Source: an uncultured Candidatus Saccharibacteria bacterium (GTDB taxonomy: Bacteria > Patescibacteriota > Saccharimonadia > Saccharimonadales > Saccharimonadaceae). From it: a stretch of DNA of 37,115 bases. The position numbers were made by a program, and so were the translations under genes. This document shows positions 1 through 37,115 of this stretch, one piece after another; positions within the stretch are counted from its first letter, which is position 1; every line of letters starts with the position of its first letter. The stretch lies in contig CANOTH010000009.1 of NCBI GenBank assembly GCA_947570505.1, positions 1-37,115 of the forward strand. The letters are read 5' to 3'. The notes beneath the pieces were generated by a model that was not told the DNA's origin, made no database searches, and saw only the letters and a list, made by a program, of their open reading frames with translations.

Positions 1-55
1 GTTACCTAAGTAACCAATATACCCTGTATTCAAATGGATCGCCCCGCTACGGACG
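1..55. repeat. Left arm of the 55-bp contig-terminal inverted repeat
   Basis: The first 55 bases are the exact reverse complement of 37061-37115; the match stops at base 56. The sequence is the conserved opening of a variable-region cassette. An exact length of 55 also matches a common short-read assembly k-mer, so the arm may mark where an assembly graph branched. It still shows that the same 55-mer adjoins both ends of this segment in opposite orientation. Confidence 0.9.
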
Positions 56-57
56 TT
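1..57 (-). other. Partial variable-region cassette running off the left edge
   Basis: Read on the minus strand from base 57 this encodes VRSGAIHLNTGYIGYLGN and leaves the window. The VRSG opening is that of the cassettes at 3464-3673, 3684-3905, 6057-6263, 36142-36384 and 36681-36887. No start codon or protein body precedes it. It is the same sequence as the plus-strand cassette at the right edge. Confidence 0.7.
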
Positions 58-103
58 ATCCCCCTTGGGACGGATCCTCTGACCGTAAGGTCGGAGGCAG
101 GAT
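53..103. repeat. Palindromic element fragment upstream of tatD
   Basis: Bases 53-75 match 2279-2301 inside the cysteine desulfurase gene at 22 of 23 positions (core GTTATCCCCC, then GGGACGGAT). Bases 76-84 and 89-97 then form a nine-pair hairpin with one mismatch around a GTAA loop. It seems to be half of the palindromic element seen complete at 2269-2381. Confidence 0.55.
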
Positions 104-141
104 GGTATTGGAATGTAGTATCGGAGTATTCTAAGCGAATA

Positions 142-150
142 TGTTATAAT
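142..150 (+). promoter_or_regulatory. Extended -10 promoter of tatD, predicted leaderless
   Basis: TGT followed by TATAAT (145-150) leaves 6 nt before the ATG at 157, so transcription should begin at the start codon. There is no consensus -35 and no Shine-Dalgarno site. Confidence 0.65.
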
Positions 151-156
151 ATTTTT

Positions 157-1014
157 ATGTTAATCGATACGCACTGCCATCTACACGACCCAGAATGGTT
201 TACTAAGGACGAACAACATGAGTTTTTGCAAAAAGCTCACGAAAACAACGTTGAAAAGATGATTTGTATTGGCACAAATCATGAAGATTCCTTGGTAGCG
301 CGCGACTTCGCTCAAAAACATACTAATGTTTACTGGACCTACGGCATCCACCCCGAGTTCGCTACCGGTACAACGACGAATCTGATGGGAACTGAGGCTG
401 ACCACTATGCTTTTCTCGAGACCATCCGTAGCGCCACGAGCGAGGGAGAGGCGGCTTCCGCCCGTAACGACGGGCCGGAAGAACGCCGTGTCTCGAAAAA
501 ATATAGTGGTCAGCAATGGCTTGCATCAGATAAGCTTTGCGCGATTGGTGAAATCGGCTTAGATTACCATTACGACGGCTACGATCGCCTTGCACAAATC
601 AAACTTTTTGAGCAGATGCTACAACTCGCCCTGGATTACAATTTGCCAGTTTCACTTCATCTCCGCGAGGCTTTCGATGATGCTTTTGCAGTGCTTGATA
701 ATTTTCCTCAAACTCGCGGAGTCGTGCACAGTTTTACTGGTTCTAAACGCGATCTCAAACAAGCCCTAGCACGCGACTTCTATATCGGTGTAAACGGGCT
801 GGCAACATACACTACCCCTGCCTTACCTCCGCTAGAACGTATTGTTCTAGAAACCGACGCGCCTTTCCTCACTCCTGCGCCTTATCGCAACGAGAAAAAT
901 GGCCCGCAGTTTATCAAAAATATTGCTGAATATCTGGCTGAAAAATTCCAAACTCCGTTAGAAGAGGTCGCCAAAATAACAACGCAAAACGCCGAGCGAA
1001 TTTTTAAAATTTAA
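157..1014 (+). CDS. tatD: TatD-family metal-dependent hydrolase/DNase
   Basis: TatD proteins are TIM-barrel metallo-hydrolases with DNase activity, acting in the cytosol in DNA repair or turnover. The metal-binding HCHLH motif opens the protein, followed by GEIGLDYHY, HLREAF, HSFTGS and the C-terminal ETDAPFLTP motif, so the active site looks complete. The start at 157 is chosen because MLIDTHCHLH is the usual family start and a -10 box sits 6 nt upstream; a longer reading frame from 34 would run through repeat DNA. About 286 aa. Between GIHPEF and AIGEIGLDY the protein is longer than is usual, and this stretch holds an in-frame palindromic insertion (about 447-494). In actinobacteria tatD neighbours metG, rpfB and ksgA; all four occur in this window. 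Confidence 0.93.
   Translation: MLIDTHCHLHDPEWFTKDEQHEFLQKAHENNVEKMICIGTNHEDSLVARDFAQKHTNVYWTYGIHPEFATGTTTNLMGTEADHYAFLETIRSATSEGEAASARNDGPEERRVSKKYSGQQWLASDKLCAIGEIGLDYHYDGYDRLAQIKLFEQMLQLALDYNLPVSLHLREAFDDAFAVLDNFPQTRGVVHSFTGSKRDLKQALARDFYIGVNGLATYTTPALPPLERIVLETDAPFLTPAPYRNEKNGPQFIKNIAEYLAEKFQTPLEEVAKITTQNAERIFKI
447..494. repeat. Palindromic insertion within tatD
   Basis: Bases 456-494 match 2332-2370 in the cysteine desulfurase gene at 33 of 39 positions. The core folds as CTTCCGCCCGT, loop AACG, ACGGGCCGGAAG, with flanking GGCG/CGCC and GAGA/TCTC pairs. It is read through in frame as a charged, Ala/Arg-rich loop. Confidence 0.65.
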
Positions 1015-1025
1015 GATTATAATAC

Positions 1026-1054
1026 TTGTAAAAATCCCCTTAATATACTATAAT
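1026..1054 (+). promoter_or_regulatory. Promoter of the cysteine desulfurase-mnmA pair
   Basis: TTGTAA (1026-1031), a 17-bp spacer and TATAAT (1049-1054). The -10 is 6 nt before the ATG at 1061, predicting a leaderless transcript. Confidence 0.75.
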
Positions 1055-1060
1055 AAAATC

Positions 1061-2419
1061 ATGATTTATCTTGATCATGCCGCCGCGACGCCGGTTTTAC
1101 CACAGGCGTTAGAAGCTATGATGCCGTACTATACGGAATTATTTTTTAACCCCTCGGCTCCATATCTCCCAGCGAAGCATGTTCGTGAGGCTTATGAGTC
1201 TGCCAAGGATGACATCGCTCATGCAATCGGTGCTAAAGGTGTGGATCTCGTCATGACGGCGGGCGCTACTGAATCAATTAATTTAGCCTTCACGGCTTGC
1301 CGGAGCAAATCTCTAATTCTTACTACTGAACATACGGCTGTCATTGAAGCCGCCAAGACCGATGAATATGACTTGATACAAGTTGATAAAACTGGCATGA
1401 TTCTGGTTGATGACCTTAAGAAAAAGTTGGATGATAAGGTAGATTTTATCTCAATTTCATTGGCTAATAACGAAATTGGCACTATTCAGCCGCTGGCAGA
1501 AATTGCTGAAATTATTCGTCAAACGCGCCAAGAACGTCTGCGTCGCGGCATAGAAACTCCCCTTTGGTTTCATTCTGACGCTTCACAGGCTTTAAATTTA
1601 GTTGACATCAATGTAGCTAGGTTAGGAGTAGATCTGCTAACTTTGAATGCCGCCAAATGTGGCGGACCGAAGGGAGTGGGTGCACTTTATGTGAATCATG
1701 GTGTTAATTTAACGCCCGTTGTTGTAGGTGGCGGCCAAGAGCGAGGACTACGTTCTGGCACAGAAAATGTTCCAGGAGTGATAGGTTTTGCCGTAGCTAT
1801 CAAATATGCAAAATCCCACCTAACCAGCAAACGCAGGGCATACCAAAAAATGGCTACAATACTTCGTAAAGCACTAGCTCATACTTCCATTATAGCACAC
1901 AATGACGAAAAAGTCAATAGCAAAATCCCTGAACCGCTCTTTTTGGGTAATCCTAAGCACCAATTGGCGAATTTTGTCTCCGTATCTTTTCCAGGTATTG
2001 ATGCAGAAAGGCTAATTTATAAGTTAGAACAAGAGGGAATTTTGGTCTCAACTGGAGCAGCCTGCGCCGCCAATAAGGGTAGCAAATCTCACGTCCTCAC
2101 CGCAATTAGTTTGACCGATGAGCAAATCGCCGGCTCGTTACGCATTTCGCTGGGTAGTACTAACACTAAAGCACAAATCGAAGAGGCTAGCCATGTAATT
2201 CAAGAATGTGTGCGTGATGAATATTTGCGTATGGCTCTGAAACATCAGTCACATTATCAAGAAACTGTCCGCAGTGTCACGTTATCCCCCTCGGGACGGA
2301 TGCGACGAAGTCGGTGCGAGGAAAAGGAGGATTTCGCCCGTGACGACGGGACGGAAGAACTCCGCGTTTCTGATAGTGCGGCTGATGTTTCAGAATTATG
2401 GGAGAGTAATCATGCCTAA
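1061..2419 (+). CDS. Cysteine desulfurase (IscS/NifS-like, class V aminotransferase)
   Basis: A PLP enzyme that removes sulfur from cysteine as an enzyme-bound persulfide. MIYLDHAAATPV and the NPSAPY region are typical of the N-terminus; HSDASQ precedes the PLP-lysine region around NAAKCGGPKGVGALYV; the sulfur-carrying Cys lies in STGAACAANKGSKSHVL; RISLGSTNT follows. The gene overlaps mnmA by 8 nt (2412-2419), so this is very probably the sulfur donor for tRNA 2-thiolation by MnmA. The last 50 or so residues, after ALKHQSHYQ, are not family sequence: they are encoded by a 113-bp palindromic element (2269-2381) that has lengthened the C-terminus without breaking the overlap with mnmA. 452 aa, long for the family. 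Confidence 0.93.
   Translation: MIYLDHAAATPVLPQALEAMMPYYTELFFNPSAPYLPAKHVREAYESAKDDIAHAIGAKGVDLVMTAGATESINLAFTACRSKSLILTTEHTAVIEAAKTDEYDLIQVDKTGMILVDDLKKKLDDKVDFISISLANNEIGTIQPLAEIAEIIRQTRQERLRRGIETPLWFHSDASQALNLVDINVARLGVDLLTLNAAKCGGPKGVGALYVNHGVNLTPVVVGGGQERGLRSGTENVPGVIGFAVAIKYAKSHLTSKRRAYQKMATILRKALAHTSIIAHNDEKVNSKIPEPLFLGNPKHQLANFVSVSFPGIDAERLIYKLEQEGILVSTGAACAANKGSKSHVLTAISLTDEQIAGSLRISLGSTNTKAQIEEASHVIQECVRDEYLRMALKHQSHYQETVRSVTLSPSGRMRRSRCEEKEDFARDDGTEELRVSDSAADVSELWESNHA
2269..2381. repeat. Palindromic MITE-like element in the desulfurase 3' end
   Basis: The ends CCGCAGTGTCA (2269-2279) and TGATAGTGCGG (2371-2381) are inverted repeats with 9 of 11 pairing. Inside are two modules found elsewhere singly: 2279-2301 (copy at 53-75) and 2332-2370 (copy at 456-494 in tatD). 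The second module forms a hairpin around CCCGT-GACG-ACGGG. The element is fully translated as the C-terminal extension of the enzyme. Confidence 0.65.
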
Positions 2420-3455
2420 AGTCTTCCTCGGTATGTCCGGCGGTGTCGACTCGTCCGTTTCTGCCATTTTACTCAAAGAACAGGGTTACGACGTTACTGG
2501 TATCTATATGAAAAACTGGTCCAAAGATTTGCCAGGTATGAAATGCCCTTGGGCGGAGGATTTGGCAGATGCTAAGCGTGTCGCAGTTCACCTTGATCTT
2601 GATTTTGAAGTTTGGGACTTTGAAGAAGATTACAAAAAACGTGTCGTCGATTATATGCTAGCAGAATTCCAGAAAGGCCGCACACCTAACCCCGACATCA
2701 TGTGTAACGAGCAAATCAAGTTCAAACTTTTTTACGAACGCGCGATGGCTTCTGGCGCCGACTTTATTGCTACGGGGCACTATGCGAGAGTTAGTGACGC
2801 GCAACTACTTAGAGCGAAAGACGAGAATAAAGATCAGACATATTTCCTCTATCGCATGAGCGACGAAGCGACGGCGCAGACTATTTTTCCAGTTGGAGAT
2901 ATGCTGAAGCCCGAGGTAAAAGCTTTGGCCGAAAAACATGGTCTTGATGTTGCGCATAAAAAGGAATCCATGGGTGTATGTTTTGTTGGCGAGGTTGGTA
3001 TGAAAGACTTTTTGCGCGAATATTTTGATACTAAACCTGGCGAAATACGCGAATTAGAAACTAATGAAGTCCTTGGCTATCATGATGGTGCAATTTTTTA
3101 CACAATCGGGCAACGCCATGGATTGTATCTGGGCGGTGGTTTGCCATATTATGTAGTGCAGAAAGATTTGGCTCAGAATATTGTCTATGTTTCTCGCAAT
3201 CTTAACGCAGAGAGCCTTTGGACTCAAACACTGTTACTTGAAGATTTGAAGCTCAGAGGAAACCTAACCGAAACAGAATTAGCTCAAAATCCGAATCTCA
3301 AAGTTCGCTTTCGTCATCGTGCTCCTCTGGTTTCGGCGAATTATAAGGATGGCCAAGTAATTTTCGATCAGGCTATTAAACGCCCCGCCGCTGGACAATC
3401 CTTGGTCTTTTATGATGAAGAGGTTTGTCTTGGGGGTGGCATTATTGCGGAATAG
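2412..3455 (+). CDS. mnmA: tRNA-specific 2-thiouridylase MnmA
   Basis: MnmA adenylates and thiolates U34 of the Lys, Glu and Gln tRNAs in the cytosol. The ATP-binding P-loop GMSGGVDSS is near the N-terminus; the catalytic cysteines are in NPDIMCNEQIKF and GVCFVGE; ATGHYAR and YTIGQRHGL are further family motifs. The ATG at 2412 gives MPKVFLGMSGGVDSS, 347 aa, normal for the family; earlier in-frame starts lie in the palindromic element and are rejected. Translation is probably coupled to the desulfurase gene, whose stop is at 2417-2419. No IscU/TusA-type carrier is visible, suggesting direct sulfur transfer, as in Gram-positive YrvO-MnmA pairs. Confidence 0.96.
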   Translation: MPKVFLGMSGGVDSSVSAILLKEQGYDVTGIYMKNWSKDLPGMKCPWAEDLADAKRVAVHLDLDFEVWDFEEDYKKRVVDYMLAEFQKGRTPNPDIMCNEQIKFKLFYERAMASGADFIATGHYARVSDAQLLRAKDENKDQTYFLYRMSDEATAQTIFPVGDMLKPEVKALAEKHGLDVAHKKESMGVCFVGEVGMKDFLREYFDTKPGEIRELETNEVLGYHDGAIFYTIGQRHGLYLGGGLPYYVVQKDLAQNIVYVSRNLNAESLWTQTLLLEDLKLRGNLTETELAQNPNLKVRFRHRAPLVSANYKDGQVIFDQAIKRPAAGQSLVFYDEEVCLGGGIIAE

Positions 3456-3463
3456 TAGGATCC

Positions 3464-3673
3464 TTAGTATACCAAACAGCGGACGGGGAAACCGTAAGAG
3501 CGATGCTTACTATTATCTGATGAATTAACGCCAGAAAGATTAAAGCTGAGCTCATAAGCGGTATCGTAAGAGGAAAGATGATAATCACTGGCAATATTAG
3601 ACCAACTATATCCATTACGACCAACATATTTCAAAGAGTTGTAGGCTAAATCAACCCACCCGCTACGGACGAG
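3464..3673 (-). other. Stand-alone variable-region cassette 1 (FISUMP/C-type-lectin-like)
   Basis: Minus-strand translation opens LVRSGWVDLAYNSLKYVG and closes SYGFPVRCLVY-stop (stop at 3464-3466), with no internal stop. The pattern VRSG, GYSW, AYELSFN, GFPVRC is that of the C-terminal domain of Fib_succ_major (FISUMP) proteins, a known class of DGR target. A TGA in frame just upstream and the lack of a start codon mean it is not a normal gene. It diverges from cassette 2 across an inverted repeat. The DNA 3' of the stop holds the shared sequence around CTTAGTATACC. Confidence 0.7.
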
Positions 3674-3697
3674 TTTAGCTCATTTCGTCCGTAGCGG
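3660..3697. repeat. Inverted repeat joining head-to-head cassettes
   Basis: CCGCTACGGACGA (3660-3672) and TTCGTCCGTAGCGG (3684-3697) are inverted copies separated by 11 bp. Each is the conserved opening (F)VRSG of a cassette, so the two cassettes diverge from a short hairpin-forming centre. Confidence 0.8.
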
Positions 3698-3905
3698 AAC
3701 TATACAATTAGATTTCAATCATTATAGCATGTTAAGATCTCTTGGCCGTGACAGTTACGGATGGTTTAATACGACCACTGATTATAGTAGCTCAACCTCA
3801 AGTAATACTAAAGCTTATAATTTTGCCGCCAATGTTTTAGGAATCTACCCATCAAATGGTCCGTGGGAACGTTGGTACGGTTTCTCCGTCCGCTGTTTGG
3901 TATAG
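3684..3905 (+). other. Stand-alone variable-region cassette 2
   Basis: The plus strand encodes FVRSGTIQLDFNHYSMLRSL, then a Ser/Thr/Asn-rich stretch, and closes RWYGFSVRCLV-stop at 3903-3905. It has the same ends as the other cassettes but a quite different middle (WERW at the -RW- site, TTTDYSSSTSSNTKAYNF in the core). No start codon or ribosome binding site is present. It is probably a silent copy or relic rather than an expressed gene. Confidence 0.7.
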
Positions 3906-3919
3906 CTAGTTGGTGAGTG

Positions 3920-3961
3920 TCAAGAAAAAGAAATACTAATATTAGTATTTCTTTTTCTTGA
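3920..3961. terminator. Perfect 42-bp palindrome, likely bidirectional terminator
   Basis: Arms 3920-3940 and 3941-3961 are exact inverted copies (start TCAAGAAAAAGAAATAC) with no spacer. A-rich and T-rich flanks lie inside the arms, so an RNA hairpin would be followed by a U tract on either strand. It separates cassette 2 from alaS. Confidence 0.6.
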
Positions 3962-3982
3962 CCGAGATAACGCGGTTAGACT

Positions 3983-4008
3983 GTCATCAAGCCTTAAGGC
4001 TTGATGAC
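3983..4008. repeat. Perfect 26-bp palindrome upstream of alaS
   Basis: GTCATCAAGCCTT (3983-3995) is followed directly by its reverse complement (3996-4008). It lies 22 bp before the alaS -35 region. It could be a second hairpin terminator or a dimeric protein binding site; the sequence does not decide. Confidence 0.6.
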
Positions 4009-4029
4009 TTTATACTAGTTATTTCCTGG

Positions 4030-4058
4030 GTGACGTATAACCTATTATAGGGTATAAT
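4030..4058 (+). promoter_or_regulatory. alaS promoter, predicted leaderless
   Basis: GTGACG (4030-4035), a 17-bp spacer, TATAAT (4053-4058), then 7 nt to the ATG at 4066. No Shine-Dalgarno site. Confidence 0.65.
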
Positions 4059-4065
4059 ATATCTT

Positions 4066-5964
4066 ATGAATGCAAATGAAATCCGTCAAAAATTCTTAGA
4101 TTTTCAAGTTAAACATGGCCACAAAGTCATTCCGCCTGCACCGCTCGTGCTCGAAAACGACCCGACCACTTTGTTTACTGGCTCTGGTATGCAACCACTC
4201 TTGCCATATCTGCTCGGCCAACCACACCCTGAAGGTACTAGGCTCACTGATTCGCAACCGAGCATGCGTCTCCAAGATATTGAAGATGTTGGTGATCCGC
4301 GCCATACCACAGTTTTCGAGATGCTAGGTAACTGGTCACTTGGCGATTATTTTAAGAAGGAACAAATCGAGAACTTTTTTGAGTTTCTAACTAAAGAAGT
4401 CGGCCTTGATCCAGAAAAGATTTACGTCACCTGTTTTATCGGTAACGACAAATATGGCATTCCGAAAGATACCGAAGCGGCTGAAATTTGGCAAGAAGTC
4501 TTCCGCAAAGCTGGCGTTGAAGCGAAAATTGTCGAAATTGGCTCGGCTGAGAATGGTGACAAACGTGGTATTAACCAAGGCGAACGAATTTTCTTCTATG
4601 ACGATAAGGAAAACTGGTGGAGTCGCGGTGGTGGCATTGAGACCACTCCACTCGGTGATCCTTGCGGCCCGGATTCAGAAGTCTTTTACGATTTTGGTGA
4701 GGATAAGCAGGACGTAGCTAAATACGGAAAAAGCCATCCGGCTAGCGATGGCGCGCGTTTTATGGAAATCGGCAACCAAGTTTTCATGCAATATAAGCGT
4801 AAAGAAGATGGTAGCTTTGAAGAATTGGAACATAAAAATGTTGATTTCGGCGGTGGATTAGAGCGCATTACAGCGGCTTCGATCAATAGTTTTGACGTCT
4901 TTAAAATTTCTCTGCTGGCTCCTATTATTGCTAAGCTAGAAGAGCTATCGCACAAAAAATACGAGAATAACACCGACGAAATGCGCATCATTGCCGATCA
5001 TTTGCGTGGAGCTTATCTGTTGGCAGCTCAAGGGCTGGTGCCTAGCAATAAGGCTCAGGGCTATGCTCTAAGGAGGTTGGTACGTAGGGCGGTGCTCCGT
5101 GCTCTAGATTTAGGTATTGGTCAAGAGTTTTTGGCCGAGATTTTGCCGGTCATTGAGACTAATTACCAAGATTTGTCAGATGATATTTTGCCCGGACGTA
5201 CTCATGTGCTCGAAGTTCTGACCAAGGAAGAAGCGGCCTTCCGCAAGACGATTAATAAGGGTGTAAAAGAATTGCGCAAGTTGAGTGCTGATCAAGAATT
5301 GACTGGCGCGGAATTATTTAAGTTGCAAGATACTTATGGTTTCCCGCTTGAGCTCAGTGTGGAAGAAGCTTATAAGATGAATATTAAGCTGTCGGATAAT
5401 TATCAAGACGAGTTTGAGCGCGCCCTGGCCGAGCAGCGCGAACGCAGTAAAACCGCCTCAAAGGGAATGTTTAAGGGTGGCTTGTCAGATACAGGAGAGC
5501 AGACTACGAAATATCATACTGCTTGCCATTTGTTGCTGGCGGCTCTGCAACAAGAAATTGATCCAAGCATTGCTCAGAAGGGCAGCAACCTGACTCCCGA
5601 ACGACTAAGGTTTGATTTTAATATTGATCACAAAATGACTCCTGAAGAGCTACAAAGAGTCGAAGATCGTGTGAATGCCTGGATTGAGGCTGATTTGCCT
5701 GTAGTATATGCTGAGTATGATAAAGATTATGCGTTTGATGAGTTGCATGCCCATGGTAGCTTCCGCGATCGCTATCCTGATCGAGTAACAGTTTATGCTA
5801 TTGGCGAAGGTATTAGTGCGCCCGATGATGAAAAGACCATGATTTCTATGGAGATTTGTGGTGGTCCGCATGTCCAGCACACGGGTGAGCTGGGTAAGTT
5901 TAAGATTACGAAAGAAGAGAGCTCTAGTGCTGGAGTGCGCCGTATTAAGGCAGTGCTGGAATAG
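4066..5964 (+). CDS. alaS: Alanyl-tRNA synthetase, compact form
   Basis: Class II synthetase that charges tRNA-Ala and hydrolyses mischarged Ser/Gly-tRNA. The catalytic core starts at residue 1 (EIRQKFLDFQVKHGHKVIPPAPLV) and includes TVFEMLGNWSLGDYF and GGGLERI. The tRNA-recognition helices include RRLVRRAVLRALDLG. The editing domain keeps both zinc-site pairs, HTACH (about 484-488) and CGGPH (about 598-602). The protein ends just after the editing domain, at 632 aa against about 870 for typical bacterial AlaRS, so the C-terminal C-Ala domain and its coiled coil are missing. The stop is clean and DNA after it is unrelated, so this looks like a natural compact form. The gene stands alone with its own promoter. 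Confidence 0.95.
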   Translation: MNANEIRQKFLDFQVKHGHKVIPPAPLVLENDPTTLFTGSGMQPLLPYLLGQPHPEGTRLTDSQPSMRLQDIEDVGDPRHTTVFEMLGNWSLGDYFKKEQIENFFEFLTKEVGLDPEKIYVTCFIGNDKYGIPKDTEAAEIWQEVFRKAGVEAKIVEIGSAENGDKRGINQGERIFFYDDKENWWSRGGGIETTPLGDPCGPDSEVFYDFGEDKQDVAKYGKSHPASDGARFMEIGNQVFMQYKRKEDGSFEELEHKNVDFGGGLERITAASINSFDVFKISLLAPIIAKLEELSHKKYENNTDEMRIIADHLRGAYLLAAQGLVPSNKAQGYALRRLVRRAVLRALDLGIGQEFLAEILPVIETNYQDLSDDILPGRTHVLEVLTKEEAAFRKTINKGVKELRKLSADQELTGAELFKLQDTYGFPLELSVEEAYKMNIKLSDNYQDEFERALAEQRERSKTASKGMFKGGLSDTGEQTTKYHTACHLLLAALQQEIDPSIAQKGSNLTPERLRFDFNIDHKMTPEELQRVEDRVNAWIEADLPVVYAEYDKDYAFDELHAHGSFRDRYPDRVTVYAIGEGISAPDDEKTMISMEICGGPHVQHTGELGKFKITKEESSSAGVRRIKAVLE

Positions 5965-6056
5965 GATTATTTTCTCGTCCACTGTTTTCTAATATATATC
6001 ACAAAGTAGTAGCAGAAATACACTAACACCCATCTGCTAGTTAGCCTAAAGGTAAA
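5965..6056. other. Intergenic region after alaS
   Basis: No reading frame. A short hairpin, CTAGTT and CC paired with GG and AACTAG around TAAA (about 6037-6060), abuts the 3' end of cassette 3. This may be the transcription stop of either neighbour. Confidence 0.35.
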
Positions 6057-6263
6057 CTAGTATACCAAACAGCGGACGGGGAAACCGTACCAACGAACAT
6101 AGTTAACGGACGAGCCAACATCTGAAGGATTGAAGTAGAGGTAGTAAGCAGTAGCAGAGGTAGGTGACGAGTAAGTACTAGCAACACGAGACCAACCGTC
6201 GCCATCGAAGCCAAAGCTCCTCAGAGCGCTATTATTAAGATTAATCCACCCGCTACGGACGAA
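6057..6263 (-). other. Stand-alone variable-region cassette 3
   Basis: Minus-strand translation runs FVRSGWINLNNSALRSFG through YSSPTSATAYYLYFNPS to RWYGFPVRCLVY-stop (6057-6059). This is a textbook FISUMP C-terminal pattern. Compared with cassette 5 it has 19 amino-acid differences; 17 are in codons with the same third base C or T that can be derived from AAC or AAT. A nominal ATG at 6300-6302 gives an 81-aa frame, but nothing like the N-terminal body of a FISUMP protein precedes it. Confidence 0.75.
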
Positions 6264-6525
6264 GTAAAGAGGCTCTCTAGCTATATTATAGCTACCATTC
6301 ATTAGAATAATCTTTCTTCTTAGTTTGTATGCGCTACTAATTATAAAGATTATTCTTTTATTTGTAGTTATTTCTTCCTGGATTCGTTAAGGAAGCTCAA
6401 ACTCAAACCCCCTCCTCAAAATGAACTTTTTATGCTAAAATTAACCCAAAAGGTCATCGCACAGAAGAATAATTATACCCTATTCTTCCATTATATCACA
6501 GATTACATAAAAAGTCAATATAAAA
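6264..6525. other. Intergenic region before the MFS-like gene
   Basis: No convincing gene. An inverted pair GAAGAATA / TATTCTTC (about 6466-6490) could fold in the leader of the next gene. A TATAAT reading leftward lies near 6286-6291, just before cassette 3, so some transcription through that cassette is possible. Confidence 0.35.
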
Positions 6526-7836
6526 ATGAAAGTTTGTCCTCAAAAAAGCCGGAAACTCCATCAATCACGCAGAAAATATCAATCTAGCCGTACTCGAGCT
6601 GAAAAAAAGATTTTGCTGATGTTGGCTTTCTTTAGCACTTCTGTAGGGTTATGGGAGAATTTTCGTCAGCTATGGCTCCAAGATAATGGCTATTCGGCTA
6701 GTGAGATTAGCCAAATTACCGGTCTATCTACTTTAGTCAGTGTAGGAGCAATCATTTTGGTTGGACGATTTTTAAGAAACAACCATTTGCAGCACTTCAT
6801 GACTGGCATCCTTGGCCTAAAATTTTTGAATTTACTCTGGCTTTTGACCCTCAATCAGACTGGTCAAAATTTACTCATCAATTTCAATACGATTATCGAC
6901 ATCATCACTACTTATTTAGTCGTGACTAGCATCTATCCGTTAGTCACGACCGTCATGAAAAGCAATCGTGCCTATAGTAAGCGCAAACTTGTCGAATATT
7001 GGTTCCGGGATATTGGAGTCTTGATTGGAGGTATTCTCATCGGGCAGTTCTTTAGCAATCTAGGCACTGAATATGAGGTCTGTCTAGTGATGGCGGCTGG
7101 TTGTATGCTGATGGCGGCTATCGTCATGGGCACTATCAAAATTCGTATTACGGAGAGTACTCATACTGCCAAGCCCACACCAATTATCAAATATGTCGCT
7201 AAGAGTCGAATCCAAGTCTTTTACTTGATCTATGCTTTTTTGGCCGCTTGCTCTTTTGCTACAGCTCTCGGTCTGAAAATGTTGATTTTGATTAATACTC
7301 TATCCTTCTCGATGGGTACCGCTACTAATTATCTCTTGATTGTCGGCCTAATTTCGGACGTGATCGGCTATTATGCTCTCAAATATTTTACTCCGAAAAA
7401 CGACTATCTGACGATTACGATTAAGTTTGGTATTCGCCTGGGGGCTTATGTGATTGCGATTCTGGCTAATGACCCATTTATGTCGCTACTAGCTATTACT
7501 TGGTCAATCATGATCTCGACCGCCTATGAGGACGTGACTGATGGCTATTATATCAACTTGATAGATAATAAGCACCAGTTTAGTCATAGTACACTTAAGC
7601 ACGTGATGTCTTATCTAGGCGAAGCGACAGGAGTAATTCTCTGTGGTATGATGTATGACTATGGATTGGCCTACATCTTTGGCCTGTCGGCAGCGATCAT
7701 GGTTGTCCAGATGGGGGTAGCCTATTACCTCATCAATTTGCGCAAACGGCGCCGGCGGGTGCGACATTCGGCCTCACGTATGCGCTATCACGAATCAATC
7801 ACTCGATCTGAAGCGACCCTTGAGATTCATGAATAG
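6526..7836 (+). CDS. Multi-pass membrane protein, MFS-transporter-like
   Basis: 436 aa with a basic N-terminus (about 25 residues) and about ten to twelve hydrophobic segments, ending in a very basic tail (RKRRRRVRHSASRMR). The general plan, two halves joined by a hydrophilic stretch near residues 205-225, resembles major facilitator proteins, and RNNHLQHF could correspond to a loop 2-3 motif in weak form. The substrate cannot be told. The ATG at 6526 has no good Shine-Dalgarno site, and TATAAA lies immediately before it, so the true start could be slightly downstream (for example at MLAFFST). The gene ends 37 bp before the helicase gene, which has its own promoter. Confidence 0.7.
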   Translation: MKVCPQKSRKLHQSRRKYQSSRTRAEKKILLMLAFFSTSVGLWENFRQLWLQDNGYSASEISQITGLSTLVSVGAIILVGRFLRNNHLQHFMTGILGLKFLNLLWLLTLNQTGQNLLINFNTIIDIITTYLVVTSIYPLVTTVMKSNRAYSKRKLVEYWFRDIGVLIGGILIGQFFSNLGTEYEVCLVMAAGCMLMAAIVMGTIKIRITESTHTAKPTPIIKYVAKSRIQVFYLIYAFLAACSFATALGLKMLILINTLSFSMGTATNYLLIVGLISDVIGYYALKYFTPKNDYLTITIKFGIRLGAYVIAILANDPFMSLLAITWSIMISTAYEDVTDGYYINLIDNKHQFSHSTLKHVMSYLGEATGVILCGMMYDYGLAYIFGLSAAIMVVQMGVAYYLINLRKRRRRVRHSASRMRYHESITRSEATLEIHE

Positions 7837-7858
7837 GGTTTATTATTCATCTGATGAG

Positions 7859-7867
7859 TGCTACAAT
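7859..7867 (+). promoter_or_regulatory. Extended -10 promoter of the helicase gene, leaderless
   Basis: TGC followed by TACAAT (7862-7867), 6 nt before the ATG at 7874. No clear -35 and no Shine-Dalgarno site. Confidence 0.6.
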
Positions 7868-7873
7868 TGAGGA

Positions 7874-10042
7874 ATGAATGCGATTTTAGGAGGTTTAAAT
7901 CCAGCTCAACAAGAGGCGGTCGAGGTTCTGAGCGGTCCGGTCTTGATTTTGGCGGGGGCAGGTTCAGGTAAAACTAAGGTATTGACTCATCGCATCGCTA
8001 ATCTAATCGCTCATGGTACCAGGCCAGATCAGATTCTAGCGGTCACTTTCACTAACAAGGCGGCCAAAGAAATGCGAGTGCGCCTCTGGAAGCTGTTAGA
8101 GCGCCAGCAGGGTCCCGAGTTTGATGACACGGGCTTAGAGCCGCCACGTTCATTTATGCCCTATATGGGTACCTTCCACGGTATTTGTGTGCGGATTTTG
8201 CATATCGAACACCTTGCGGCGGGGGTAGAACGCAACTTTACGATTTATGATTCCGATGACCAGCTAACTTTGATTCGCCGGATTCTACGCAATTTGCACC
8301 TGACAGGCGATAAAAGTCTCACTCCGAAAATTGTCCATGGGCAGATCTCGCACTGGCAGACCCTCGGTATGTCACCTCAGGATGCTACCAAGGAAGCCTT
8401 TTATCCTAATCAGAAGAAGATCTCCGAAGTCTATGTCGAATACGAACGTGAGAAACGGGCAGCTGGAGCATTGGATTTTGATGATTTGCTCACTCGCACG
8501 GCTGATTTGCTGCAATCTAATAGCGAAGTGCGAGCAAAATGGCAACAAAAGTTTCAACATATTTTAATTGATGAGTATCAGGACACGAATTCTGTGCAAT
8601 ATCGCCTGATTAAGTATCTAGTGAATGCTGAGCGCAATATCTGCGTCGTTGGCGATGACTGGCAATCAATTTATTCTTGGCGCGGGGCTGATTTTACTAA
8701 TATCCTGAATTTTGAACGGGATTTTCCGGGTGCCAAAGTGATTAAACTGGAGCAAAATTACCGCAGTACTGGTAATATTTTGGCTGCCTCCCAGAAGATT
8801 ATTAATCAAAACAAGACCCGTACCGATAAGCATTTATTTACTGAGGCCGGTAATGGGAACCCGATTACAATCGAGAACCTGCTGGATGAGAACGGTGAGG
8901 CCAATTACGTTGCGCACCAGATTGTTAAGATGGAGCCTGGGCGGAAGTGGAGTGATTTTGCGATTCTATATCGTACCAATGCGCAGTCTTCGGCTTTTGA
9001 AAAGGCTTTTATGGCCGCTAAAATACCATATAAGATCATCGGCGGAGTGAGGTTTTATGATCGCAAAGAGGTCAAAGATCTGCTAGCAATTTTGAAGTTA
9101 CTGGCTAATCCCCATGATCGTGTCAGTTTGGAGCGGGTAGCAAAGAATATCCTGGCTGGAGTTGGGCAGGCTTCACTAGATAAACTGTTTGCGCAGTTTG
9201 ACGCAGATCCTGAAGTTAGCCTGCGTACAGCTGCCGAAAGTTTGGGTGGCAAAGCGAAAATGTCGGTTCTCAGGTTGGCGAATTTTATTGAAGAGTATCG
9301 AGGGCAAATTGTGATTTCGGCTGAAGTGGAAGAGGGAGACCAAAAGGACACTTCAGCCACGGCAACGGCGCAGACTTTGGAACTAGCAGAAGTTGTAGAG
9401 CAAGCTGTAAAGTATTTTGATTTTGCCACTCTAGTACATAGCGAAACTCCCGACGGCGAAGAACGCATGCGCAACCTTGAGGTGCTAGCTAGTAATGCTA
9501 CCGTTTATGAATCGCTGGAGGAGTTTTTGACTGATGCTAGCTTGCTTAGCTCAGCAGACGAAGCTAATTCTGGCAATGCAGTGACCATGATGACTCTGCA
9601 TGCGGCTAAGGGCTTGGAATTTCCAATCGTGTTTATTGTTGGCCTGGAAGAAGGATTATTCCCGAGTAGCAGATCGGACGGTTCCGAAGAAGCTTTAGAG
9701 GAGGAACGGCGACTGGCTTATGTCGGTATGACCAGGGCTATGAAGGAACTGTTTTTGACTTTTGCTAGTTCTAGATATGCTTTTGGCGGTCGTACCTATA
9801 ATGCTCCCTCACAATTTCTGCTGGAATTGGGGTACAATCCTTACGGTTCGGGTGGTTTTGGCGAATCAGGGGCATATGACATCGTCATGAGTAATGATAG
9901 CGCAGATTTTGGAATTTTGGGCGGTGATCCGGATGGGGAATTTGCTCGTAAAAAGACCAAGGAAGATAACTTTGAATCACAGCCCGAGCCAGTCGATACA
10001 TTTGATTCTTTCCCAGAAGATGTGCCAGTTTTTGAAGGATGA
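7874..10042 (+). CDS. UvrD/PcrA-type superfamily 1 DNA helicase
   Basis: ATP-driven 3'-5' helicase for nucleotide excision repair, mismatch repair or clearing of RecA and replication blocks. It shows LNPAQQEAV (Q motif), GAGSGKT (motif I), AVTFTNKAAKEM (Ia), DEYQDTN (II), VGDDWQSIYSWRGAD (III), LEQNYRS (IV), MTLHAAKGLEFPIVFIVGLEEGLFP (V) and EERRLAYVGMTRA (VI). All motifs are intact in 722 aa, normal length. The C-terminal 80 residues are acidic and low in complexity, as in the interaction tails of PcrA/UvrD. It ends in TGA, the only TGA stop among the main genes here, which shows that the standard code is used. uvrA lies in the same window but not in the same operon. Confidence 0.94.
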   Translation: MNAILGGLNPAQQEAVEVLSGPVLILAGAGSGKTKVLTHRIANLIAHGTRPDQILAVTFTNKAAKEMRVRLWKLLERQQGPEFDDTGLEPPRSFMPYMGTFHGICVRILHIEHLAAGVERNFTIYDSDDQLTLIRRILRNLHLTGDKSLTPKIVHGQISHWQTLGMSPQDATKEAFYPNQKKISEVYVEYEREKRAAGALDFDDLLTRTADLLQSNSEVRAKWQQKFQHILIDEYQDTNSVQYRLIKYLVNAERNICVVGDDWQSIYSWRGADFTNILNFERDFPGAKVIKLEQNYRSTGNILAASQKIINQNKTRTDKHLFTEAGNGNPITIENLLDENGEANYVAHQIVKMEPGRKWSDFAILYRTNAQSSAFEKAFMAAKIPYKIIGGVRFYDRKEVKDLLAILKLLANPHDRVSLERVAKNILAGVGQASLDKLFAQFDADPEVSLRTAAESLGGKAKMSVLRLANFIEEYRGQIVISAEVEEGDQKDTSATATAQTLELAEVVEQAVKYFDFATLVHSETPDGEERMRNLEVLASNATVYESLEEFLTDASLLSSADEANSGNAVTMMTLHAAKGLEFPIVFIVGLEEGLFPSSRSDGSEEALEEERRLAYVGMTRAMKELFLTFASSRYAFGGRTYNAPSQFLLELGYNPYGSGGFGESGAYDIVMSNDSADFGILGGDPDGEFARKKTKEDNFESQPEPVDTFDSFPEDVPVFEG

Positions 10043-10065
10043 TCAGGATTTAAAGCATAAAAATC

Positions 10066-10094
10066 TTGACAAAAGAGATAACATTTGATATAAT
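10066..10094 (+). promoter_or_regulatory. Consensus promoter of the rpf-like gene
   Basis: TTGACA (10066-10071), a 17-bp spacer and TATAAT (10089-10094) form an exact sigma-70 consensus promoter. The ATG at 10104 is 9 nt from the -10, giving a leader of about 3 nt. Confidence 0.9.
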
Positions 10095-10103
10095 GGTATT
10101 GCA

Positions 10104-11138
10104 ATGATGAAATTGCAAAATAAATTACAGAATTTTTGCTGTGCCCTCATAGTGGTTGTGCTGGGTTTGTTTTTGGGACTTCAGTGCTTCATGCGAACGG
10201 GTACTGTTTTTGCTGAAGACCAGACCACAGAAGCAAATCCTGATGGTCGCTTTGTAACGATTTACGATAACGGGTCTTATCGTACCGTAAAGACCTCAGC
10301 CGATTCCGTACGAGAAGTCCTCGAGAAGGCTAATATTGAAGTAAATGCATCTGACATTGTGGAGCCAGGTTTGGACACGGTTTTGACCGGAGGGGACTAT
10401 AATATTAATATTTATCGCTCTCGGCCAGTAGTGGTGATCGACGGAGCCAAGAAGCGCTACCTGATGACCGCTAGTTATGATGCCAAGGTGATTGCTAAAG
10501 AAGCTGGGATCACGGTCTATGATGGTGATGAGATTAAACTAGTGCCAAATGATAATTTTCTCGAGGCTGGAGTAGCATCGACTTTTCGGATTGATCGCAG
10601 TGGCGGTCGTACAGTTACCGTAGAAGAAGTTTTGCCGTATACCACTGAGGTGCGCTATGATTATAACCTAGCTAAGGGTGAAACCCATCTAGAGCGGGCG
10701 GGCGAAGATGGTCGCAAAGTTAGTGTCTACGAGGTGCAATTTGCGAATAATGTTGAGGTATCACGGAAGCTAATTTCTGAAGAGGTAAAACTCGAGGCAG
10801 TTCCTGAAGTGGTGGTCGTAGGGGCTAAGATCTCGGTGGCTCCTAATCAAGAAATCTGCTTAGGCTGGCTACGAGAAGCTGGTGTGCCAGAAGAAAGCCT
10901 AGAGGCGGCAATATACATTATTTATCATGAGTCTGGCTGTAGAGTGGATGCTCGTAATGCTAGCTCTGGTGCATATGGTATTCCGCAGGCGTTGCCAGGC
11001 AGCAAAATGGCCAGTGCGGGTAGTGACTGGGAAACTAATCCTATTACTCAGATTCGCTGGATGAATAGTTATGTAACCGGTCGTTATGGTGGTTGGCAGG
11101 CTGCATTAGAATTCAAGCTCTCTAGAGGTTGGTACTAG
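10104..11138 (+). CDS. Secreted YabE/RpfB-like cell-wall hydrolase (DUF348-G5-lysozyme-like)
   Basis: A wall-remodelling enzyme exported by a hydrophobic segment (residues about 12-38, ending VFA). Two DUF348-type repeats follow (about 45-90 and 95-140), then a G5 domain (about 165-235, with EVQFANNVEVSRKLISEE). The last 90 residues are a lysozyme-like fold related to aggregation-promoting factor and Rpf: IIYHESGC holds the likely catalytic Glu, followed by SSGAYGIPQALPGSKM and the closing GWY. 344 aa. The gene is directly followed by rsmA (6 nt gap); yabE/rpfB beside ksgA is a conserved order in Firmicutes and Actinobacteria. Its near-perfect promoter suggests strong, steady expression. Confidence 0.9.
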   Translation: MMKLQNKLQNFCCALIVVVLGLFLGLQCFMRTGTVFAEDQTTEANPDGRFVTIYDNGSYRTVKTSADSVREVLEKANIEVNASDIVEPGLDTVLTGGDYNINIYRSRPVVVIDGAKKRYLMTASYDAKVIAKEAGITVYDGDEIKLVPNDNFLEAGVASTFRIDRSGGRTVTVEEVLPYTTEVRYDYNLAKGETHLERAGEDGRKVSVYEVQFANNVEVSRKLISEEVKLEAVPEVVVVGAKISVAPNQEICLGWLREAGVPEESLEAAIYIIYHESGCRVDARNASSGAYGIPQALPGSKMASAGSDWETNPITQIRWMNSYVTGRYGGWQAALEFKLSRGWY

Positions 11139-11144
11139 TTTACA

Positions 11145-11933
11145 ATGAAGAACAAGAAATCCTTGGGGCAGCATTGGCTAAAGAACCGCGTAATTTTGGA
11201 TGAGATTGCAGATTTGGCGGTGATGGAAGGTGAGCCAGTATCGCTTTGTTTGGAGATTGGACCGGGTCTTGGTACCTTGACTTCAAGTCTACTGCGACGT
11301 TTTGCGACCGTGATTGCAATTGAATACGATGAAAAGCTAGCCGGGAATTTACCAAGGTCATTCCCGGGCAAAAATCTCCAGGTGATACAGGGAGATATTC
11401 TTGATACGGATATTGCTCGATTGGTTGGAGCTAAGCCCTATGTGGTCGTAGGAAATATTCCTTATTATATTACTTCGCCGATTATCCAGAAACTAATTAA
11501 TACTATTCCTAGACCGCAAAAAATTGTTTTACTTATGCAAAAAGAGGTGGCGGAACGTATTGCGGCGGAGCCAGGAGATCACTCGGCCTTGTCACTAATA
11601 GTGCAAAATCGCGCCGTAGTAGAGTTGGGACCGGTAGTACCAGCCAGTGAGTTTACTCCTCCACCTAAGATTGATAGTCAAGTAGTTGTCTTGACCCCGC
11701 TGGAAGCGCCACAAATATCGGACGAGGCGCTTACTTTGGCTAAGAGAGGATTCTCTAGTCCACGTAAGAAGCTAGTAGCTAATTTGGCTACAACCGGTAT
11801 TTCGAAGGCTGCTTGGCGCGAGATTTTACAAAATCTAAAAATCAATCCAGATGCACGCGCTGAAGACTTAGACCTCTGGGATTGGGAAGAGTTGGCTAAA
11901 AAGCTACTTGAAAAAAGTCCTAGTTCGACGTAA
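11145..11933 (+). CDS. rsmA: 16S rRNA dimethyladenosine transferase RsmA/KsgA
   Basis: SAM-dependent enzyme that dimethylates two adjacent adenines in helix 45 of 16S rRNA late in small-subunit assembly. KSLGQHWLKN is the usual N-terminus; LEIGPGLGTLT is SAM-binding motif I; GNIPYYITSPII contains the NxPY-type catalytic motif; RGFSSPRKKL is the C-terminal family motif. 262 aa, full length. The ATG at 11145 is 6 nt after the stop of the rpf-like gene, so the two are probably cotranscribed. Confidence 0.96.
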   Translation: MKNKKSLGQHWLKNRVILDEIADLAVMEGEPVSLCLEIGPGLGTLTSSLLRRFATVIAIEYDEKLAGNLPRSFPGKNLQVIQGDILDTDIARLVGAKPYVVVGNIPYYITSPIIQKLINTIPRPQKIVLLMQKEVAERIAAEPGDHSALSLIVQNRAVVELGPVVPASEFTPPPKIDSQVVVLTPLEAPQISDEALTLAKRGFSSPRKKLVANLATTGISKAAWREILQNLKINPDARAEDLDLWDWEELAKKLLEKSPSST

Positions 11934-11987
11934 AATGGTAAAGAATAGGCATTAACAAAAGGCAAAACAGGTAAAAAGGGAGGCATC

Positions 11988-13187
11988 ATGAATCCTGAAG
12001 ATAACAATCCATTAACTAATCCAGGGGCGCCAGGTATGGACCCAATGAATAACTCAGCTGGCTCTTTTGGCGCTTCAAATGATTATGCCAGTCCAGAAAT
12101 GGGGGCGAGTTTTGCGGTTCAGGGTGCAGCCACTAGTACCGATTTAGGTAGTATTGGTGAAGTCGTTAACAATGGCTTTGAAAGTACTGACACTACTCTT
12201 GAACCAGCACCGGCGGATACATCCGTGCCGGCTGATGAACCGCTAGTACCCGCTGCGCCAGTTCCAGGATCTATTGGCAGTGCGATTTCCGCTCCTCCTG
12301 CTAATGCTGCTCCGGCGGCACCTACCGCTGCACCAGCTTTCAATGCGGGTGCACCAGCTATGGGTAATGGTCCAATGCCTGCTCCAGCTGTGGCTCCTCA
12401 AGCCGCCGGGGCATCTATGGGCTCTGCCGCCCCAACTCAGCCTGCTCCAGCCGCTGCCGGTTTTACACCGTTTGGCGCTACGAGTCCTGCGACTCCGGCT
12501 GCGCAGCCAGTCGCTCCAACGACAACACCAGCCAAGACTCCCACCCCAGCTAGCACACCTACCGCCGCTCCGGGCATCAATCCCGCTTTTCAACCAGCGG
12601 CAAAAACCAAGAAAGCTGGATTTAGTTTTGAGCTCGGGCCTAAGCGCACATCTATTATTCTATTGGTGGTAGCTGCACTGTTTATGGTAGCTACGGTGGT
12701 AATGACTATGCTTTACTTCCAGGCAGCTAATAAACCGGAAAAAATCGTCTATACTCCATCTCCATCGCAGACTCCAAACCAAGAAGTTTTACGATGTTCG
12801 GGTGAGGACAATTTTGGATATCTTGTGGGCAGCGAAAGTCCGATTATGGGCACACGTAGCCTGACCGCTAGCTATATCAATGGTGTACTTGGCGGATTAA
12901 CAGCTAGCTTTTCTATCCCATTTCCCGACGAAGGTCTAGCCATTGCTGGTAAGGATGCTTTAGCTGCGGAACAAACCACGTTATTATCTAATATTGGCAA
13001 TTCCTTTATTTCAAATTATTGGACTTACGGCAATACTGCCGAAGCTATCATTTCGACTCGAGCAGGATTTGAGAACAAAGATGCCATCATGTTCCTGTAT
13101 GGTTTGACTGATAGTGAGACTTCCACCGATCTTGAAACTTTGCAAGAGAAGTACGAGTCAGAAGGTCTGGTCTGCGAAGTCAAGTAA
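11988..13187 (+). CDS. Pro/Ala-rich single-pass membrane protein, unknown function
   Basis: 399 aa with three parts: an Ala/Pro/Thr-rich low-complexity region (about 1-205), one membrane segment (about 222-246, SIILLVVAALFMVATVVM), and a C-terminal domain of about 150 residues with two cysteines (LRCSGEDNFGY and LVCEVK) that could form a disulfide outside the cell. With no signal peptide the Pro-rich part is expected inside. GGGAGG-type Shine-Dalgarno sequence (GGGAGG at about 11979-11984) sets the start. I do not recognise the family; Pro-rich cytosolic arms of this kind are frequent in Saccharibacteria and often act as flexible linkers. It follows rsmA at 54 bp. Confidence 0.7.
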   Translation: MNPEDNNPLTNPGAPGMDPMNNSAGSFGASNDYASPEMGASFAVQGAATSTDLGSIGEVVNNGFESTDTTLEPAPADTSVPADEPLVPAAPVPGSIGSAISAPPANAAPAAPTAAPAFNAGAPAMGNGPMPAPAVAPQAAGASMGSAAPTQPAPAAAGFTPFGATSPATPAAQPVAPTTTPAKTPTPASTPTAAPGINPAFQPAAKTKKAGFSFELGPKRTSIILLVVAALFMVATVVMTMLYFQAANKPEKIVYTPSPSQTPNQEVLRCSGEDNFGYLVGSESPIMGTRSLTASYINGVLGGLTASFSIPFPDEGLAIAGKDALAAEQTTLLSNIGNSFISNYWTYGNTAEAIISTRAGFENKDAIMFLYGLTDSETSTDLETLQEKYESEGLVCEVK

Positions 13188-13195
13188 GGTAAACG

Positions 13196-13224
13196 ATTAT
13201 ACCATACTGAAAGTATGGTATAAT
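13196..13224. promoter_or_regulatory. metG: 29-bp palindrome containing the metG -10 box
   Basis: Arms of 12 bp (ATTATACCATAC and GTATGGTATAAT) flank a TGAAA loop. The right arm ends in the TATAAT (13219-13224) that lies 6 nt before the metG ATG; the left arm ends in the mirror-image box on the other strand. It may be an operator over the promoter, a hairpin ending the upstream transcript, or a bidirectional promoter. Confidence 0.7.
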
Positions 13225-13230
13225 AAACGT

Positions 13231-14658
13231 ATGTCAAAAGTTTACATCTGTACCGCTATCCCTTACGTTAATGGTAATCCGCATATTGGTCATGCTATGG
13301 ATTATCTTTTAGCGGATTCATATGCTCGGTTCCGTCATGCGCTAGGCGATGAAGTTCGTTTTCAGGTTGGCACCGATGAGCATGGTAATAAGGTATTTAG
13401 TTCTGCACAAAAAAACGGCCTCAAAGTAGAAGAATATGCTGAGCAGAATTCCGCTAAATTTCAGCAGTTTATTCAGAAACTAAACATTAGCTATACAGAT
13501 TTTATTCGCACCACCAATTCAGACCATGTGCGTCGTTGCCAGGCAATTTGGCAAAAATTAAAACCGCACATCTATGCGGCTGATTATAATGGTTGGTATT
13601 GTGAAGGCTGTGAGAGCTTCGTGACGCAGAAAGAATATGATGAAAACAGTGGTGTTTGTCCAGATCATCAACGGTCTTACCAGAGATTGACGGAGAAAAA
13701 TTATTATTTACGGATTTCTGATTTTAAGGATGAAATTCGTCAGCAGATTGAGAACGGTAAGATGGAGATTTTGCCAGAGTTTCGTAAGCAAGAGGTCTTA
13801 AAGCTCCTAGAAGATGCTCCGGATATTTCAATTTCACGTCCGCGCAAACAGCTTAGTTGGGGGGTGTCAGTGCCTGACGATGAGGATCAAGTTATGTATG
13901 TTTGGCTGGACGCGCTTTCTAACTATATTACCGTACTTGGGTATCCCGATCACGATATTGGCGAATTTTGGCCAGCTACTGCGCAATTCGTCGGTAAAGA
14001 TATTTTAAGATTTCATACCATTACTTGGCCAGCGATTCTGCTAGGACTGGGCCTGGATTTGCCAAAGACGATTGTTTCGCATGGATTTGTACTGGCTGAC
14101 GGCCAAAAAATGAGTAAGAGCATTGGCAATGTGGTAGATCCCGTAGAGGTGCTAGAGCGGCATGGATTACCAGCATTTAGGTACTATTTTCTCAGACATG
14201 TTGATACCTTCGCCGACTCGGATTTTACTTGGGAAAAATTTGAGGAAGCCTATAGCCATGAGCTAGCAAACGATTTGGGTAATCTCGTACAGAGATTGGC
14301 TACTCTTTGCTATAAGAATGAAGTGGGGGGCATCACAGATACTAAGGAACTAAGCCCAGAGTTTATTGAGCTAATGGAGAGGTTTGAGTTATCTAAAGCC
14401 TTTGATTTGGTCTGGGATAAAGTACAGAATTTGAATAAGGCCATTGATGAAGCTAAACCTTGGGAGCTGGCTAAGAAAGGTGAGCATGCAAAAGTCAAAG
14501 AGGTTTTACAGAGCTTAGTAAGTCAGATGCTCGACATGGCTTATGAACTGGCGATTTTTCTGCCAGATACGGCATTACGGATTCAAGAAGTTTTTGGCAG
14601 CGACGAAGTGGTGCGGCCGCCAGAGGCACCATTGTTTCCGAAGGATGTTGCCATATAA
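13231..14658 (+). CDS. metG: Methionyl-tRNA synthetase
   Basis: Class I synthetase charging elongator and initiator tRNA-Met. The HIGH-type motif is PHIGHAMD (residues 18-21 HIGH in full), a CEGC...CPDHQ zinc knuckle interrupts the core, and KMSKSIGN (near residue 293) is the second signature. 475 aa: the anticodon-binding helical domain is present, and there is no C-terminal EMAPII-like tRNA-binding domain. The ATG at 13231 begins MSKVYICTAIPYVNGNPHIGH, the normal family start; an upstream in-frame ATG at 13114 lies inside the previous gene and is rejected. The transcript should be leaderless. Confidence 0.95.
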   Translation: MSKVYICTAIPYVNGNPHIGHAMDYLLADSYARFRHALGDEVRFQVGTDEHGNKVFSSAQKNGLKVEEYAEQNSAKFQQFIQKLNISYTDFIRTTNSDHVRRCQAIWQKLKPHIYAADYNGWYCEGCESFVTQKEYDENSGVCPDHQRSYQRLTEKNYYLRISDFKDEIRQQIENGKMEILPEFRKQEVLKLLEDAPDISISRPRKQLSWGVSVPDDEDQVMYVWLDALSNYITVLGYPDHDIGEFWPATAQFVGKDILRFHTITWPAILLGLGLDLPKTIVSHGFVLADGQKMSKSIGNVVDPVEVLERHGLPAFRYYFLRHVDTFADSDFTWEKFEEAYSHELANDLGNLVQRLATLCYKNEVGGITDTKELSPEFIELMERFELSKAFDLVWDKVQNLNKAIDEAKPWELAKKGEHAKVKEVLQSLVSQMLDMAYELAIFLPDTALRIQEVFGSDEVVRPPEAPLFPKDVAI

Positions 14659-14683
14659 TTTTTTAAAAGCCGAACCTTTGTAG

Positions 14684-16621
14684 TTATTCTTTATATGGCC
14701 AGTAATACTCGCCACTTAGAACATCATAATTCACTAGTTCATATTCTTGCAATGTGGCAGTATCAATTTTTGCAGGGCTATCATCACTTACGTCATAATA
14801 TTTTCTAGCCAAAATCGGCGACTCTTCGCAGACCACGTCTAATAAGTATTGCAACACTGGTTTTTCGGCCTTCATTACATTATACATCGTATTAGCTAAA
14901 CAATTCGGAGTTGTTGTCGGTAAGTTTACACCCCTAGTCGGGAAATCAAAACCTAGCGCTTGATTGATCTCGGCAACTTCTTGCACCGTGAATGGACTTT
15001 TAACCTCAAAATTCGCATAGACGAAATACGGTGTCAACTGTGCTAAATCACGCTCACTCTTAGTGTCAGACTTAGCATATGCATCTAGTACTCCTGCTGC
15101 ATGATCACCAAACCAGAGCACAACCGTGCGCTCATCAAGCTGATCCAAAGCCTCCAAGAACTCCCCTAGATACTGGTCGGCATAATGTAGACTCTGAAAA
15201 CTATGACTAAGCTCTGGGTGGTTAGTAATATATTCTAAGTCACTATAACCGGCACTACTGTACGTGGCATGATTTTGCATTGTGACTGCTCCGACCATCT
15301 GCTTGCCATCATTATTTTGGAGTAAGCTCAGAATCTCGCGATACACTGTGCGGTCATTAATATAACCAACACCGTTCTCGCGCTCTGGATTCTCGATTTC
15401 ATCTTCATCAATAAAATTATCATAACCCATCTTTGGATACACTATATAGCGTTTATACATTGTGCCGTCATAAACATGAATCGCATCAGTATCAAAATCA
15501 AATCCTTTCGCCCAGCTCGCCACACTCATTATGCTCGGTAATTTTGGCACACTGTTAATATACTGCAACCTACCCGACCAGAAATTCGACAGACTAGTGA
15601 ACACTTCAAATTCCACATTAGCTGTGCCGCCGCCGTATTCCGGAGAATACATATAACCTGATGGGTAGTCCTCAAACAAGGCATGTAAGTTTGGTAACGG
15701 ATCGCCACCCGTATGACCATAATATTTATCTAGCAACTCTGGATCGTAAAATGTCTCATCCAGAATTACAATTACATTGTCCACAATTTCATTTAATGGT
15801 TCACGTTTTGTGTCAGCTTCCTTGATCGTCTCATACTTCTTAGCGATCTCTAGAATCCTTTTTTCGTTATAACCCTCAGGTTCTTTCATTTCTAGCTGTC
15901 CAAGATTATACAAAAACCCCAATATAAAGCCATTACATTTATAATTATAAGATTGGTCCCAACCTGTGAATTCGGTATCTAACCACTCTACCTTGGGGTT
16001 ATCGGACTCTGCGGAATTTCCTGGATTTTCTCGATGCAAGAGAAAATCCGTACTTAACATCAATCCCACTAAAGCCACAATGGTAAAAGTCATCCTAGGT
16101 ACAAGAGCATAACGTTGCCACCATGGAGACTTCGCGGAATTATTGCCGATAATTTTTTTCATGTAATGATCTAACAAGCCACTGCCAATAATCACTAAAA
16201 TTATCCCCAATACTAAACGAGTAATTTCCCAAGGATCAATAAATTGCATAAGCCCACCTGCTTGATCCGCCATCAAAAAATCTTCAGGCAAAAGCGGCGC
16301 TTCACGATATTTAAATTTCTGGATATGGGCATAAGTCACAGCACTAATAAAACCAAAGAAAAATCCCGTACTGAGAAATGGTCGCCACAAAATCGCAGAC
16401 AAGACCGCTAGCAGGAAGAATATAATGACAACACTGTACCAAAAAATTAAATAATGCGATGTAATAAAACTCCAGGCATCATCAAAATCACCACTAGCGC
16501 GACGAACCTCGATAAACCAAGCAAAAATAATTGACATAGCAAACAAAAATACAGCGGATAAGAGTACCCTCAGAACCGTCGGCATAGTATGTTTTGGTGC
16601 TGAATCACGTGTTTTGACCAT
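14684..16621 (-). CDS. LtaS-like membrane sulfatase-fold phosphotransferase
   Basis: 645 aa. The N-terminal third has about five membrane segments, followed by an extracellular alkaline-phosphatase-superfamily domain. NVIVILDETFYDPELL is the metal-binding opening; GGGTANVEFEVFTSLSNF carries the likely catalytic Thr, as in LtaS (GxGxTSxxEF); AVTMQNHATYS and VLWFGDHAAGVLDAY supply further metal ligands. The family transfers glycerol-phosphate or phosphoethanolamine groups from lipids to envelope polymers; the substrate here is unknown. The start at 16621 (MVKTRDS) is chosen because TGC-TATAAT (16628-16636 on the minus strand) ends 6 nt before it; an in-frame start at 16639 would lie upstream of that promoter. 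It converges on metG. Confidence 0.85.
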   Translation of the reverse strand: MVKTRDSAPKHTMPTVLRVLLSAVFLFAMSIIFAWFIEVRRASGDFDDAWSFITSHYLIFWYSVVIIFFLLAVLSAILWRPFLSTGFFFGFISAVTYAHIQKFKYREAPLLPEDFLMADQAGGLMQFIDPWEITRLVLGIILVIIGSGLLDHYMKKIIGNNSAKSPWWQRYALVPRMTFTIVALVGLMLSTDFLLHRENPGNSAESDNPKVEWLDTEFTGWDQSYNYKCNGFILGFLYNLGQLEMKEPEGYNEKRILEIAKKYETIKEADTKREPLNEIVDNVIVILDETFYDPELLDKYYGHTGGDPLPNLHALFEDYPSGYMYSPEYGGGTANVEFEVFTSLSNFWSGRLQYINSVPKLPSIMSVASWAKGFDFDTDAIHVYDGTMYKRYIVYPKMGYDNFIDEDEIENPERENGVGYINDRTVYREILSLLQNNDGKQMVGAVTMQNHATYSSAGYSDLEYITNHPELSHSFQSLHYADQYLGEFLEALDQLDERTVVLWFGDHAAGVLDAYAKSDTKSERDLAQLTPYFVYANFEVKSPFTVQEVAEINQALGFDFPTRGVNLPTTTPNCLANTMYNVMKAEKPVLQYLLDVVCEESPILARKYYDVSDDSPAKIDTATLQEYELVNYDVLSGEYYWPYKE

Positions 16622-16627
16622 AATGCT

Positions 16628-16636
16628 ATTATAGCA
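16628..16636 (-). promoter_or_regulatory. Extended -10 promoter of the LtaS-like gene, leaderless
   Basis: On the minus strand TGC-TATAAT ends at 16628, 6 nt before the ATG whose first base is 16621. Confidence 0.65.
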
Positions 16637-16649
16637 CAATCACCACATA

Positions 16650-16681
16650 TAAAAATGGTATCCCCTTTAAGAGGATACCAT
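16650..16681 (-). terminator. Rho-independent terminator of the MIP channel gene
   Basis: ATGGTATCC / GGATACCAT arms (16655-16663 and 16673-16681) around a 9-nt loop, followed on the minus strand by TTTTT. Confidence 0.8.
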
Positions 16682-16708
16682 ACCAGAACAAGCAATCCAG
16701 GTTTGTTT

Positions 16709-17641
16709 CTACTTACTTACCACAGTTTCAGCTTCATCATAATCGCTGCAGTCATAGCCTTTGCCAGCCAGCTTTGAGGCTAAATCTGACACAAAGAATC
16801 CGACTATACCGCCAATCATTGGCACTAAAACGTAAGCTGCCAATGCTAAACCAGCAGTCAGAGCAAAATCACCAAAACCATCTGCGACGGTTGGCAAAAT
16901 CTGGTACATCAAAGCGATAGCTGGGTTAAAAATGAAGACATTGCCAGTCGCACCAAAGAAGTTCTGGAAGACAACTACAGCAAAAGTTAGTACAAGCACC
17001 ATCGCACTTGTAACAGTCAGAGCGAAAGTAGCTGGACTCTTGCGGGCAAACTTAAAAGCTCGTGCAAAACAGAAGCCAATCACACAGGCACCAAGTAACT
17101 CGATAAAGGCCACTGCCCAGAAGCTCTCACCTGCCATCTCTACCATCATTTGCAACTCAATACTGGTTTGACTACCAAGACGGAAACCGTTCGCTACAAT
17201 TAATCCTAGCCAAGCACCTACTACCTGAGCCAAGATATATAAAACTCCACGAATGGCGGACATGCGACGAGTAGCCATCATGCCAACAGTGACGAGTGGA
17301 TTTAGGTTCGCTCCAGAAAGCCCCACAATCGCAATATAGACACCCACTAGAGCTAATAATACATAAATCGGGCTAGTAACACCGAGAGTGAGGAACAACA
17401 GAGCTAGAAGCATCGTTCCAATTGTCTCACCAATCAAAGCTCCCCAAATCTTGGGAGTCTTAAAAATAGTGATGACGTTTTCGTTCTTATCGCATTTGCG
17501 AGCAAAGAAACCCTTTAGAGAAGGCTCATCGCTGGCGGTCTGGACTACTGCTGGCTTAGAAACTTCTTCTTGCTTGATCTCAGGTTTCTCTGATTTAGGC
17601 GAAGTCTTTTTTGCAGACTTCTTTGGCTTTTGATTGGCCAT
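16709..17641 (-). CDS. MIP-family channel (aquaporin/glycerol facilitator-like)
   Basis: 310 aa: a Lys/Glu-rich cytosolic N-terminal arm of about 60 residues, then six membrane segments with two half-helices. The first pore motif is GANLNPLVTVG (NPL instead of the usual NPA) and the second is FNPAIAL (NPA). MIP proteins pass water, glycerol or other small neutral solutes; an altered first NPA occurs in several subgroups and does not by itself fix the substrate. The position expected for the selectivity-filter Arg after the second NPA is not Arg (NPAIAL), suggesting a non-standard pore. GGAGG lies 5 nt before the ATG. Confidence 0.85.
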   Translation of the reverse strand: MANQKPKKSAKKTSPKSEKPEIKQEEVSKPAVVQTASDEPSLKGFFARKCDKNENVITIFKTPKIWGALIGETIGTMLLALLFLTLGVTSPIYVLLALVGVYIAIVGLSGANLNPLVTVGMMATRRMSAIRGVLYILAQVVGAWLGLIVANGFRLGSQTSIELQMMVEMAGESFWAVAFIELLGACVIGFCFARAFKFARKSPATFALTVTSAMVLVLTFAVVVFQNFFGATGNVFIFNPAIALMYQILPTVADGFGDFALTAGLALAAYVLVPMIGGIVGFFVSDLASKLAGKGYDCSDYDEAETVVSK

Positions 17642-17670
17642 TTTAACCTCCTTACACTAATATTCCTTTG

Positions 17671-17694
17671 ATTATAGCACATGTATGATACAAT
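17671..17694. promoter_or_regulatory. Divergent promoter pair
   Basis: Minus strand: TGC-TATAAT with the hexamer at 17671-17676 serves the MIP gene. Plus strand: TGA-TACAAT with the hexamer at 17689-17694 serves the small membrane-protein gene. Both transcripts carry real leaders and Shine-Dalgarno sites, unlike the leaderless genes nearby. Confidence 0.6.
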
Positions 17695-17733
17695 TGTAAG
17701 CATGAAGTTAAACATAAAAGCTTAGGGAGTATC

Positions 17734-17958
17734 ATGGGAATCAATGTTTCAAATGACGTTCAGAGGAATTCAAGACTAAATCAACGTATCTCAGCTGATT
17801 TACGCGAACGAGCACAGTCTAGCAGCCGAGAATTGCCAGATTTCGAAGAAGATTCGGAATATATTAAAGACACCAAAAAGACCGGTAAGTTCACTTGGGT
17901 TTGGATCGTACTGATTGTCTTAGCGATTTTGTCTTTGATCTGCATTGTCTTCATCTAG
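17734..17958 (+). CDS. Small tail-anchored membrane protein, unknown
   Basis: 74 aa: a polar, Arg/Glu/Ser-rich N-terminal part (about 1-50) followed by one membrane segment (52-74, FTWVWIVLIVLAILSLICIVFI) that ends the protein, so it is probably tail-anchored with the polar part inside. AGGGAG lies 5-6 nt before the ATG, and its own promoter is present. No family is recognised. It lies 27 bp before pheS, which has a separate leaderless promoter beginning inside this gap. Confidence 0.7.
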   Translation: MGINVSNDVQRNSRLNQRISADLRERAQSSSRELPDFEEDSEYIKDTKKTGKFTWVWIVLIVLAILSLICIVFI

Positions 17959-17970
17959 CAAGACAATCCG

Positions 17971-17979
17971 TGCTATAAT
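17971..17979 (+). promoter_or_regulatory. Extended -10 promoter of pheST, leaderless
   Basis: TGC-TATAAT (hexamer 17974-17979) lies 6 nt before the pheS ATG at 17986. Confidence 0.65.
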
Positions 17980-17985
17980 ATATGT

Positions 17986-18927
17986 ATGTCAGAACTAGAG
18001 AAATTGCGAGCCGAGCTGAAGCAGCTTAACTCCGAATATACTAAGATCAAAGATTTACCACCTGAAGAACGAGGTGACTTTGGTCGTAAAATGAATGCCA
18101 AGAAACAAAAGCTGCTCGCAGCCTTGGAGCAAGCCGAGATTGAAGCTGAGAGTATAGATGTGGCACCTCTTGATGTCTCTGCACCCACAAACCCTAACCA
18201 ATCCCTGCCCCACCTAAAAGTCGGGACTAAGCATCCCCTGATGACTGAGCTGGAGCAAGTGATTAAAGTTTACTCTGGTATGGGTTTTGATGTGATGGAA
18301 TCAATGCAGCTGGATGACGAATTTCATATGTTTGATAGCCTGAACTTTTCTAAAGGCCACCCGGCTCGGGACGGCTACGACACTTTCCGAACATCAGAAG
18401 GCTTCATTCCTCCAGCTCACACCTCTACCATGCAACATCGAGCTCTTAAAAAATATAAGCATAAGCTAGACGAAGGCGATAAAATCGCAGTAGTGATTCC
18501 TGGAAGGGTCTTTCGCAATGAAGATGCTGATGCGACTCACGAGCATACTTTTTATCAGTGCGAAGGAGTATTTGTCTCTAAGGATGCTAATATGGGGCAA
18601 CTTTTTGGCATCCTACGGCAGTTCTTTGAGTCGTATTATGGTGAAAAGCTAAATCTTAAAACGCAACCGGGTTATTTCCCCTTTACGGAGCCATCAGCCG
18701 AGTTTTTGATTGAAAAGCCAGCCAGCTTAGGGGGTAAAGGATACTTGGAAATGGGTGGTTGCGGCATGATTCATCCTAACGTACTCAAAATGGCCGAAAT
18801 TGATCCAGAGATATATCATGGCTTTGCTTGGGGCGGAGGGATTGACCGTTTAGCTATGCTTAAATACGACCTCGGCGATGTACGTTACTTTGAATCAGGC
18901 AAACTAGACTTCTTGGAGGAATTTTAA
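17986..18927 (+). CDS. pheS: Phenylalanyl-tRNA synthetase alpha subunit
   Basis: Catalytic subunit of the alpha2-beta2 class II PheRS. After a helical N-terminal arm (residues 1-55) come the class II motifs: HTSTMQHRAL, GRVFRNEDADATHEHTFYQCEGVFV (motif 2), EMGGCGMIHPNVL and GFAWGGGIDRLAML (motif 3). 313 aa, slightly shorter than the usual 330-350, mainly because the N-terminal coiled coil is brief. Its TAA overlaps the pheT ATG by one base (18927), indicating translational coupling. Confidence 0.96.
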   Translation: MSELEKLRAELKQLNSEYTKIKDLPPEERGDFGRKMNAKKQKLLAALEQAEIEAESIDVAPLDVSAPTNPNQSLPHLKVGTKHPLMTELEQVIKVYSGMGFDVMESMQLDDEFHMFDSLNFSKGHPARDGYDTFRTSEGFIPPAHTSTMQHRALKKYKHKLDEGDKIAVVIPGRVFRNEDADATHEHTFYQCEGVFVSKDANMGQLFGILRQFFESYYGEKLNLKTQPGYFPFTEPSAEFLIEKPASLGGKGYLEMGGCGMIHPNVLKMAEIDPEIYHGFAWGGGIDRLAMLKYDLGDVRYFESGKLDFLEEF

Positions 18928-21368
18928 TGCGAATCTCATTTAATCAAATCAAAAAATACGTTCAGATTCCGAAGGATATTTCTGATCAACAGCTGATAGA
19001 ATTAATTGGTTCAAGACTGGTAGAAATCGAAGATGTGATTGAGCTAGCGCCAAAATATCAGGGAATTTATGTTGTTAAAGTCGTGAGCTGCGATCCAATT
19101 CCGGATACTCACTTACATCTCTGCCAGATTGATGCTGGGGAACATACAAAAGAATTTTCTGATGGTGATACCGTGCAGATTGTCTGTGGTGCACCTAATG
19201 TTCATGCTGGCATGTTGGCGGTTTGGATTACCCCAGGTAGTATAGTGCCAGAAACTTACGGCAACGAGAATTTTCGCCTCAATGTACGCAAGCTAAGAGG
19301 CTACGAGTCGAATGGTATGCTGGCGGGTGCAGATGAGCTAGATTTTGATGACGAGCATAAGGCTATTGCTGAGATTGATCCTAAGATTGCTCAGCCCGGA
19401 GATGCGCTGCTAGATGTCTTTGAGCTAGACGATATTATTCTGGATGTGGAGAACAAATCTCTCACTCACCGCCCGGATTGCTTTGGTCTGATTGGGTTTG
19501 CTAGGGAAGTTGCGGGAATTTTAGGAGTTAAGTTCGAAGAGCCAGCCGTCTTTGCAGACTTGAATGCTCAAATTATGACCACTGGTCAGATTTCTGTCAA
19601 TGTCAAGATTGCTGATGAAGAAATTTGCCCGCGCTACAGTTGTGCTGTCATAGATTTGCCAAAGAATGAACCAAGTAAATATTTGACCGCCGAGGCAGTA
19701 TTTCTCGCTAAAGCCGGCATGCGGGCAATTGACCCCATTGTTGACCTAACTAATGTTATCATGCTAGAGACTGGCCAGCCTCTGCATGCTTTTGACTATG
19801 ACAAGTTAGTCGCAGTAGGCGGCAAGAATACACCGGAAATTGTTGTACGTGTGGCGAAGGAGGGCGAGGAACTACAGCTCTTAGATGGTAAGACCATCAA
19901 GTGTACCAAGGATGATATCTTGATTACCTCAAATAATGTACCAATTGCCTTAGCGGGAGCAATGGGCGGTAAGAATACCGAAGTAGATATCAGTACGAAA
20001 CGCATTGTCCTTGAGAGTGCCACTTTCTCTTTGTATCATCTGCGTAAGACTCAAATGGCACACGGAATTTTCTCTGAAGCGATTACCCGCTTCACCAAGG
20101 GCCAGCCAGCACCTATGACTTATCCGGTTTTGGCTGAGGTAGTTAAACGTTTAGCTGTCGAGCCACTAGCAGTAGTAGATGAGTATCCAGGTAAGGCTGA
20201 AAAAGTTACAGTTAAGGTTACCAGCGAACAGATTAATGGGTTGCTCGGGACCAACTATGAGCAAGGCCAGATAATTGAGACTCTGGAAAATGTCGGCTTT
20301 CAGGTGACGGCGAGCGGCGAGCAGTTGAAGATTGCCGTACCTGCTTGGCGCACTGATGTACATATCGCCGAAGATATCATTGAAGAAGTTGGTCGTTTGC
20401 TAGGGTACGATAATATTGAACTGTCTCTACCAATGAGGAAATTCACTGAGCCAGAAATTGATCCAATGATTCGGCTCAAATCAGAACTCCGCAATATTCT
20501 TTCCGATCGCTTGCAGATGAATGAGGTGTTAACGTATTCTTTCGTTAGCCGAAGTTTGCTAGAAAAGGTTGGCGAGGATGTAGCGAATAGTTATGAGATT
20601 GTTAATTCGATTTCTCCAGAATTGCAATGTTTCCGTCAACAAATTGTCCCAACCCTCTTAGAGAAGACGATGGAGAACGTCAAGGCTGGTCATCAAGACT
20701 TTGCCCTGTATGAGATGAACCAAGTTAGTACCAAGGAATCAGGCTTGACGAAGGAAAGCACACCGCTAGTCAAGACGCATCTAGGAATAGTGAGCCTGAG
20801 CGATTTTTACAGTCTCAAAGCGCGGGTGCTGGCTTTGTTTGAATCACTTAAGTTGCCCGTAGAATATCAAGTGTTGACGGCGGAGACCGCGAAGCACGAT
20901 AGCTATCTTGAGCCAAAGCATTCGGTAGAATTATTGGTGAACGGCCAGAAGATTGGAGCTTTCGGAGAAATTAAGCTCGGAATAGCCCGAAAGTTCAAAC
21001 TCAGCCAAACGGTTTCGGCTTTGGAGGTTAATCTTGACAAAATTGTAGCGGTTCAGCGACAGCTTAAGGTCAATCTGCAGCTCTCAAAGTTCCCGGCCGT
21101 AGAACGTGATTTAACTCTTAAGGTAGCGGCAGATATCGTGTTTGGTAGGGTTCGTAATGCCCTGGATGATTGTTTAGACAGGGCCGAGTTATATTATCAG
21201 GTTACTCCAGTTTCGATTTATCAAGCTGAGGCTGATGTGAGGACCAAGAATCTTTCTTTCCATCTTAAATTCAGCGATCCTACTAAGACTTTGAATTCTA
21301 CGGAAATCTCTGATATAATGGAGAGAATTAAAGTAGAGTTAGCGCAGCTTGGTGCGGAAGTAGTATAA
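18927..21368 (+). CDS. pheT: Phenylalanyl-tRNA synthetase beta subunit
   Basis: 813 aa, full length. An N-terminal tRNA-binding OB fold (about 40-150, with QIVCGAPNV), B3/B4 editing domain (about 210-390, with HAFDYDK and LDGKTIKCTKDDILI), B5 domain (about 405-475), the catalytic-like core and a C-terminal anticodon-binding FDX-ACB domain (SKFPAVERDLTLKV) can be followed in order. The editing domain removes Tyr from tRNA-Phe. Overlap with pheS by one base; the next gene begins 27 bp later with its own ribosome binding site. Confidence 0.96.
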   Translation: MRISFNQIKKYVQIPKDISDQQLIELIGSRLVEIEDVIELAPKYQGIYVVKVVSCDPIPDTHLHLCQIDAGEHTKEFSDGDTVQIVCGAPNVHAGMLAVWITPGSIVPETYGNENFRLNVRKLRGYESNGMLAGADELDFDDEHKAIAEIDPKIAQPGDALLDVFELDDIILDVENKSLTHRPDCFGLIGFAREVAGILGVKFEEPAVFADLNAQIMTTGQISVNVKIADEEICPRYSCAVIDLPKNEPSKYLTAEAVFLAKAGMRAIDPIVDLTNVIMLETGQPLHAFDYDKLVAVGGKNTPEIVVRVAKEGEELQLLDGKTIKCTKDDILITSNNVPIALAGAMGGKNTEVDISTKRIVLESATFSLYHLRKTQMAHGIFSEAITRFTKGQPAPMTYPVLAEVVKRLAVEPLAVVDEYPGKAEKVTVKVTSEQINGLLGTNYEQGQIIETLENVGFQVTASGEQLKIAVPAWRTDVHIAEDIIEEVGRLLGYDNIELSLPMRKFTEPEIDPMIRLKSELRNILSDRLQMNEVLTYSFVSRSLLEKVGEDVANSYEIVNSISPELQCFRQQIVPTLLEKTMENVKAGHQDFALYEMNQVSTKESGLTKESTPLVKTHLGIVSLSDFYSLKARVLALFESLKLPVEYQVLTAETAKHDSYLEPKHSVELLVNGQKIGAFGEIKLGIARKFKLSQTVSALEVNLDKIVAVQRQLKVNLQLSKFPAVERDLTLKVAADIVFGRVRNALDDCLDRAELYYQVTPVSIYQAEADVRTKNLSFHLKFSDPTKTLNSTEISDIMERIKVELAQLGAEVV

Positions 21369-21395
21369 TCATAATCAGTTGGAGGTAAATAATTC

Positions 21396-22109
21396 ATGGA
21401 TGAAAAAGCTTTAAAGACAAAGACTTGGCAACGAGTAATTATTTTGATAGTGGCTATTCTGATGATTGGAGCCATGATGTTGAGCTACATGTTTATTGTC
21501 ATGGGCAATAGTGGCTCAAATAGTAGCAAAAATGACGAAGAGTTGTTAGCGCAGCTGCAAGAAGAATATGATGCGGTGGCGGCCGAGGTAGAAGATAAAA
21601 TCACCAAGCCTTTCTCAGAAAAATATTTTAGTGAGTTCTCGAAGTATAAGTCAGAAGTGAAAGCTTATAATTCTGCTAATGCTAATGCAGCTGGTCTGGC
21701 TAAGACCGACCTAAAAGAGGGAACTGGTAAAACTTTGACCGAGGGTGACACAGATTACTTGGCCTATTATATTGGCTGGTGCGCTGATGGCACGATTTTT
21801 GATTCATCATTCAATATGGATAGTAATGATAATCCTACTAGCCTGAAAGCTCCGCTTGATCCTAGTGGCGGTTTGATTGAAGGCTGGAATCAAGGAGTAA
21901 TTGGCATGAAGCTCGGCGGGGTACGTCAGCTGACCATTACCAGCGATCTCGCCTATGGTGAACAAGAGATTTGTGGCGGCAAGAATTCTCCGCTCAAATT
22001 TGTAGTGATGCCAATTGAGAGTGATGCCAAGTATAAAGAGCTCAGTAGCAAATTGAACGATCTGCGCATGCAAATCTACTATGCTATGTATGGAGGCATG
22101 ATCCAATAA
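21396..22109 (+). CDS. Membrane-anchored FKBP-type peptidyl-prolyl isomerase
   Basis: 237 aa with an N-terminal membrane anchor (about 13-37, VIILIVAILMIGAMMLSYMF), a Glu/Lys-rich helical linker and an FKBP domain (about 108-212). The domain shows YYIGWCADGTIFDSS, a GGLIEGWNQGVIGMKLGG segment and LAYGEQEICGG, all standard FKBP features. It would act outside the membrane as a folding helper for secreted proteins. GGAGG precedes the ATG. The stop overlaps the start of the next gene by one base (22109), so the two are translated together; the partner is thioredoxin-reductase-like, hinting at a shared role in exported protein folding. Confidence 0.9.
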   Translation: MDEKALKTKTWQRVIILIVAILMIGAMMLSYMFIVMGNSGSNSSKNDEELLAQLQEEYDAVAAEVEDKITKPFSEKYFSEFSKYKSEVKAYNSANANAAGLAKTDLKEGTGKTLTEGDTDYLAYYIGWCADGTIFDSSFNMDSNDNPTSLKAPLDPSGGLIEGWNQGVIGMKLGGVRQLTITSDLAYGEQEICGGKNSPLKFVVMPIESDAKYKELSSKLNDLRMQIYYAMYGGMIQ

Positions 22110-23068
22110 TGCTGGATGCCGTAATTATAGGTGGCGGGGCGGCTGCTCTTAGCGCCGCATTGTACCTATCTCGCGGTGGTAAGAAAGTTGAGGTTTTCGA
22201 ACGTAATCAAATCGGTGGGGACTTAGGGCAGATTCCTGAATTGGAAAATTATCCAGGCTATCAAGGTAGTGGTGAAGGCCTGGCTAAGGTTATGCGTGAG
22301 CAGGCCGAACAAGCTGGAGCGAAGATTAGTTATGGAGAGTGCCATAGAGTCGAAGACTGTGCTGAGCTAAGGAAAGAGGACCCGGAGCGCACTGATTTAC
22401 CCGAGAGGGGATTCTATGTGTCGATTGATGATGAGGTAGTATATGCCAAGTCTGTTTTAGTGGCTTGTGGAGCAGAGTCGCGTCGGCTGGATGTAGAGCT
22501 AAATGTACCGGTGTCGTACTGTGCCTTATGTGACGGTGAACTAGCTAAGGATAAGAAAGTTGCAGTGGTCGGTGGGGCGAATTCGGCAGTACAGGAAGCC
22601 TTATATCTGGCTCCTATGGTCAAAGAGTTAACTGTGATTACTCATTCGCGGCTGAAGGCTGGCCCGGTGCTACAGGAACGGTTGCGGCAGCACGACAACG
22701 TGAAGGTTCTCGAGAACCTAGAAGCGACAGCGGAGTTGCTGAATAAATTTGAACATGTTTTCGTCTTTATTGGTAAGGAACCGAAAGCCGGTTTCTTACA
22801 AGAGTTGCAGAGGCGACACGTCGTGAAGAAAGATGCTAAGTTCTTCGGCTTAGAGATTATTAAAGAAGTTGAACTGATTGATGAGGACGGATATATTATT
22901 ACTGGCGCTAAAGGGAAAAGTGAACATGAGACGGCGCAAACAGGTCTCTATGCCGCCGGTGATATCCGCCAAGGTGCGGTTTGCCAAGTGATTACGGCCG
23001 CTGGCGATGGGGCGGCCGCTGCTATTGAGATGTTGGAATTTCTGAATGGGGCCGAGAGTGTAAGTTAG
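22109..23068 (+). CDS. Thioredoxin-reductase-like flavoprotein
   Basis: 319 aa FAD/NAD(P)H disulfide oxidoreductase. IIGGGAAALSAALYLSRGG binds FAD; CALC (in SYCALCDGELAKDKK) is the redox pair matching CATC of TrxB; VVGGANSAVQEALYL binds NAD(P)H; GLYAAGDIR closes the FAD site. The segment between about residues 82 and 106 (VEDCAELRKEDPERTDLPERG) is longer and more charged than usual. Specific thioredoxin is not encoded here, so the true partner is unknown. Overlap with the FKBP gene by one base suggests coupled translation. Confidence 0.9.
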   Translation: MLDAVIIGGGAAALSAALYLSRGGKKVEVFERNQIGGDLGQIPELENYPGYQGSGEGLAKVMREQAEQAGAKISYGECHRVEDCAELRKEDPERTDLPERGFYVSIDDEVVYAKSVLVACGAESRRLDVELNVPVSYCALCDGELAKDKKVAVVGGANSAVQEALYLAPMVKELTVITHSRLKAGPVLQERLRQHDNVKVLENLEATAELLNKFEHVFVFIGKEPKAGFLQELQRRHVVKKDAKFFGLEIIKEVELIDEDGYIITGAKGKSEHETAQTGLYAAGDIRQGAVCQVITAAGDGAAAAIEMLEFLNGAESVS

Positions 23069-23078
23069 CATAAAAATA

Positions 23079-23107
23079 TTGACTTTTTTAGCAAAGTGTT
23101 CTACAAT
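23079..23107 (+). promoter_or_regulatory. Promoter of the unknown membrane protein gene
   Basis: TTGACT (23079-23084), a 17-bp spacer and TACAAT (23102-23107). It produces a leader of about 67 nt ending in GGGGGA before the ATG at 23181. Confidence 0.8.
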
Positions 23108-23180
23108 AGAAAGAGGAGGCTGACTATCGGTCTCAGAACTTGAAAACTACCAAAAAAATTATAGAAAAGGGGGAATCGCA

Positions 23181-24191
23181 ATGACGATAACGTTTAATTT
23201 TTGGTACCTGTTCGCTCCGCTCGGAGCGATTGTAGCCGCACTAGTTGGCTACAATCGTAGCCATATTGATGGGGAGTATTCCGTCAGAAACGAGAAAGAG
23301 ACTGCCAAGATAGATTATCTGGTAGCGGCCGTTTTTAGTACTGTACTCTGCGTTCTGATTTACGCGGAATCACGGTACGGGCTGTATCAGCTGTTCGTGG
23401 CGGGGGCGGAAGATGCTTTCGGTGAGTTGGTCGGTCTCATGTGCTGCCTGGCTGCACCGGTGATCGTGGCCGTATGCTATGGTATACTGCTGCGCAAAAT
23501 CGGAAGCAAATGTGCGCAAATCGGTTTCGTATGTTGGCATTGCTCGGTGACGAAGCGGCGCAGCTCAGACGGTCGGGTTGCTACGGTGATTCAGGCGGCT
23601 GACATCGTGCAGGTGCTGATAGCGAGTGGTATCAAAAAAGAAGCTTTGCAATCTAGCGATGCCCCTTCAGCATACTATGAACCTGTCATTGATAACGTAC
23701 CGGCTGAAGATCAGCTACCCGCTAAGAAGACACTACAGGAGATCCTTTTGTCTGATCCGCCATCAAAAAAGTTGGTGGAAACGGAAGTGGTGGAACCTGA
23801 TGGCTCCTGGCACAAGGTACAGGTACCAGAGAATCAGGTGCTCGACCTCAGGTTAACCATGATGAGTTATTGCCGCACCATGGCGCGCTCGCAGGCTTTG
23901 ATTAATAAGATCTTGGCAGAGACTGAGGCTAGCTCGCAACCGGTGGATGAGGCTACGGAAGCCAAATCCTTAGACCAGCAAGAGGTGAAGAAATCAATGC
24001 TAGAGGCAGCAATAGCTGGGTTAGACGTTGCCGATCAGGAAATCATCCGCGATCTAGTGGCTCGGACTCCGGGCCTGCAAGAGACGATTGAATCTGGTGA
24101 CTATAATCTGCGTCTCCGGCTTGTAGGCGAGGGTGCTGAGCGCCATGTGCGTTTCTCGGGTATCCGGATAGTGCACAATAGCATCGCGTAG
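23181..24191 (+). CDS. Unknown membrane protein with three N-terminal membrane segments
   Basis: 336 aa. Hydrophobic segments lie at about 8-24, 46-66 and 84-105; the rest is a soluble, mostly helical and acidic domain of about 220 residues. No catalytic motif is evident. I do not recognise the family. A GGGGGA ribosome binding site lies 7 nt before the ATG, the gene has a good promoter and its own terminator, so it forms a single-gene unit. Codon use is like that of neighbours, though somewhat richer in G and C. Confidence 0.7.
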   Translation: MTITFNFWYLFAPLGAIVAALVGYNRSHIDGEYSVRNEKETAKIDYLVAAVFSTVLCVLIYAESRYGLYQLFVAGAEDAFGELVGLMCCLAAPVIVAVCYGILLRKIGSKCAQIGFVCWHCSVTKRRSSDGRVATVIQAADIVQVLIASGIKKEALQSSDAPSAYYEPVIDNVPAEDQLPAKKTLQEILLSDPPSKKLVETEVVEPDGSWHKVQVPENQVLDLRLTMMSYCRTMARSQALINKILAETEASSQPVDEATEAKSLDQQEVKKSMLEAAIAGLDVADQEIIRDLVARTPGLQETIESGDYNLRLRLVGEGAERHVRFSGIRIVHNSIA

Positions 24192-24214
24192 TGTAGTTAA
24201 AGTTAGCAAATTAT

Positions 24215-24246
24215 AATCCCACCGTGGTCACATGGTGGGATTTTCC
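24215..24246 (+). terminator. Rho-independent terminator
   Basis: AATCCCACC pairs with GGTGGGATT around a TGGTCACA-type loop, followed by TTT. It closes the unit of the preceding membrane-protein gene. Confidence 0.8.
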
Positions 24247-24256
24247 CGTCTAAGCA

Positions 24257-24265
24257 TGATACAAT
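24257..24265 (+). promoter_or_regulatory. Extended -10 promoter of the exonuclease I gene
   Basis: TGA-TACAAT (hexamer 24260-24265) lies 9 nt before the ATG at 24275, leaving a leader of about 3 nt. Confidence 0.55.
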
Positions 24266-24274
24266 AATTAATAT

Positions 24275-25747
24275 ATGCGACAAAGCTTTTATTTTTATGA
24301 TCTAGAGACTTCAGGTTTGAATGCTCGCACAGATCGGATTATGCAGTTTGCTGGGCAACGCACCGACCTTAATTTGCGACCTCTTGGAGAACCGACTAAT
24401 CTGCTCGTGCAACTGCCGCAAGATACTTTGCCGAGCCCGGGAGCGATTATGGTTACCGGTATTACCCCGCAGGCTACTCTAGCCGGTGGCATTACAGAGC
24501 GCGAATTTTGTGAGTTTCTAATCAACGAAGTGGCTACTCCAGGTACGACAATTATGGGCTATAATTCTGTGCGCTTTGACGATGAGTTTATTCGTCATAC
24601 TCTGTGGCGCAATTTTTATGATCCTTATGAATGGCAATGGAAAGATGGGCGCAGCCGTTGGGACTTGCTGGACGTGGTGCGCTTGACTCGGGCCCTGCGA
24701 CCAGAGGGGATTAACTGGCCGGTGACGGAGGATGGATATTCAACTAACCGGTTGGAATTGATTACCAAAAGCAACAATATTGCGCATGAACATGCACATG
24801 ATGCTCTGGCGGATGTGGATGCCTTGATTGCGGTCACGAGGTTGATTAAAGAAAAACAGCCGCAGCTGTTTGCATATTTGTATCAAATGCGCGATAAACG
24901 TGCTGTAGCGAAGCTCACTAATCTTAAGCAGCCACAGCCCTTTGTCTATGCTTCAGGAAGATATCCAGCTGATTTTGAGAAGACCACGGTGGCTTATCCC
25001 TTTGCTGAGGATAAAAATGGTAATTTATTGGTATTTGATTTGCGCTACGATGTCTTGGAATTACTGGAAGCGGAAAAAGATGGGAGTTATGCTGAGAAAT
25101 TTGGACCCAAAAAGTGGGCGGGGAGCGCCAGCGGGCGGCGCGGCGGCGACAAGAAGCCAGACTTTTTCCCCATGGTCAAAACTTTACAGTTCAACCATTG
25201 CCCCGCCGTCGCGCCGCTGGGGGTGCTGGACAAAGGCGATGGTTGGGCCAAAATTCACCTGACCCGCGAGCAAGTCGACCGGAATTTGGCGACCTTCCTC
25301 CAGCACCCCGACTTCGCGCAGCGTATGCAGCGCGAAGTGCTGGCGCGCCCACCATTCCCACCCGGCGAAGATCCCGAATCGGCCCTCTATGACGGGTTTT
25401 TGGACGACCATGATAAGCTGCTCTGTATGGCGGTGCGCAATAACGGTAGCGAAGATTTACGTAATTTTCATCCGGGCTTCCGCGATCCACGTCTCGCTGA
25501 GCTGATGTTGCATTATAAAGCCAAGAATTTCCCCGAGAGCTTAAGCGAGGAAGAGACCGGGAATTGGGAAAAATATCGTACCGAGCGCTTAGGTCGCCAA
25601 GCACCGAAATTCTTAAAGGAGCTGCAAGAGATCGAAAAAGTGGTTACCAGTGGTCAGGGCTACGGTGCCAAAACTCCCGAGGAAAGTCAATTCTTGCTTG
25701 AAGAGCTGAAATTATGGTATCAGAGTTTACAGCCGGAAGATTATTAG
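24275..25747 (+). CDS. sbcB: Exonuclease I (SbcB family)
   Basis: Processive 3'-5' single-strand DNA exonuclease of the DEDDh group. YDLETSG (first D and E), GYNSVRFDDEFIR (second D), and AHDALADVDA (H and last D) supply the active site; NFYDPYEWQWKDGRSRWDLLD and RPEGINWP are signature stretches of the E. coli enzyme. 490 aa, normal length. The match to the proteobacterial type is clear. Bases 25110-25400 are much richer in G and C than the rest of the gene, with different codon choice, and contain an inverted repeat of 12 bp with one mismatch (about 25138-25150 and 25204-25216). This suggests a patch acquired by recombination or an altered repeat insertion. Confidence 0.93.
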   Translation: MRQSFYFYDLETSGLNARTDRIMQFAGQRTDLNLRPLGEPTNLLVQLPQDTLPSPGAIMVTGITPQATLAGGITEREFCEFLINEVATPGTTIMGYNSVRFDDEFIRHTLWRNFYDPYEWQWKDGRSRWDLLDVVRLTRALRPEGINWPVTEDGYSTNRLELITKSNNIAHEHAHDALADVDALIAVTRLIKEKQPQLFAYLYQMRDKRAVAKLTNLKQPQPFVYASGRYPADFEKTTVAYPFAEDKNGNLLVFDLRYDVLELLEAEKDGSYAEKFGPKKWAGSASGRRGGDKKPDFFPMVKTLQFNHCPAVAPLGVLDKGDGWAKIHLTREQVDRNLATFLQHPDFAQRMQREVLARPPFPPGEDPESALYDGFLDDHDKLLCMAVRNNGSEDLRNFHPGFRDPRLAELMLHYKAKNFPESLSEEETGNWEKYRTERLGRQAPKFLKELQEIEKVVTSGQGYGAKTPEESQFLLEELKLWYQSLQPEDY

Positions 25748-25782
25748 ATAAAAATATTGACAAATATAGCAATCTCCGACCC

Positions 25783-25811
25783 TTGCGGCTAGGGGATTTT
25801 TACTGTATAAT
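25783..25811 (+). promoter_or_regulatory. uvrA: uvrA promoter
   Basis: TTGCGG (25783-25788), a 17-bp spacer and TATAAT (25806-25811). The ATG at 25822 is 10 nt downstream, so the leader is only about 4 nt. Confidence 0.7.
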
Positions 25812-25821
25812 ATATAGCGGA

Positions 25822-28785
25822 ATGAATGATAATTTTATTAAGGTTCGTGGTGCTAGGCAGCACAACCTCAAAGATCTGAATGTTGATATCCCGCGCGACA
25901 AATTAGTCGTGATTACGGGTTTGTCGGGTAGTGGCAAGTCGAGCTTGGCTTTTGACACTATCTATGCTGAGGGCCAGAGGCGCTATGTCGAGAGTTTATC
26001 TAGCTACGCCCGGATGTTCTTGGGGGTGATGGACAAGCCAGATGTGGATAGTATTACTGGCCTTAGCCCAGCGATTTCGATTGACCAAAAGTCTACTAGT
26101 CGCAACCCGCGTTCAACCGTAGCGACGGTGACGGAAGTTTATGATTATTTGCGTCTGCTCTTTGCGCGGGTAGGGGTGCCACATTGTCCGATTTGCCATC
26201 GCGAGGTCCATCGTCGTAGCATTGAGGACATCGTGGGTGAAGTGATGAAGCTTCCGCTAGGCAGCAAGTTGATGTTGCTCGCCCCGATTGTTAGCCAGAA
26301 AAAGGGGAGTTTCCAACATATTCCTGAACAGTACCAGCTCAAAGGTTTCTCGCGAGTGCGGATTGACGGTATCGTCTATGCCCTAGACGAATTCCCGGAG
26401 TTGAACAAAAATGACCGTCACGATATTGAGATTGTGGTGGATCGTTTCATTCTCTCTCCGGAGTTGCTCAGTCGGATCTCTGGGTCTATTGAACAGGCTC
26501 TCGAGCTGGGGCAGGGCATTATTCGCTTACTTAAAATTAATGATAACACTACAACTATTGAAGCGCGCGGTATTGGAGCTGGGCAATCGGGTGCTGCGGA
26601 ACATGAAGACTCGGCCAGAGCGGCCCGGAGCGCGTCCGAAGGACACGCATTGCCCAGCCCAGATACTGAGGTCTATACTTTCTCGCAGAGGTATGCTTGT
26701 GAGCTTCATCCGGATGAACTCATTCCTGAACTAGAGCCGCGGCTGTTCTCTTTTAATGCTCCCCAGGGCGCCTGCCCGACCTGTACTGGCTTAGGTACCA
26801 GAATGGAAATTGATCCTAATTTGGTCTTGAACCCTAATCTCACCATCGCCGAAGGTGGAATTAGACCATTTAATCGCATCAATCAAGAATCTTGGTGGCT
26901 AAAGAGGCTGGCGGCCGTGGGTGAGAAGGAAGGCTTTTCGGTCCACACTCCTATTCGTGAGCTCTCAGAAGAGGCAATTCATAAGATTTTGTACGGCACG
27001 GGCGATAAAAAATATAAAGTCGATGTGGGCGGCCATGGTAAATGGGGAGACGGGGCGACTTATCAGTCGACTTATGAAGGGGTGATTCCGACTTTGGAGC
27101 GCCGGCATCGTGAGTCTGAGTCGGACTTCGTCAAAAAAGATATTGAGCGCTTTATGCGGGTGCACGAGTGTCAGACTTGTCACGGCGCCCGTCTTAAACC
27201 GGCTGTACTGGCAGTTACTGTGCATGGGCTTAATATCGTGGATATGTGTAATATGGACGTCGATGCCACCCTAGAAGTCTTGAATGGAGATTTGCAATTC
27301 TCCGAATCCGAGGCCATGATTGCCGGGCCGATTCTCAAAGAGATTCGGGAGCGGGTGAAATTTATGCAGGACGTGGGCTTAGGTTATTTGGAGCTCGGTC
27401 GGGCCGCTAATACTCTCTCTGGTGGAGAGGCGCAGCGCATTCGCTTGGCTACTCAGATTGGCTCTGGGCTACAAGGAGTTTTGTACGTGCTAGACGAGCC
27501 AAGTATCGGCTTGCACCAGCGCGATAATGATAAACTGATTGCTACTCTCAAGCATTTGCGCGATCTGAAGAACACTGTCCTCGTCGTTGAGCATGATGAA
27601 GACACCATGTGGGAGTCGGATTATATCATTGATATCGGACCAGGTGCTGGTAAGAACGGTGGTAGACTGATGGCTGCCGGTACTCCAGAGGAAGTAGCGG
27701 CGAATGATGATTCAATCACGGGTAAATATTTGTCTGGTAAACTGGAAATCGCCGTGCCCAAGAAGCGCCGCACTCCTAAGAAGGATCAAGAGCTGGTAGT
27801 GGTGGGTGCGCGCGAAAACAATCTTAAGAATATTGATGTGCACTTCCCGCTGGGAGTGATGACCGTAGTGTCGGGTGTTTCGGGCAGTGGTAAGTCTACC
27901 CTAGTGAATGATATCCTGGCCAATGAATTGCTGGCAAGATTGCACCGTGCCCAGACAGTTCCGGGGGAACATGACCGGATTGACGGTATCGAATATCTAG
28001 ACAAGGCGATCGTGATTGACCAGTCGCCGATTGGTCGTACCCCGAGGTCGAATGCTGCCACTTACACAGGAGTGTTTAATCAGATTCGGGAACTCTTTGC
28101 TAAGCAGCCAGAAGCTGAACTCAGAGGCTATAAAGCCGGACGGTTTAGCTTTAATGTCAAGGGTGGCCGTTGCGAAACTTGCCAAGGTGACGGGGTGAAC
28201 AAAATCGAAATGCACTTCTTGCCTGATGTCTACGTCACCTGTCCAGCTTGCCATGGTAAGCGCTACAATCGTGAGGCATTAGAGATTAAATATCGCGGCA
28301 AAGACATTTCCGAAGTCCTAGATATGACGATTGACGAGGCGGTAGAATTCTTTGAGAATATCCCGGCCGTTGTCTCCAAGCTCAAGACGATTCAAGAAGT
28401 TGGTCTCGGCTATATCAAACTCGGTCAGCCAGCTACGACTTTCTCGGGTGGGGAAGCACAGCGCATTAAGCTGGCCACCGAACTGTCCCGCCGTAGTACT
28501 GGTAAAACTCTGTATATTCTAGACGAGCCAACTACTGGTCTACATACAGATGACGTGAATCGTTTGCTAAAGATCCTGGGCAAGTTGGTTGACGGTGGTA
28601 ACTCTATGATTATTATTGAACATAATTTGCACGTGATTAAGAGTGCAGACTGGGTGATCGATATGGGGCCCGAAGGTGGTCTGCATGGTGGTCAGGTGAT
28701 GGCTGAGGGTACTCCAGAAGAGCTAGCCAAGAGGTCTGATACACCGACCGGGAAATATCTTAAACAGGTGCTAGGGCAGAAGTAA
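25822..28785 (+). CDS. uvrA: Excinuclease ABC subunit A
   Basis: Damage-recognition ATPase of nucleotide excision repair; works as a dimer with UvrB. Two ABC modules are present: Walker [10 protein letters not shown] near residue 35 and GVSGSGKST in the second half; signatures [12 protein letters not shown] and [12 protein letters not shown]; Walker [11 protein letters not shown] and [10 protein letters not shown]. Zinc modules are [16 protein letters not shown]...CPTC and CETCQGDG...CPAC. 987 aa; the start at 25822 ([17 protein letters not shown]) is the family start and follows a promoter, whereas an earlier in-frame start at 25714 lies in sbcB. Between IEARGIG and YTFSQRY an in-frame 27-codon palindromic insertion (26578-26658) lengthens a loop just before a zinc module. 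Confidence 0.97.
26578..26658. repeat. 81-bp in-frame palindromic insertion in uvrA
   Basis: GCTGGGCAAT (26578-26587) and ATTGCCCAGC (26649-26658) are exact inverted copies at the ends of an 81-bp segment, 27 codons. Inside, GGCC AGAGC GGCC and further GC pairs make a long hairpin likely. The encoded loop is rich in Ala, Gly, Glu and Arg. It is not clearly the same element as that in tatD and the desulfurase gene. Confidence 0.6.
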
Positions 28786-28853
28786 GATGTTGTAAAATTA
28801 ACAACATTATCTCTAGCAACTTTGTTGCGCAGGCTCCAAATTGACAAAAACTA

Positions 28854-28882
28854 TTGACTATTTTATAAAAGTGTGCTATAAT
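28854..28882 (+). promoter_or_regulatory. Promoter of a candidate small RNA
   Basis: TTGACT (28854-28859), a 17-bp spacer and TATAAT (28877-28882). A second TTGACA lies at 28841-28846. No reading frame of any size follows on this strand before a terminator. Confidence 0.8.
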
Positions 28883-28888
28883 GAAAGT

Positions 28889-29008
28889 ACGTATGGTAGC
28901 CTAGAGCGAAAGCTCTATTAGCGCCGTTAAGGACTGCAAAGGTCAATCATCCTGTAGTCCAATACGGAAGGGCATATCATACAAAGGCGGATTTACTCCG
29001 CCTTTTTT
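28889..29008 (+). ncRNA. Candidate structured small RNA, about 120 nt
   Basis: Between a strong promoter and a terminator lies a segment that folds as a three-way junction. P1: GTATGGTA (28891-28898) with TATCATAC (28975-28982). P2: TAGAGC-GAAA-GCTCTA (28902-28917), a GNRA tetraloop hairpin. P3: CCGT plus GGACTGCA (28924-28938) with TGTAGTCC plus ACGG (28953-28967). A terminator AAAGGCGGA / TCCGCCTTT (28983-29005) with a T run ends it. I compared it by eye with 4.5S/SRP, 6S and tmRNA features and found none. Its last bases overlap, on the opposite strand, the 3' end of the gene at 28993-29430. Confidence 0.6.
28983..29008 (+). terminator. Rho-independent terminator of the small RNA
   Basis: Nine-pair stem AAAGGCGGA / TCCGCCTTT with a short loop and six T. 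The loop contains the stop codon (28993-28995) of the opposing gene. Confidence 0.85.
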
Positions 29009-29430
29009 GAAACGCAGAATACACTATAATACCTCAGCTTGCCACCATTACCAATTCGTCGCAGTATTACAGCAATCTCGTATCTGATACCATTAACCCT
29101 AATTTCCGAGCATAAACGGTAATAGTAGACGACTTTGGTTTTGCCGTTTATACTCTGAGCCCTAGTCGTTTCTTTTTCGTATTTAGTCGCATTAGCAACT
29201 AGTTCTGGAACGAAAGGTAAAAGATTAAGACGTAAACGTTGATCGACCTCGTTTCTACTCATACCTCTACCGTTATGAGTAGCATGGTAGAATCCGTCAG
29301 CGCTGAAAAGCACTGACTCTCCACCAAATGCTGGGCAGCACACCAGACTGTAGTTTTTATATTCCTTTCTCCTCAATGATTCTAGCTTTCGGATAGGCTT
29401 TTTGTGAGTTTCTTTAAAGACGATATTAAT
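28993..29430 (-). CDS. Small basic protein, possible barnase/RelE-like fold; unusual start
   Basis: No usual start codon fits well. A strong AGGAGG (29436-29441, minus strand) lies 6 nt before an ATT at 29428-29430, giving about 145 aa beginning with a start read as Met then NIVFKETHKKPIRKLESL; the next possible start is TTG at 29374-29376 without a Shine-Dalgarno site (127 aa). The product is rich in Lys, Arg and Tyr. Its C-terminal part (VVYYYRLCSEIRVNGIRYEIAVILRRI, then GKLRYYSVF) resembles in plan the beta sheet of small barnase/EndoU/RelE-like toxins and LPD-type phage domains, but this is a weak impression and no active site is assigned. It may be accessory DNA. Confidence 0.5.
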   Translation of the reverse strand: MNIVFKETHKKPIRKLESLRRKEYKNYSLVCCPAFGGESVLFSADGFYHATHNGRGMSRNEVDQRLRLNLLPFVPELVANATKYEKETTRAQSINGKTKVVYYYRLCSEIRVNGIRYEIAVILRRIGNGGKLRYYSVFCVSKKAE

Positions 29431-29540
29431 TTTGGACCTCCTACTTTATGAAAATGTCTGTCTTACTATATACTGTTGGCCCACCTAACTACCCACAATT
29501 ATACCATGCGAAAGTTATAAGTTTTTTGTAAAACACTTAA
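29431..29540. promoter_or_regulatory. Upstream region of the small basic protein gene
   Basis: On the minus strand TGG-TATAAT (hexamer about 29499-29504) is an extended -10 box, giving a leader of about 65 nt that ends in AGGAGG. No other gene is visible here. Confidence 0.45.
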
Positions 29541-29579
29541 AAAATCAAAAAGCTTCACTCCTGCGAGAGAGTGAAGCTT
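29541..29579 (-). terminator. Terminator of the left surface-protein gene
   Basis: AAGCTTCACTC / GAGTGAAGCTT arms (29550-29560 and 29569-29579) followed on the minus strand by TTTTTGATTTTTT. Confidence 0.85.
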
Positions 29580-29595
29580 AAGATAGTTTCAAATA

Positions 29596-30192
29596 CTAGT
29601 CAGTAGTGGAAGCAGTTAAGACTACAGTTGCCTTGTATTCACCAGCAGGTAGACTTGAACCAGCGGTTGCTCCGAAGGCGAGCTTGGTAGTATAGACCTG
29701 CTTATCAGCATTAGTGGTCCAGCCAGCATCTGAATCTGTAACACTCACGACATCTTTGCTGCCTGTAGCTGGCACACCGAACCAGTTGCCCGTATCGTTA
29801 ACTTGGTAACCCCAAGAGTTGGTACCACCAGTTAAAGTAGTGACACCGGCAGCATCTGCAATCGCAGGGATAGAAGTATTGGTTTCGCTATTCATCAAAG
29901 CATTTCCGCTCGGAGCACTAATCTTCAATGAGTAAGCAGTAGCACTGTTGCCAGAAACTGTGACGGTTAATTCATTATCGCCAGCATTCTCACCAGTAGC
30001 GACACCGTTTAGTTTTAGGGTGCCTAGATCAACCTCAGTCTTATCGACGGCGATTGAGATAGCACCTTCAACCGTGGTTTTTACCGTGGTTTCGGTTGGT
30101 ACATCATAAGCATACGAACTCAGTGGCAATGCAGCTACACCAAGACCAGCTACAACACCTAAGACTGCGATAGCTTTTGACATTTTAGACAT
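29596..30192 (-). CDS. Phase-variable secreted surface protein B (predicted OFF)
   Basis: 198 aa. The signal peptide (1-28, MSKMSKAIAVLGVVAGLG... to SSYA) is identical in DNA to that of protein A at 31307-31909. The mature part is an all-beta, Thr/Ser/Val-rich domain with VDLGTL, TVTVSGNSATAYSLKISA, SWGYQ and AGEYKATVVLTAS, a pattern common in small secreted proteins of Saccharibacteria and reminiscent of WxL or pilin-like beta sandwiches; only one Trp motif is seen, so it is not a true WxL protein. AGGAG precedes the ATG. The promoter is incomplete: CATAAT with no -35 in this orientation of the invertible segment. Confidence 0.85.
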   Translation of the reverse strand: MSKMSKAIAVLGVVAGLGVAALPLSSYAYDVPTETTVKTTVEGAISIAVDKTEVDLGTLKLNGVATGENAGDNELTVTVSGNSATAYSLKISAPSGNALMNSETNTSIPAIADAAGVTTLTGGTNSWGYQVNDTGNWFGVPATGSKDVVSVTDSDAGWTTNADKQVYTTKLAFGATAGSSLPAGEYKATVVLTASTTD

Positions 30193-30257
30193 AAATTTCT
30201 CCTTTTGATTTTTGTCTTTTACTTGTTTATTTATATGACCTTTGTAATTGTTATTAT
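30109..30257 (-). repeat. Left 149-bp arm of the invertible segment
   Basis: Exact reverse complement of 31242-31390. Read on the minus strand it runs from five bases of the -10 box (ATAAT) through the leader and AGGAG to the last codon of the signal peptide of protein B. Divergence starts on the next base on both sides. Confidence 0.95.
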
Positions 30258-30286
30258 GTTGATATAAATAACGTTAAAGGAGTAAA

Positions 30287-31189
30287 ATGTCATACCACCT
30301 AGAGCAGGTCACGTCAAAACATAGCCGTATCTATCGACAAGTAGAGAATTATTATATTTATTGTGAACAGATTCGGGGCATGAGCCCAACTACCATGATT
30401 AGCAAAGTCTATACCATTAATCAGTTCATTGCTGTTACTCGTATAACAGATTTGCGCAAACTTTCCAACCGCCAAATCTACGATTGGATTAATTACCAAT
30501 TCAGCCGAGGCAACACTGGGCGCACGATCAATGATCGCTTAGCACATCTTAGGGCAATGTTGCATTGGCAGCAAAATATGAATGTCGTAATGCCCCATTT
30601 GCAGCTGGGTCTGATCACTAAAGCTAAGGAAGTACCGCCGCGCCAAGTTTGTTTTTCACGTCAAGAAATTCAATCCGTCTTAGCTACCGCAGATATCCAA
30701 GAATGGTTGCTGATTAAACTGGCTTTCGATTGCGGTTTACGAATCAGCGAGCTGTGTAAACTACAGCTCAACCATCTTCATGATGATGGCCGCATTTCTA
30801 TTCTCGGCAAAGGCAGTAAAAGGCGGTATGCCTATCTATCGCCCGAAGTGCAGTATAAACTACAGGTCTGGATTGCCGATCATTGCATTAATAAATATCT
30901 TTGGCCTAGCCCAATTTATCCTGATCAGCCACTAGCAACCTGTACCATTCGGCAGAAAATGCGAGATGCTTTTAGTCGGGCCGGGTTCAAGGATTTTCGG
31001 CCACACGATTTGCGACATTCATATGCAACTGATCTTAAGAAAATCGGTATTCCAACCCGTAAGATTCAGGCGGGTCTTGGCCATGCCTCAGAGGCTACTA
31101 CCGAACGATACTTGAGCGATTTGATCGGCTGGGATCTTTATGAGCTCTATCAGCAGAAATATAATTACTCGTCGGTCAGTGAGTGCTAA
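30287..31189 (+). CDS. Tyrosine recombinase (XerC/D-like), predicted invertase of the surface switch
   Basis: 300 aa. An N-terminal SAM-like DNA-binding domain (about 12-100) is followed by the catalytic domain with the full set of residues: R152 (CGLRISELCKL), K175 (GKGSKRR), H240 and R243 (RPHDLRHSYATDL), H266 (GLGHAS) and the nucleophile Y275 (TERYLSD). It cuts and rejoins DNA through a Tyr-DNA link without high-energy cofactors. It sits alone between two perfect inverted repeats, so it probably inverts its own gene together with the adjacent promoter. AAAGGAG (30275-30281) sets the start; TATAAA at 30263-30268 is a weak possible -10. It is not likely to be the chromosome-dimer XerC or XerD because of this setting. 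Confidence 0.92.
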   Translation: MSYHLEQVTSKHSRIYRQVENYYIYCEQIRGMSPTTMISKVYTINQFIAVTRITDLRKLSNRQIYDWINYQFSRGNTGRTINDRLAHLRAMLHWQQNMNVVMPHLQLGLITKAKEVPPRQVCFSRQEIQSVLATADIQEWLLIKLAFDCGLRISELCKLQLNHLHDDGRISILGKGSKRRYAYLSPEVQYKLQVWIADHCINKYLWPSPIYPDQPLATCTIRQKMRDAFSRAGFKDFRPHDLRHSYATDLKKIGIPTRKIQAGLGHASEATTERYLSDLIGWDLYELYQQKYNYSSVSEC

Positions 31190-31217
31190 AAATTGCAAAA
31201 ATTGTGCGAAAAACGTA

Positions 31218-31246
31218 TTGACTTAAGCATAACCATCCTATATAAT
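31218..31246 (+). promoter_or_regulatory. Movable promoter of the inversion switch
   Basis: TTGACT (31218-31223), a 17-bp spacer and TATAAT (31241-31246). The -35, spacer and first T lie in the unique invertible segment; ATAAT belongs to the repeat arm. Inversion would join this -35 to the arm of gene B and leave gene A with CATAAT and no -35. Confidence 0.88.
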
Positions 31247-31390
31247 AACAATTACAAAGGTCATATAAATAAACAAGTAAAAGACAAAAATCAAAAGGAG
31301 AAATTTATGTCTAAAATGTCAAAAGCTATCGCAGTCTTAGGTGTTGTAGCTGGTCTTGGTGTAGCTGCATTGCCACTGAGTTCGTATGCT
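31242..31390 (+). repeat. Right 149-bp arm of the invertible segment
   Basis: Exact reverse complement of 30109-30257. It covers ATAAT of the -10 box, the leader, AGGAG and codons 1-28 of protein A. Perfect identity over 149 bp between genes whose mature parts differ greatly points to continuing exchange between the arms. Confidence 0.95.
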
Positions 31391-31909
31391 GCGGATGCTG
31401 ATGGTGTGATGCCACAATCCGAGAATGTCACTGTGCAAGCAGAGGTTGGCGGTTCTATCTCACTAGAAATTGCCGGTGAGACTGGTAGCAATTTCAATGC
31501 TGACACCAATACTCTCGATTTAGGTAAGATCATCGTTGGCGCCGCTGACCCAATCACTGGTGCTATCAAAGCTACTGTTTCTACTAACGAAACTTTGAAT
31601 TATGCTTTGACTATCCGTACCGCTACAACTGAAACTGCTATGAAGAATGCTAATGGTAACTCGATTCCAGCTGGCGATCCAAAGGGAACCACATCAGCTT
31701 GGGGCTATTCAACTGACAGTGGTACAACCTTCAAGCCTGTACCTGCCACTGCTACTTCACTGTTAGCGACTAATCCAGGTAGCTTGAATGGTACTGGCGA
31801 AACTGCTGCTACAGCTGATACCACCATTACCTTTGGTGTTAAGGCTGATTCTAATCAGGCTCCAGGTGTCTACTCTAACCAAGTAGTTATCACTGCTTCT
31901 GTTAAATAA
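31307..31909 (+). CDS. Phase-variable secreted surface protein A (predicted ON)
   Basis: 200 aa, starting at the ATG (31307) that follows AGGAG. The signal peptide (1-28, ending SSYA) is identical to that of protein B. The mature domain is beta-rich: VTVQAEVGGSISLEI, LDLGKIIVGA, ATVSTNETLNYALTIRT, TSAWGYSTDSG and APGVYSNQVVITASVK, in the same order as in protein B, so the two are distant paralogues with alternative mature sequences. It has no membrane anchor or LPXTG signal and probably binds partners at the surface, perhaps the DUF916-like proteins encoded downstream. A longer frame starting at 31193 is ignored because it crosses the promoter. Confidence 0.88.
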   Translation: MSKMSKAIAVLGVVAGLGVAALPLSSYAADADGVMPQSENVTVQAEVGGSISLEIAGETGSNFNADTNTLDLGKIIVGAADPITGAIKATVSTNETLNYALTIRTATTETAMKNANGNSIPAGDPKGTTSAWGYSTDSGTTFKPVPATATSLLATNPGSLNGTGETAATADTTITFGVKADSNQAPGVYSNQVVITASVK

Positions 31910-31930
31910 TCTATATAATATAGTACAATT

Positions 31931-31962
31931 AATCCCGTCCTCTCGCAGGGGCGGGATTTTTG
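31931..31962 (+). terminator. Terminator of surface gene A
   Basis: AATCCCGTCC pairs with GGGCGGGATT around TCTCGCA, with a T run. The loop CTCTCGCAGG resembles that of the gene B terminator. Confidence 0.85.
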
Positions 31963-31972
31963 CGTTTATGAC

Positions 31973-32001
31973 TTGAAAACCCAGATATGATGATATATAA
32001 T
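31973..32001 (+). promoter_or_regulatory. Promoter of the surface-complex genes
   Basis: TTGAAA (31973-31978), a 17-bp spacer and TATAAT (31996-32001), followed by a leader of about 15 nt with AGGAGGT before the ATG at 32022. The downstream genes can thus be made whichever surface gene is on. Confidence 0.85.
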
Positions 32002-32021
32002 GAAAGGAAATAAGGAGGTAA

Positions 32022-32987
32022 ATGAAAGTTTTTCAAAGAGTTAGCAGTGTTTTGTGCGGCATGTTTTTAGCAATGAGCATGATCGTACTTAACCATAGTG
32101 CGGTTTTTGCCGAAGATAAGCAGCCAGAGTACCGTTTACAGGTTTCACCCGCCAAGCAAGATATTGGCGATCTTAAGCCCGGTGAATCTTATGCTGGTGC
32201 ATTTAAGGTGCAGAACACCGGCAAAAATTCTTTTGATTTTAAGGTTAGTGCATCCCCATATAGTGTGAAGGATGAACTCTATTCGCCGGAATATGATAAA
32301 AACAGTCAGTATACCGATATTGTCAACTGGATCAAGTTCTCTGCTACTACTGGACATGTAGATCCTAATCAAGAGCAGGAAATTGCTTATACGATCAAGG
32401 TTCCATCCGATGTCCCGGCTGGTGGTCAGTATTTAGCCATCACCGTCGAGCTGACCAATACTGGTACCACCGAAGGCTCTGGAGTGGCGATCACTCAGCA
32501 AGTTGGCTCTATTGTCTATGCTAACGTTCATGGTAATACTCGCAAGACCGGAGAGGTTATCGAAAATAAGATCCCTACCATTCTCTTTAATCCTCCAGTA
32601 TCTACTACCTCGATCGTCAACAATACTGGTAATACTCATGCTACAGCTAGCTACATCCTAGAGGTTTGTCCATTGTTTAGCGGTAAAGCTTCAGATGGTA
32701 CTCTCTGTGACGAAGAAGTTTACACCAACCGTGAAAACCCTGATACTCTTACAATCTTGCCCGAGACTCGTCGTTTTAATACTATTACTTGGCCAGGATC
32801 TCCAAAGCTGGGTATCTTCCGGGTTCGTCAGACTGTCAGTATGTTTGATCAGACCTCCACGGTAGAGAAAGTTGTCTTCTTGTGTCCGATTTGGTTTGCG
32901 TTTATCATCATATTACTCATCTTCTGCGCAGTATTTTGGATCATTACCCGTGTTCGTGCTCGGAGTCGCGACAATAGAAGTGAATAA
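32022..32987 (+). CDS. DUF916/WxL-interacting-like surface protein 1
   Basis: 321 aa: signal peptide (1-30, ending VFA), two Ig-like beta domains and a C-terminal membrane helix (about 289-309) with a short basic tail. YRLQVSPAKQDIGDLKPGESYAGAFKVQNTG and VPSDVPAGGQYLAITVELTNTG...SGVAITQQVGSIV match the pattern of DUF916-type proteins, which in lactic acid bacteria bind peptidoglycan and WxL proteins. Three cysteines occur in the second half. It is a paralogue of the next gene, sharing the VPxDVPxGxQY and GNTxxTxE motifs. It likely anchors or presents the switchable secreted proteins, though this rests on gene order only. Confidence 0.82.
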   Translation: MKVFQRVSSVLCGMFLAMSMIVLNHSAVFAEDKQPEYRLQVSPAKQDIGDLKPGESYAGAFKVQNTGKNSFDFKVSASPYSVKDELYSPEYDKNSQYTDIVNWIKFSATTGHVDPNQEQEIAYTIKVPSDVPAGGQYLAITVELTNTGTTEGSGVAITQQVGSIVYANVHGNTRKTGEVIENKIPTILFNPPVSTTSIVNNTGNTHATASYILEVCPLFSGKASDGTLCDEEVYTNRENPDTLTILPETRRFNTITWPGSPKLGIFRVRQTVSMFDQTSTVEKVVFLCPIWFAFIIILLIFCAVFWIITRVRARSRDNRSE

Positions 32988-33017
32988 AATTATCTTGAAG
33001 AAGCGGAGGTAAAAAGA

Positions 33018-34013
33018 ATGAAGAGAAAAATTTTAAGCCTGGCGCTAGCCACCATTTTAGTAGGCTTTGGTGCACTAGGCATGCCGAGACAGGTTTATGC
33101 TGACGAAGGTAACGAAGAAGATAAACCGACCACTTCTTTACAGATTTCCCCTACAGCCGTAACGGTCACTTTGATGGGTGGAGATGTACTCAGTGGTACG
33201 AGTGAGCGCTGCCCTAAGGACGTTGAAGGTGGCTGTGTAGTGCAGGTTAAGAATGTTGGTACCCAGAGCTTCCGCTATCGCGTCTATGCCTCGCCCTATG
33301 TTGTATCTGGCGAAGATTACCAGCTAGATTTTTCCGAAAGTGCATCCACCTCGTATACTCAAATTTCACGTTGGATCACTTTTAAGAACCCGGAGGGGAA
33401 TTACGAGTCAGAGGCCATTTATACAATTAATCCCGGAGAAACCCAAGTCATCGATTATCGCATTTCCGTACCAGAAGATGTTCCTGGAGGCGCGCAGTAT
33501 GCTGTAGTTTGGGCACAAACCTTGAGCGAAGGCGGCAGCGGTGTGCAAACAATTTCTCAAGCGGGGATGGTAATTTCTGGTCGTTCTATTGGTAATACCA
33601 AGCAAACCGCCGAAATTTTAGAATATGGTTTTACTCGGTTTGCGGTAGGCGGCAGTCTCAAAGCCAATGCTACAATTAAGAATACTGGTAATACAGATTT
33701 CGATGCCTATTATTACTACACAGCTAGAACAATTTTTGGTAAGGAGTTGAAGACTCTCTCGGGTTCGGTTTCAACCTTCCCAGACACCGAGTATCACGTG
33801 AACCTAGATTGGGACGAACCGCCGCTAATGGGCATTTTCCAAGTAGAATTCAAGGTTAATGCTGCCGACACTATCCGGGACGAAAAGCACATTGTGATCA
33901 TCATGCCGATTTTCATGATAGTTATTATAATTTTGTTGTTGACAGTCATAATTGTTTGGACTATAATCATAATCAGAAAGCGCAAAGAGCGCAAAGCCCG
34001 CACGTTAGTGTAG
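33018..34013 (+). CDS. DUF916/WxL-interacting-like surface protein 2
   Basis: 331 aa with the same plan: signal peptide (1-28, ending VYA), two beta domains and a C-terminal membrane helix (about 293-319) with a strongly basic tail (RKRKERKARTLV). LQISPTAVTVTLMGGDVLSG opens the first domain; VPEDVPGGAQYAVVWAQTLSEGGSGVQTISQAG is the shared core. One pair of cysteines (SERCPKDVEGGCVV) could form a disulfide. GGAGGT lies 9 nt before the ATG; the 30-bp gap after its paralogue indicates one operon. Probably arose by tandem duplication. Confidence 0.82.
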   Translation: MKRKILSLALATILVGFGALGMPRQVYADEGNEEDKPTTSLQISPTAVTVTLMGGDVLSGTSERCPKDVEGGCVVQVKNVGTQSFRYRVYASPYVVSGEDYQLDFSESASTSYTQISRWITFKNPEGNYESEAIYTINPGETQVIDYRISVPEDVPGGAQYAVVWAQTLSEGGSGVQTISQAGMVISGRSIGNTKQTAEILEYGFTRFAVGGSLKANATIKNTGNTDFDAYYYYTARTIFGKELKTLSGSVSTFPDTEYHVNLDWDEPPLMGIFQVEFKVNAADTIRDEKHIVIIMPIFMIVIIILLLTVIIVWTIIIIRKRKERKARTLV

Positions 34014-34038
34014 TGGAATTCACTAATAGCTGGGCGAT

Positions 34039-34081
34039 ACCGTGATACTATTGCGAGTAGTATTCTGCGAGACGGTAGCTC
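34039..34081 (+). promoter_or_regulatory. Nested hairpin in the leader of the LPNTG gene
   Basis: Outer arms TACCGT / ACGGTA enclose inner arms ATACTA / TAGTAT with a TTGCGAG loop; GCGAG is repeated in the inner loop and the 3' bulge. There is no T run, so a processing or attenuation site is more likely than a terminator. Confidence 0.5.
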
Positions 34082-34124
34082 TAAGCAAATTCAAAATAAA
34101 AACTAAAAAGAAAGAGTGTAGAGT

Positions 34125-35081
34125 ATGCAAAAGACACAAAAGCAACTTTTAGGGCTTGCAGGTTTGGCGGCGGTCGGCATTATGACTGCTACTGCATATA
34201 TGATCCCAGCGCCGAACGCAGCGGCGGAAGCCGGTAATGGTGTTTATACTGAAGCCCCAGAGGCAGGTGAAGATTTTCAGGTAAATGTGACTGTTGAGAC
34301 CGGTCAAACGTCTTCATCCACCAATTCGCCTGCTGATGGTCAAGAGTTTAATACTAATCTTGTCCCAGTTAGCATCCGCTACGAGCGCATTAGCCGACTA
34401 GTCAGCACACTAAGCTTTATTGATGAGTCTGGTGTTGCACAGGAAAAAGTCGTAGACGATTTCGTACCAACTGGAGCTGCTAAAGATTCAGGTATACGTA
34501 CGTTCAATATTGATTTAGGACAGTATAAAAGCAAGGACAATCAATACAAACTCACAACTCAGGCCTACAACTTTGAGGGGCAAGCTATTCCGGCTGATGT
34601 GACAAAATTTAGTTATACTTCAACGATTGTCACCCCAGAGCCAAAGCCAGAAGAAGGCGGTAATCCATTCATCGAAATCGATGTAAATGACGATGTGGAA
34701 AAAGTTGTTATCCAGATTTATGATAAAGATGGTAATCCGATCTTAGTTGATAAGGACGGTAAAGAAACTCCAATCATTATTGACAAAAGTGCTTTTGGCG
34801 AAGATGGTAAGCTGAAGGTAGAATTACCACTAGACAAGTATGGAGTCAAAGAGGGAGAATATACGGTTGTAGTGGATGCTTATGACAAAAATGGCAACAT
34901 CATCTCTGTAAAAACTACACCAGTCGAATATACTCCAGCTACTCCAGAATTACCAAACACTGGTAGTCTAGTTGGCGAACTAAATATTTCTCGTCTGGAT
35001 TATATCGTAACTGGATTAATCGCTTTCGCTTTAATCTCTGGTTTCGCGGTCTATCTCGCACTACGCAAGAGCCGTCGCTAG
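34125..35081 (+). CDS. LPXTG-type (LPNTG) sortase-anchored surface protein
   Basis: 318 aa: signal peptide (about 1-35), beta-rich repeats with negatively charged loops (IYDKDGNPILVDKDGKETPI and VDAYDKNGNIISVKTTPVEY are similar units), a Pro/Thr spacer, and a complete cell-wall sorting signal: LPNTG at about 276-280, a hydrophobic stretch and the tail RKSRR. Sortase would link it to the wall; no sortase gene is present here. The order of small beta-rich secreted proteins, two DUF916-like proteins and an LPXTG protein resembles the WxL gene clusters of lactic acid bacteria. Confidence 0.88.
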   Translation: MQKTQKQLLGLAGLAAVGIMTATAYMIPAPNAAAEAGNGVYTEAPEAGEDFQVNVTVETGQTSSSTNSPADGQEFNTNLVPVSIRYERISRLVSTLSFIDESGVAQEKVVDDFVPTGAAKDSGIRTFNIDLGQYKSKDNQYKLTTQAYNFEGQAIPADVTKFSYTSTIVTPEPKPEEGGNPFIEIDVNDDVEKVVIQIYDKDGNPILVDKDGKETPIIIDKSAFGEDGKLKVELPLDKYGVKEGEYTVVVDAYDKNGNIISVKTTPVEYTPATPELPNTGSLVGELNISRLDYIVTGLIAFALISGFAVYLALRKSRR

Positions 35082-35093
35082 ATAAAGTCACAC

Positions 35094-35128
35094 AAGAAAA
35101 TAATACCCCACTGGGGTATTATTTTCTT
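35094..35128. terminator. Perfect inverted-repeat terminator
   Basis: Arms of 17 bp (starting AAGAAAATAATACCCCA, 35094-35110) mirror each other around a single C. A-rich and T-rich ends allow termination in both directions. Confidence 0.85.
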
Positions 35129-35173
35129 ATCAAGATCAATGAATTTGCTTATGCATAAAATATGTTACTATAC

Positions 35174-35202
35174 TTGACTTTTAAGAACCTACGTTATAGA
35201 AT
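35174..35202 (+). promoter_or_regulatory. Promoter of the acidic surface protein gene
   Basis: TTGACT (35174-35179), a 17-bp spacer and TAGAAT (35197-35202), with a GGGAG ribosome binding site near 35224-35228. Confidence 0.75.
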
Positions 35203-35238
35203 GGGGTAAATTAGGAAAGATTTGGGAGAAAATAAGAT

Positions 35239-35949
35239 ATGAATGGAATTCGTCTGGCTTTAGTCGCCATCTTGGCAGTGGCAATAGCTAGCATACCGAT
35301 GGACAGCTATGCTGATGGTGCAAATACCTCAGATGATGTTACAGCGGACAGCCAGATAGTGGCAAGTGCCCCTGGCGAAACTCCGGATCCTGATGCACCT
35401 GATGATACGGATGGCTCTGGCGAACCAGGTTCTGAAGATTCGGGCGATTCTGATGGCCCTGGTACGGGCACTACAGAGAATGAACCAGAAGCCTCAGAGG
35501 GCATGGGCAGCGGTGTCAATGGTGACGAAGCTGGTATGGGTGAGTACGAGCCAGATCCTACCGTAAGTGATGATTCCGGTTCAGCCGATCAAACCCCAAA
35601 TGACACTACTCATAAAAATGATTCTAATCGCAATGATGGCGCTGGATCTAGTAATAGCGCAGACGGCAATTCTTCTAACGATCAATCGTCCGATCATCCT
35701 GATGCCGGCAACACTGAGGGGAACGAAAACCCGGATAATGAGAGCACATCGCTGCCCAAGGCTCCTAGTAGTGATGCTTCAAAGGTTAACTCCAAAGAGG
35801 ACAAGTCTGAAGGCAATAGCTGGGATAAGTTCATGCGGATTATAGCAGTTGTCTTGTTGGCTATTGCGATTTTGACTATTACCATTGCTTTAGTCGTGCG
35901 TGGGCTTGCCCGTCGCCGCGAAAACAAAGAAAAACAGCAGTTTGATTAA
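35239..35949 (+). CDS. Acidic Ser/Asp/Gly-rich stalk-like surface protein
   Basis: 236 aa: signal peptide (1-25, ending SYA), a long low-complexity region (about 26-190) of Asp, Ser, Gly, Glu, Pro and Asn with short SD/DG-type repeats, and a C-terminal membrane helix (about 201-220) with a basic tail. It has no fold motif; the composition resembles Ser-Asp stalks that hold adhesins away from the cell. SLPKAP before the membrane helix is not a valid LPXTG signal. It is the last gene of the surface region, with its own promoter after a strong terminator. Confidence 0.78.
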   Translation: MNGIRLALVAILAVAIASIPMDSYADGANTSDDVTADSQIVASAPGETPDPDAPDDTDGSGEPGSEDSGDSDGPGTGTTENEPEASEGMGSGVNGDEAGMGEYEPDPTVSDDSGSADQTPNDTTHKNDSNRNDGAGSSNSADGNSSNDQSSDHPDAGNTEGNENPDNESTSLPKAPSSDASKVNSKEDKSEGNSWDKFMRIIAVVLLAIAILTITIALVVRGLARRRENKEKQQFD

Positions 35950-35993
35950 GTTTTTCGATTAGTCGAAGAGTGTTTATCTTCTAAGATTTACTA

Positions 35994-36022
35994 TTCACAA
36001 CTGGTAATAAGTGTGGTATGAT
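35994..36022 (+). promoter_or_regulatory. tRNA-Val promoter
   Basis: TTCACA (35994-35999), a 17-bp spacer and TATGAT (36017-36022), about 10 nt before the mature 5' end. Confidence 0.65.
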
Positions 36023-36031
36023 ATAAACATC

Positions 36032-36108
36032 GGGCGGTTAGCTCAGTTGGCTAGAGCGCGTCTTTGACGTAGACGAGGTCAGAGGTTCGACTCCTCTATC
36101 GCCCACCA
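36032..36108 (+). tRNA. tRNA-Val(GAC)
   Basis: A 77-nt cloverleaf: acceptor GGGCGGT pairs with ATCGCCC (one G-T pair), D arm GCTC/GAGC, anticodon stem CGTCT/AGACG with loop TTGACGT giving anticodon GAC, T arm AGAGG-TTCGACT-CCTCT, discriminator A and an encoded CCA (36106-36108). It reads GUC and GUU. A terminator follows closely, so it is a single-tRNA unit. Confidence 0.96.
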
Positions 36109-36124
36109 CATTTCGGGTTTAGAA

Positions 36125-36149
36125 AATAGACACTTACGTGTCTATTTTT
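36125..36149 (+). terminator. Terminator after tRNA-Val
   Basis: AATAGACAC / GTGTCTATT with a TTAC loop and a T run. Confidence 0.88.
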
Positions 36150-36384
36150 GTTGATTTAAAGATCGGCACCGAACCGCGACATAGGATAGGCGGACGGGGA
36201 AACCGTTCCAACGATTGTTCGGGCCGTGGGACGGGCGAGACTCTGAGGTATTAAACTCAAACCAGTAAGAGTTAGCCAAGGTCGCAGAGGAGTAAGCTAC
36301 AGAGGTACGCGACCAGTCGTAGCCAATGTTGCCCGAGTTCCTCAGTGAGCCGTTGTTCAAGTTGACGTTCCCGCTACGGACGAA
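36142..36384 (-). other. Variable-region cassette 4, asparagine-rich with a different tail
   Basis: Minus-strand translation opens FVRSGNVNLNNGSLRNSG and reaches RWNGFPVR, then departs from the other copies (LSYVAVRCRSLNQQK-stop at 36142). It has eleven Asn codons (AAC or AAT) in about 70 codons, at many of the sites that vary in other copies, so it is the most template-like. A nominal TTG start near 36414 adds SLVPFQYFVRSG, where PFQYFVRSG may be a remnant of the body domain, but a stop lies a few codons further upstream. Confidence 0.7.
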
Positions 36385-36680
36385 GTACTGGAATGGAACC
36401 AGCGAGGTAGTCAATAGAAAAGCTATGAAGCCGGACTATCAGCCACAGCAAAAACGGTCAGAAATAGAATAGTCGTCAGGTTTAGAAGTTGATTTTAAGG
36501 CCCTAAGCCTTGGATTAGGGTGCATTCTAGCCTCTATAACTCTTTTGTAAGCTATGCAGAGGATAACTTCACGATCTTTATATGATTCAGGGAGCTGCTG
36601 GGAGCTGGAGCCAAAACCTCAAAATAGCCCCTTTAGATCCCATAAGCCTTAGGCTTACTAACTCATTTTATCACGTTCAA
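36385..36680. other. Region between cassettes 4 and 5
   Basis: No gene is seen. It holds a hairpin CCCTAA / TTAGGG (about 36502-36521) and a small palindrome TAAGCCTTAGGCTTA (about 36646-36660). The last bases (ACTAGTATACC) begin the 3' flank shared with cassette 3. Confidence 0.5.
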
Positions 36681-36887
36681 CTAGTATACCAAACAGCGGA
36701 CGGGGCGACCGTTCCAACGATTGTAGTTAGCCGACGGGTAAACACCTGAAGGATTGAAGTAGAGGCTGTAAGCATTAGCTGAGGTAGGTGACGAGTAAGG
36801 TTTAGCAGCCCGCGACCAACTGTAGCCAGAGCTGCCGAAGTCTCTCAGAGCACTATTACCAAGATTAACCCACCCGCTACGGACGAA
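36681..36887 (-). other. Stand-alone variable-region cassette 5
   Basis: Minus-strand translation runs FVRSGWVNLGNSALRDFG through YSSPTSANAYSLYFNPSG to RWNGRPVRCLVY-stop (36681-36683). It is the closest relative of cassette 3; the differences are mainly first- and second-base changes in codons ending in C or T. An open frame continues upstream to about 37034, but that part (MTFALGYRFF...) crosses hairpins and shows no FISUMP features. Confidence 0.75.
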
Positions 36888-37058
36888 AAAGGACTGCAAA
36901 TAGTGCAAAAAGTATCTTCTGTACAGGTTTACGTTTTTTAAAAAGTGTAAACCACACTTATCACACATAACAGGGTCAAGACGAAATTTTAGGCTATCAC
37001 TTTTGAAAAAACGATAGCCTAAAGCAAACGTCAATTTATATGACTAAATTAGCATTAC
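36888..37058. other. Spacer between cassettes 5 and 6 with two hairpins
   Basis: GGTTTAC / GTAAACC (about 36918-36947) and an 11-bp stem TTTAGGCTATC / GATAGCCTAAA (36988-36998 and 37013-37023) are the only structures. Nothing gene-like is seen. Confidence 0.5.
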
Positions 37059-37115
37059 TTCGTCCGTAGCGGGGCGATCCATTTGAATACAGGGTATATT
37101 GGTTACTTAGGTAAC
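37059..37115 (+). other. Partial variable-region cassette 6 at the right edge
   Basis: The plus strand encodes FVRSGAIHLNTGYIGYLGN and leaves the window. All sites from VRSG onward are identical to the left-edge copy. Cassettes 5 and 6 point away from each other, as do cassettes 1 and 2. Confidence 0.72.
37061..37115. repeat. Right arm of the 55-bp contig-terminal inverted repeat
   Basis: Exact reverse complement of bases 1-55; the next base inward differs. Confidence 0.9.

Follow-up and report, generated by a model that had tools for sequence, protein, structure and literature searches.

A likely mobile DNA palindrome carried in frame within protein-coding genes of Saccharibacteria

How do long palindromic sequences come to lie within the reading frames of two enzyme genes, tatD and csd, in an uncultured Candidatus Saccharibacteria bacterium? 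Both genes stand at the start of the window (the whole 37,115-nucleotide stretch analyzed here), which corresponds to contig C9 in a 72-contig assembly of 1.23 Mb (the source genome, G000). An earlier, sequence-only reading had proposed that a 113-bp palindromic element forms the C terminus of the cysteine desulfurase, that one of its modules (2332-2370) recurs in tatD (456-494) at 33 of 39 bases and another (2279-2301) at 53-75 at 22 of 23 bases, and that the element inserts in frame like the Rickettsia palindromic elements (RPEs), adding a charged loop to the host protein; no such family was known in this group to that reader. Both matches held exactly, and the csd open reading frame (ORF) does run open through the element and terminate inside it, the C terminus of Csd being encoded by the element, which extends to the start of mnmA. 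The size held only in part: the unit is larger, as it includes complementary arms that vary among copies and extend past the 113 bp. The assignment of 53-75 to the palindrome failed: this stretch belongs to a different dispersed repeat, a lectin-like cassette whose N-terminal codons (RPKGDNVRSG) it carries in antisense; the csd copy appears to contain a fragment of this cassette in its 5' half. The corrected anatomy is given in Table 1.

Table 1. Palindromic element copies, their host genes, and lectin-like cassettes in the window (coordinates count from the first nucleotide of the window).
Feature	Position	Strand	Remarks
tatD (host gene)	157..1014	+	Pfam PF01026 across the entire protein; insert between GIHPE and AIGEIGLDYH
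Palindromic element within tatD	380..531	+	Arms 380-414 / 497-531, model core 415-497; in frame in TatD
Conserved two-hairpin core, tatD copy	415..497	+	Model R2, 98.1 bits, E 1.5e-23 (whole genome)
csd, cysteine desulfurase (host gene)	1061..2419	+	Pfam PF00266 over aa 2-374 of 452
Palindromic element, csd 3' end	2217..2413	+	Arms 2217-2259 / 2371-2413; best paired 2236-2265 / 2366-2394
Core (conserved but divergent), csd copy	2291..2373	+	Model R2, 46.9 bits, E 3.4e-9 (whole genome)
23-nt stretch in csd copy, common to the lectin-like cassette start (as at 53-75)	2279..2301	+	
Lectin-like cassettes	3467-3670, 3684-3902, 6060-6263, 36187-36384, 36684-36887		

Both window copies fold far more stably than shuffled sequence: the folding energy was -78.6 for the tatD copy and -86.5 for the csd copy, against -46.8 (z -8.4) and -56.8 (z -6.4), respectively, in 200 dinucleotide shuffles. 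The best PDB alignment of TatD covers query residues 1-67 and 119-281 only, and solved TatD structures align on either side of the insert loop, not inside it. Structure predictions were uninformative for TatD (mean pLDDT 54.7) and for LepA (mean pLDDT 36.3), another host protein; the insert region had the lowest predicted confidence in TatD, which is at best a weak hint that the loop may be flexible.

Further copies were sought with a covariance model, R2, of 84 positions, built from seven aligned copies that came from a DNA search of the genome plus a pattern search; the tatD copy was among the seven, and the csd copy was not. A first model, R1, was dropped, its structure having been wrongly drawn. 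R2 identified 11 copies in the source genome at E < 1e-8, plus four weaker matches of uncertain status. Two of the copies are those in the window, one lies inside the leucyl-tRNA synthetase gene (LeuRS; C7), one lies in the dnaK leader (C20), and the rest are intergenic. The dnaK-leader copy (L055, G000:C20:22379-22465) comes after an inverted repeat that resembles CIRCE. As a side observation on the LeuRS host (L053, G000:C7), a NUDIX domain match at aa 256-375 lies just N-terminal of the element core at aa 409-436.

Across the genus, R2 matched 91 of 99 genomes (E <= 0.01), with up to 33 matches per genome. The family search returned matches in 49 of 199 genomes and 13 of 61 genera (E <= 0.001), overturning our early impression that the element was restricted to one genus. 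Only 5 of 286 genomes in a phylum-wide sample were positive, namely, the source genome, two congeners, one other genus of the family, and a weak match (32.9 bits) in another family. A pattern scan of named genomes returned at least 119 stretches; all 80 loci inspected were from Candidatus Saccharibacteria assemblies, titled mostly as goat, sheep, roe deer, cattle, buffalo, or yak gut, the others being UBA2866, UBA1788, and unspecified metagenome bins. A search of viral contigs for the exact core pattern gave no hits. Most of these data are metagenome-assembled genomes.

The element is about 120 to 160 bp long. Its core consists of two hairpins inside an outer stem, one hairpin being topped by CCCGT-NACG-ACGGG, and the long arms (median length outside the core, 23 nt) differ among copies yet remain complementary. 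Removing repeats of the same stretch reduced 142 model matches to 134 distinct copies, a sample of high-scoring copies and of copies fitting one pattern rather than of all copies. Within this sample, 81 copies lie inside ORFs of >=220 aa with >=60 aa on each side, 30 are noncoding, 19 are near a gene edge, and 4 are cut by the end of the locus. The in-gene copies are found in both orientations (40 "+" and 41 "-") and in many unrelated genes. Ten host proteins were scanned, and all were recognized by Pfam: LeuRS, LepA, Der, MnmA, AlaRS, a UvrD/PcrA-type helicase, TrmD, a FemAB-family protein, GatB, and an amidase-family protein (best match GatA, below the cutoff; truncated by the locus end).

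The inserts have in-frame lengths, and reading frames stay open through them. Among orthologues filled at the same site, length differences were divisible by three in 231 of 238 coding comparisons (164 of the 171 that were nonzero) versus 3 of 10 noncoding ones; for filled minus empty sites, the counts were 66 of 81 coding and 2 of 10 noncoding. These comparisons share members and hence are not independent. The exceptions number 7 coding same-site and 15 coding filled/empty comparisons, and 12 of the latter 15 stem from two copies (L154 and L155) for which ambiguous flank alignments may be to blame. In tatD, the similarity on both sides of the insert falls in a single open frame. Although we have no peptide data, the conservation of frame argues that the inserts are translated rather than skipped, most likely as an extra protein loop. 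Such a loop is rich in Ser/Thr/Gly/Pro/Ala and Arg and low in hydrophobic residues; translated cores are 16% hydrophobic versus 34% elsewhere and contain 12.3% Arg versus 4.8%. The charged loop proposed earlier did not hold up, as total charge is 26.3% in the cores and 26.4% elsewhere.

Orthologous sites exist in filled and empty states. TatD carries the element in 16 of 30 loci, always at one place, the loop bounded by GIHP and AIGE (12 "+" and 4 "-"), whereas L235, L238, L239, and L240 have a short loop without an insert. At the csd-mnmA junction, there is a copy in L137 and none in L133, L191, or L194. The GatB site measures 30 to 32 aa in 17 loci, which we read as empty, versus 46 to 65 aa in others (the reading missed four loci, L259, L269, L276, and L277); a recognizable core is present at this site in 4 of 30 loci. 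The sequence-only reading would have been refuted by homologues from distant relatives with the same residues at the insert or by a lack of further copies in the genome. Orthologues without the insert were found at tatD, gatB, and the csd-mnmA junction, and many additional copies were found, bringing the total in this genome to 11; the idea of an in-frame, RPE-like palindrome is thus supported, and the original observation was real and bigger than first described. We found no description of this element for Saccharibacteria, Patescibacteria, or UBA2866 in the open-licence literature searched.

Multiple orthologous copies are available at nineteen coding sites; of the 64 pairs that these form, 24 are in opposite orientations. 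Arm similarity reached the 95th percentile of unrelated sites in 10 of these 24, which fits in-place inversion for some opposite pairs, while independent insertion remains possible for others. The arms are site specific and covary between orthologues. At 560 orthologous arm positions, 194 were paired in both orthologues, 203 in only one, and 163 in neither; 68 of the 194 had been altered on both sides, which argues for upkeep of the arms, though the 203 positions paired in one orthologue only must be set against this. The comparison was ungapped and is blunted by bulges. At a threshold of p<0.01, 4 of the 11 distinct gatB loops of >=51 aa (a set that excludes L260, at 46 aa) show complementarity extending into host codons, versus 0 of 17 empty sites. 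Of these four loops (L252, L253, L256, and L257), two have no recognizable core. Growth of the arms into host codons is thus only suggestive; it hints at hairpin-templated copying, which has been proposed for quasi-palindromes and nematomorph mitochondria (PMC6649704), but does not prove it.

Base pairing within the element is conserved even where the bases are not. In an alignment of 98 distinct core rows, 326 cells had changed on both sides of a pair versus 108 after shuffling (score, 0.368 versus 0.120), and sliding the pair partners abolished the signal; a 42-row alignment gave 178 two-sided cells versus 48. These alignments were fitted to R2 and are biased toward the model's own pairs; the arms beyond the core, analyzed independently of the model, pair as well. 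Inverted repeats of >=9 exact bases occurred outside the core in 38 of 128 flank pairs versus 3 of 128 mate-swapped pairs. Upkeep of the arms is imperfect, with about 83% Watson-Crick pairing in coding copies. RNA structure tolerates G-U pairs on its own strand but not the A-C pairs that the same change produces on the other strand. Mispairs in the arms comprised 270 G-T versus 226 A-C (165 versus 156 in the mRNA sense), and those in the model stems comprised 45 G-T versus 69 A-C. As the two kinds are about equal, without clear bias toward any RNA strand, selection or correction on DNA is favored, and the pairing looks to act at the DNA level.

Evidence of dispersal comes from two contigs of isolate RGIG5719, in which copies 96% identical over 122 nt (L122 and L150) have unrelated flanks. 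A near-identical copy is therefore present at two unrelated sites of one genome, and since the similarity spans the arms, these travel together with the core. L130 and L099 form a second, less similar pair. No mobilizing enzyme was identified with the Y1_Tnp and RVT_1 profiles in 22 genomes: Y1_Tnp (PF01797) was detected only in the source genome and in none of ten relatives with 20 to 33 R2 hits each, and reverse transcriptase was not supported as the mobilizer, with RVT_1 present in 13 of the 22 genomes in no relation to copy number and absent from high-copy genomes G095 and G081. No target-site duplication was seen (direct repeats of >=9 in 3 of 128 flank pairs versus 0 of 128 mate-swapped pairs), but this is a weak test as the ends are not fixed.

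The lectin-like cassettes are a separate repeat of about 68 aa (NVRSG...WSR...GFPVRCLVY), with 125 matches across the 1.23-Mb genome, mostly in short ORFs; they possibly constitute a large silent-cassette repertoire. Repeats at 53-75, 3465-3720, 6055-6263, and 36190-36887 were considered as parts of the palindrome and rejected, being such cassettes. Four near-identical element copies with the same arms (L020 to L023; G000 C14, C26, and C37) immediately follow cassette ends, which makes it probable that each palindrome was copied along with the cassette end before it. Both contig ends (1-55 and 37061-37115) form a perfect 55-nt inverted repeat within cassette sequence, as would be expected if the assembly broke in that repeat. 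Elsewhere in the window, a 156-nt inverted repeat (98%; 30102-30257 / 31242-31397) flanks a 300-aa ORF that, judged by eye, could be a tyrosine recombinase, and two divergent secreted-protein genes (29596-30192 and 31193-31909) share a signal-peptide-like start that is encoded by both repeat arms; the locus may be an invertible surface-protein switch. The source genome also contains two reverse transcriptase matches.

We consider it likely (probability of roughly 0.8) that the element is a nonautonomous mobile DNA palindrome living in Saccharibacteria. In the mechanism that we infer, the element would move as a folded DNA hairpin, recognized through its conserved core by an unidentified enzyme, and would land in genes, surviving there if its length is a multiple of three, if it is free of stops, and if it sits in a tolerant surface loop or terminus. 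A surviving insert would then be translated as an Arg/Ser/Pro/Gly/Ala-rich loop. After insertion, a DNA-level process, probably hairpin-templated correction (quasi-palindrome conversion), would preserve arm complementarity, and the core would be able to flip in place. A bolder version, which we regard as rather less probable than its negation, is that of a self-renewing selfish palindrome, in which the mobile unit needs nothing but its hairpin core, which can invert where it lies, while hairpin-templated copying remakes the arms at every site and may overwrite adjacent host codons. If true, the element would keep supplying essential enzymes with new loops throughout a family of small, host-dependent bacteria, having spread without a classical transposase.

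Four alternatives to a mobile palindrome were considered, and all are very unlikely. Hypervariable loops might have acquired palindromes in place by replication template-switching, without mobility. The site-specific, covarying arms and the possible extension of palindromes into host codons in some gatB genes speak for this, but a single conserved core is common to many unrelated genes and noncoding sites, and a near-identical copy occurs at two unrelated sites of one genome; template-switching may well operate after insertion. The element could instead be a REP/REPIN or MITE family of the usual kind, mobilized by a Y1 (RAYT) transposase, being palindromic, dispersed, and present in both orientations; against this, Y1_Tnp is confined to one of 22 genomes and missing from the ten high-copy relatives, there is no fixed terminal tag, the length is about 120 to 160 bp rather than the 20 to 40 bp of REPs (PMC3733652), and the sampled copies are mostly in ORFs. 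The element might also be a conserved structured RNA, regulatory or catalytic, overlapping genes by chance. Strong stem covariation and the dnaK-leader copy would fit, but Rfam gave no match to the element at the gathering or a relaxed threshold (the window yielded only a tRNA), G-T mispairs are about as frequent as A-C mispairs on both the element strand and the mRNA strand, and in-gene orientations are equal. Finally, removal or skipping of the insert at the RNA or ribosome level, as an intron or by translational bypass (mitochondrial byps are bypass elements of this kind), is suggested by how hard a long stable hairpin within essential enzymes seems to be to tolerate, but would require neither the frame kept in 231 of 238 comparisons nor the single open frame across tatD.

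The many filled, empty, and inverted alleles within the genus amount to a natural experiment on how a palindrome inserts, persists, and evolves in essential genes, and they caution against taking such loops in Saccharibacteria proteins for ancestral features. With regard to known systems, prokaryotic MITEs are also small nonautonomous elements able to fuse in frame with genes (PMC10969869). Terminal repeats are well defined in MITEs, and target duplications are usual; the Saccharibacteria element showed neither a conserved end nor a duplication. GTAG- and CGTC-tagged REPs are likewise dispersed hairpins, and the CGTC families similarly lack a dedicated transposase (PMC3733652), but REPs are 20 to 40 bp with a tag at one end (PMC3733652), and most copies examined here are inside ORFs. 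RPE-4 and RPE-6 are themselves CGTC-tagged REP families with the tag at one end (PMC3733652); no CGTC end tag was present in our element, whose ends vary among copies and in which CGTC appears only as the central hairpin loop on the complementary strand. The coding palindromes of Nematomorpha mitochondria resemble it in having long inverted repeats in translated genes and arms that seem actively maintained, with template switching proposed (PMC6649704). Both arms there encode conserved protein, and the relevant sections of that report contain no shared mobile core, unlike the core dispersed among genes in Saccharibacteria.

The closest parallel in mode of action is with the RPEs (Ogata 2000, 2002, as cited in PMC10969869 and PMC6649704), by analogy only, since no RPE sequences were compared and we do not claim membership. 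RPEs are also palindromic and about 100 to 150 bp long, and they too occupy unrelated genes without breaking the frame, in a reduced genome of a host-dependent bacterium, where they are read as a tolerated segment. The Saccharibacteria element differs in belonging to another phylum, in occurring in both orientations at one site, and in having arms that differ among copies but appear to stay complementary, whereas RPEs lose repeat identity with time (PMC6649704). Protein-coding palindromes were previously known mainly from Rickettsia; finding them so widespread in Saccharibacteria, bacteria of a different phylum that also have reduced genomes, adds a second case and allows a test of whether selfish DNA generally adds protein segments in this way.

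What the first reader, a model, noticed from the sequence alone, without database searches (positions are those of the whole stretch)
3464..3905. Head-to-head cassette pair sharing a hairpin centre
Cassettes 1 and 2 diverge from an inverted repeat made of their own conserved opening (3660-3672 and 3684-3697, 11 bp apart). Cassettes 5 and 6 are also divergent. Constant ends on both sides of a variable middle could serve as homology for gene conversion; the head-to-head form might also come from a copy-back or inversion event.
Basis: partly seen in the sequence, partly recalled or inferred. Interest (0 to 1): 0.7.

Follow-up and report, generated by a model that had tools for sequence, protein, structure and literature searches.

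The report
Scattered spare parts of self-mutating gene
The head-to-head pair is two of about 120 silent, interchangeable copies of the variable tail of one surface-protein gene in a Saccharibacterium, a tail that a reverse-transcriptase system (a diversity-generating retroelement) rewrites at its A's; it may be a write-and-store library for changing a surface-binding protein.

Summary
The inverted repeat is real: two copies of a conserved 14-bp opening, 11 bp apart, starting two divergent ~205-bp cassettes. The genome (Saccharibacteria MAG, 1.23 Mb) holds about 130 such cassettes. Divergent neighbours exceed convergent ones (16 vs 2 within 250 bp) and several sites share flanks around swapped cassettes. 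However, the cassettes are not simple gene-conversion donors. They are variable repeats (VRs) of a diversity-generating retroelement (DGR). Differences from five dispersed template repeats (one in this window, 36187-36384) concentrate at template A's (odds ratio 9.9; 14.9 in a relative, p=3e-162). A DGR-type reverse transcriptase (IGxLTSQ motif) is present, and in two relatives it sits next to the template. Only one copy is attached to a full gene: the last 70 codons of a secreted FISUMP/C-type-lectin-like protein downstream of infB. The rest are solo VRs without translation signals, yet 116 of 117 stay open in the coding frame. The expressed VR is 100% identical (210 bp) to one solo VR, with identity stopping at the cassette ends. 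Best reading: a DGR with multiple templates in trans, one expression site and a dispersed silent VR library exchanged through the constant ends. The DGR part is firm; recall of stored VRs is inferred. New variant of a known kind.

The parts
3465..3672 (-). Solo variable repeat (cassette 1 of the finding); VRSG...GFPVRCLVY, no stop
   Evidence: 55 non-A mismatches to the nearest current template, i.e. old or from a lost template
3684..3905 (+). Solo variable repeat (cassette 2 of the finding), divergent from cassette 1
3660..3697 (.). Inverted repeat made of the two openings (TCGTCCGTAGCGG, 13-bp stem, 11-bp centre)
6058..6263 (-). Solo variable repeat (cassette 3)
   Evidence: nearest template is on C15; shares long exact blocks with C1:66637 and C30:11879
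6264..6297 (-). 34 bp upstream of cassette 3, identical to the coding sequence just before the VR in the expressed gene (...AREPLY): a piece of the expression site carried along
   Evidence: 34 nt, 0 mismatches to the C27:14719 flank
36140..36640 (-). Template-repeat (TR) RNA gene: conserved 5' leader (from about 36579), TR, conserved 3' element. Gene limits approximate
   Evidence: leader and 3' element conserved in 7 TRs of 3 species
36187..36384 (-). Template repeat, AAC-rich, with template-type 3' end instead of the VR end
   Evidence: VRs C3:44670, C5:21781, C16:29357, C6:11728 match it best, with mismatches concentrated at its A's
36161..36179 (-). TR 3' element TCGCGGTTCGGTGCCGATC, found in only 4 of 118 genomes of the genus sampled
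   Evidence: reversed-pattern control 0
36682..36887 (-). Solo variable repeat (cassette 5 of the finding)
36910..37010 (.). Palindromic spacer between cassette 5 and the partial cassette 6 (H3-type hairpin at 36987)
37059..37115 (+). Start of a further variable repeat, cut by the contig end (cassette 6 of the finding)
1..57 (-). Start of a further variable repeat, cut by the contig end; identical to 37061-37115 over 55 nt

Best explanation
The cassettes are variable repeats of a diversity-generating retroelement with an unusual layout. Shown by sequence: (1) a DGR-type reverse transcriptase gene away from the templates; (2) five template-repeat RNA genes scattered over the genome, one in this window; (3) one expression site, the last 70 codons of a large secreted FISUMP/C-type-lectin-like protein downstream of infB; (4) about 120 solo copies of just that VR, without translation signals, often in divergent or tandem groups. 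Inferred mechanism: TR RNA is reverse transcribed with random bases at A's and replaces VR sequence between the constant opening (5' homology) and the constant end (3' homing end). VRs are also copied between sites without mutation, with joints in the constant ends. The solo VRs thereby form a store of surface-protein tails that can be overwritten from templates and exchanged with the expression site. Head-to-head pairs are simply two solo VR sites facing away from a common, usually palindromic, spacer.
For: A-directed mismatches: 7 closest VRs A 75/250 vs other bases 46/1108 (odds ratio 9.9, p=1.7e-29), fading with distance; relative G058: 20 VRs, 392/900 vs 156/3160, odds ratio 14.9, p=3e-162, all 17 AAC/AAT codons of the template variable, A going to G, T and C. 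The G058 expressed VR (first 84 nt, then the contig ends) differs from its template only at 4 A's. RT: homologous to 8ub7 with the IGxLTSQ motif; in G058 and G112 the template lies just downstream of the RT. TR leader and 3' element conserved in 7 TRs of 3 species, the 3' element present only in 4 sampled genomes (G000, G055, G058, G112), all with 51 or more scored cassettes. N-terminal 521 aa of the target occur intact once; other cassettes lack them. No solo VR has a start preceded by an SD-like motif, 59 of 116 have no start at all; 1 of 117 has a stop where shuffling gives 105. Unmutated copies: expressed VR = C19 VR, 210 bp, 0 mismatches, identity ending at the cassette ends; also C14=C23, C18=C23, C2=C3. 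Same flanks, different cassettes: C24/C27 and C11/C28.
Against: Direction of the copying (silent to expressed or the reverse) cannot be read from one assembly. In G058 the readable part of the expressed VR fits a direct template copy, so the silent store is not needed there. Open frames of solo VRs could in part reflect recent birth from coding templates whose AAY codons cannot mutate to stops. The genome is a short-read-like MAG (72 contigs, 6.5% contamination) and identical repeats longer than the assembly k-mer are resolved by inference. No expression data.
Confidence: 0.72

Rival explanations
1. Classical silent-cassette gene conversion (as in vlsE or pilE/pilS): variation comes from shuffling stored segments into one expression site by homologous recombination; no mutagenic copying.
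For: One expression site, about 120 promoterless partial copies, intact frames, RecA present, exact and mosaic copies.
Against: Mismatches are strongly A-directed relative to identifiable templates; templates are RNA genes with their own leader and a DGR RT is present. Shared ends are only 14 and about 25 bp.
Confidence: 0.1
2. Ordinary multi-target DGR plus debris: the solo VRs are dead-end copies of the end of the target gene, spread by segmental duplication or recombination, still hit by retrohoming but with no role in the expressed protein.
For: Solo VRs lack translation signals; some copies are parts of longer duplicated blocks (C23/C21); the G058 expressed VR fits derivation from the template alone.
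Against: About 80 to 130 copies kept in at least three species, with stop-free frames even in diverged copies; some pairs differ mainly at synonymous sites (C23:12693/C6:19575, 10 synonymous to 4 changed codons); expressed VR identical to a solo VR.
Confidence: 0.25
3. The DGR has become a transposon-like element that inserts new VR cassettes next to palindromes by target-primed reverse transcription.
For: Sharp unit ends, dispersal, tandem arrays with about 10-bp spacers, palindromes within 100 bp on the 5' side of cassettes (H1: 14 copies in the genome, 12 near cassettes).
Against: Solo VRs end in TGTTTGGTATACTAGTT (stop codon and following bases of the target gene), which no current template contains, so template cDNA alone cannot have founded them. 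No empty sites were compared.
Confidence: 0.12

Closest known systems
Diversity-generating retroelements with remote targets (Bordetella phage BPP-1 type; Treponema denticola with 1 TR, 1 RT and up to 7 target genes, PMC4891356)
   Same: RT with the DGR motif, AAY-rich template, A-directed differences, template and VR differing at the 3' end, VR at the C terminus of a C-type-lectin-like protein, VRs remote from the RT
   Different: Five template genes away from the RT, about 120 VRs of which only one is attached to a full gene; unmutated copying between VR sites; palindromes on the 5' rather than the 3' side
DGRs reported with dozens of TR-VR pairs (PMC6642488, e.g. Pseudomonas costantinii)
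   Same: Many VR-like copies
   Different: That case has 97.6% TR-VR identity, few A changes and 21 merged VRs inside one giant adhesin gene; here the copies are dispersed, A-mutated and not part of full genes
vlsE / pilE-pilS silent-cassette antigenic variation
   Same: One expression site and many promoterless partial copies with constant ends; apparent cassette copying
   Different: Here new sequence is made by an error-prone reverse transcriptase; cassettes are scattered singly or in small groups over the genome
FISUMP proteins (TIGR02145 / PF09603) of Saccharibacteria
   Same: The target is a FISUMP-type protein; genus mates carry several complete FISUMP genes
   Different: In this clade the terminal segment of one of them has become a DGR target with a dispersed library

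Membership tests
Diversity-generating retroelement (DGR) | Reverse transcriptase of DGR type with [ILV]GxxxSQ in place of QGxxxSP | tested here: met
   RT C3:1301-2593 has IGNLTSQ aligned with IGSLTSQ of 8ub7 (E 7.8e-21). That 8ub7 is the BPP-1 enzyme is from memory.
Diversity-generating retroelement (DGR) | Template repeat and homologous variable repeat(s) | tested here: met
   Five TRs in this genome, RT-adjacent TR in G058 and G112
Diversity-generating retroelement (DGR) | Differences concentrated at template adenines | tested here: met
   Odds ratios 9.9 (own genome) and 14.9 (G058)
Diversity-generating retroelement (DGR) | TR and VR differ at the 3' homing end (IMH vs IMH*) | tested here: met
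   TRs: CCGTCCGC-CTATTTT-GTCGCGG; VRs: CCGTCCGCTGTTTGGTATACTAG. Function not tested.
Diversity-generating retroelement (DGR) | Accessory protein (Avd or HRDC) | tested here: inconclusive
   A conserved 331-358-aa ORF precedes and overlaps the RT in three genomes; the G000 copy has no Pfam, NCBIfam, PADLOC or PDB match
Diversity-generating retroelement (DGR) | C-type-lectin fold of the target, VR at its C terminus | tested here: inconclusive
   Homologue modelled at pLDDT 95.7; nearly all matches are C-type lectins, best Lcl C-terminal domain Z 7.4, also the DGR protein Mtd (1yu0) Z 5.7; Z below 8
Diversity-generating retroelement (DGR) | Hairpin just 3' of the VR (efficiency element, not universal) | tested here: inconclusive
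   Perfect stems of 8 bp or more: 6% of VRs downstream, 23% upstream, shuffles 1.4-1.6%
Silent-cassette gene conversion system | One expression site with many promoterless donors | tested here: met
   One full gene, all other copies without translation signals; promoters themselves not tested
Silent-cassette gene conversion system | Donor to expression-site transfer observed | tested here: inconclusive
   Exact copy C19/C27; direction unknown
Silent-cassette gene conversion system | Variation by shuffling of stored sequence, not by new mutation | tested here: not met
   A-directed mutagenesis
FISUMP domain (TIGR02145) | Score above the curated cut-off | tested here: inconclusive
   E 3e-8, 34.6 bits against a cut-off of 41.65; Pfam model weak

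The most novel reading that the evidence does not exclude
A retroelement-written memory: the DGR invents new surface-protein tails at the expression site, tails are deposited as solo VRs at many chromosomal sites, and stored tails are recalled to the expression site (and into template genes, making new templates) through the constant ends. This would be a bacterial combination of hypermutation and a heritable repertoire.
Probability: 0.42. Interest if true: 0.92.

Novelty: new variant of a known kind. Interest (0 to 1): 0.78.

Why it matters
DGRs are known for making variants, silent-cassette systems for storing them. A genome under 1.3 Mb of a presumed epibiont that keeps over 100 VR copies for one surface protein suggests that both are combined. 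It would explain how useful specificities survive ongoing hypermutation, and it makes testable which surface protein of these Saccharibacteria is under the strongest pressure to change (host attachment or phage escape).

Tried and rejected
Pure gene-conversion reading: held until the AAC-codon pattern in G058 and then rejected as the whole story. Transposable element with its own ends: no transposase or recombinase was searched for next to cassettes; the ends fit DGR homing. Independent small genes: rejected, no translation signals. The two RTs of the genome: the C22 one belongs to another, phage-like DGR (Lcl_C-type VR) and is not taken as the partner of these cassettes. TR RNA of the window is not more stably folded than shuffles (z -0.39). 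First structure model with 11 sequences was useless (pLDDT 39). Foldseek alone gave no match below E 0.001. Literature: no paper found on solo VR libraries or on this system in Saccharibacteria; the library lacks most subscription papers. The Gracilibacterium 'hypervariation' paper (PMC6851277) concerns a tandem repeat, not a DGR.

Full report
OBSERVATION. The inverted repeat at 3660-3697 is exact and not chance. It is made of the openings of two divergent cassettes, 3465-3672 (-) and 3684-3905 (+), in the gap between an mnmA-like and an alaS-like gene (identified by eye from the translations). Both read VRSG...VRCLV without a stop.

GENOME-WIDE. The window is contig C9 of a 1.23-Mb, 72-contig genome whose relatives are Candidatus Saccharibacteria. 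A cassette query gives 132 matches, including partial ones and two or three doubtful ones. The opening TTCGTCCGTAGCGG is exact in 95 places and the end CCCGTCCGCTGTTTGG in 113 of the stretches read; 116 of 117 complete copies have a length divisible by three. Conservation falls to background about 2 bp before the opening and about 8 bp after the end.

ONE EXPRESSION SITE. Only one copy lies in a long frame: C27:13153-14934, 593 aa, with a signal-like N terminus, weakly FISUMP. Its first 521 aa occur intact once in the genome; only C24 carries a further 54-aa piece of them and C11 an 18-aa piece. Homologues lie downstream of infB in G058 and G055, and in record L089, which carries the same truncated protein as G112:C19; in each the contig breaks at or inside the VR. 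The other copies lack translation signals: 59 of 116 have no in-frame start, none has a start with an SD-like motif.

DGR. Six cassettes have another 3' end; five of them share a conserved leader and the 3' element TCGCGGTTCGGTGCCGATC. This element is absent from 114 of 118 genomes of the genus and present in G000 (5 copies), G055, G058 and G112 (one each), all four of which are rich in cassettes; G013 is also rich in cassettes without it. In G058 and G112 the element-bearing cassette follows an RT gene; in G000 the RT homologue is on C3, away from the templates. The RT aligns with 8ub7 and has IGNLTSQ, the DGR signature (established knowledge). Mismatches of VRs to templates are A-directed: own genome 75/250 at A against 46/1108 elsewhere in the 7 closest VRs; G058 392/900 against 156/3160 in 20 VRs. 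The bias weakens in more diverged copies, as expected if templates change or are lost. The readable 84 nt of the G058 expressed VR are a template copy with four A changes and nothing else.

COPYING BETWEEN SITES. The G000 expressed VR is identical over 210 bp to the solo VR C19:7633-7842, with 0 bp (5') and 2 bp (3') of further identity. Three more pairs are identical over 190 bp or more between unrelated flanks. Conversely, C24 and C27 share 157 bp upstream and the 3' flank but carry different VRs; C11:404 and C28:3782 share about 165 bp upstream (a TR-type leader) and 143 bp downstream (starting with the expression-site 3' flank) but carry different VRs. Window cassette 3 carries 34 bp of the expressed gene before its opening. 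These are exchanges with joints in or near the constant ends. Published work shows that 8 bp or more of 5' identity suffices for DGR homing (PMC3240598) and that homing does not need RecA (PMC12875486). An unmutated copy, however, is not what mutagenic homing gives, so a second, DNA-level route is likely (inference). RecA is present.

CAVEATS. Contig ends overlap by 55 nt, suggesting a short k-mer assembly. Joins between a flank and the first ~40 bp of a cassette should be read-supported, but the interior of identical 200-bp copies is resolved by inference, so C19 = C27 and the C24/C27 pair need long reads. Stop-free frames (1 of 117 with a stop, 105 expected) are strong, but part of it follows from the AAY design of templates.

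ORIENTATION. Within 250 bp: G000 16 divergent, 2 convergent, 17 tandem; G058 14, 1, 14; G112 1, 8, 10. A few pairs are related by duplication, so the counts are not fully independent. Spacers of most divergent pairs contain palindromes. H1 occurs 14 times in the genome; 12 lie within 80 bp of a cassette, 11 of them on its 5' side. Perfect stems of 8 bp or more are found upstream of 23% of VRs, against 1.4% in shuffles. Why is unknown.

TARGET FOLD. A homologue (L100, 41% identical to the expressed domain) is modelled at pLDDT 95.7; its matches are C-type lectins, including the DGR protein Mtd. The VR maps to its last 63 residues.

VERDICT. A genuine DGR in a layout for which no published description was found in the library searched; the archive reading is attractive and unproven.

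Noticed in passing
window 30102-31397: 156-bp, 98% inverted repeats flank a tyrosine recombinase (30287-31189, PF00589) and lie over the start of two divergent secreted-protein genes with the same N terminus (MSKMSKAIAVLGVVAGLGVAALPLSSYA): looks like an invertible phase-variation module.
   Followed up: partly
window 440-494 and 2316-2370: A 55-bp repeat (82%) inserted in frame in a tatD-like and a cysteine-desulfurase-like gene, with flanking inverted arms; resembles palindromic in-gene elements.
   Followed up: no
L219 (G000:C22), RT at about 13.5-14.4 kb: A second DGR with an Lcl_C-type variable region on a phage-like contig, possibly contamination.
   Followed up: partly
L031 13153-14934 and L067 (G000:C24:17955-18326): C24 carries the last part of the expressed gene with another VR: a partial copy of the expression site, or an alternative state of it.
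   Followed up: partly
G000:C14:25460, C11:298, C28:3676: Three loci have the template leader but a VR-type end: former templates or template-VR chimeras, suggesting that templates themselves are rebuilt by exchange.
   Followed up: partly
G000, 14 sites of ACTTGTAA-N-TTACAAGT: A short palindrome found almost only beside the 5' side of VR cassettes; role unknown.
   Followed up: partly

What the first reader, a model, noticed from the sequence alone, without database searches (positions are those of the whole stretch)
28889..29008. Unassigned three-way-junction small RNA
A near-consensus promoter, three compatible helices including a GNRA-capped one, and a strong terminator define a transcript of about 120 nt with no reading frame. 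It fits none of the common RNA families that I can recognise by eye.
Basis: partly seen in the sequence, partly recalled or inferred. Interest (0 to 1): 0.7.

Follow-up and report, generated by a model that had tools for sequence, protein, structure and literature searches.

The report
RNA paired with toxin-like LPD3 gene
The small RNA is real: it belongs to an undescribed family of three-armed RNAs that sits tail-to-tail with a small toxin-like protein gene in several lineages of the tiny Patescibacteria, probably as an RNA antidote to that protein, and one bacterial virus carries a copy of the RNA alone.

Summary
Window 28889-29008 has an 11/12 extended -10 promoter, a GNRA-capped three-way junction (z -6.3) and a terminator, with no Rfam match. 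The genome is a Saccharibacteria-type Patescibacterium.

The key lies outside the finding's coordinates. The gene converging on the RNA (28993-29430, minus strand) encodes a stand-alone LPD3-domain protein (PF18798), a family of unknown function. All 11 LPD3 genes examined with an uninterrupted frame, in several Patescibacteria families, have a convergent RNA of the same architecture, with its 3' end -2 to 39 nt from the LPD3 stop. A covariance model built without the window, and from one order only, recovered the RNA beside all four LPD3 genes from other families. Fifteen of 19 pairs show two-sided compensatory change.

RNAs persist beside broken LPD3 genes; one is an orphan; a siphophage contig carries the RNA domain without LPD3. 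AlphaFold models weakly resemble RelE/CdiA-type RNase toxins.

Best reading: a new RNA-antitoxin/protein-toxin module that works like, but is not built like, type III systems. The pairing is well supported; neutralisation by direct RNA binding is inferred. The window RNA is itself a divergent member, placed by position, architecture and weak model hits.

The parts
28854..28882 (+). sigma-70-type promoter of the RNA, TTGACT-17-TATAAT with extended -10
   Evidence: genus-wide recurrence
28889..29008 (+). three-way-junction RNA plus terminator (predicted transcript)
   Evidence: relatives
28891..28902 (+). P1 5' strand, pairs with 28970-28982 (bulged A at 28974)
   Evidence: pairing kept in relatives
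28903..28916 (+). P2 hairpin AGAGC-GAAA-GCUCU, GNRA tetraloop (also GNRA in L057, L059, L068, L069, L075, L098, L100)
28924..28967 (+). P3: P3a CCGU/ACGG, 3x3 internal loop UAA/AAU, P3b GGACUGC/GUAGUCC, long apical loop
28970..28982 (+). P1 3' strand
28983..29008 (+). intrinsic terminator hairpin and U run; overlaps the 3' end of the LPD3 gene
28993..29430 (-). LPD3-domain protein (PF18798), putative toxin; probable ATT start at 29430 behind AGGAGG (TTG at 29376 is the first conventional start)
   Evidence: AlphaFold
29498..29503 (-). possible -10 (TGGTATAAT) of the LPD3 gene, without a good -35, weaker than the RNA promoter
   Evidence: read by eye

Best explanation
The RNA is the partner of the convergent LPD3 gene and most likely its antitoxin. 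Shown here: RNA and gene co-occur in a fixed tail-to-tail layout across several Patescibacteria lineages, and the RNA's helices co-vary. Inferred: LPD3 is a small RelE/CdiA-like (BECR-type) endoribonuclease. Inferred: the short RNA, made from the stronger promoter, folds into a three-way junction and binds the protein directly, keeping it inactive, in the manner of type III antitoxins. Inferred: loss of the RNA supply, for example when a phage shuts down host transcription, frees the toxin; a phage that carries its own copy of the RNA domain could escape.
For: (1) Association: 11 of 11 LPD3 genes with an uninterrupted frame (window, L056, L058, L059, L068, L069, L075, L098-L101) have the convergent RNA, with the P1 end -2 to 39 nt from the LPD3 stop. 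Genome-level overlap in the order, Fisher p about 3e-10 (approximate, relatives are not independent). (2) Model R3, built from nine RNAs of one order, found the RNA as best hit beside all four LPD3 genes of other Patescibacteria families: 47.7, 44.2, 21.2 and 19.6 bits, E 4e-12 to 6e-4, and L059, also not in its training set, at E 0.001. (3) Covariation on 15 sequences: 96.7% of cells paired, 15 of 19 pairs with two-sided change, score 0.549 against 0.250 shuffled, at most 47% paired when slid. (4) Loss pattern fits a toxin and its antidote: broken LPD3 with RNA kept (L057/L077, L067, L073), both lost by one deletion (L076), RNA alone (L094), no complete LPD3 without RNA. (5) A siphophage contig carries the RNA domain at E 7e-12 and no LPD3 gene, as phage phiTE carries pseudo-ToxI (PMC3475682). 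(6) The best VIA-align matches of two AlphaFold models (pLDDT 86 and 82) are RNase toxins: 6cp9 Z 5.7, 7vd7 Z 4.9, 7m5f 4.7, RelE 2khe 4.3; then 7vd7 5.4, BrnT 3u97 4.2, 6cp9 3.7. (7) Invariant His50 and Ser137 fit the His + C-terminal Ser/Thr described for BECR RNases (PMC5512222). (8) Window: R2, built without it, scores it 14.5 bits, E 0.16; R3 gives it as best hit of 500 bp at 8.8 bits, E 0.033, at the exact place.
Against: No activity, binding or expression was measured. The toxin fold matches have Z below 8, and Foldseek finds no PDB match at E below 0.001. The window RNA is divergent: R3 with default filters misses it, so its membership leans on position and architecture. One truncated LPD3 (L070/L086, G386) has no RNA hit. 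LPD3 is mostly known as a domain of phage polyvalent proteins with no known function (PMC5512222). The alignment for pair counts was fitted to the structure.
Confidence: 0.6

Rival explanations
1. Type I-like: the RNA is an antisense RNA to the LPD3 mRNA, pairing with its 3' end or read-through 3' UTR and blocking or degrading it, as in convergent Gram-positive type I systems.
For: Convergent layout; the RNA terminator overlaps the 3' end of the LPD3 gene; read-through LPD3 mRNA would be fully complementary to the RNA.
Against: Antisense pairing needs no internal helices, yet the RNA's own stems co-vary over large divergence. No consistent complementarity to the translation start region, z from +1.6 to -4.5 over 8 loci (crude duplexfold test, start not exact in every locus). 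RNA found in trans in a phage and as an orphan. The protein is about 140 aa with a mixed alpha/beta fold, not a small hydrophobic peptide.
Confidence: 0.17
2. The RNA is a cofactor or guide that activates the LPD3 nuclease, an RNP effector rather than a toxin and antidote.
For: Obligate pairing with a nuclease-like protein.
Against: No guide-like variable segment is apparent; RNA persists where LPD3 is broken, which fits an antidote better than a cofactor; a phage carries the RNA alone.
Confidence: 0.12
3. An independent small regulatory RNA of this species that lies beside LPD3 by chance, perhaps acting on the neighbouring surface-protein genes.
For: The P3 loop shares CAAAGGUCA with the 5' UTR of the nearby MSKMSK genes (by eye); no BLAST-level relative in 174 genus genomes.
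Against: The same architecture lies in the same place beside LPD3 across the phylum. Nine shared letters are close to chance given the stretches compared.
Confidence: 0.06

Closest known systems
Type III toxin-antitoxin systems (ToxIN, CptIN, TenpIN)
   Same: A protein paired genetically with a short structured RNA; a phage copy of the RNA, as with pseudo-ToxI of phage phiTE (PMC3475682).
   Different: Type III loci are bicistronic, RNA repeats first, terminator, then toxin, with pseudoknotted repeat units (PMC5086642). Here the genes converge, the RNA is a single unit and a three-way junction, and the protein is LPD3, with no Pfam match to known type III toxins.
LPD3 (PF18798), large polyvalent protein-associated domain 3
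   Same: The window protein passes the Pfam cut-off (33.7 bits against 27), and its model matches LPD3 domains of phage polyvalent proteins, best E 7.5e-5, TM 0.57.
   Different: Here it is a stand-alone protein of about 140 aa with an RNA partner; the original description gives no function and no RNA (PMC5512222).
BECR-fold RNase toxins (RelE, BrnT, CdiA-CT, PBECR)
   Same: Top structural neighbours of two models; conserved His and C-terminal Ser.
   Different: Those compared have protein antitoxins or immunity proteins; similarity is weak (Z 6 or less).
Convergent type I systems of Gram-positives (from memory: par of pAD1, txpA/RatA, bsrG/SR4)
   Same: Tail-to-tail layout with overlapping 3' ends.
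   Different: Their toxins are small hydrophobic peptides and their RNAs act by antisense pairing; here the RNA's own fold is conserved.

Membership tests
Type III toxin-antitoxin | structured RNA paired with a protein gene as a conserved module | tested here: met
Type III toxin-antitoxin | antitoxin RNA made of tandem repeats upstream of the toxin, same strand, terminator between | tested here: not met
   single unit, convergent orientation; definition from PMC5086642
Type III toxin-antitoxin | pseudoknotted antitoxin fold | tested here: inconclusive
   nested three-way junction supported by covariation; an additional pseudoknot was not tested
Type III toxin-antitoxin | toxin of ToxN/CptN/TenpN type | tested here: inconclusive
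   no match in Pfam or NCBIfam beyond LPD3, none in PADLOC; a profile miss does not exclude remote kinship
Type III toxin-antitoxin | protein toxic, RNA neutralises it by direct binding | not testable with these tools
   needs expression and binding assays
Type I toxin-antitoxin | antisense pairing of the RNA with the toxin mRNA | tested here: inconclusive
   about 16 nt overlap at the 3' end; no consistent pairing at the start region
Type I toxin-antitoxin | small hydrophobic peptide toxin | tested here: not met
   about 145-aa mixed alpha/beta protein
LPD3 (PF18798) | score above Pfam gathering cut-off | tested here: met
   33.7 bits against 27
BECR-fold RNases | helix plus four-stranded meander with conserved His and C-terminal Ser/Thr | tested here: inconclusive
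   top Z 5.7; Foldseek no match at E below 0.001
Any Rfam 15 family | score at or above gathering cut-off | tested here: not met
   window; relatives

The most novel reading that the evidence does not exclude
A new class of RNA-antitoxin system in Patescibacteria: a single three-way-junction RNA, encoded tail-to-tail with an LPD3 RNase, neutralises it by direct binding and serves in phage defence, and a Saccharibacteria phage carries a copy of the RNA domain as counter-defence.
Probability: 0.4. Interest if true: 0.87.

Novelty: new variant of a known kind. Interest (0 to 1): 0.74.

Why it matters
It would give a function to an orphan domain (LPD3), add an RNA family absent from Rfam, and describe what would be an RNA-antitoxin module in the very small genomes of Patescibacteria, where no such system was found in the paper library searched. 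The layout and RNA fold differ from the known type III families, and the phage-borne copy makes a defence and counter-defence role directly testable.

Tried and rejected
DNA search for the RNA in all 174 genus genomes, the phage and plasmid collections and an exact core pattern in GTDB contigs: nothing beyond promoter hits. A covariance model from the window RNA alone (R1): two weak hits, both inside coding sequence, rejected. Synteny downstream of uvrA: RNA and LPD3 absent in relatives, so the module is accessory; not informative for the RNA. Early ideas of SRP, 6S, tmRNA or riboswitch: no Rfam match. Exact RNA patterns in viral contigs: none. LPD3 in viral contigs: none. R3 hit in G363 (L095) and R2 hit in G089 (L083): inside genes, rejected. 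R3 on the window's whole genome: only insignificant hits elsewhere. Plain Foldseek against PDB: no significant match, NTF2-like folds on top.

Full report
What was checked. The promoter, three helices and terminator are as described. The promoter is 11 of 12 to consensus with an extended -10 and matches a promoter string that recurs in all 118 genus genomes searched. The 120-nt transcript folds at -52.6 kcal/mol, z -6.3. No Rfam 15 family matches at gathering score, and only chance-level hits appear at E up to 10. No credible frame lies inside it.

Where it is. The window is contig C9 of a 1.23-Mb, 72-contig assembly. LPD3 relatives found by name come from 'Candidatus Saccharibacteria bacterium' metagenome assemblies of ruminant gut, so the genus is taken to be Saccharibacteria (Patescibacteria). 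The RNA lies between uvrA and a surface-protein cassette. In relatives uvrA is followed by other genes, and in L025 by the same cassette without the module, so the roughly 0.65-kb RNA-LPD3 unit is accessory.

The turning point. The RNA converges on a minus-strand gene (stop 28993) that matches LPD3, PF18798, above Pfam's cut-off. A search for that protein in the genus found five other genomes. Reading the DNA 3' of the LPD3 gene in L056, L057, L058 and L059 showed, on the opposite strand, a strong promoter, a three-armed RNA and usually a terminator. The same held for further LPD3 genes of the order (L067, L068, L069, L073), for L075 from sheep jejunum, and for four LPD3 genes from other Patescibacteria families (L098-L101). 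Where LPD3 has an uninterrupted frame, the end of P1 lies -2 to 39 nt from its stop.

Independence of the test. Model R2 was built from four RNAs and R3 from nine, without the window, L059, L094 or L098-L101. R3 then found the RNA as the best hit beside each LPD3 gene outside the order: L101 47.7 bits, L100 44.2, L098 21.2, L099 19.6. It also found L059 at 18.9 bits. In 344 genomes of the order its eight strong hits (E below 1e-12) comprised seven beside LPD3, six of them from its own training set, and one new one, the orphan L094. The window RNA is a weak hit: R2 14.5 bits, E 0.16 over 87 kb; R3 8.8 bits, E 0.033 over 500 bases, at the exact place, missed with default filters over the whole window. 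Its membership therefore rests on position, architecture (GNRA-capped P2, CCG-N-UAAGGA entering P3, GGAA-type joining strand) and those weak hits together.

Structure. On 15 aligned relatives, 96.7% of cells form standard pairs and 15 of 19 pairs have changes on both sides; the covariation score is 0.549 against 0.250 in shuffles, and sliding the partner strand drops pairing to 47% or less. An alignment that includes the window gives 13 of 19. The alignments were fitted to the model structure, which inflates these numbers, but individual swaps (P2 GAGC/GCUC to GGG/CCC, P3a CCGC/GCGG to CUGU/ACAG) are visible by eye. Common features: P1 often GUGCUUGU/ACAAGCAC; P2 often GNRA-capped; P3 with a 3x3 internal loop, commonly UAA on the 5' side and UAA or UAC on the 3' side; GGAAA before P1'.

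The protein. AlphaFold models from the window and L075 proteins (pLDDT 86 and 82) have three helices and a four-stranded meander. Foldseek finds LPD3 domains of phage polyvalent proteins but nothing significant in PDB. In the VIA-align second look, the leading rows for both models are RNase toxins (CdiA-CT 6cp9, RelE-type 7vd7, BrnT 3u97, RelE 2khe; Z 3.7-5.7). Such Z values may reflect only a common arrangement. Invariant His50 and Ser137 match the His plus C-terminal Ser/Thr pattern described for BECR RNases (PMC5512222). RNase activity is therefore a reasoned guess.

Mechanism. The loss pattern fits a toxin and its antidote: no complete LPD3 without RNA; RNA kept beside frameshifted or stop-ridden LPD3 (L057/L077, L067, L073); both removed by one deletion (L076). 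G386 has a truncated LPD3 and no RNA hit, which is neutral. Conserved self-structure, an orphan copy and a phage copy argue for action in trans by a folded RNA rather than antisense pairing; no consistent pairing with the start region was found. I put direct neutralisation first (0.6), antisense 0.17, RNA as cofactor 0.12.

The phage. The R2 hit in G013 (E 7e-12) lies in a 30.8-kb contig with terminase, portal and tape-measure genes and no LPD3 gene. The RNA domain, with the conserved GUCUCUGUUA and GGAAAUGCAGGCA, sits within a longer structured stretch ending in a tRNA-like element. Phage phiTE carries pseudo-ToxI and escapes ToxIN by RNA mimicry (PMC3475682); this may be a parallel, untested here.

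Verdict. A new RNA family linked to LPD3, in a module that works like a type III system but fails that type's defining layout (PMC5086642). No description was found in the library searched; that library lacks most subscription papers and preprints.

Noticed in passing
window 30102-31397: Inverted repeat of 156 nt, 98% complementary (30102-30257 / 31242-31397), flanks a tyrosine recombinase gene (30287-31189); the arms are the 5' ends of two outward-facing MSKMSK surface-protein genes. Looks like an invertible phase-variation cassette; a similar arrangement occurs in L025.
   Followed up: partly
G013:C12:15067-15370 (L084, L081): Saccharibacteria siphophage contig encodes a structured stretch with hairpins, the LPD3-associated RNA domain and a tRNA-like 3' element (acceptor GAGAGGA/UCCUCUC, T arm GGUGG-UUCGACU-CCACC) that ARAGORN does not call; could be a multi-part decoy RNA.
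   Followed up: partly
window 29430 (minus strand): The LPD3 gene appears to start at ATT, six bases after AGGAGG; the first conventional start (TTG 29376) would cut off most of the first helix.
   Followed up: no
window 28850-28890: The RNA's promoter string (TATTGACTWTTTTA-AAGTGTGCTATAAT) recurs in all 118 genus genomes searched, often several times per genome, before many different genes: a genus-wide strong promoter type.
   Followed up: partly
L005:1530-1670: Another strongly structured leader after the same promoter type in G032, upstream of an operon, without Rfam match.
   Followed up: no
L084:253-1275: Reverse transcriptase gene (phrog_1423) just before the terminase on the Saccharibacteria phage contig.
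   Followed up: no
G000 assembly (window contig G000:C9): 1.23 Mb in 72 contigs with 6.5% contamination while genus relatives are mostly 0.5-0.9 Mb: the bin may be mixed, though uvrA and the promoter type place this contig in the genus.
   Followed up: no

Follow-up and report, generated by a model that had tools for sequence, protein, structure and literature searches.

A predicted DNA-inversion switch between two secreted surface proteins, with its tyrosine recombinase gene inside the invertible segment, and related loci across a bacterial genus

Introduction

Inversion of DNA segments underlies several known switches of bacterial surface structures. In Salmonella, the serine recombinase Hin is encoded inside the invertible H segment, from which an outward promoter drives one operon together with a repressor. 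In Campylobacter fetus, the S-layer genes of the sap locus are inverted in a RecA-dependent manner. At slpA/slpB of Lactobacillus acidophilus, inversion links one promoter to the active or the silent surface-protein gene (Boot 1996, cited in PMC6015585). Invertible promoters in Bacteroides and Clostridioides difficile are elements flipped by a tyrosine recombinase, such as RecV (PMC7446863). In the Vpma (Xer1) system of Mycoplasma agalactiae and the Vsp system of M. bovis, inversion joins one promoter to alternative silent genes; in Vpma the 5′ untranslated and signal-peptide regions are conserved, the sites lie in the 5′ leader and a tyrosine recombinase is encoded in the locus (PMC2268961).

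We have studied a locus of this general kind in a stretch of 37,115 nucleotides (the window), which is contig C9 of a 1.23-Mb genome in 72 contigs, and compared it with a sample of 174 genomes of the same genus, mostly of 0.5-1.1 Mb. Two paralogous genes for secreted proteins, A and B, face outward on either side of a tyrosine recombinase gene. The arrangement shares with Vpma and Vsp a single promoter, inverted paralogous surface genes with a common leader and signal peptide, a recombinase gene in the locus (in the window and in its relatives) and a tiny-genome bacterium as its bearer, and in two relatives, G121 and G117, three cassettes are accompanied by a single promoter; this comparison is one of layout. 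It differs from them in having two genes, in placing the recombinase inside the flipping segment, and in encoding secreted, putative beta proteins instead of lipoproteins. A recombinase inside the invertible segment and an outward promoter at one end recall Hin, as do the inverted cores of G167 and G111 described below, but the window enzyme is a tyrosine and not a serine recombinase, and the promoter serves one of two outward paralogues. Slp and sap likewise involve inversion of a promoter to an active or silent surface gene, with common 5′ ends of the genes; they concern S-layer proteins, however, and the recombinase lies elsewhere or the process depends on RecA. The Bacteroides and C. difficile elements turn one operon ON or OFF, with the recombinase usually elsewhere in the genome. 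On the comparative evidence below, we consider it very likely that the window locus is a phase switch between A and B that operates by DNA inversion and is run by its own recombinase.

Results

Arms and core of the window locus

The elements of the locus are as follows.

29596..30192, minus strand: secreted protein A, 198 aa, predicted OFF; no promoter upstream
30109..30257, minus strand: left inverted-repeat arm, with the leader, SD and 28 signal-peptide codons of protein A
30258..31241, no strand: predicted invertible core of 984 bp between the arms; its counterparts at related loci have opposite orientations in different species
30287..31189, plus strand: tyrosine recombinase, 300 aa, intact
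31242..31390, plus strand: right inverted-repeat arm, with the leader, SD and 28 signal-peptide codons of protein B
31253..31276, plus strand (mirror copy 30223-30246): conserved leader element TACAAAGGTCATATAAATAAACAA
31307..31909, plus strand: secreted protein B, 200 aa, an ORF with the switch promoter upstream; predicted ON

The two arms are identical at 149 of 149 positions and lie 984 bp apart. A perfect 149-bp repeat within 37 kb is far beyond chance. Both arms stop exactly past codon 28 (...LSSYA) of A and B, the last predicted signal-peptide codon, so that recombination within the arms preserves both frames. A first-pass annotation of this DNA had described perfect 149-bp inverted repeats around a complete tyrosine recombinase gene, placed that gene inside the segment to be inverted, let the arms start inside the −10 box and finish with the final signal-peptide codon, and stated that both frames survive recombination anywhere in the arms. 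Each of these points is borne out by the repeats, by an intact 300-aa ORF contained within the core, and by arms that include ATAAT of the −10 box and terminate after codon 28.

Part of the arm is older than the switch. In five species that lack a recombinase there, the leader ACAAAGGTCATATAAATAAACA precedes the homologous surface gene as a single copy, which indicates that it is primarily a leader element and predates the switch. We considered TACAAAGGTCATATAAATAAACAA as the recombination site and dropped it, since it is present as a partnerless single copy in relatives without a recombinase at that locus (G112, G029, G150, G160 and G032). The leader element AAAGGTCATATAAATAAAC also precedes unrelated genes, at 6971 of L113 (G165) and 6534 of L114 (G003), and would appear to be a leader found across the genus.

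Promoters, terminators and predicted state

The following signals surround the genes.

29550..29579, minus strand: terminator after A
30230..30257, plus strand: weak extended −10 promoter-like match (9/12) in arm A, reading inward
31218..31246, plus strand: switch promoter TTGACT-17-TATAAT (11/12 consensus), facing B, the −10 spanning the core/arm border; also in G042 and G209
31931..31958, plus strand: terminator after B
31973..32001, plus strand: separate promoter-like site (11/12 consensus) of the surface operon downstream of B

The −10 box TATAAT occupies 31241-31246; the core contributes the first T and the arm the remaining ATAAT. The −35 sequence (TTGACT at 31218, with 17-bp spacing) is found only on the B side; the A side reads CATAAT without a −35. 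The sole strong promoter thus faces B and none lies upstream of A, from which B is predicted to be ON and A to be OFF. Because the −10 box spans the arm border, inversion would recreate the same promoter before A and deprive B of its −35. Since A and B have their own terminators and the operon downstream has its own promoter-like site, the switch probably selects between A and B and not between whole operons. It is possible that the inward promoter-like match in each arm drives the recombinase in either orientation, such matches being overall no more numerous than in shuffled sequence.

In the mechanism that we propose, the tyrosine recombinase encoded in the core would bind both arms and exchange them in inverted orientation, flipping the 984-bp segment. 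The flip would join the lone outward promoter to A or to B, with the leader and signal peptide common to both. We infer three points of this scheme: the arms as the target of the recombinase, flipping at the present day, and the position of the crossover that is discussed below.

The same layout in two other species

G042 has the complete layout adjoining uvrA, with two outward paralogues and a recombinase between perfect repeats of 66 + 19 bp; its switch promoter is the same as that of the window and lies on the operon side. The G042 recombinase is interrupted by a TAG stop, and the arms are beginning to drift, their signal-peptide segments being identical at 66 of 84 positions. In G209 we find uvrA, A and the recombinase; only the first 10 bases of the second arm, directly after the same promoter, are present before the contig stops. 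In all three window-type loci (the window, G042 and G209) the promoter is directed away from uvrA, giving one shared orientation. Between uvrA and A the window has a short minus-strand ORF (28993-29376) that encodes an LPD3 domain (E = 7e-8) and is missing at the G042 and G209 loci.

The two leaders are identical at 60/60 positions within the window and at 59/60 within G042, while the window leader is 73-78% identical to those of G042 and G209. The window-type recombinases are ~60% identical to one another. This divergence, taken with leaders that are alike within species and different between them, indicates that the switch is old and that its arms evolve in concert.

The window recombinase and its relatives

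The catalytic R-K-H-R-H-Y residues (R152, K175, H240, R243, H266 and Y275) are invariant and all present in the window enzyme, which belongs to PF00589 (Phage_integrase; E = 7e-29, 101 bits against a cut-off of 27). It scores below the curated NCBIfam cut-offs for XerA (126.6 against 220), XerC (111 against 335) and XerD (91 against 330), and below those for the Fim-type invertases PRK09870 and PRK09871 (33 against 221 and 31 against 222). A profile of the recombinase has 41 members across 38 of the 174 genomes of the genus; outside the genus, in a sample across the order, the sole member is in G401. Scanning genome contigs with the recombinase gave a single match, which is unrelated, and scans of viral contigs gave none.

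In a maximum-likelihood tree the three window-type recombinases group together (95/83), beside the prophage integrases of G049 and G057 (97/94), and the remaining invertases are placed elsewhere. These two integrases are the nearest relatives beyond the window-type trio and, unlike it, adjoin phage structural genes; no attachment repeats were found around their prophages. Several other relatives of the recombinase adjoin phage HTH, terminase and portal genes. Forcing all switch recombinases into one clade is rejected (AU p = 4.5e-5), for a group that was named after inspection of the tree and with some long branches. The simplest reading of the separate clades is that prophage integrases have probably been recruited as switches at least twice.

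This kinship could also mean that the recombinase and arms are together a small mobile or prophage-derived element, in which the enzyme serves integration and excision and the inverted repeats are the ends. That the nearest relatives outside the switch are prophage integrases would fit such an element. However, a leader and a signal peptide of the host lie within the arms, and the locus keeps a fixed place beside uvrA in three diverged species with phage genes absent nearby; we find this explanation scarcely credible, and retain the inversion switch.

In prophages of the genus (L037, 9485-10525 and 11358-12608; also L039, L040 and L176) a reverse transcriptase adjoins a tail-type gene. The end of the latter gene is a lectin-like tail that looks variable, an arrangement reminiscent of diversity-generating retroelements.

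A wider family of probable switch loci

Twelve further loci in the genus combine paired sites and related recombinases beside homologous surface genes, and a thirteenth is fragmentary.

G007, G167, G127, G111: recombinase inside the repeats
G018, G047, G038, G132, G191, G196: recombinase just outside the repeats (broken in G196)
G117, G121: three surface genes per locus
G034: thirteenth locus, fragmentary; its promoter-bearing arm lies where a contig ends

The site in the twelve loci is TTTAACACAAAATATAAA or a near variant, ~20 bp in length and unlike that of the window. It follows closely on TTGACA-17-TAAAAT/TATAAT-...-GTTAAAGGT. Wherever the arms could be read, in 11 further loci, the promoter is present on a single arm and missing from its counterpart or counterparts. 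In G191 and G038 only 19-21 bp of inverted repeat are shared, which favors site-specific over homologous recombination in that clade.

On contig L100 (G121) three surface operons, at 6072, 10668 and 12012, each have a recombination site, and only one has a promoter; by its layout, this arrangement is a multi-cassette version of the switch. Contigs L103, L043 (G034), L102 (G119), L104 (G053), L105 (G163), L117 (G149) and L163 (G209) end at or within ~150 bases of switch sites, which suggests repeat or orientation ambiguity during assembly.

Opposite orientations between species

Orientations were compared with the conserved flank set on the left, and collinear flanks were required. G018 and G047 have the promoter core in opposite orientations (11584-11744 against 10535-10374). 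The same holds for the close pair G191 and G196 (9925-10141 against 8981-8763), where the flanks are mostly 85-100% identical. G167 and G111 differ in this way too, and there the recombinase is part of the inverted core (6479-6822 against 6959-6578, and 7425-7600 against 4764-4590). These alignments are direct evidence, from genome comparison, that promoter cores of this kind do invert, including one with the recombinase inside. The expectation that both orientations would be found in related genomes thus holds for the wider family, in three species pairs; among the window-type loci, by contrast, all three promoters point one way. The window recombinase falls outside the clade of the inverted-core loci, so the support that they lend to it is by analogy of layout and through homologous target genes.

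The uniform orientation of the window-type loci (3/3) is what would be expected of a static locus, in which A and B are simply divergent paralogues whose arms are homogenized by gene conversion, A being a silent donor and B always on. The recombinase is intact and its active site conserved, which is hard to reconcile with this, as are the inverted cores at related loci, and we hold a static locus to be highly improbable.

Alternatively, RecA-dependent homologous recombination between the 149-bp arms might invert the segment, with the recombinase a mere bystander. The arms are long enough, and their perfect identity demands homologous exchange or conversion. Three observations argue against this. 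Recombinases of two separate clades are located at or in such loci; in the sister clade, species with arms as little as 19-21 bp long nevertheless differ in orientation (G191/G196); and in G042 the arms drift where the recombinase is broken. Inversion by RecA without the recombinase is unlikely, and we continue to favor a switch run by the encoded enzyme.

A candidate crossover site

Where in the arms might the recombinase act? The following positions are proposed.

31242..31255, plus strand: candidate crossover ATAA-TAACAA-TTAC, B side, with Xer-like half-sites and a 6-bp spacer
30244..30257, minus strand: candidate crossover site, A side, the mirror copy

On the silent side, CAACATAATAAMAAYTAC is retained in three species although the adjoining core has diverged. 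The silent copy of G042 is altered at the candidate crossover, alongside its broken recombinase. A crossover at the arm start, in ATAA-TAACAA-TTAC, is plausible. A point crossover cannot homogenize 149 bp, which calls for gene conversion or homologous recombination in addition. The inversion switch proposed in the first-pass annotation has gained comparative support from inverted relatives, from a layout common to three species and from arms that evolve in concert. The recombination site may be shorter than the full 149-bp arm.

Surface proteins A and B and their surroundings

Over the full-length proteins A and B are 41% identical, 28 of the identical positions being the signal peptide. The structure model of protein B is all-beta and of low confidence (pLDDT 56), and its top fold match in the PDB is the EcpA pilin (E = 1.3e-5, TM <0.4); a pilin-like fold of A and B is suggested weakly by this model, as a lead. 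A WxL label was not supported: 0 of 19 family members match WxL or another such Pfam family, and the matches obtained are weak and unrelated. Models of defense systems gave no match. Genes downstream of B include the following.

32022..32987, plus strand: membrane-anchored Ig-like protein, weakly resembling the WxL-interacting family; adjoins the surface genes in relatives too
33018..34013, plus strand: second protein of the membrane-anchored Ig-like type
34125..35081, plus strand: secreted protein with C-terminal LPNTG and a membrane segment (sortase-type anchor)

Degenerate, mostly start-less cassettes lie at 36679-37034, 36142-36414, 6055-6263, 3465-3507, 3648-3709 and 3870-3904 of the window. 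They encode lectin-like C-termini (RSGxVNLxN...RWNGxPVRCLVY), and one of them matches 68 places in its own genome; together they look like a genome-wide cassette reservoir. The two ends of the window (1-55 and 37061-37115) are perfect 55-bp inverted repeats of the same lectin-tail cassette family, and the assembly probably broke there on account of them.

Discussion

The mechanism proposed here is known elsewhere; what is new is the bacterial group, the layout and the parallel recruitment of recombinases. A search of the open-licence literature found no description of an inversion switch in Saccharibacteria or other CPR bacteria, in agreement with the first-pass annotation, which knew of no described case with this layout in the inferred host group. 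Judging by gene content and the size of its genome, the bearer of the window is probably a member of Saccharibacteria. The TM7905 probe target is present in several genera of the order and absent from those genomes of the window's own genus (g1) that were searched.

Beyond the window locus, we lean slightly toward a broader account. An entire genus of very small bacteria that depend on hosts, in all probability Saccharibacteria, would have turned prophage integrases into inversion switches of surface antigens at least twice and independently, at two chromosomal loci and in two-gene and multi-cassette forms, and clonal epibionts would thereby vary the coat that they show to host bacteria and phages.

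Several contigs end at switch sites, which may account for some of the assembly breaks. The loci provide a concrete set to track in existing long-read metagenomes. For bacteria with very small genomes whose life is spent attached to other bacteria, a self-contained switch would give a testable account of surface variation. Its presence in several species, with integrases probably recruited at least twice, bears on the interaction of these bacteria with their hosts or phages.

Follow-up and report, generated by a model that had tools for sequence, protein, structure and literature searches.

The means by which Patescibacteria attach to their hosts and select them are still an open question, and the locus described here raises a narrower one within it: whether small secreted proteins, putative membrane anchors and a cell-wall sorting protein encoded in a row form a surface module comparable to the WxL clusters of Lactobacillales, and whether a neighboring recombinase switches part of that module. 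WxL clusters of Lactobacillales contain a small WxL protein, a large WxL protein, a WxLIP (DUF916 and DUF3324 domains plus a transmembrane helix) and often an LPxTG protein (PMC10599100, PMC9772566), and models of the WxLIP-WxL complex have a WxLIP strand completing the incomplete WxL sandwich (PMC10599100). We evaluated these questions in the window, i.e., the whole stretch of 37,115 nucleotides analyzed, which is contig C9 of a 72-contig, 1.23 Mb genome of an uncultured, ultra-small and host-dependent Candidatus Saccharibacteria bacterium, an assembly to be read with its fragmentation and estimated contamination of ~6.5% in mind and with the caveat that long repeats can mislead assembly.

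Gene layout and the putative inversion switch

Downstream (3') of uvrA, the locus comprises gene A on the minus strand followed by a tyrosine recombinase gene, B, D1, D2, LP and AC, all six on the plus strand, and the span (31307-35949) and order given in the earlier note (small secreted proteins, two DUF916-like proteins, an LPNTG protein) are correct. A (29596-30192, minus strand, 198 aa) and B (31307-31909, plus strand, 200 aa) encode alternative small secreted proteins of one family, here termed S, and each gene is followed by a predicted intrinsic terminator (29550-29579, minus strand, for A; 31931-31958, plus strand, for B). Their 5' ends lie in inverted repeats that are perfect over 149 nt (30109-30257 and 31242-31390; 0 mismatches between the arms), taking in the edge of the −10 box, the 5' UTR and, with the signal peptide codons, 84 nt at the start of the coding sequence, and A and B diverge abruptly where the repeats end. 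Within the segment that the repeats flank lies the recombinase gene (30287-31189, plus strand, 300 aa; PF00589, E 7.4e-29), intact and with a complete catalytic set (R..K..HxxR..H..Y), together with the sole strong promoter available to either S gene (TTGACT-17-TATAAT, 31218-31246, plus strand), where promoters throughout are matches to the consensus. At present this promoter would drive B, leaving A without a strong one; because its −35 box and spacer sit inside the segment, inversion would pass it to A, and when we flipped the segment in silico A gained an identical promoter. The sequence features expected of an inverton, inverted repeats around a segment with a promoter and a site-specific recombinase, are present.

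Relatives place this arrangement in a wider context. Two loci lacking the switch (L030, of genome G039, and L064) carry a nearly identical promoter before their single S gene, which makes it likely that the switch took over an ancestral S promoter. One relative (G042, locus L031) has the same switch layout with a stop codon in the recombinase and 8 mismatches over 122 nt of repeat, and a second form of switch in the genus consists of two divergent S-m-D operons with the recombinase between or beside them. Among 13 loci with divergent S pairs, 12 (the window, G042 and ten others) had a strong promoter on one side and not on the other; the side that had it was, as read, the right in eight and the left in four and differed among species; L119 had a weaker second promoter candidate and L024 had none. 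Shuffled upstream sequences, our control, reached a score of at least 5.5 in 3 of 66 cases. The loci of the second form are L023, L025, L026, L027, L028, L029, L055, L094, L119 and L139, with repeats perfect over up to 133 nt (L055). A motif common to both switch types, AAAGGTYATA, was considered as the recombinase core, but loci with no switch have it too, upstream of S, so it may instead be a 5' UTR element.

The anchor genes appear to be transcribed apart from the switch. The terminator behind B is followed by a separate promoter (TTGAAA-17-TATAAT, 31973-32001, plus strand) ahead of D1, and across 38 S-D pairs a terminator lay between S and D in 29 and a good promoter in 21. Two proposals of the earlier note, that the soluble component is switchable and that the anchors have a constant promoter, are thus borne out at the level of sequence: the switch as predicted would act here on the small secreted component only, and in the second form on a whole operon. 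A further match to the sigma-70 consensus (12/12), at 33939-33967, falls within the transmembrane codons of D2, 158 nt ahead of LP; it may be either an internal promoter or a coincidence.

Anchor proteins, small secreted proteins and their neighbors

The product of D1 (32022-32987, plus strand) has a signal peptide, a pair of Ig-like domains and, at its C-terminus, a transmembrane helix, and D2 (33018-34013, plus strand), which starts 30 nt after D1, is a paralogue with the same architecture. When searched as single sequences against Pfam, D1 matched PF06030 at E=0.02 (15.3 bits versus a curated cut-off of 27.3), D2 did not match PF06030, and PF11797 (HBD) matched neither, though the D1 model has a second Ig-like domain. 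Family-level searches were stronger: PF06030 was the Pfam family hit most often by D proteins (49 of 67; best 3.8e-5), and hmmsearch of the D-family profile, which matches D2 at 1.4e-59, against the PDB retrieved the E. faecium WxLIP chain (EfmWxLIP1) at E=6.4e-5. With hhalign, the D family and actinobacterial DUF916 proteins aligned across 261 columns at 99.2%, and an enterococcal WxLIP that is a genuine DUF916-DUF3324 protein was matched at 91.8% in its first domain. The AF2 model of D1 (pLDDT 93.5) comprises two beta-sandwich (Ig-like) domains and a transmembrane helix at residues 290-319, and its top solved structure was the E. faecium WxLIP (9i1y/9i25; Foldseek 5.7e-13). VIA aligned 227 residues of D1 with 9i1y at Z 13.8 and an rmsd of 8.6, the latter suggesting that the inter-domain angle differs, and its runners-up were PapD-type chaperones (PapD, CsuC and FimC; Z 11-12). 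The NQIDKxxxYFDLK motif is absent from D1, in which the aligned place reads LQVSPAKQDIGDLKPGE. Judged by family profiles and predicted fold, D1 and D2 are distant relatives of WxLIP (DUF916), so the earlier description of two DUF916-like proteins was right, weakly by single-sequence score and solidly by profile and model.

The small proteins tell a different story from that of a WxL cluster. S is a large, fast-evolving family of which we collected 127 distinct members including A and B; the mature parts of A and B are 30% identical, and mature S proteins of close relatives share 27-42% identity (one pair 74%), as against 61-67% between the window's D1 and the D1 of the two nearest species. The WxL family PF13731 matched neither A nor B nor any of 72 S members, no WxL domain was found in the source genome, the paired WxL motifs are absent from A and B, and none of the 127 S proteins has a WxL motif near its C-terminus. 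A broad S profile aligned with true WxL proteins at 18-28% probability, and there over the last strand only (~30 residues). On these sequence tests we rejected the idea that S is a WxL domain. When B was modeled with AF2 (pLDDT 83, most of the mature core exceeding 90), the model found its best solved matches in chaperone-usher pilin subunits (CfaB, 3.3e-5; CsuA/B, Z 8.4), although a Z of ~8 is modest and within the range of common arrangements; no WxL chain was among the PDB matches listed for B, an absence that carries no weight either way, and the S profile had no significant match in the PDB (best CsuE, 0.31). By its predicted model, then, B looks like a pilin subunit, and of the suggestion that these are small beta-rich secreted proteins as in WxL clusters, the beta-rich part holds for the model of B and the WxL part fails by every sequence test.

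Two further genes follow the anchors. LP (34125-35081, plus strand) encodes a putative cell-wall sorting protein with all parts of the signal (LPNTG..RKSRR: an LPxTG-type motif, a hydrophobic transmembrane stretch and a basic tail), a perfect hairpin 3' of it (35094-35128, plus strand) is a candidate terminator, and the source genome has two sortase genes (PF04203). The sorting protein noted earlier is therefore present here, but a strict LPxTG motif had to give way to xPxTG for the family, which occurs in 29 of its 31 distinct members, with Leu first in two. AC (35239-35949, plus strand; own promoter 35174-35202) encodes an Asp/Ser/Gly-rich, stalk-like, acidic protein with a signal peptide and a transmembrane segment. 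Profile search yielded no homologue of AC, and stalk-like proteins of similar composition and build stand at its position in L030 and L031; with positional look-alikes only, we dropped it as a conserved member, and whether AC is part of the module is uncertain.

Gene order in relatives and likeness to known systems

The earlier note had named gene order in relatives as a check on the module and its lack of conservation, coupled with no predicted interaction, as grounds for giving it up; the order proved to be conserved. In 100 non-redundant loci, an S protein or an m protein (the latter normally preceded by S) was encoded directly upstream of D for 99 of 114 D genes, and in 28 of 29 cases D2 stood directly 3' of D, a regularity well in excess of chance. 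No Pfam match was obtained for the type II m protein. Many Saccharibacteria share the order S-D1-D2-LP, and S-D adjacency is kept in other classes of Patescibacteria, in some of which large proteins beside D carry an S domain in their last ~150-200 residues. Members of the D profile were found in 97 of 239 sampled genomes of the phylum. The 78 named relatives of the D1 family are all Candidatus Saccharibacteria, mainly from ruminant-gut and other metagenome-assembled genomes, plus a single cell of oral taxon 351. Large proteins of this kind, ending in an S domain and adjoining D, are seen at L157, L158, L160, L162, L166, L167, L171 and L172, all from other classes, and the source genome itself has an unswitched S-D pair elsewhere (contig C57, L039) and an S-domain match within a 620-aa frame (contig C27, L174).

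Set beside WxL clusters, the locus shares a small secreted beta protein immediately upstream of a DUF916-type, C-terminally membrane-anchored protein with two Ig domains, much as the Enterococcus WxL gene lies directly upstream of the DUF916-DUF3324 gene; it also shares a sortase-type protein, and the large S forms of other Patescibacteria recall large WxL proteins. It differs in that S has neither WxL motifs nor PF13731, that D1 lacks NQIDKxxxYFDLK and PF11797, that D1 and D2 stand in tandem, that the sorting motif is xPxTG, that S is under an inversion switch, and that small S forms occur here with no large S. The actinobacterial DUF916 pairs of Clavibacter, Cellulosimicrobium, Arthrobacter and Curtobacterium plasmids likewise place a small secreted protein immediately 5' of a membrane protein of DUF916 type. 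In Curtobacterium this small protein matches PF13731 at E 4.2e-6 and in Arthrobacter at 0.0023; S has no significant similarity to the small proteins of these pairs. With chaperone-usher systems the predicted models share the folds of pilin (B) and PapD-type chaperone (D1), except that D is membrane-anchored and closer to WxLIP. Among invertons, fimS of E. coli, the RecV-controlled switches of C. difficile and the surface loci of Bacteroides resemble the window in tyrosine recombinase, inverted repeats, a promoter within the invertible segment and a surface-protein target, whereas here the recombinase gene is inside the segment, the repeats include signal-peptide codons, and two alternative proteins would be swapped rather than one turned on or off. 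The description of the locus as WxL-cluster-like therefore stands for the anchors, as WxLIP/DUF916 relatives, and for the conserved order, and falls for the small proteins, which are not WxL domains: as far as sequence reaches, the working is WxL-cluster-like, yet demonstrable kinship extends to the anchor half only.

Competing explanations and what they would mean

The module, its gene order, repeats, promoters and terminators being established as sequence features, we consider it probable that they amount to a Saccharibacteria surface display module of WxL-cluster-like build, under an invertible-promoter switch that chooses A or B. Under this reading, the tyrosine recombinase would invert the ~1 kb segment carrying its own gene and the one strong promoter, so that either A or B is transcribed, and the identical 5' UTR and signal peptide would have both exported alike, though 70% of their mature residues differ. 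D1 and D2, as predicted membrane-anchored two-domain Ig-like holders made constitutively together with LP, would hold the S protein at the surface, probably by donating a beta strand to it in the manner proposed for WxLIP and WxL; since a WxLIP strand completes the WxL sandwich in models of that pair, and a pilin-like S here adjoins a PapD-like D, we infer a similar strand-donating partnership. Inversion in cells would then vary the surface met by the host, by phage or by the animal gut, and host contact and the evasion of phage or of immunity are candidate purposes of such variation.

The same folds admit a pilus, in which S proteins are fibre subunits polymerizing by donor-strand exchange, D is a membrane-tethered, PapD-shaped assembly chaperone and not a holder of individual S molecules, and the switch chooses the pilin. 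The pilin matches of B, the chaperone matches of D1 and the separate transcription of S and D speak for this idea, but WxLIP rather than a chaperone heads the matches of D1, the similarity score of B is one that common arrangements reach, and D has a transmembrane helix, leaving a pilus improbable to our minds. Somewhat less credible still is that the holder module is as we describe while the switch is a relic, with A and B a duplicated pair whose 5' ends are kept identical by homologous gene conversion after inversion ceased. The broken recombinase and partly decayed repeats of G042 show the same layout in such a condition, whereas in the window the recombinase is intact and the repeats are perfect, and promoters stand on one side only, in both handednesses across species. 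That the resemblance to WxL clusters reflects convergence on common Ig-like folds, with D1, D2 and LP as surface proteins of no shared origin and S independent of D, draws on the sub-threshold single-sequence Pfam scores and the similar scores of many Ig-like families; we give it very little credence, as WxLIP ranks first in both profile and fold searches, hhalign matches DUF916 proteins over the whole length, and S-D adjacency extends across classes.

Elements of the display module and of the pilus meet in a bolder conjecture, which we offer as speculative: S-D may be a surface system of ancient origin, spread across Patescibacteria, whose membrane-tethered, PapD-shaped relative of WxLIP completes or assembles pilin-like S subunits by strand donation, placed in Saccharibacteria under promoter inversion in two forms (an S-only swap and a whole-operon swap) that vary the structure touching the host. 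Returning to the display module itself, WxLIP-like holders and invertible promoters are each known, and what is new is their combination, their occurrence in Patescibacteria and the non-WxL partner; in the part of the literature covered, neither Saccharibacteria nor Patescibacteria at large are reported to show phase variation by inversion, nor is DUF916 or WxL reported from Saccharibacteria. A conserved two-part module with a switch that swaps only its fast-evolving outer part would let the question of host attachment and choice be approached through named genes and through an ON/OFF state that can be tested. If true, it would take the WxL/WxLIP idea outside the Gram-positive bacteria as well, with a hint that strand complementation of the WxL type is linked to that of pilins and their chaperones.

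Elsewhere in the window, a perfect 44-nt palindrome lies at 3919-3962, and an ORF between uvrA and A (28993-29376, minus strand) carries a Large polyvalent protein-associated domain 3 (PF18798, 7.1e-8). Behind tRNA-Val are two short, related, repeat-joined ORFs (36142-36414 and 36681-37034, minus strand) with lectin/FISUMP-like tails (..NRWNGxPVRC..), and similar fragments occur after LP in L030 and near the D loci L033, L058 and L039. In the source genome a tail of similar kind ends a 609-aa protein (L174:2606-4435), and reverse transcriptase is encoded twice (L182, L183); together these make a diversity-generating system conceivable.
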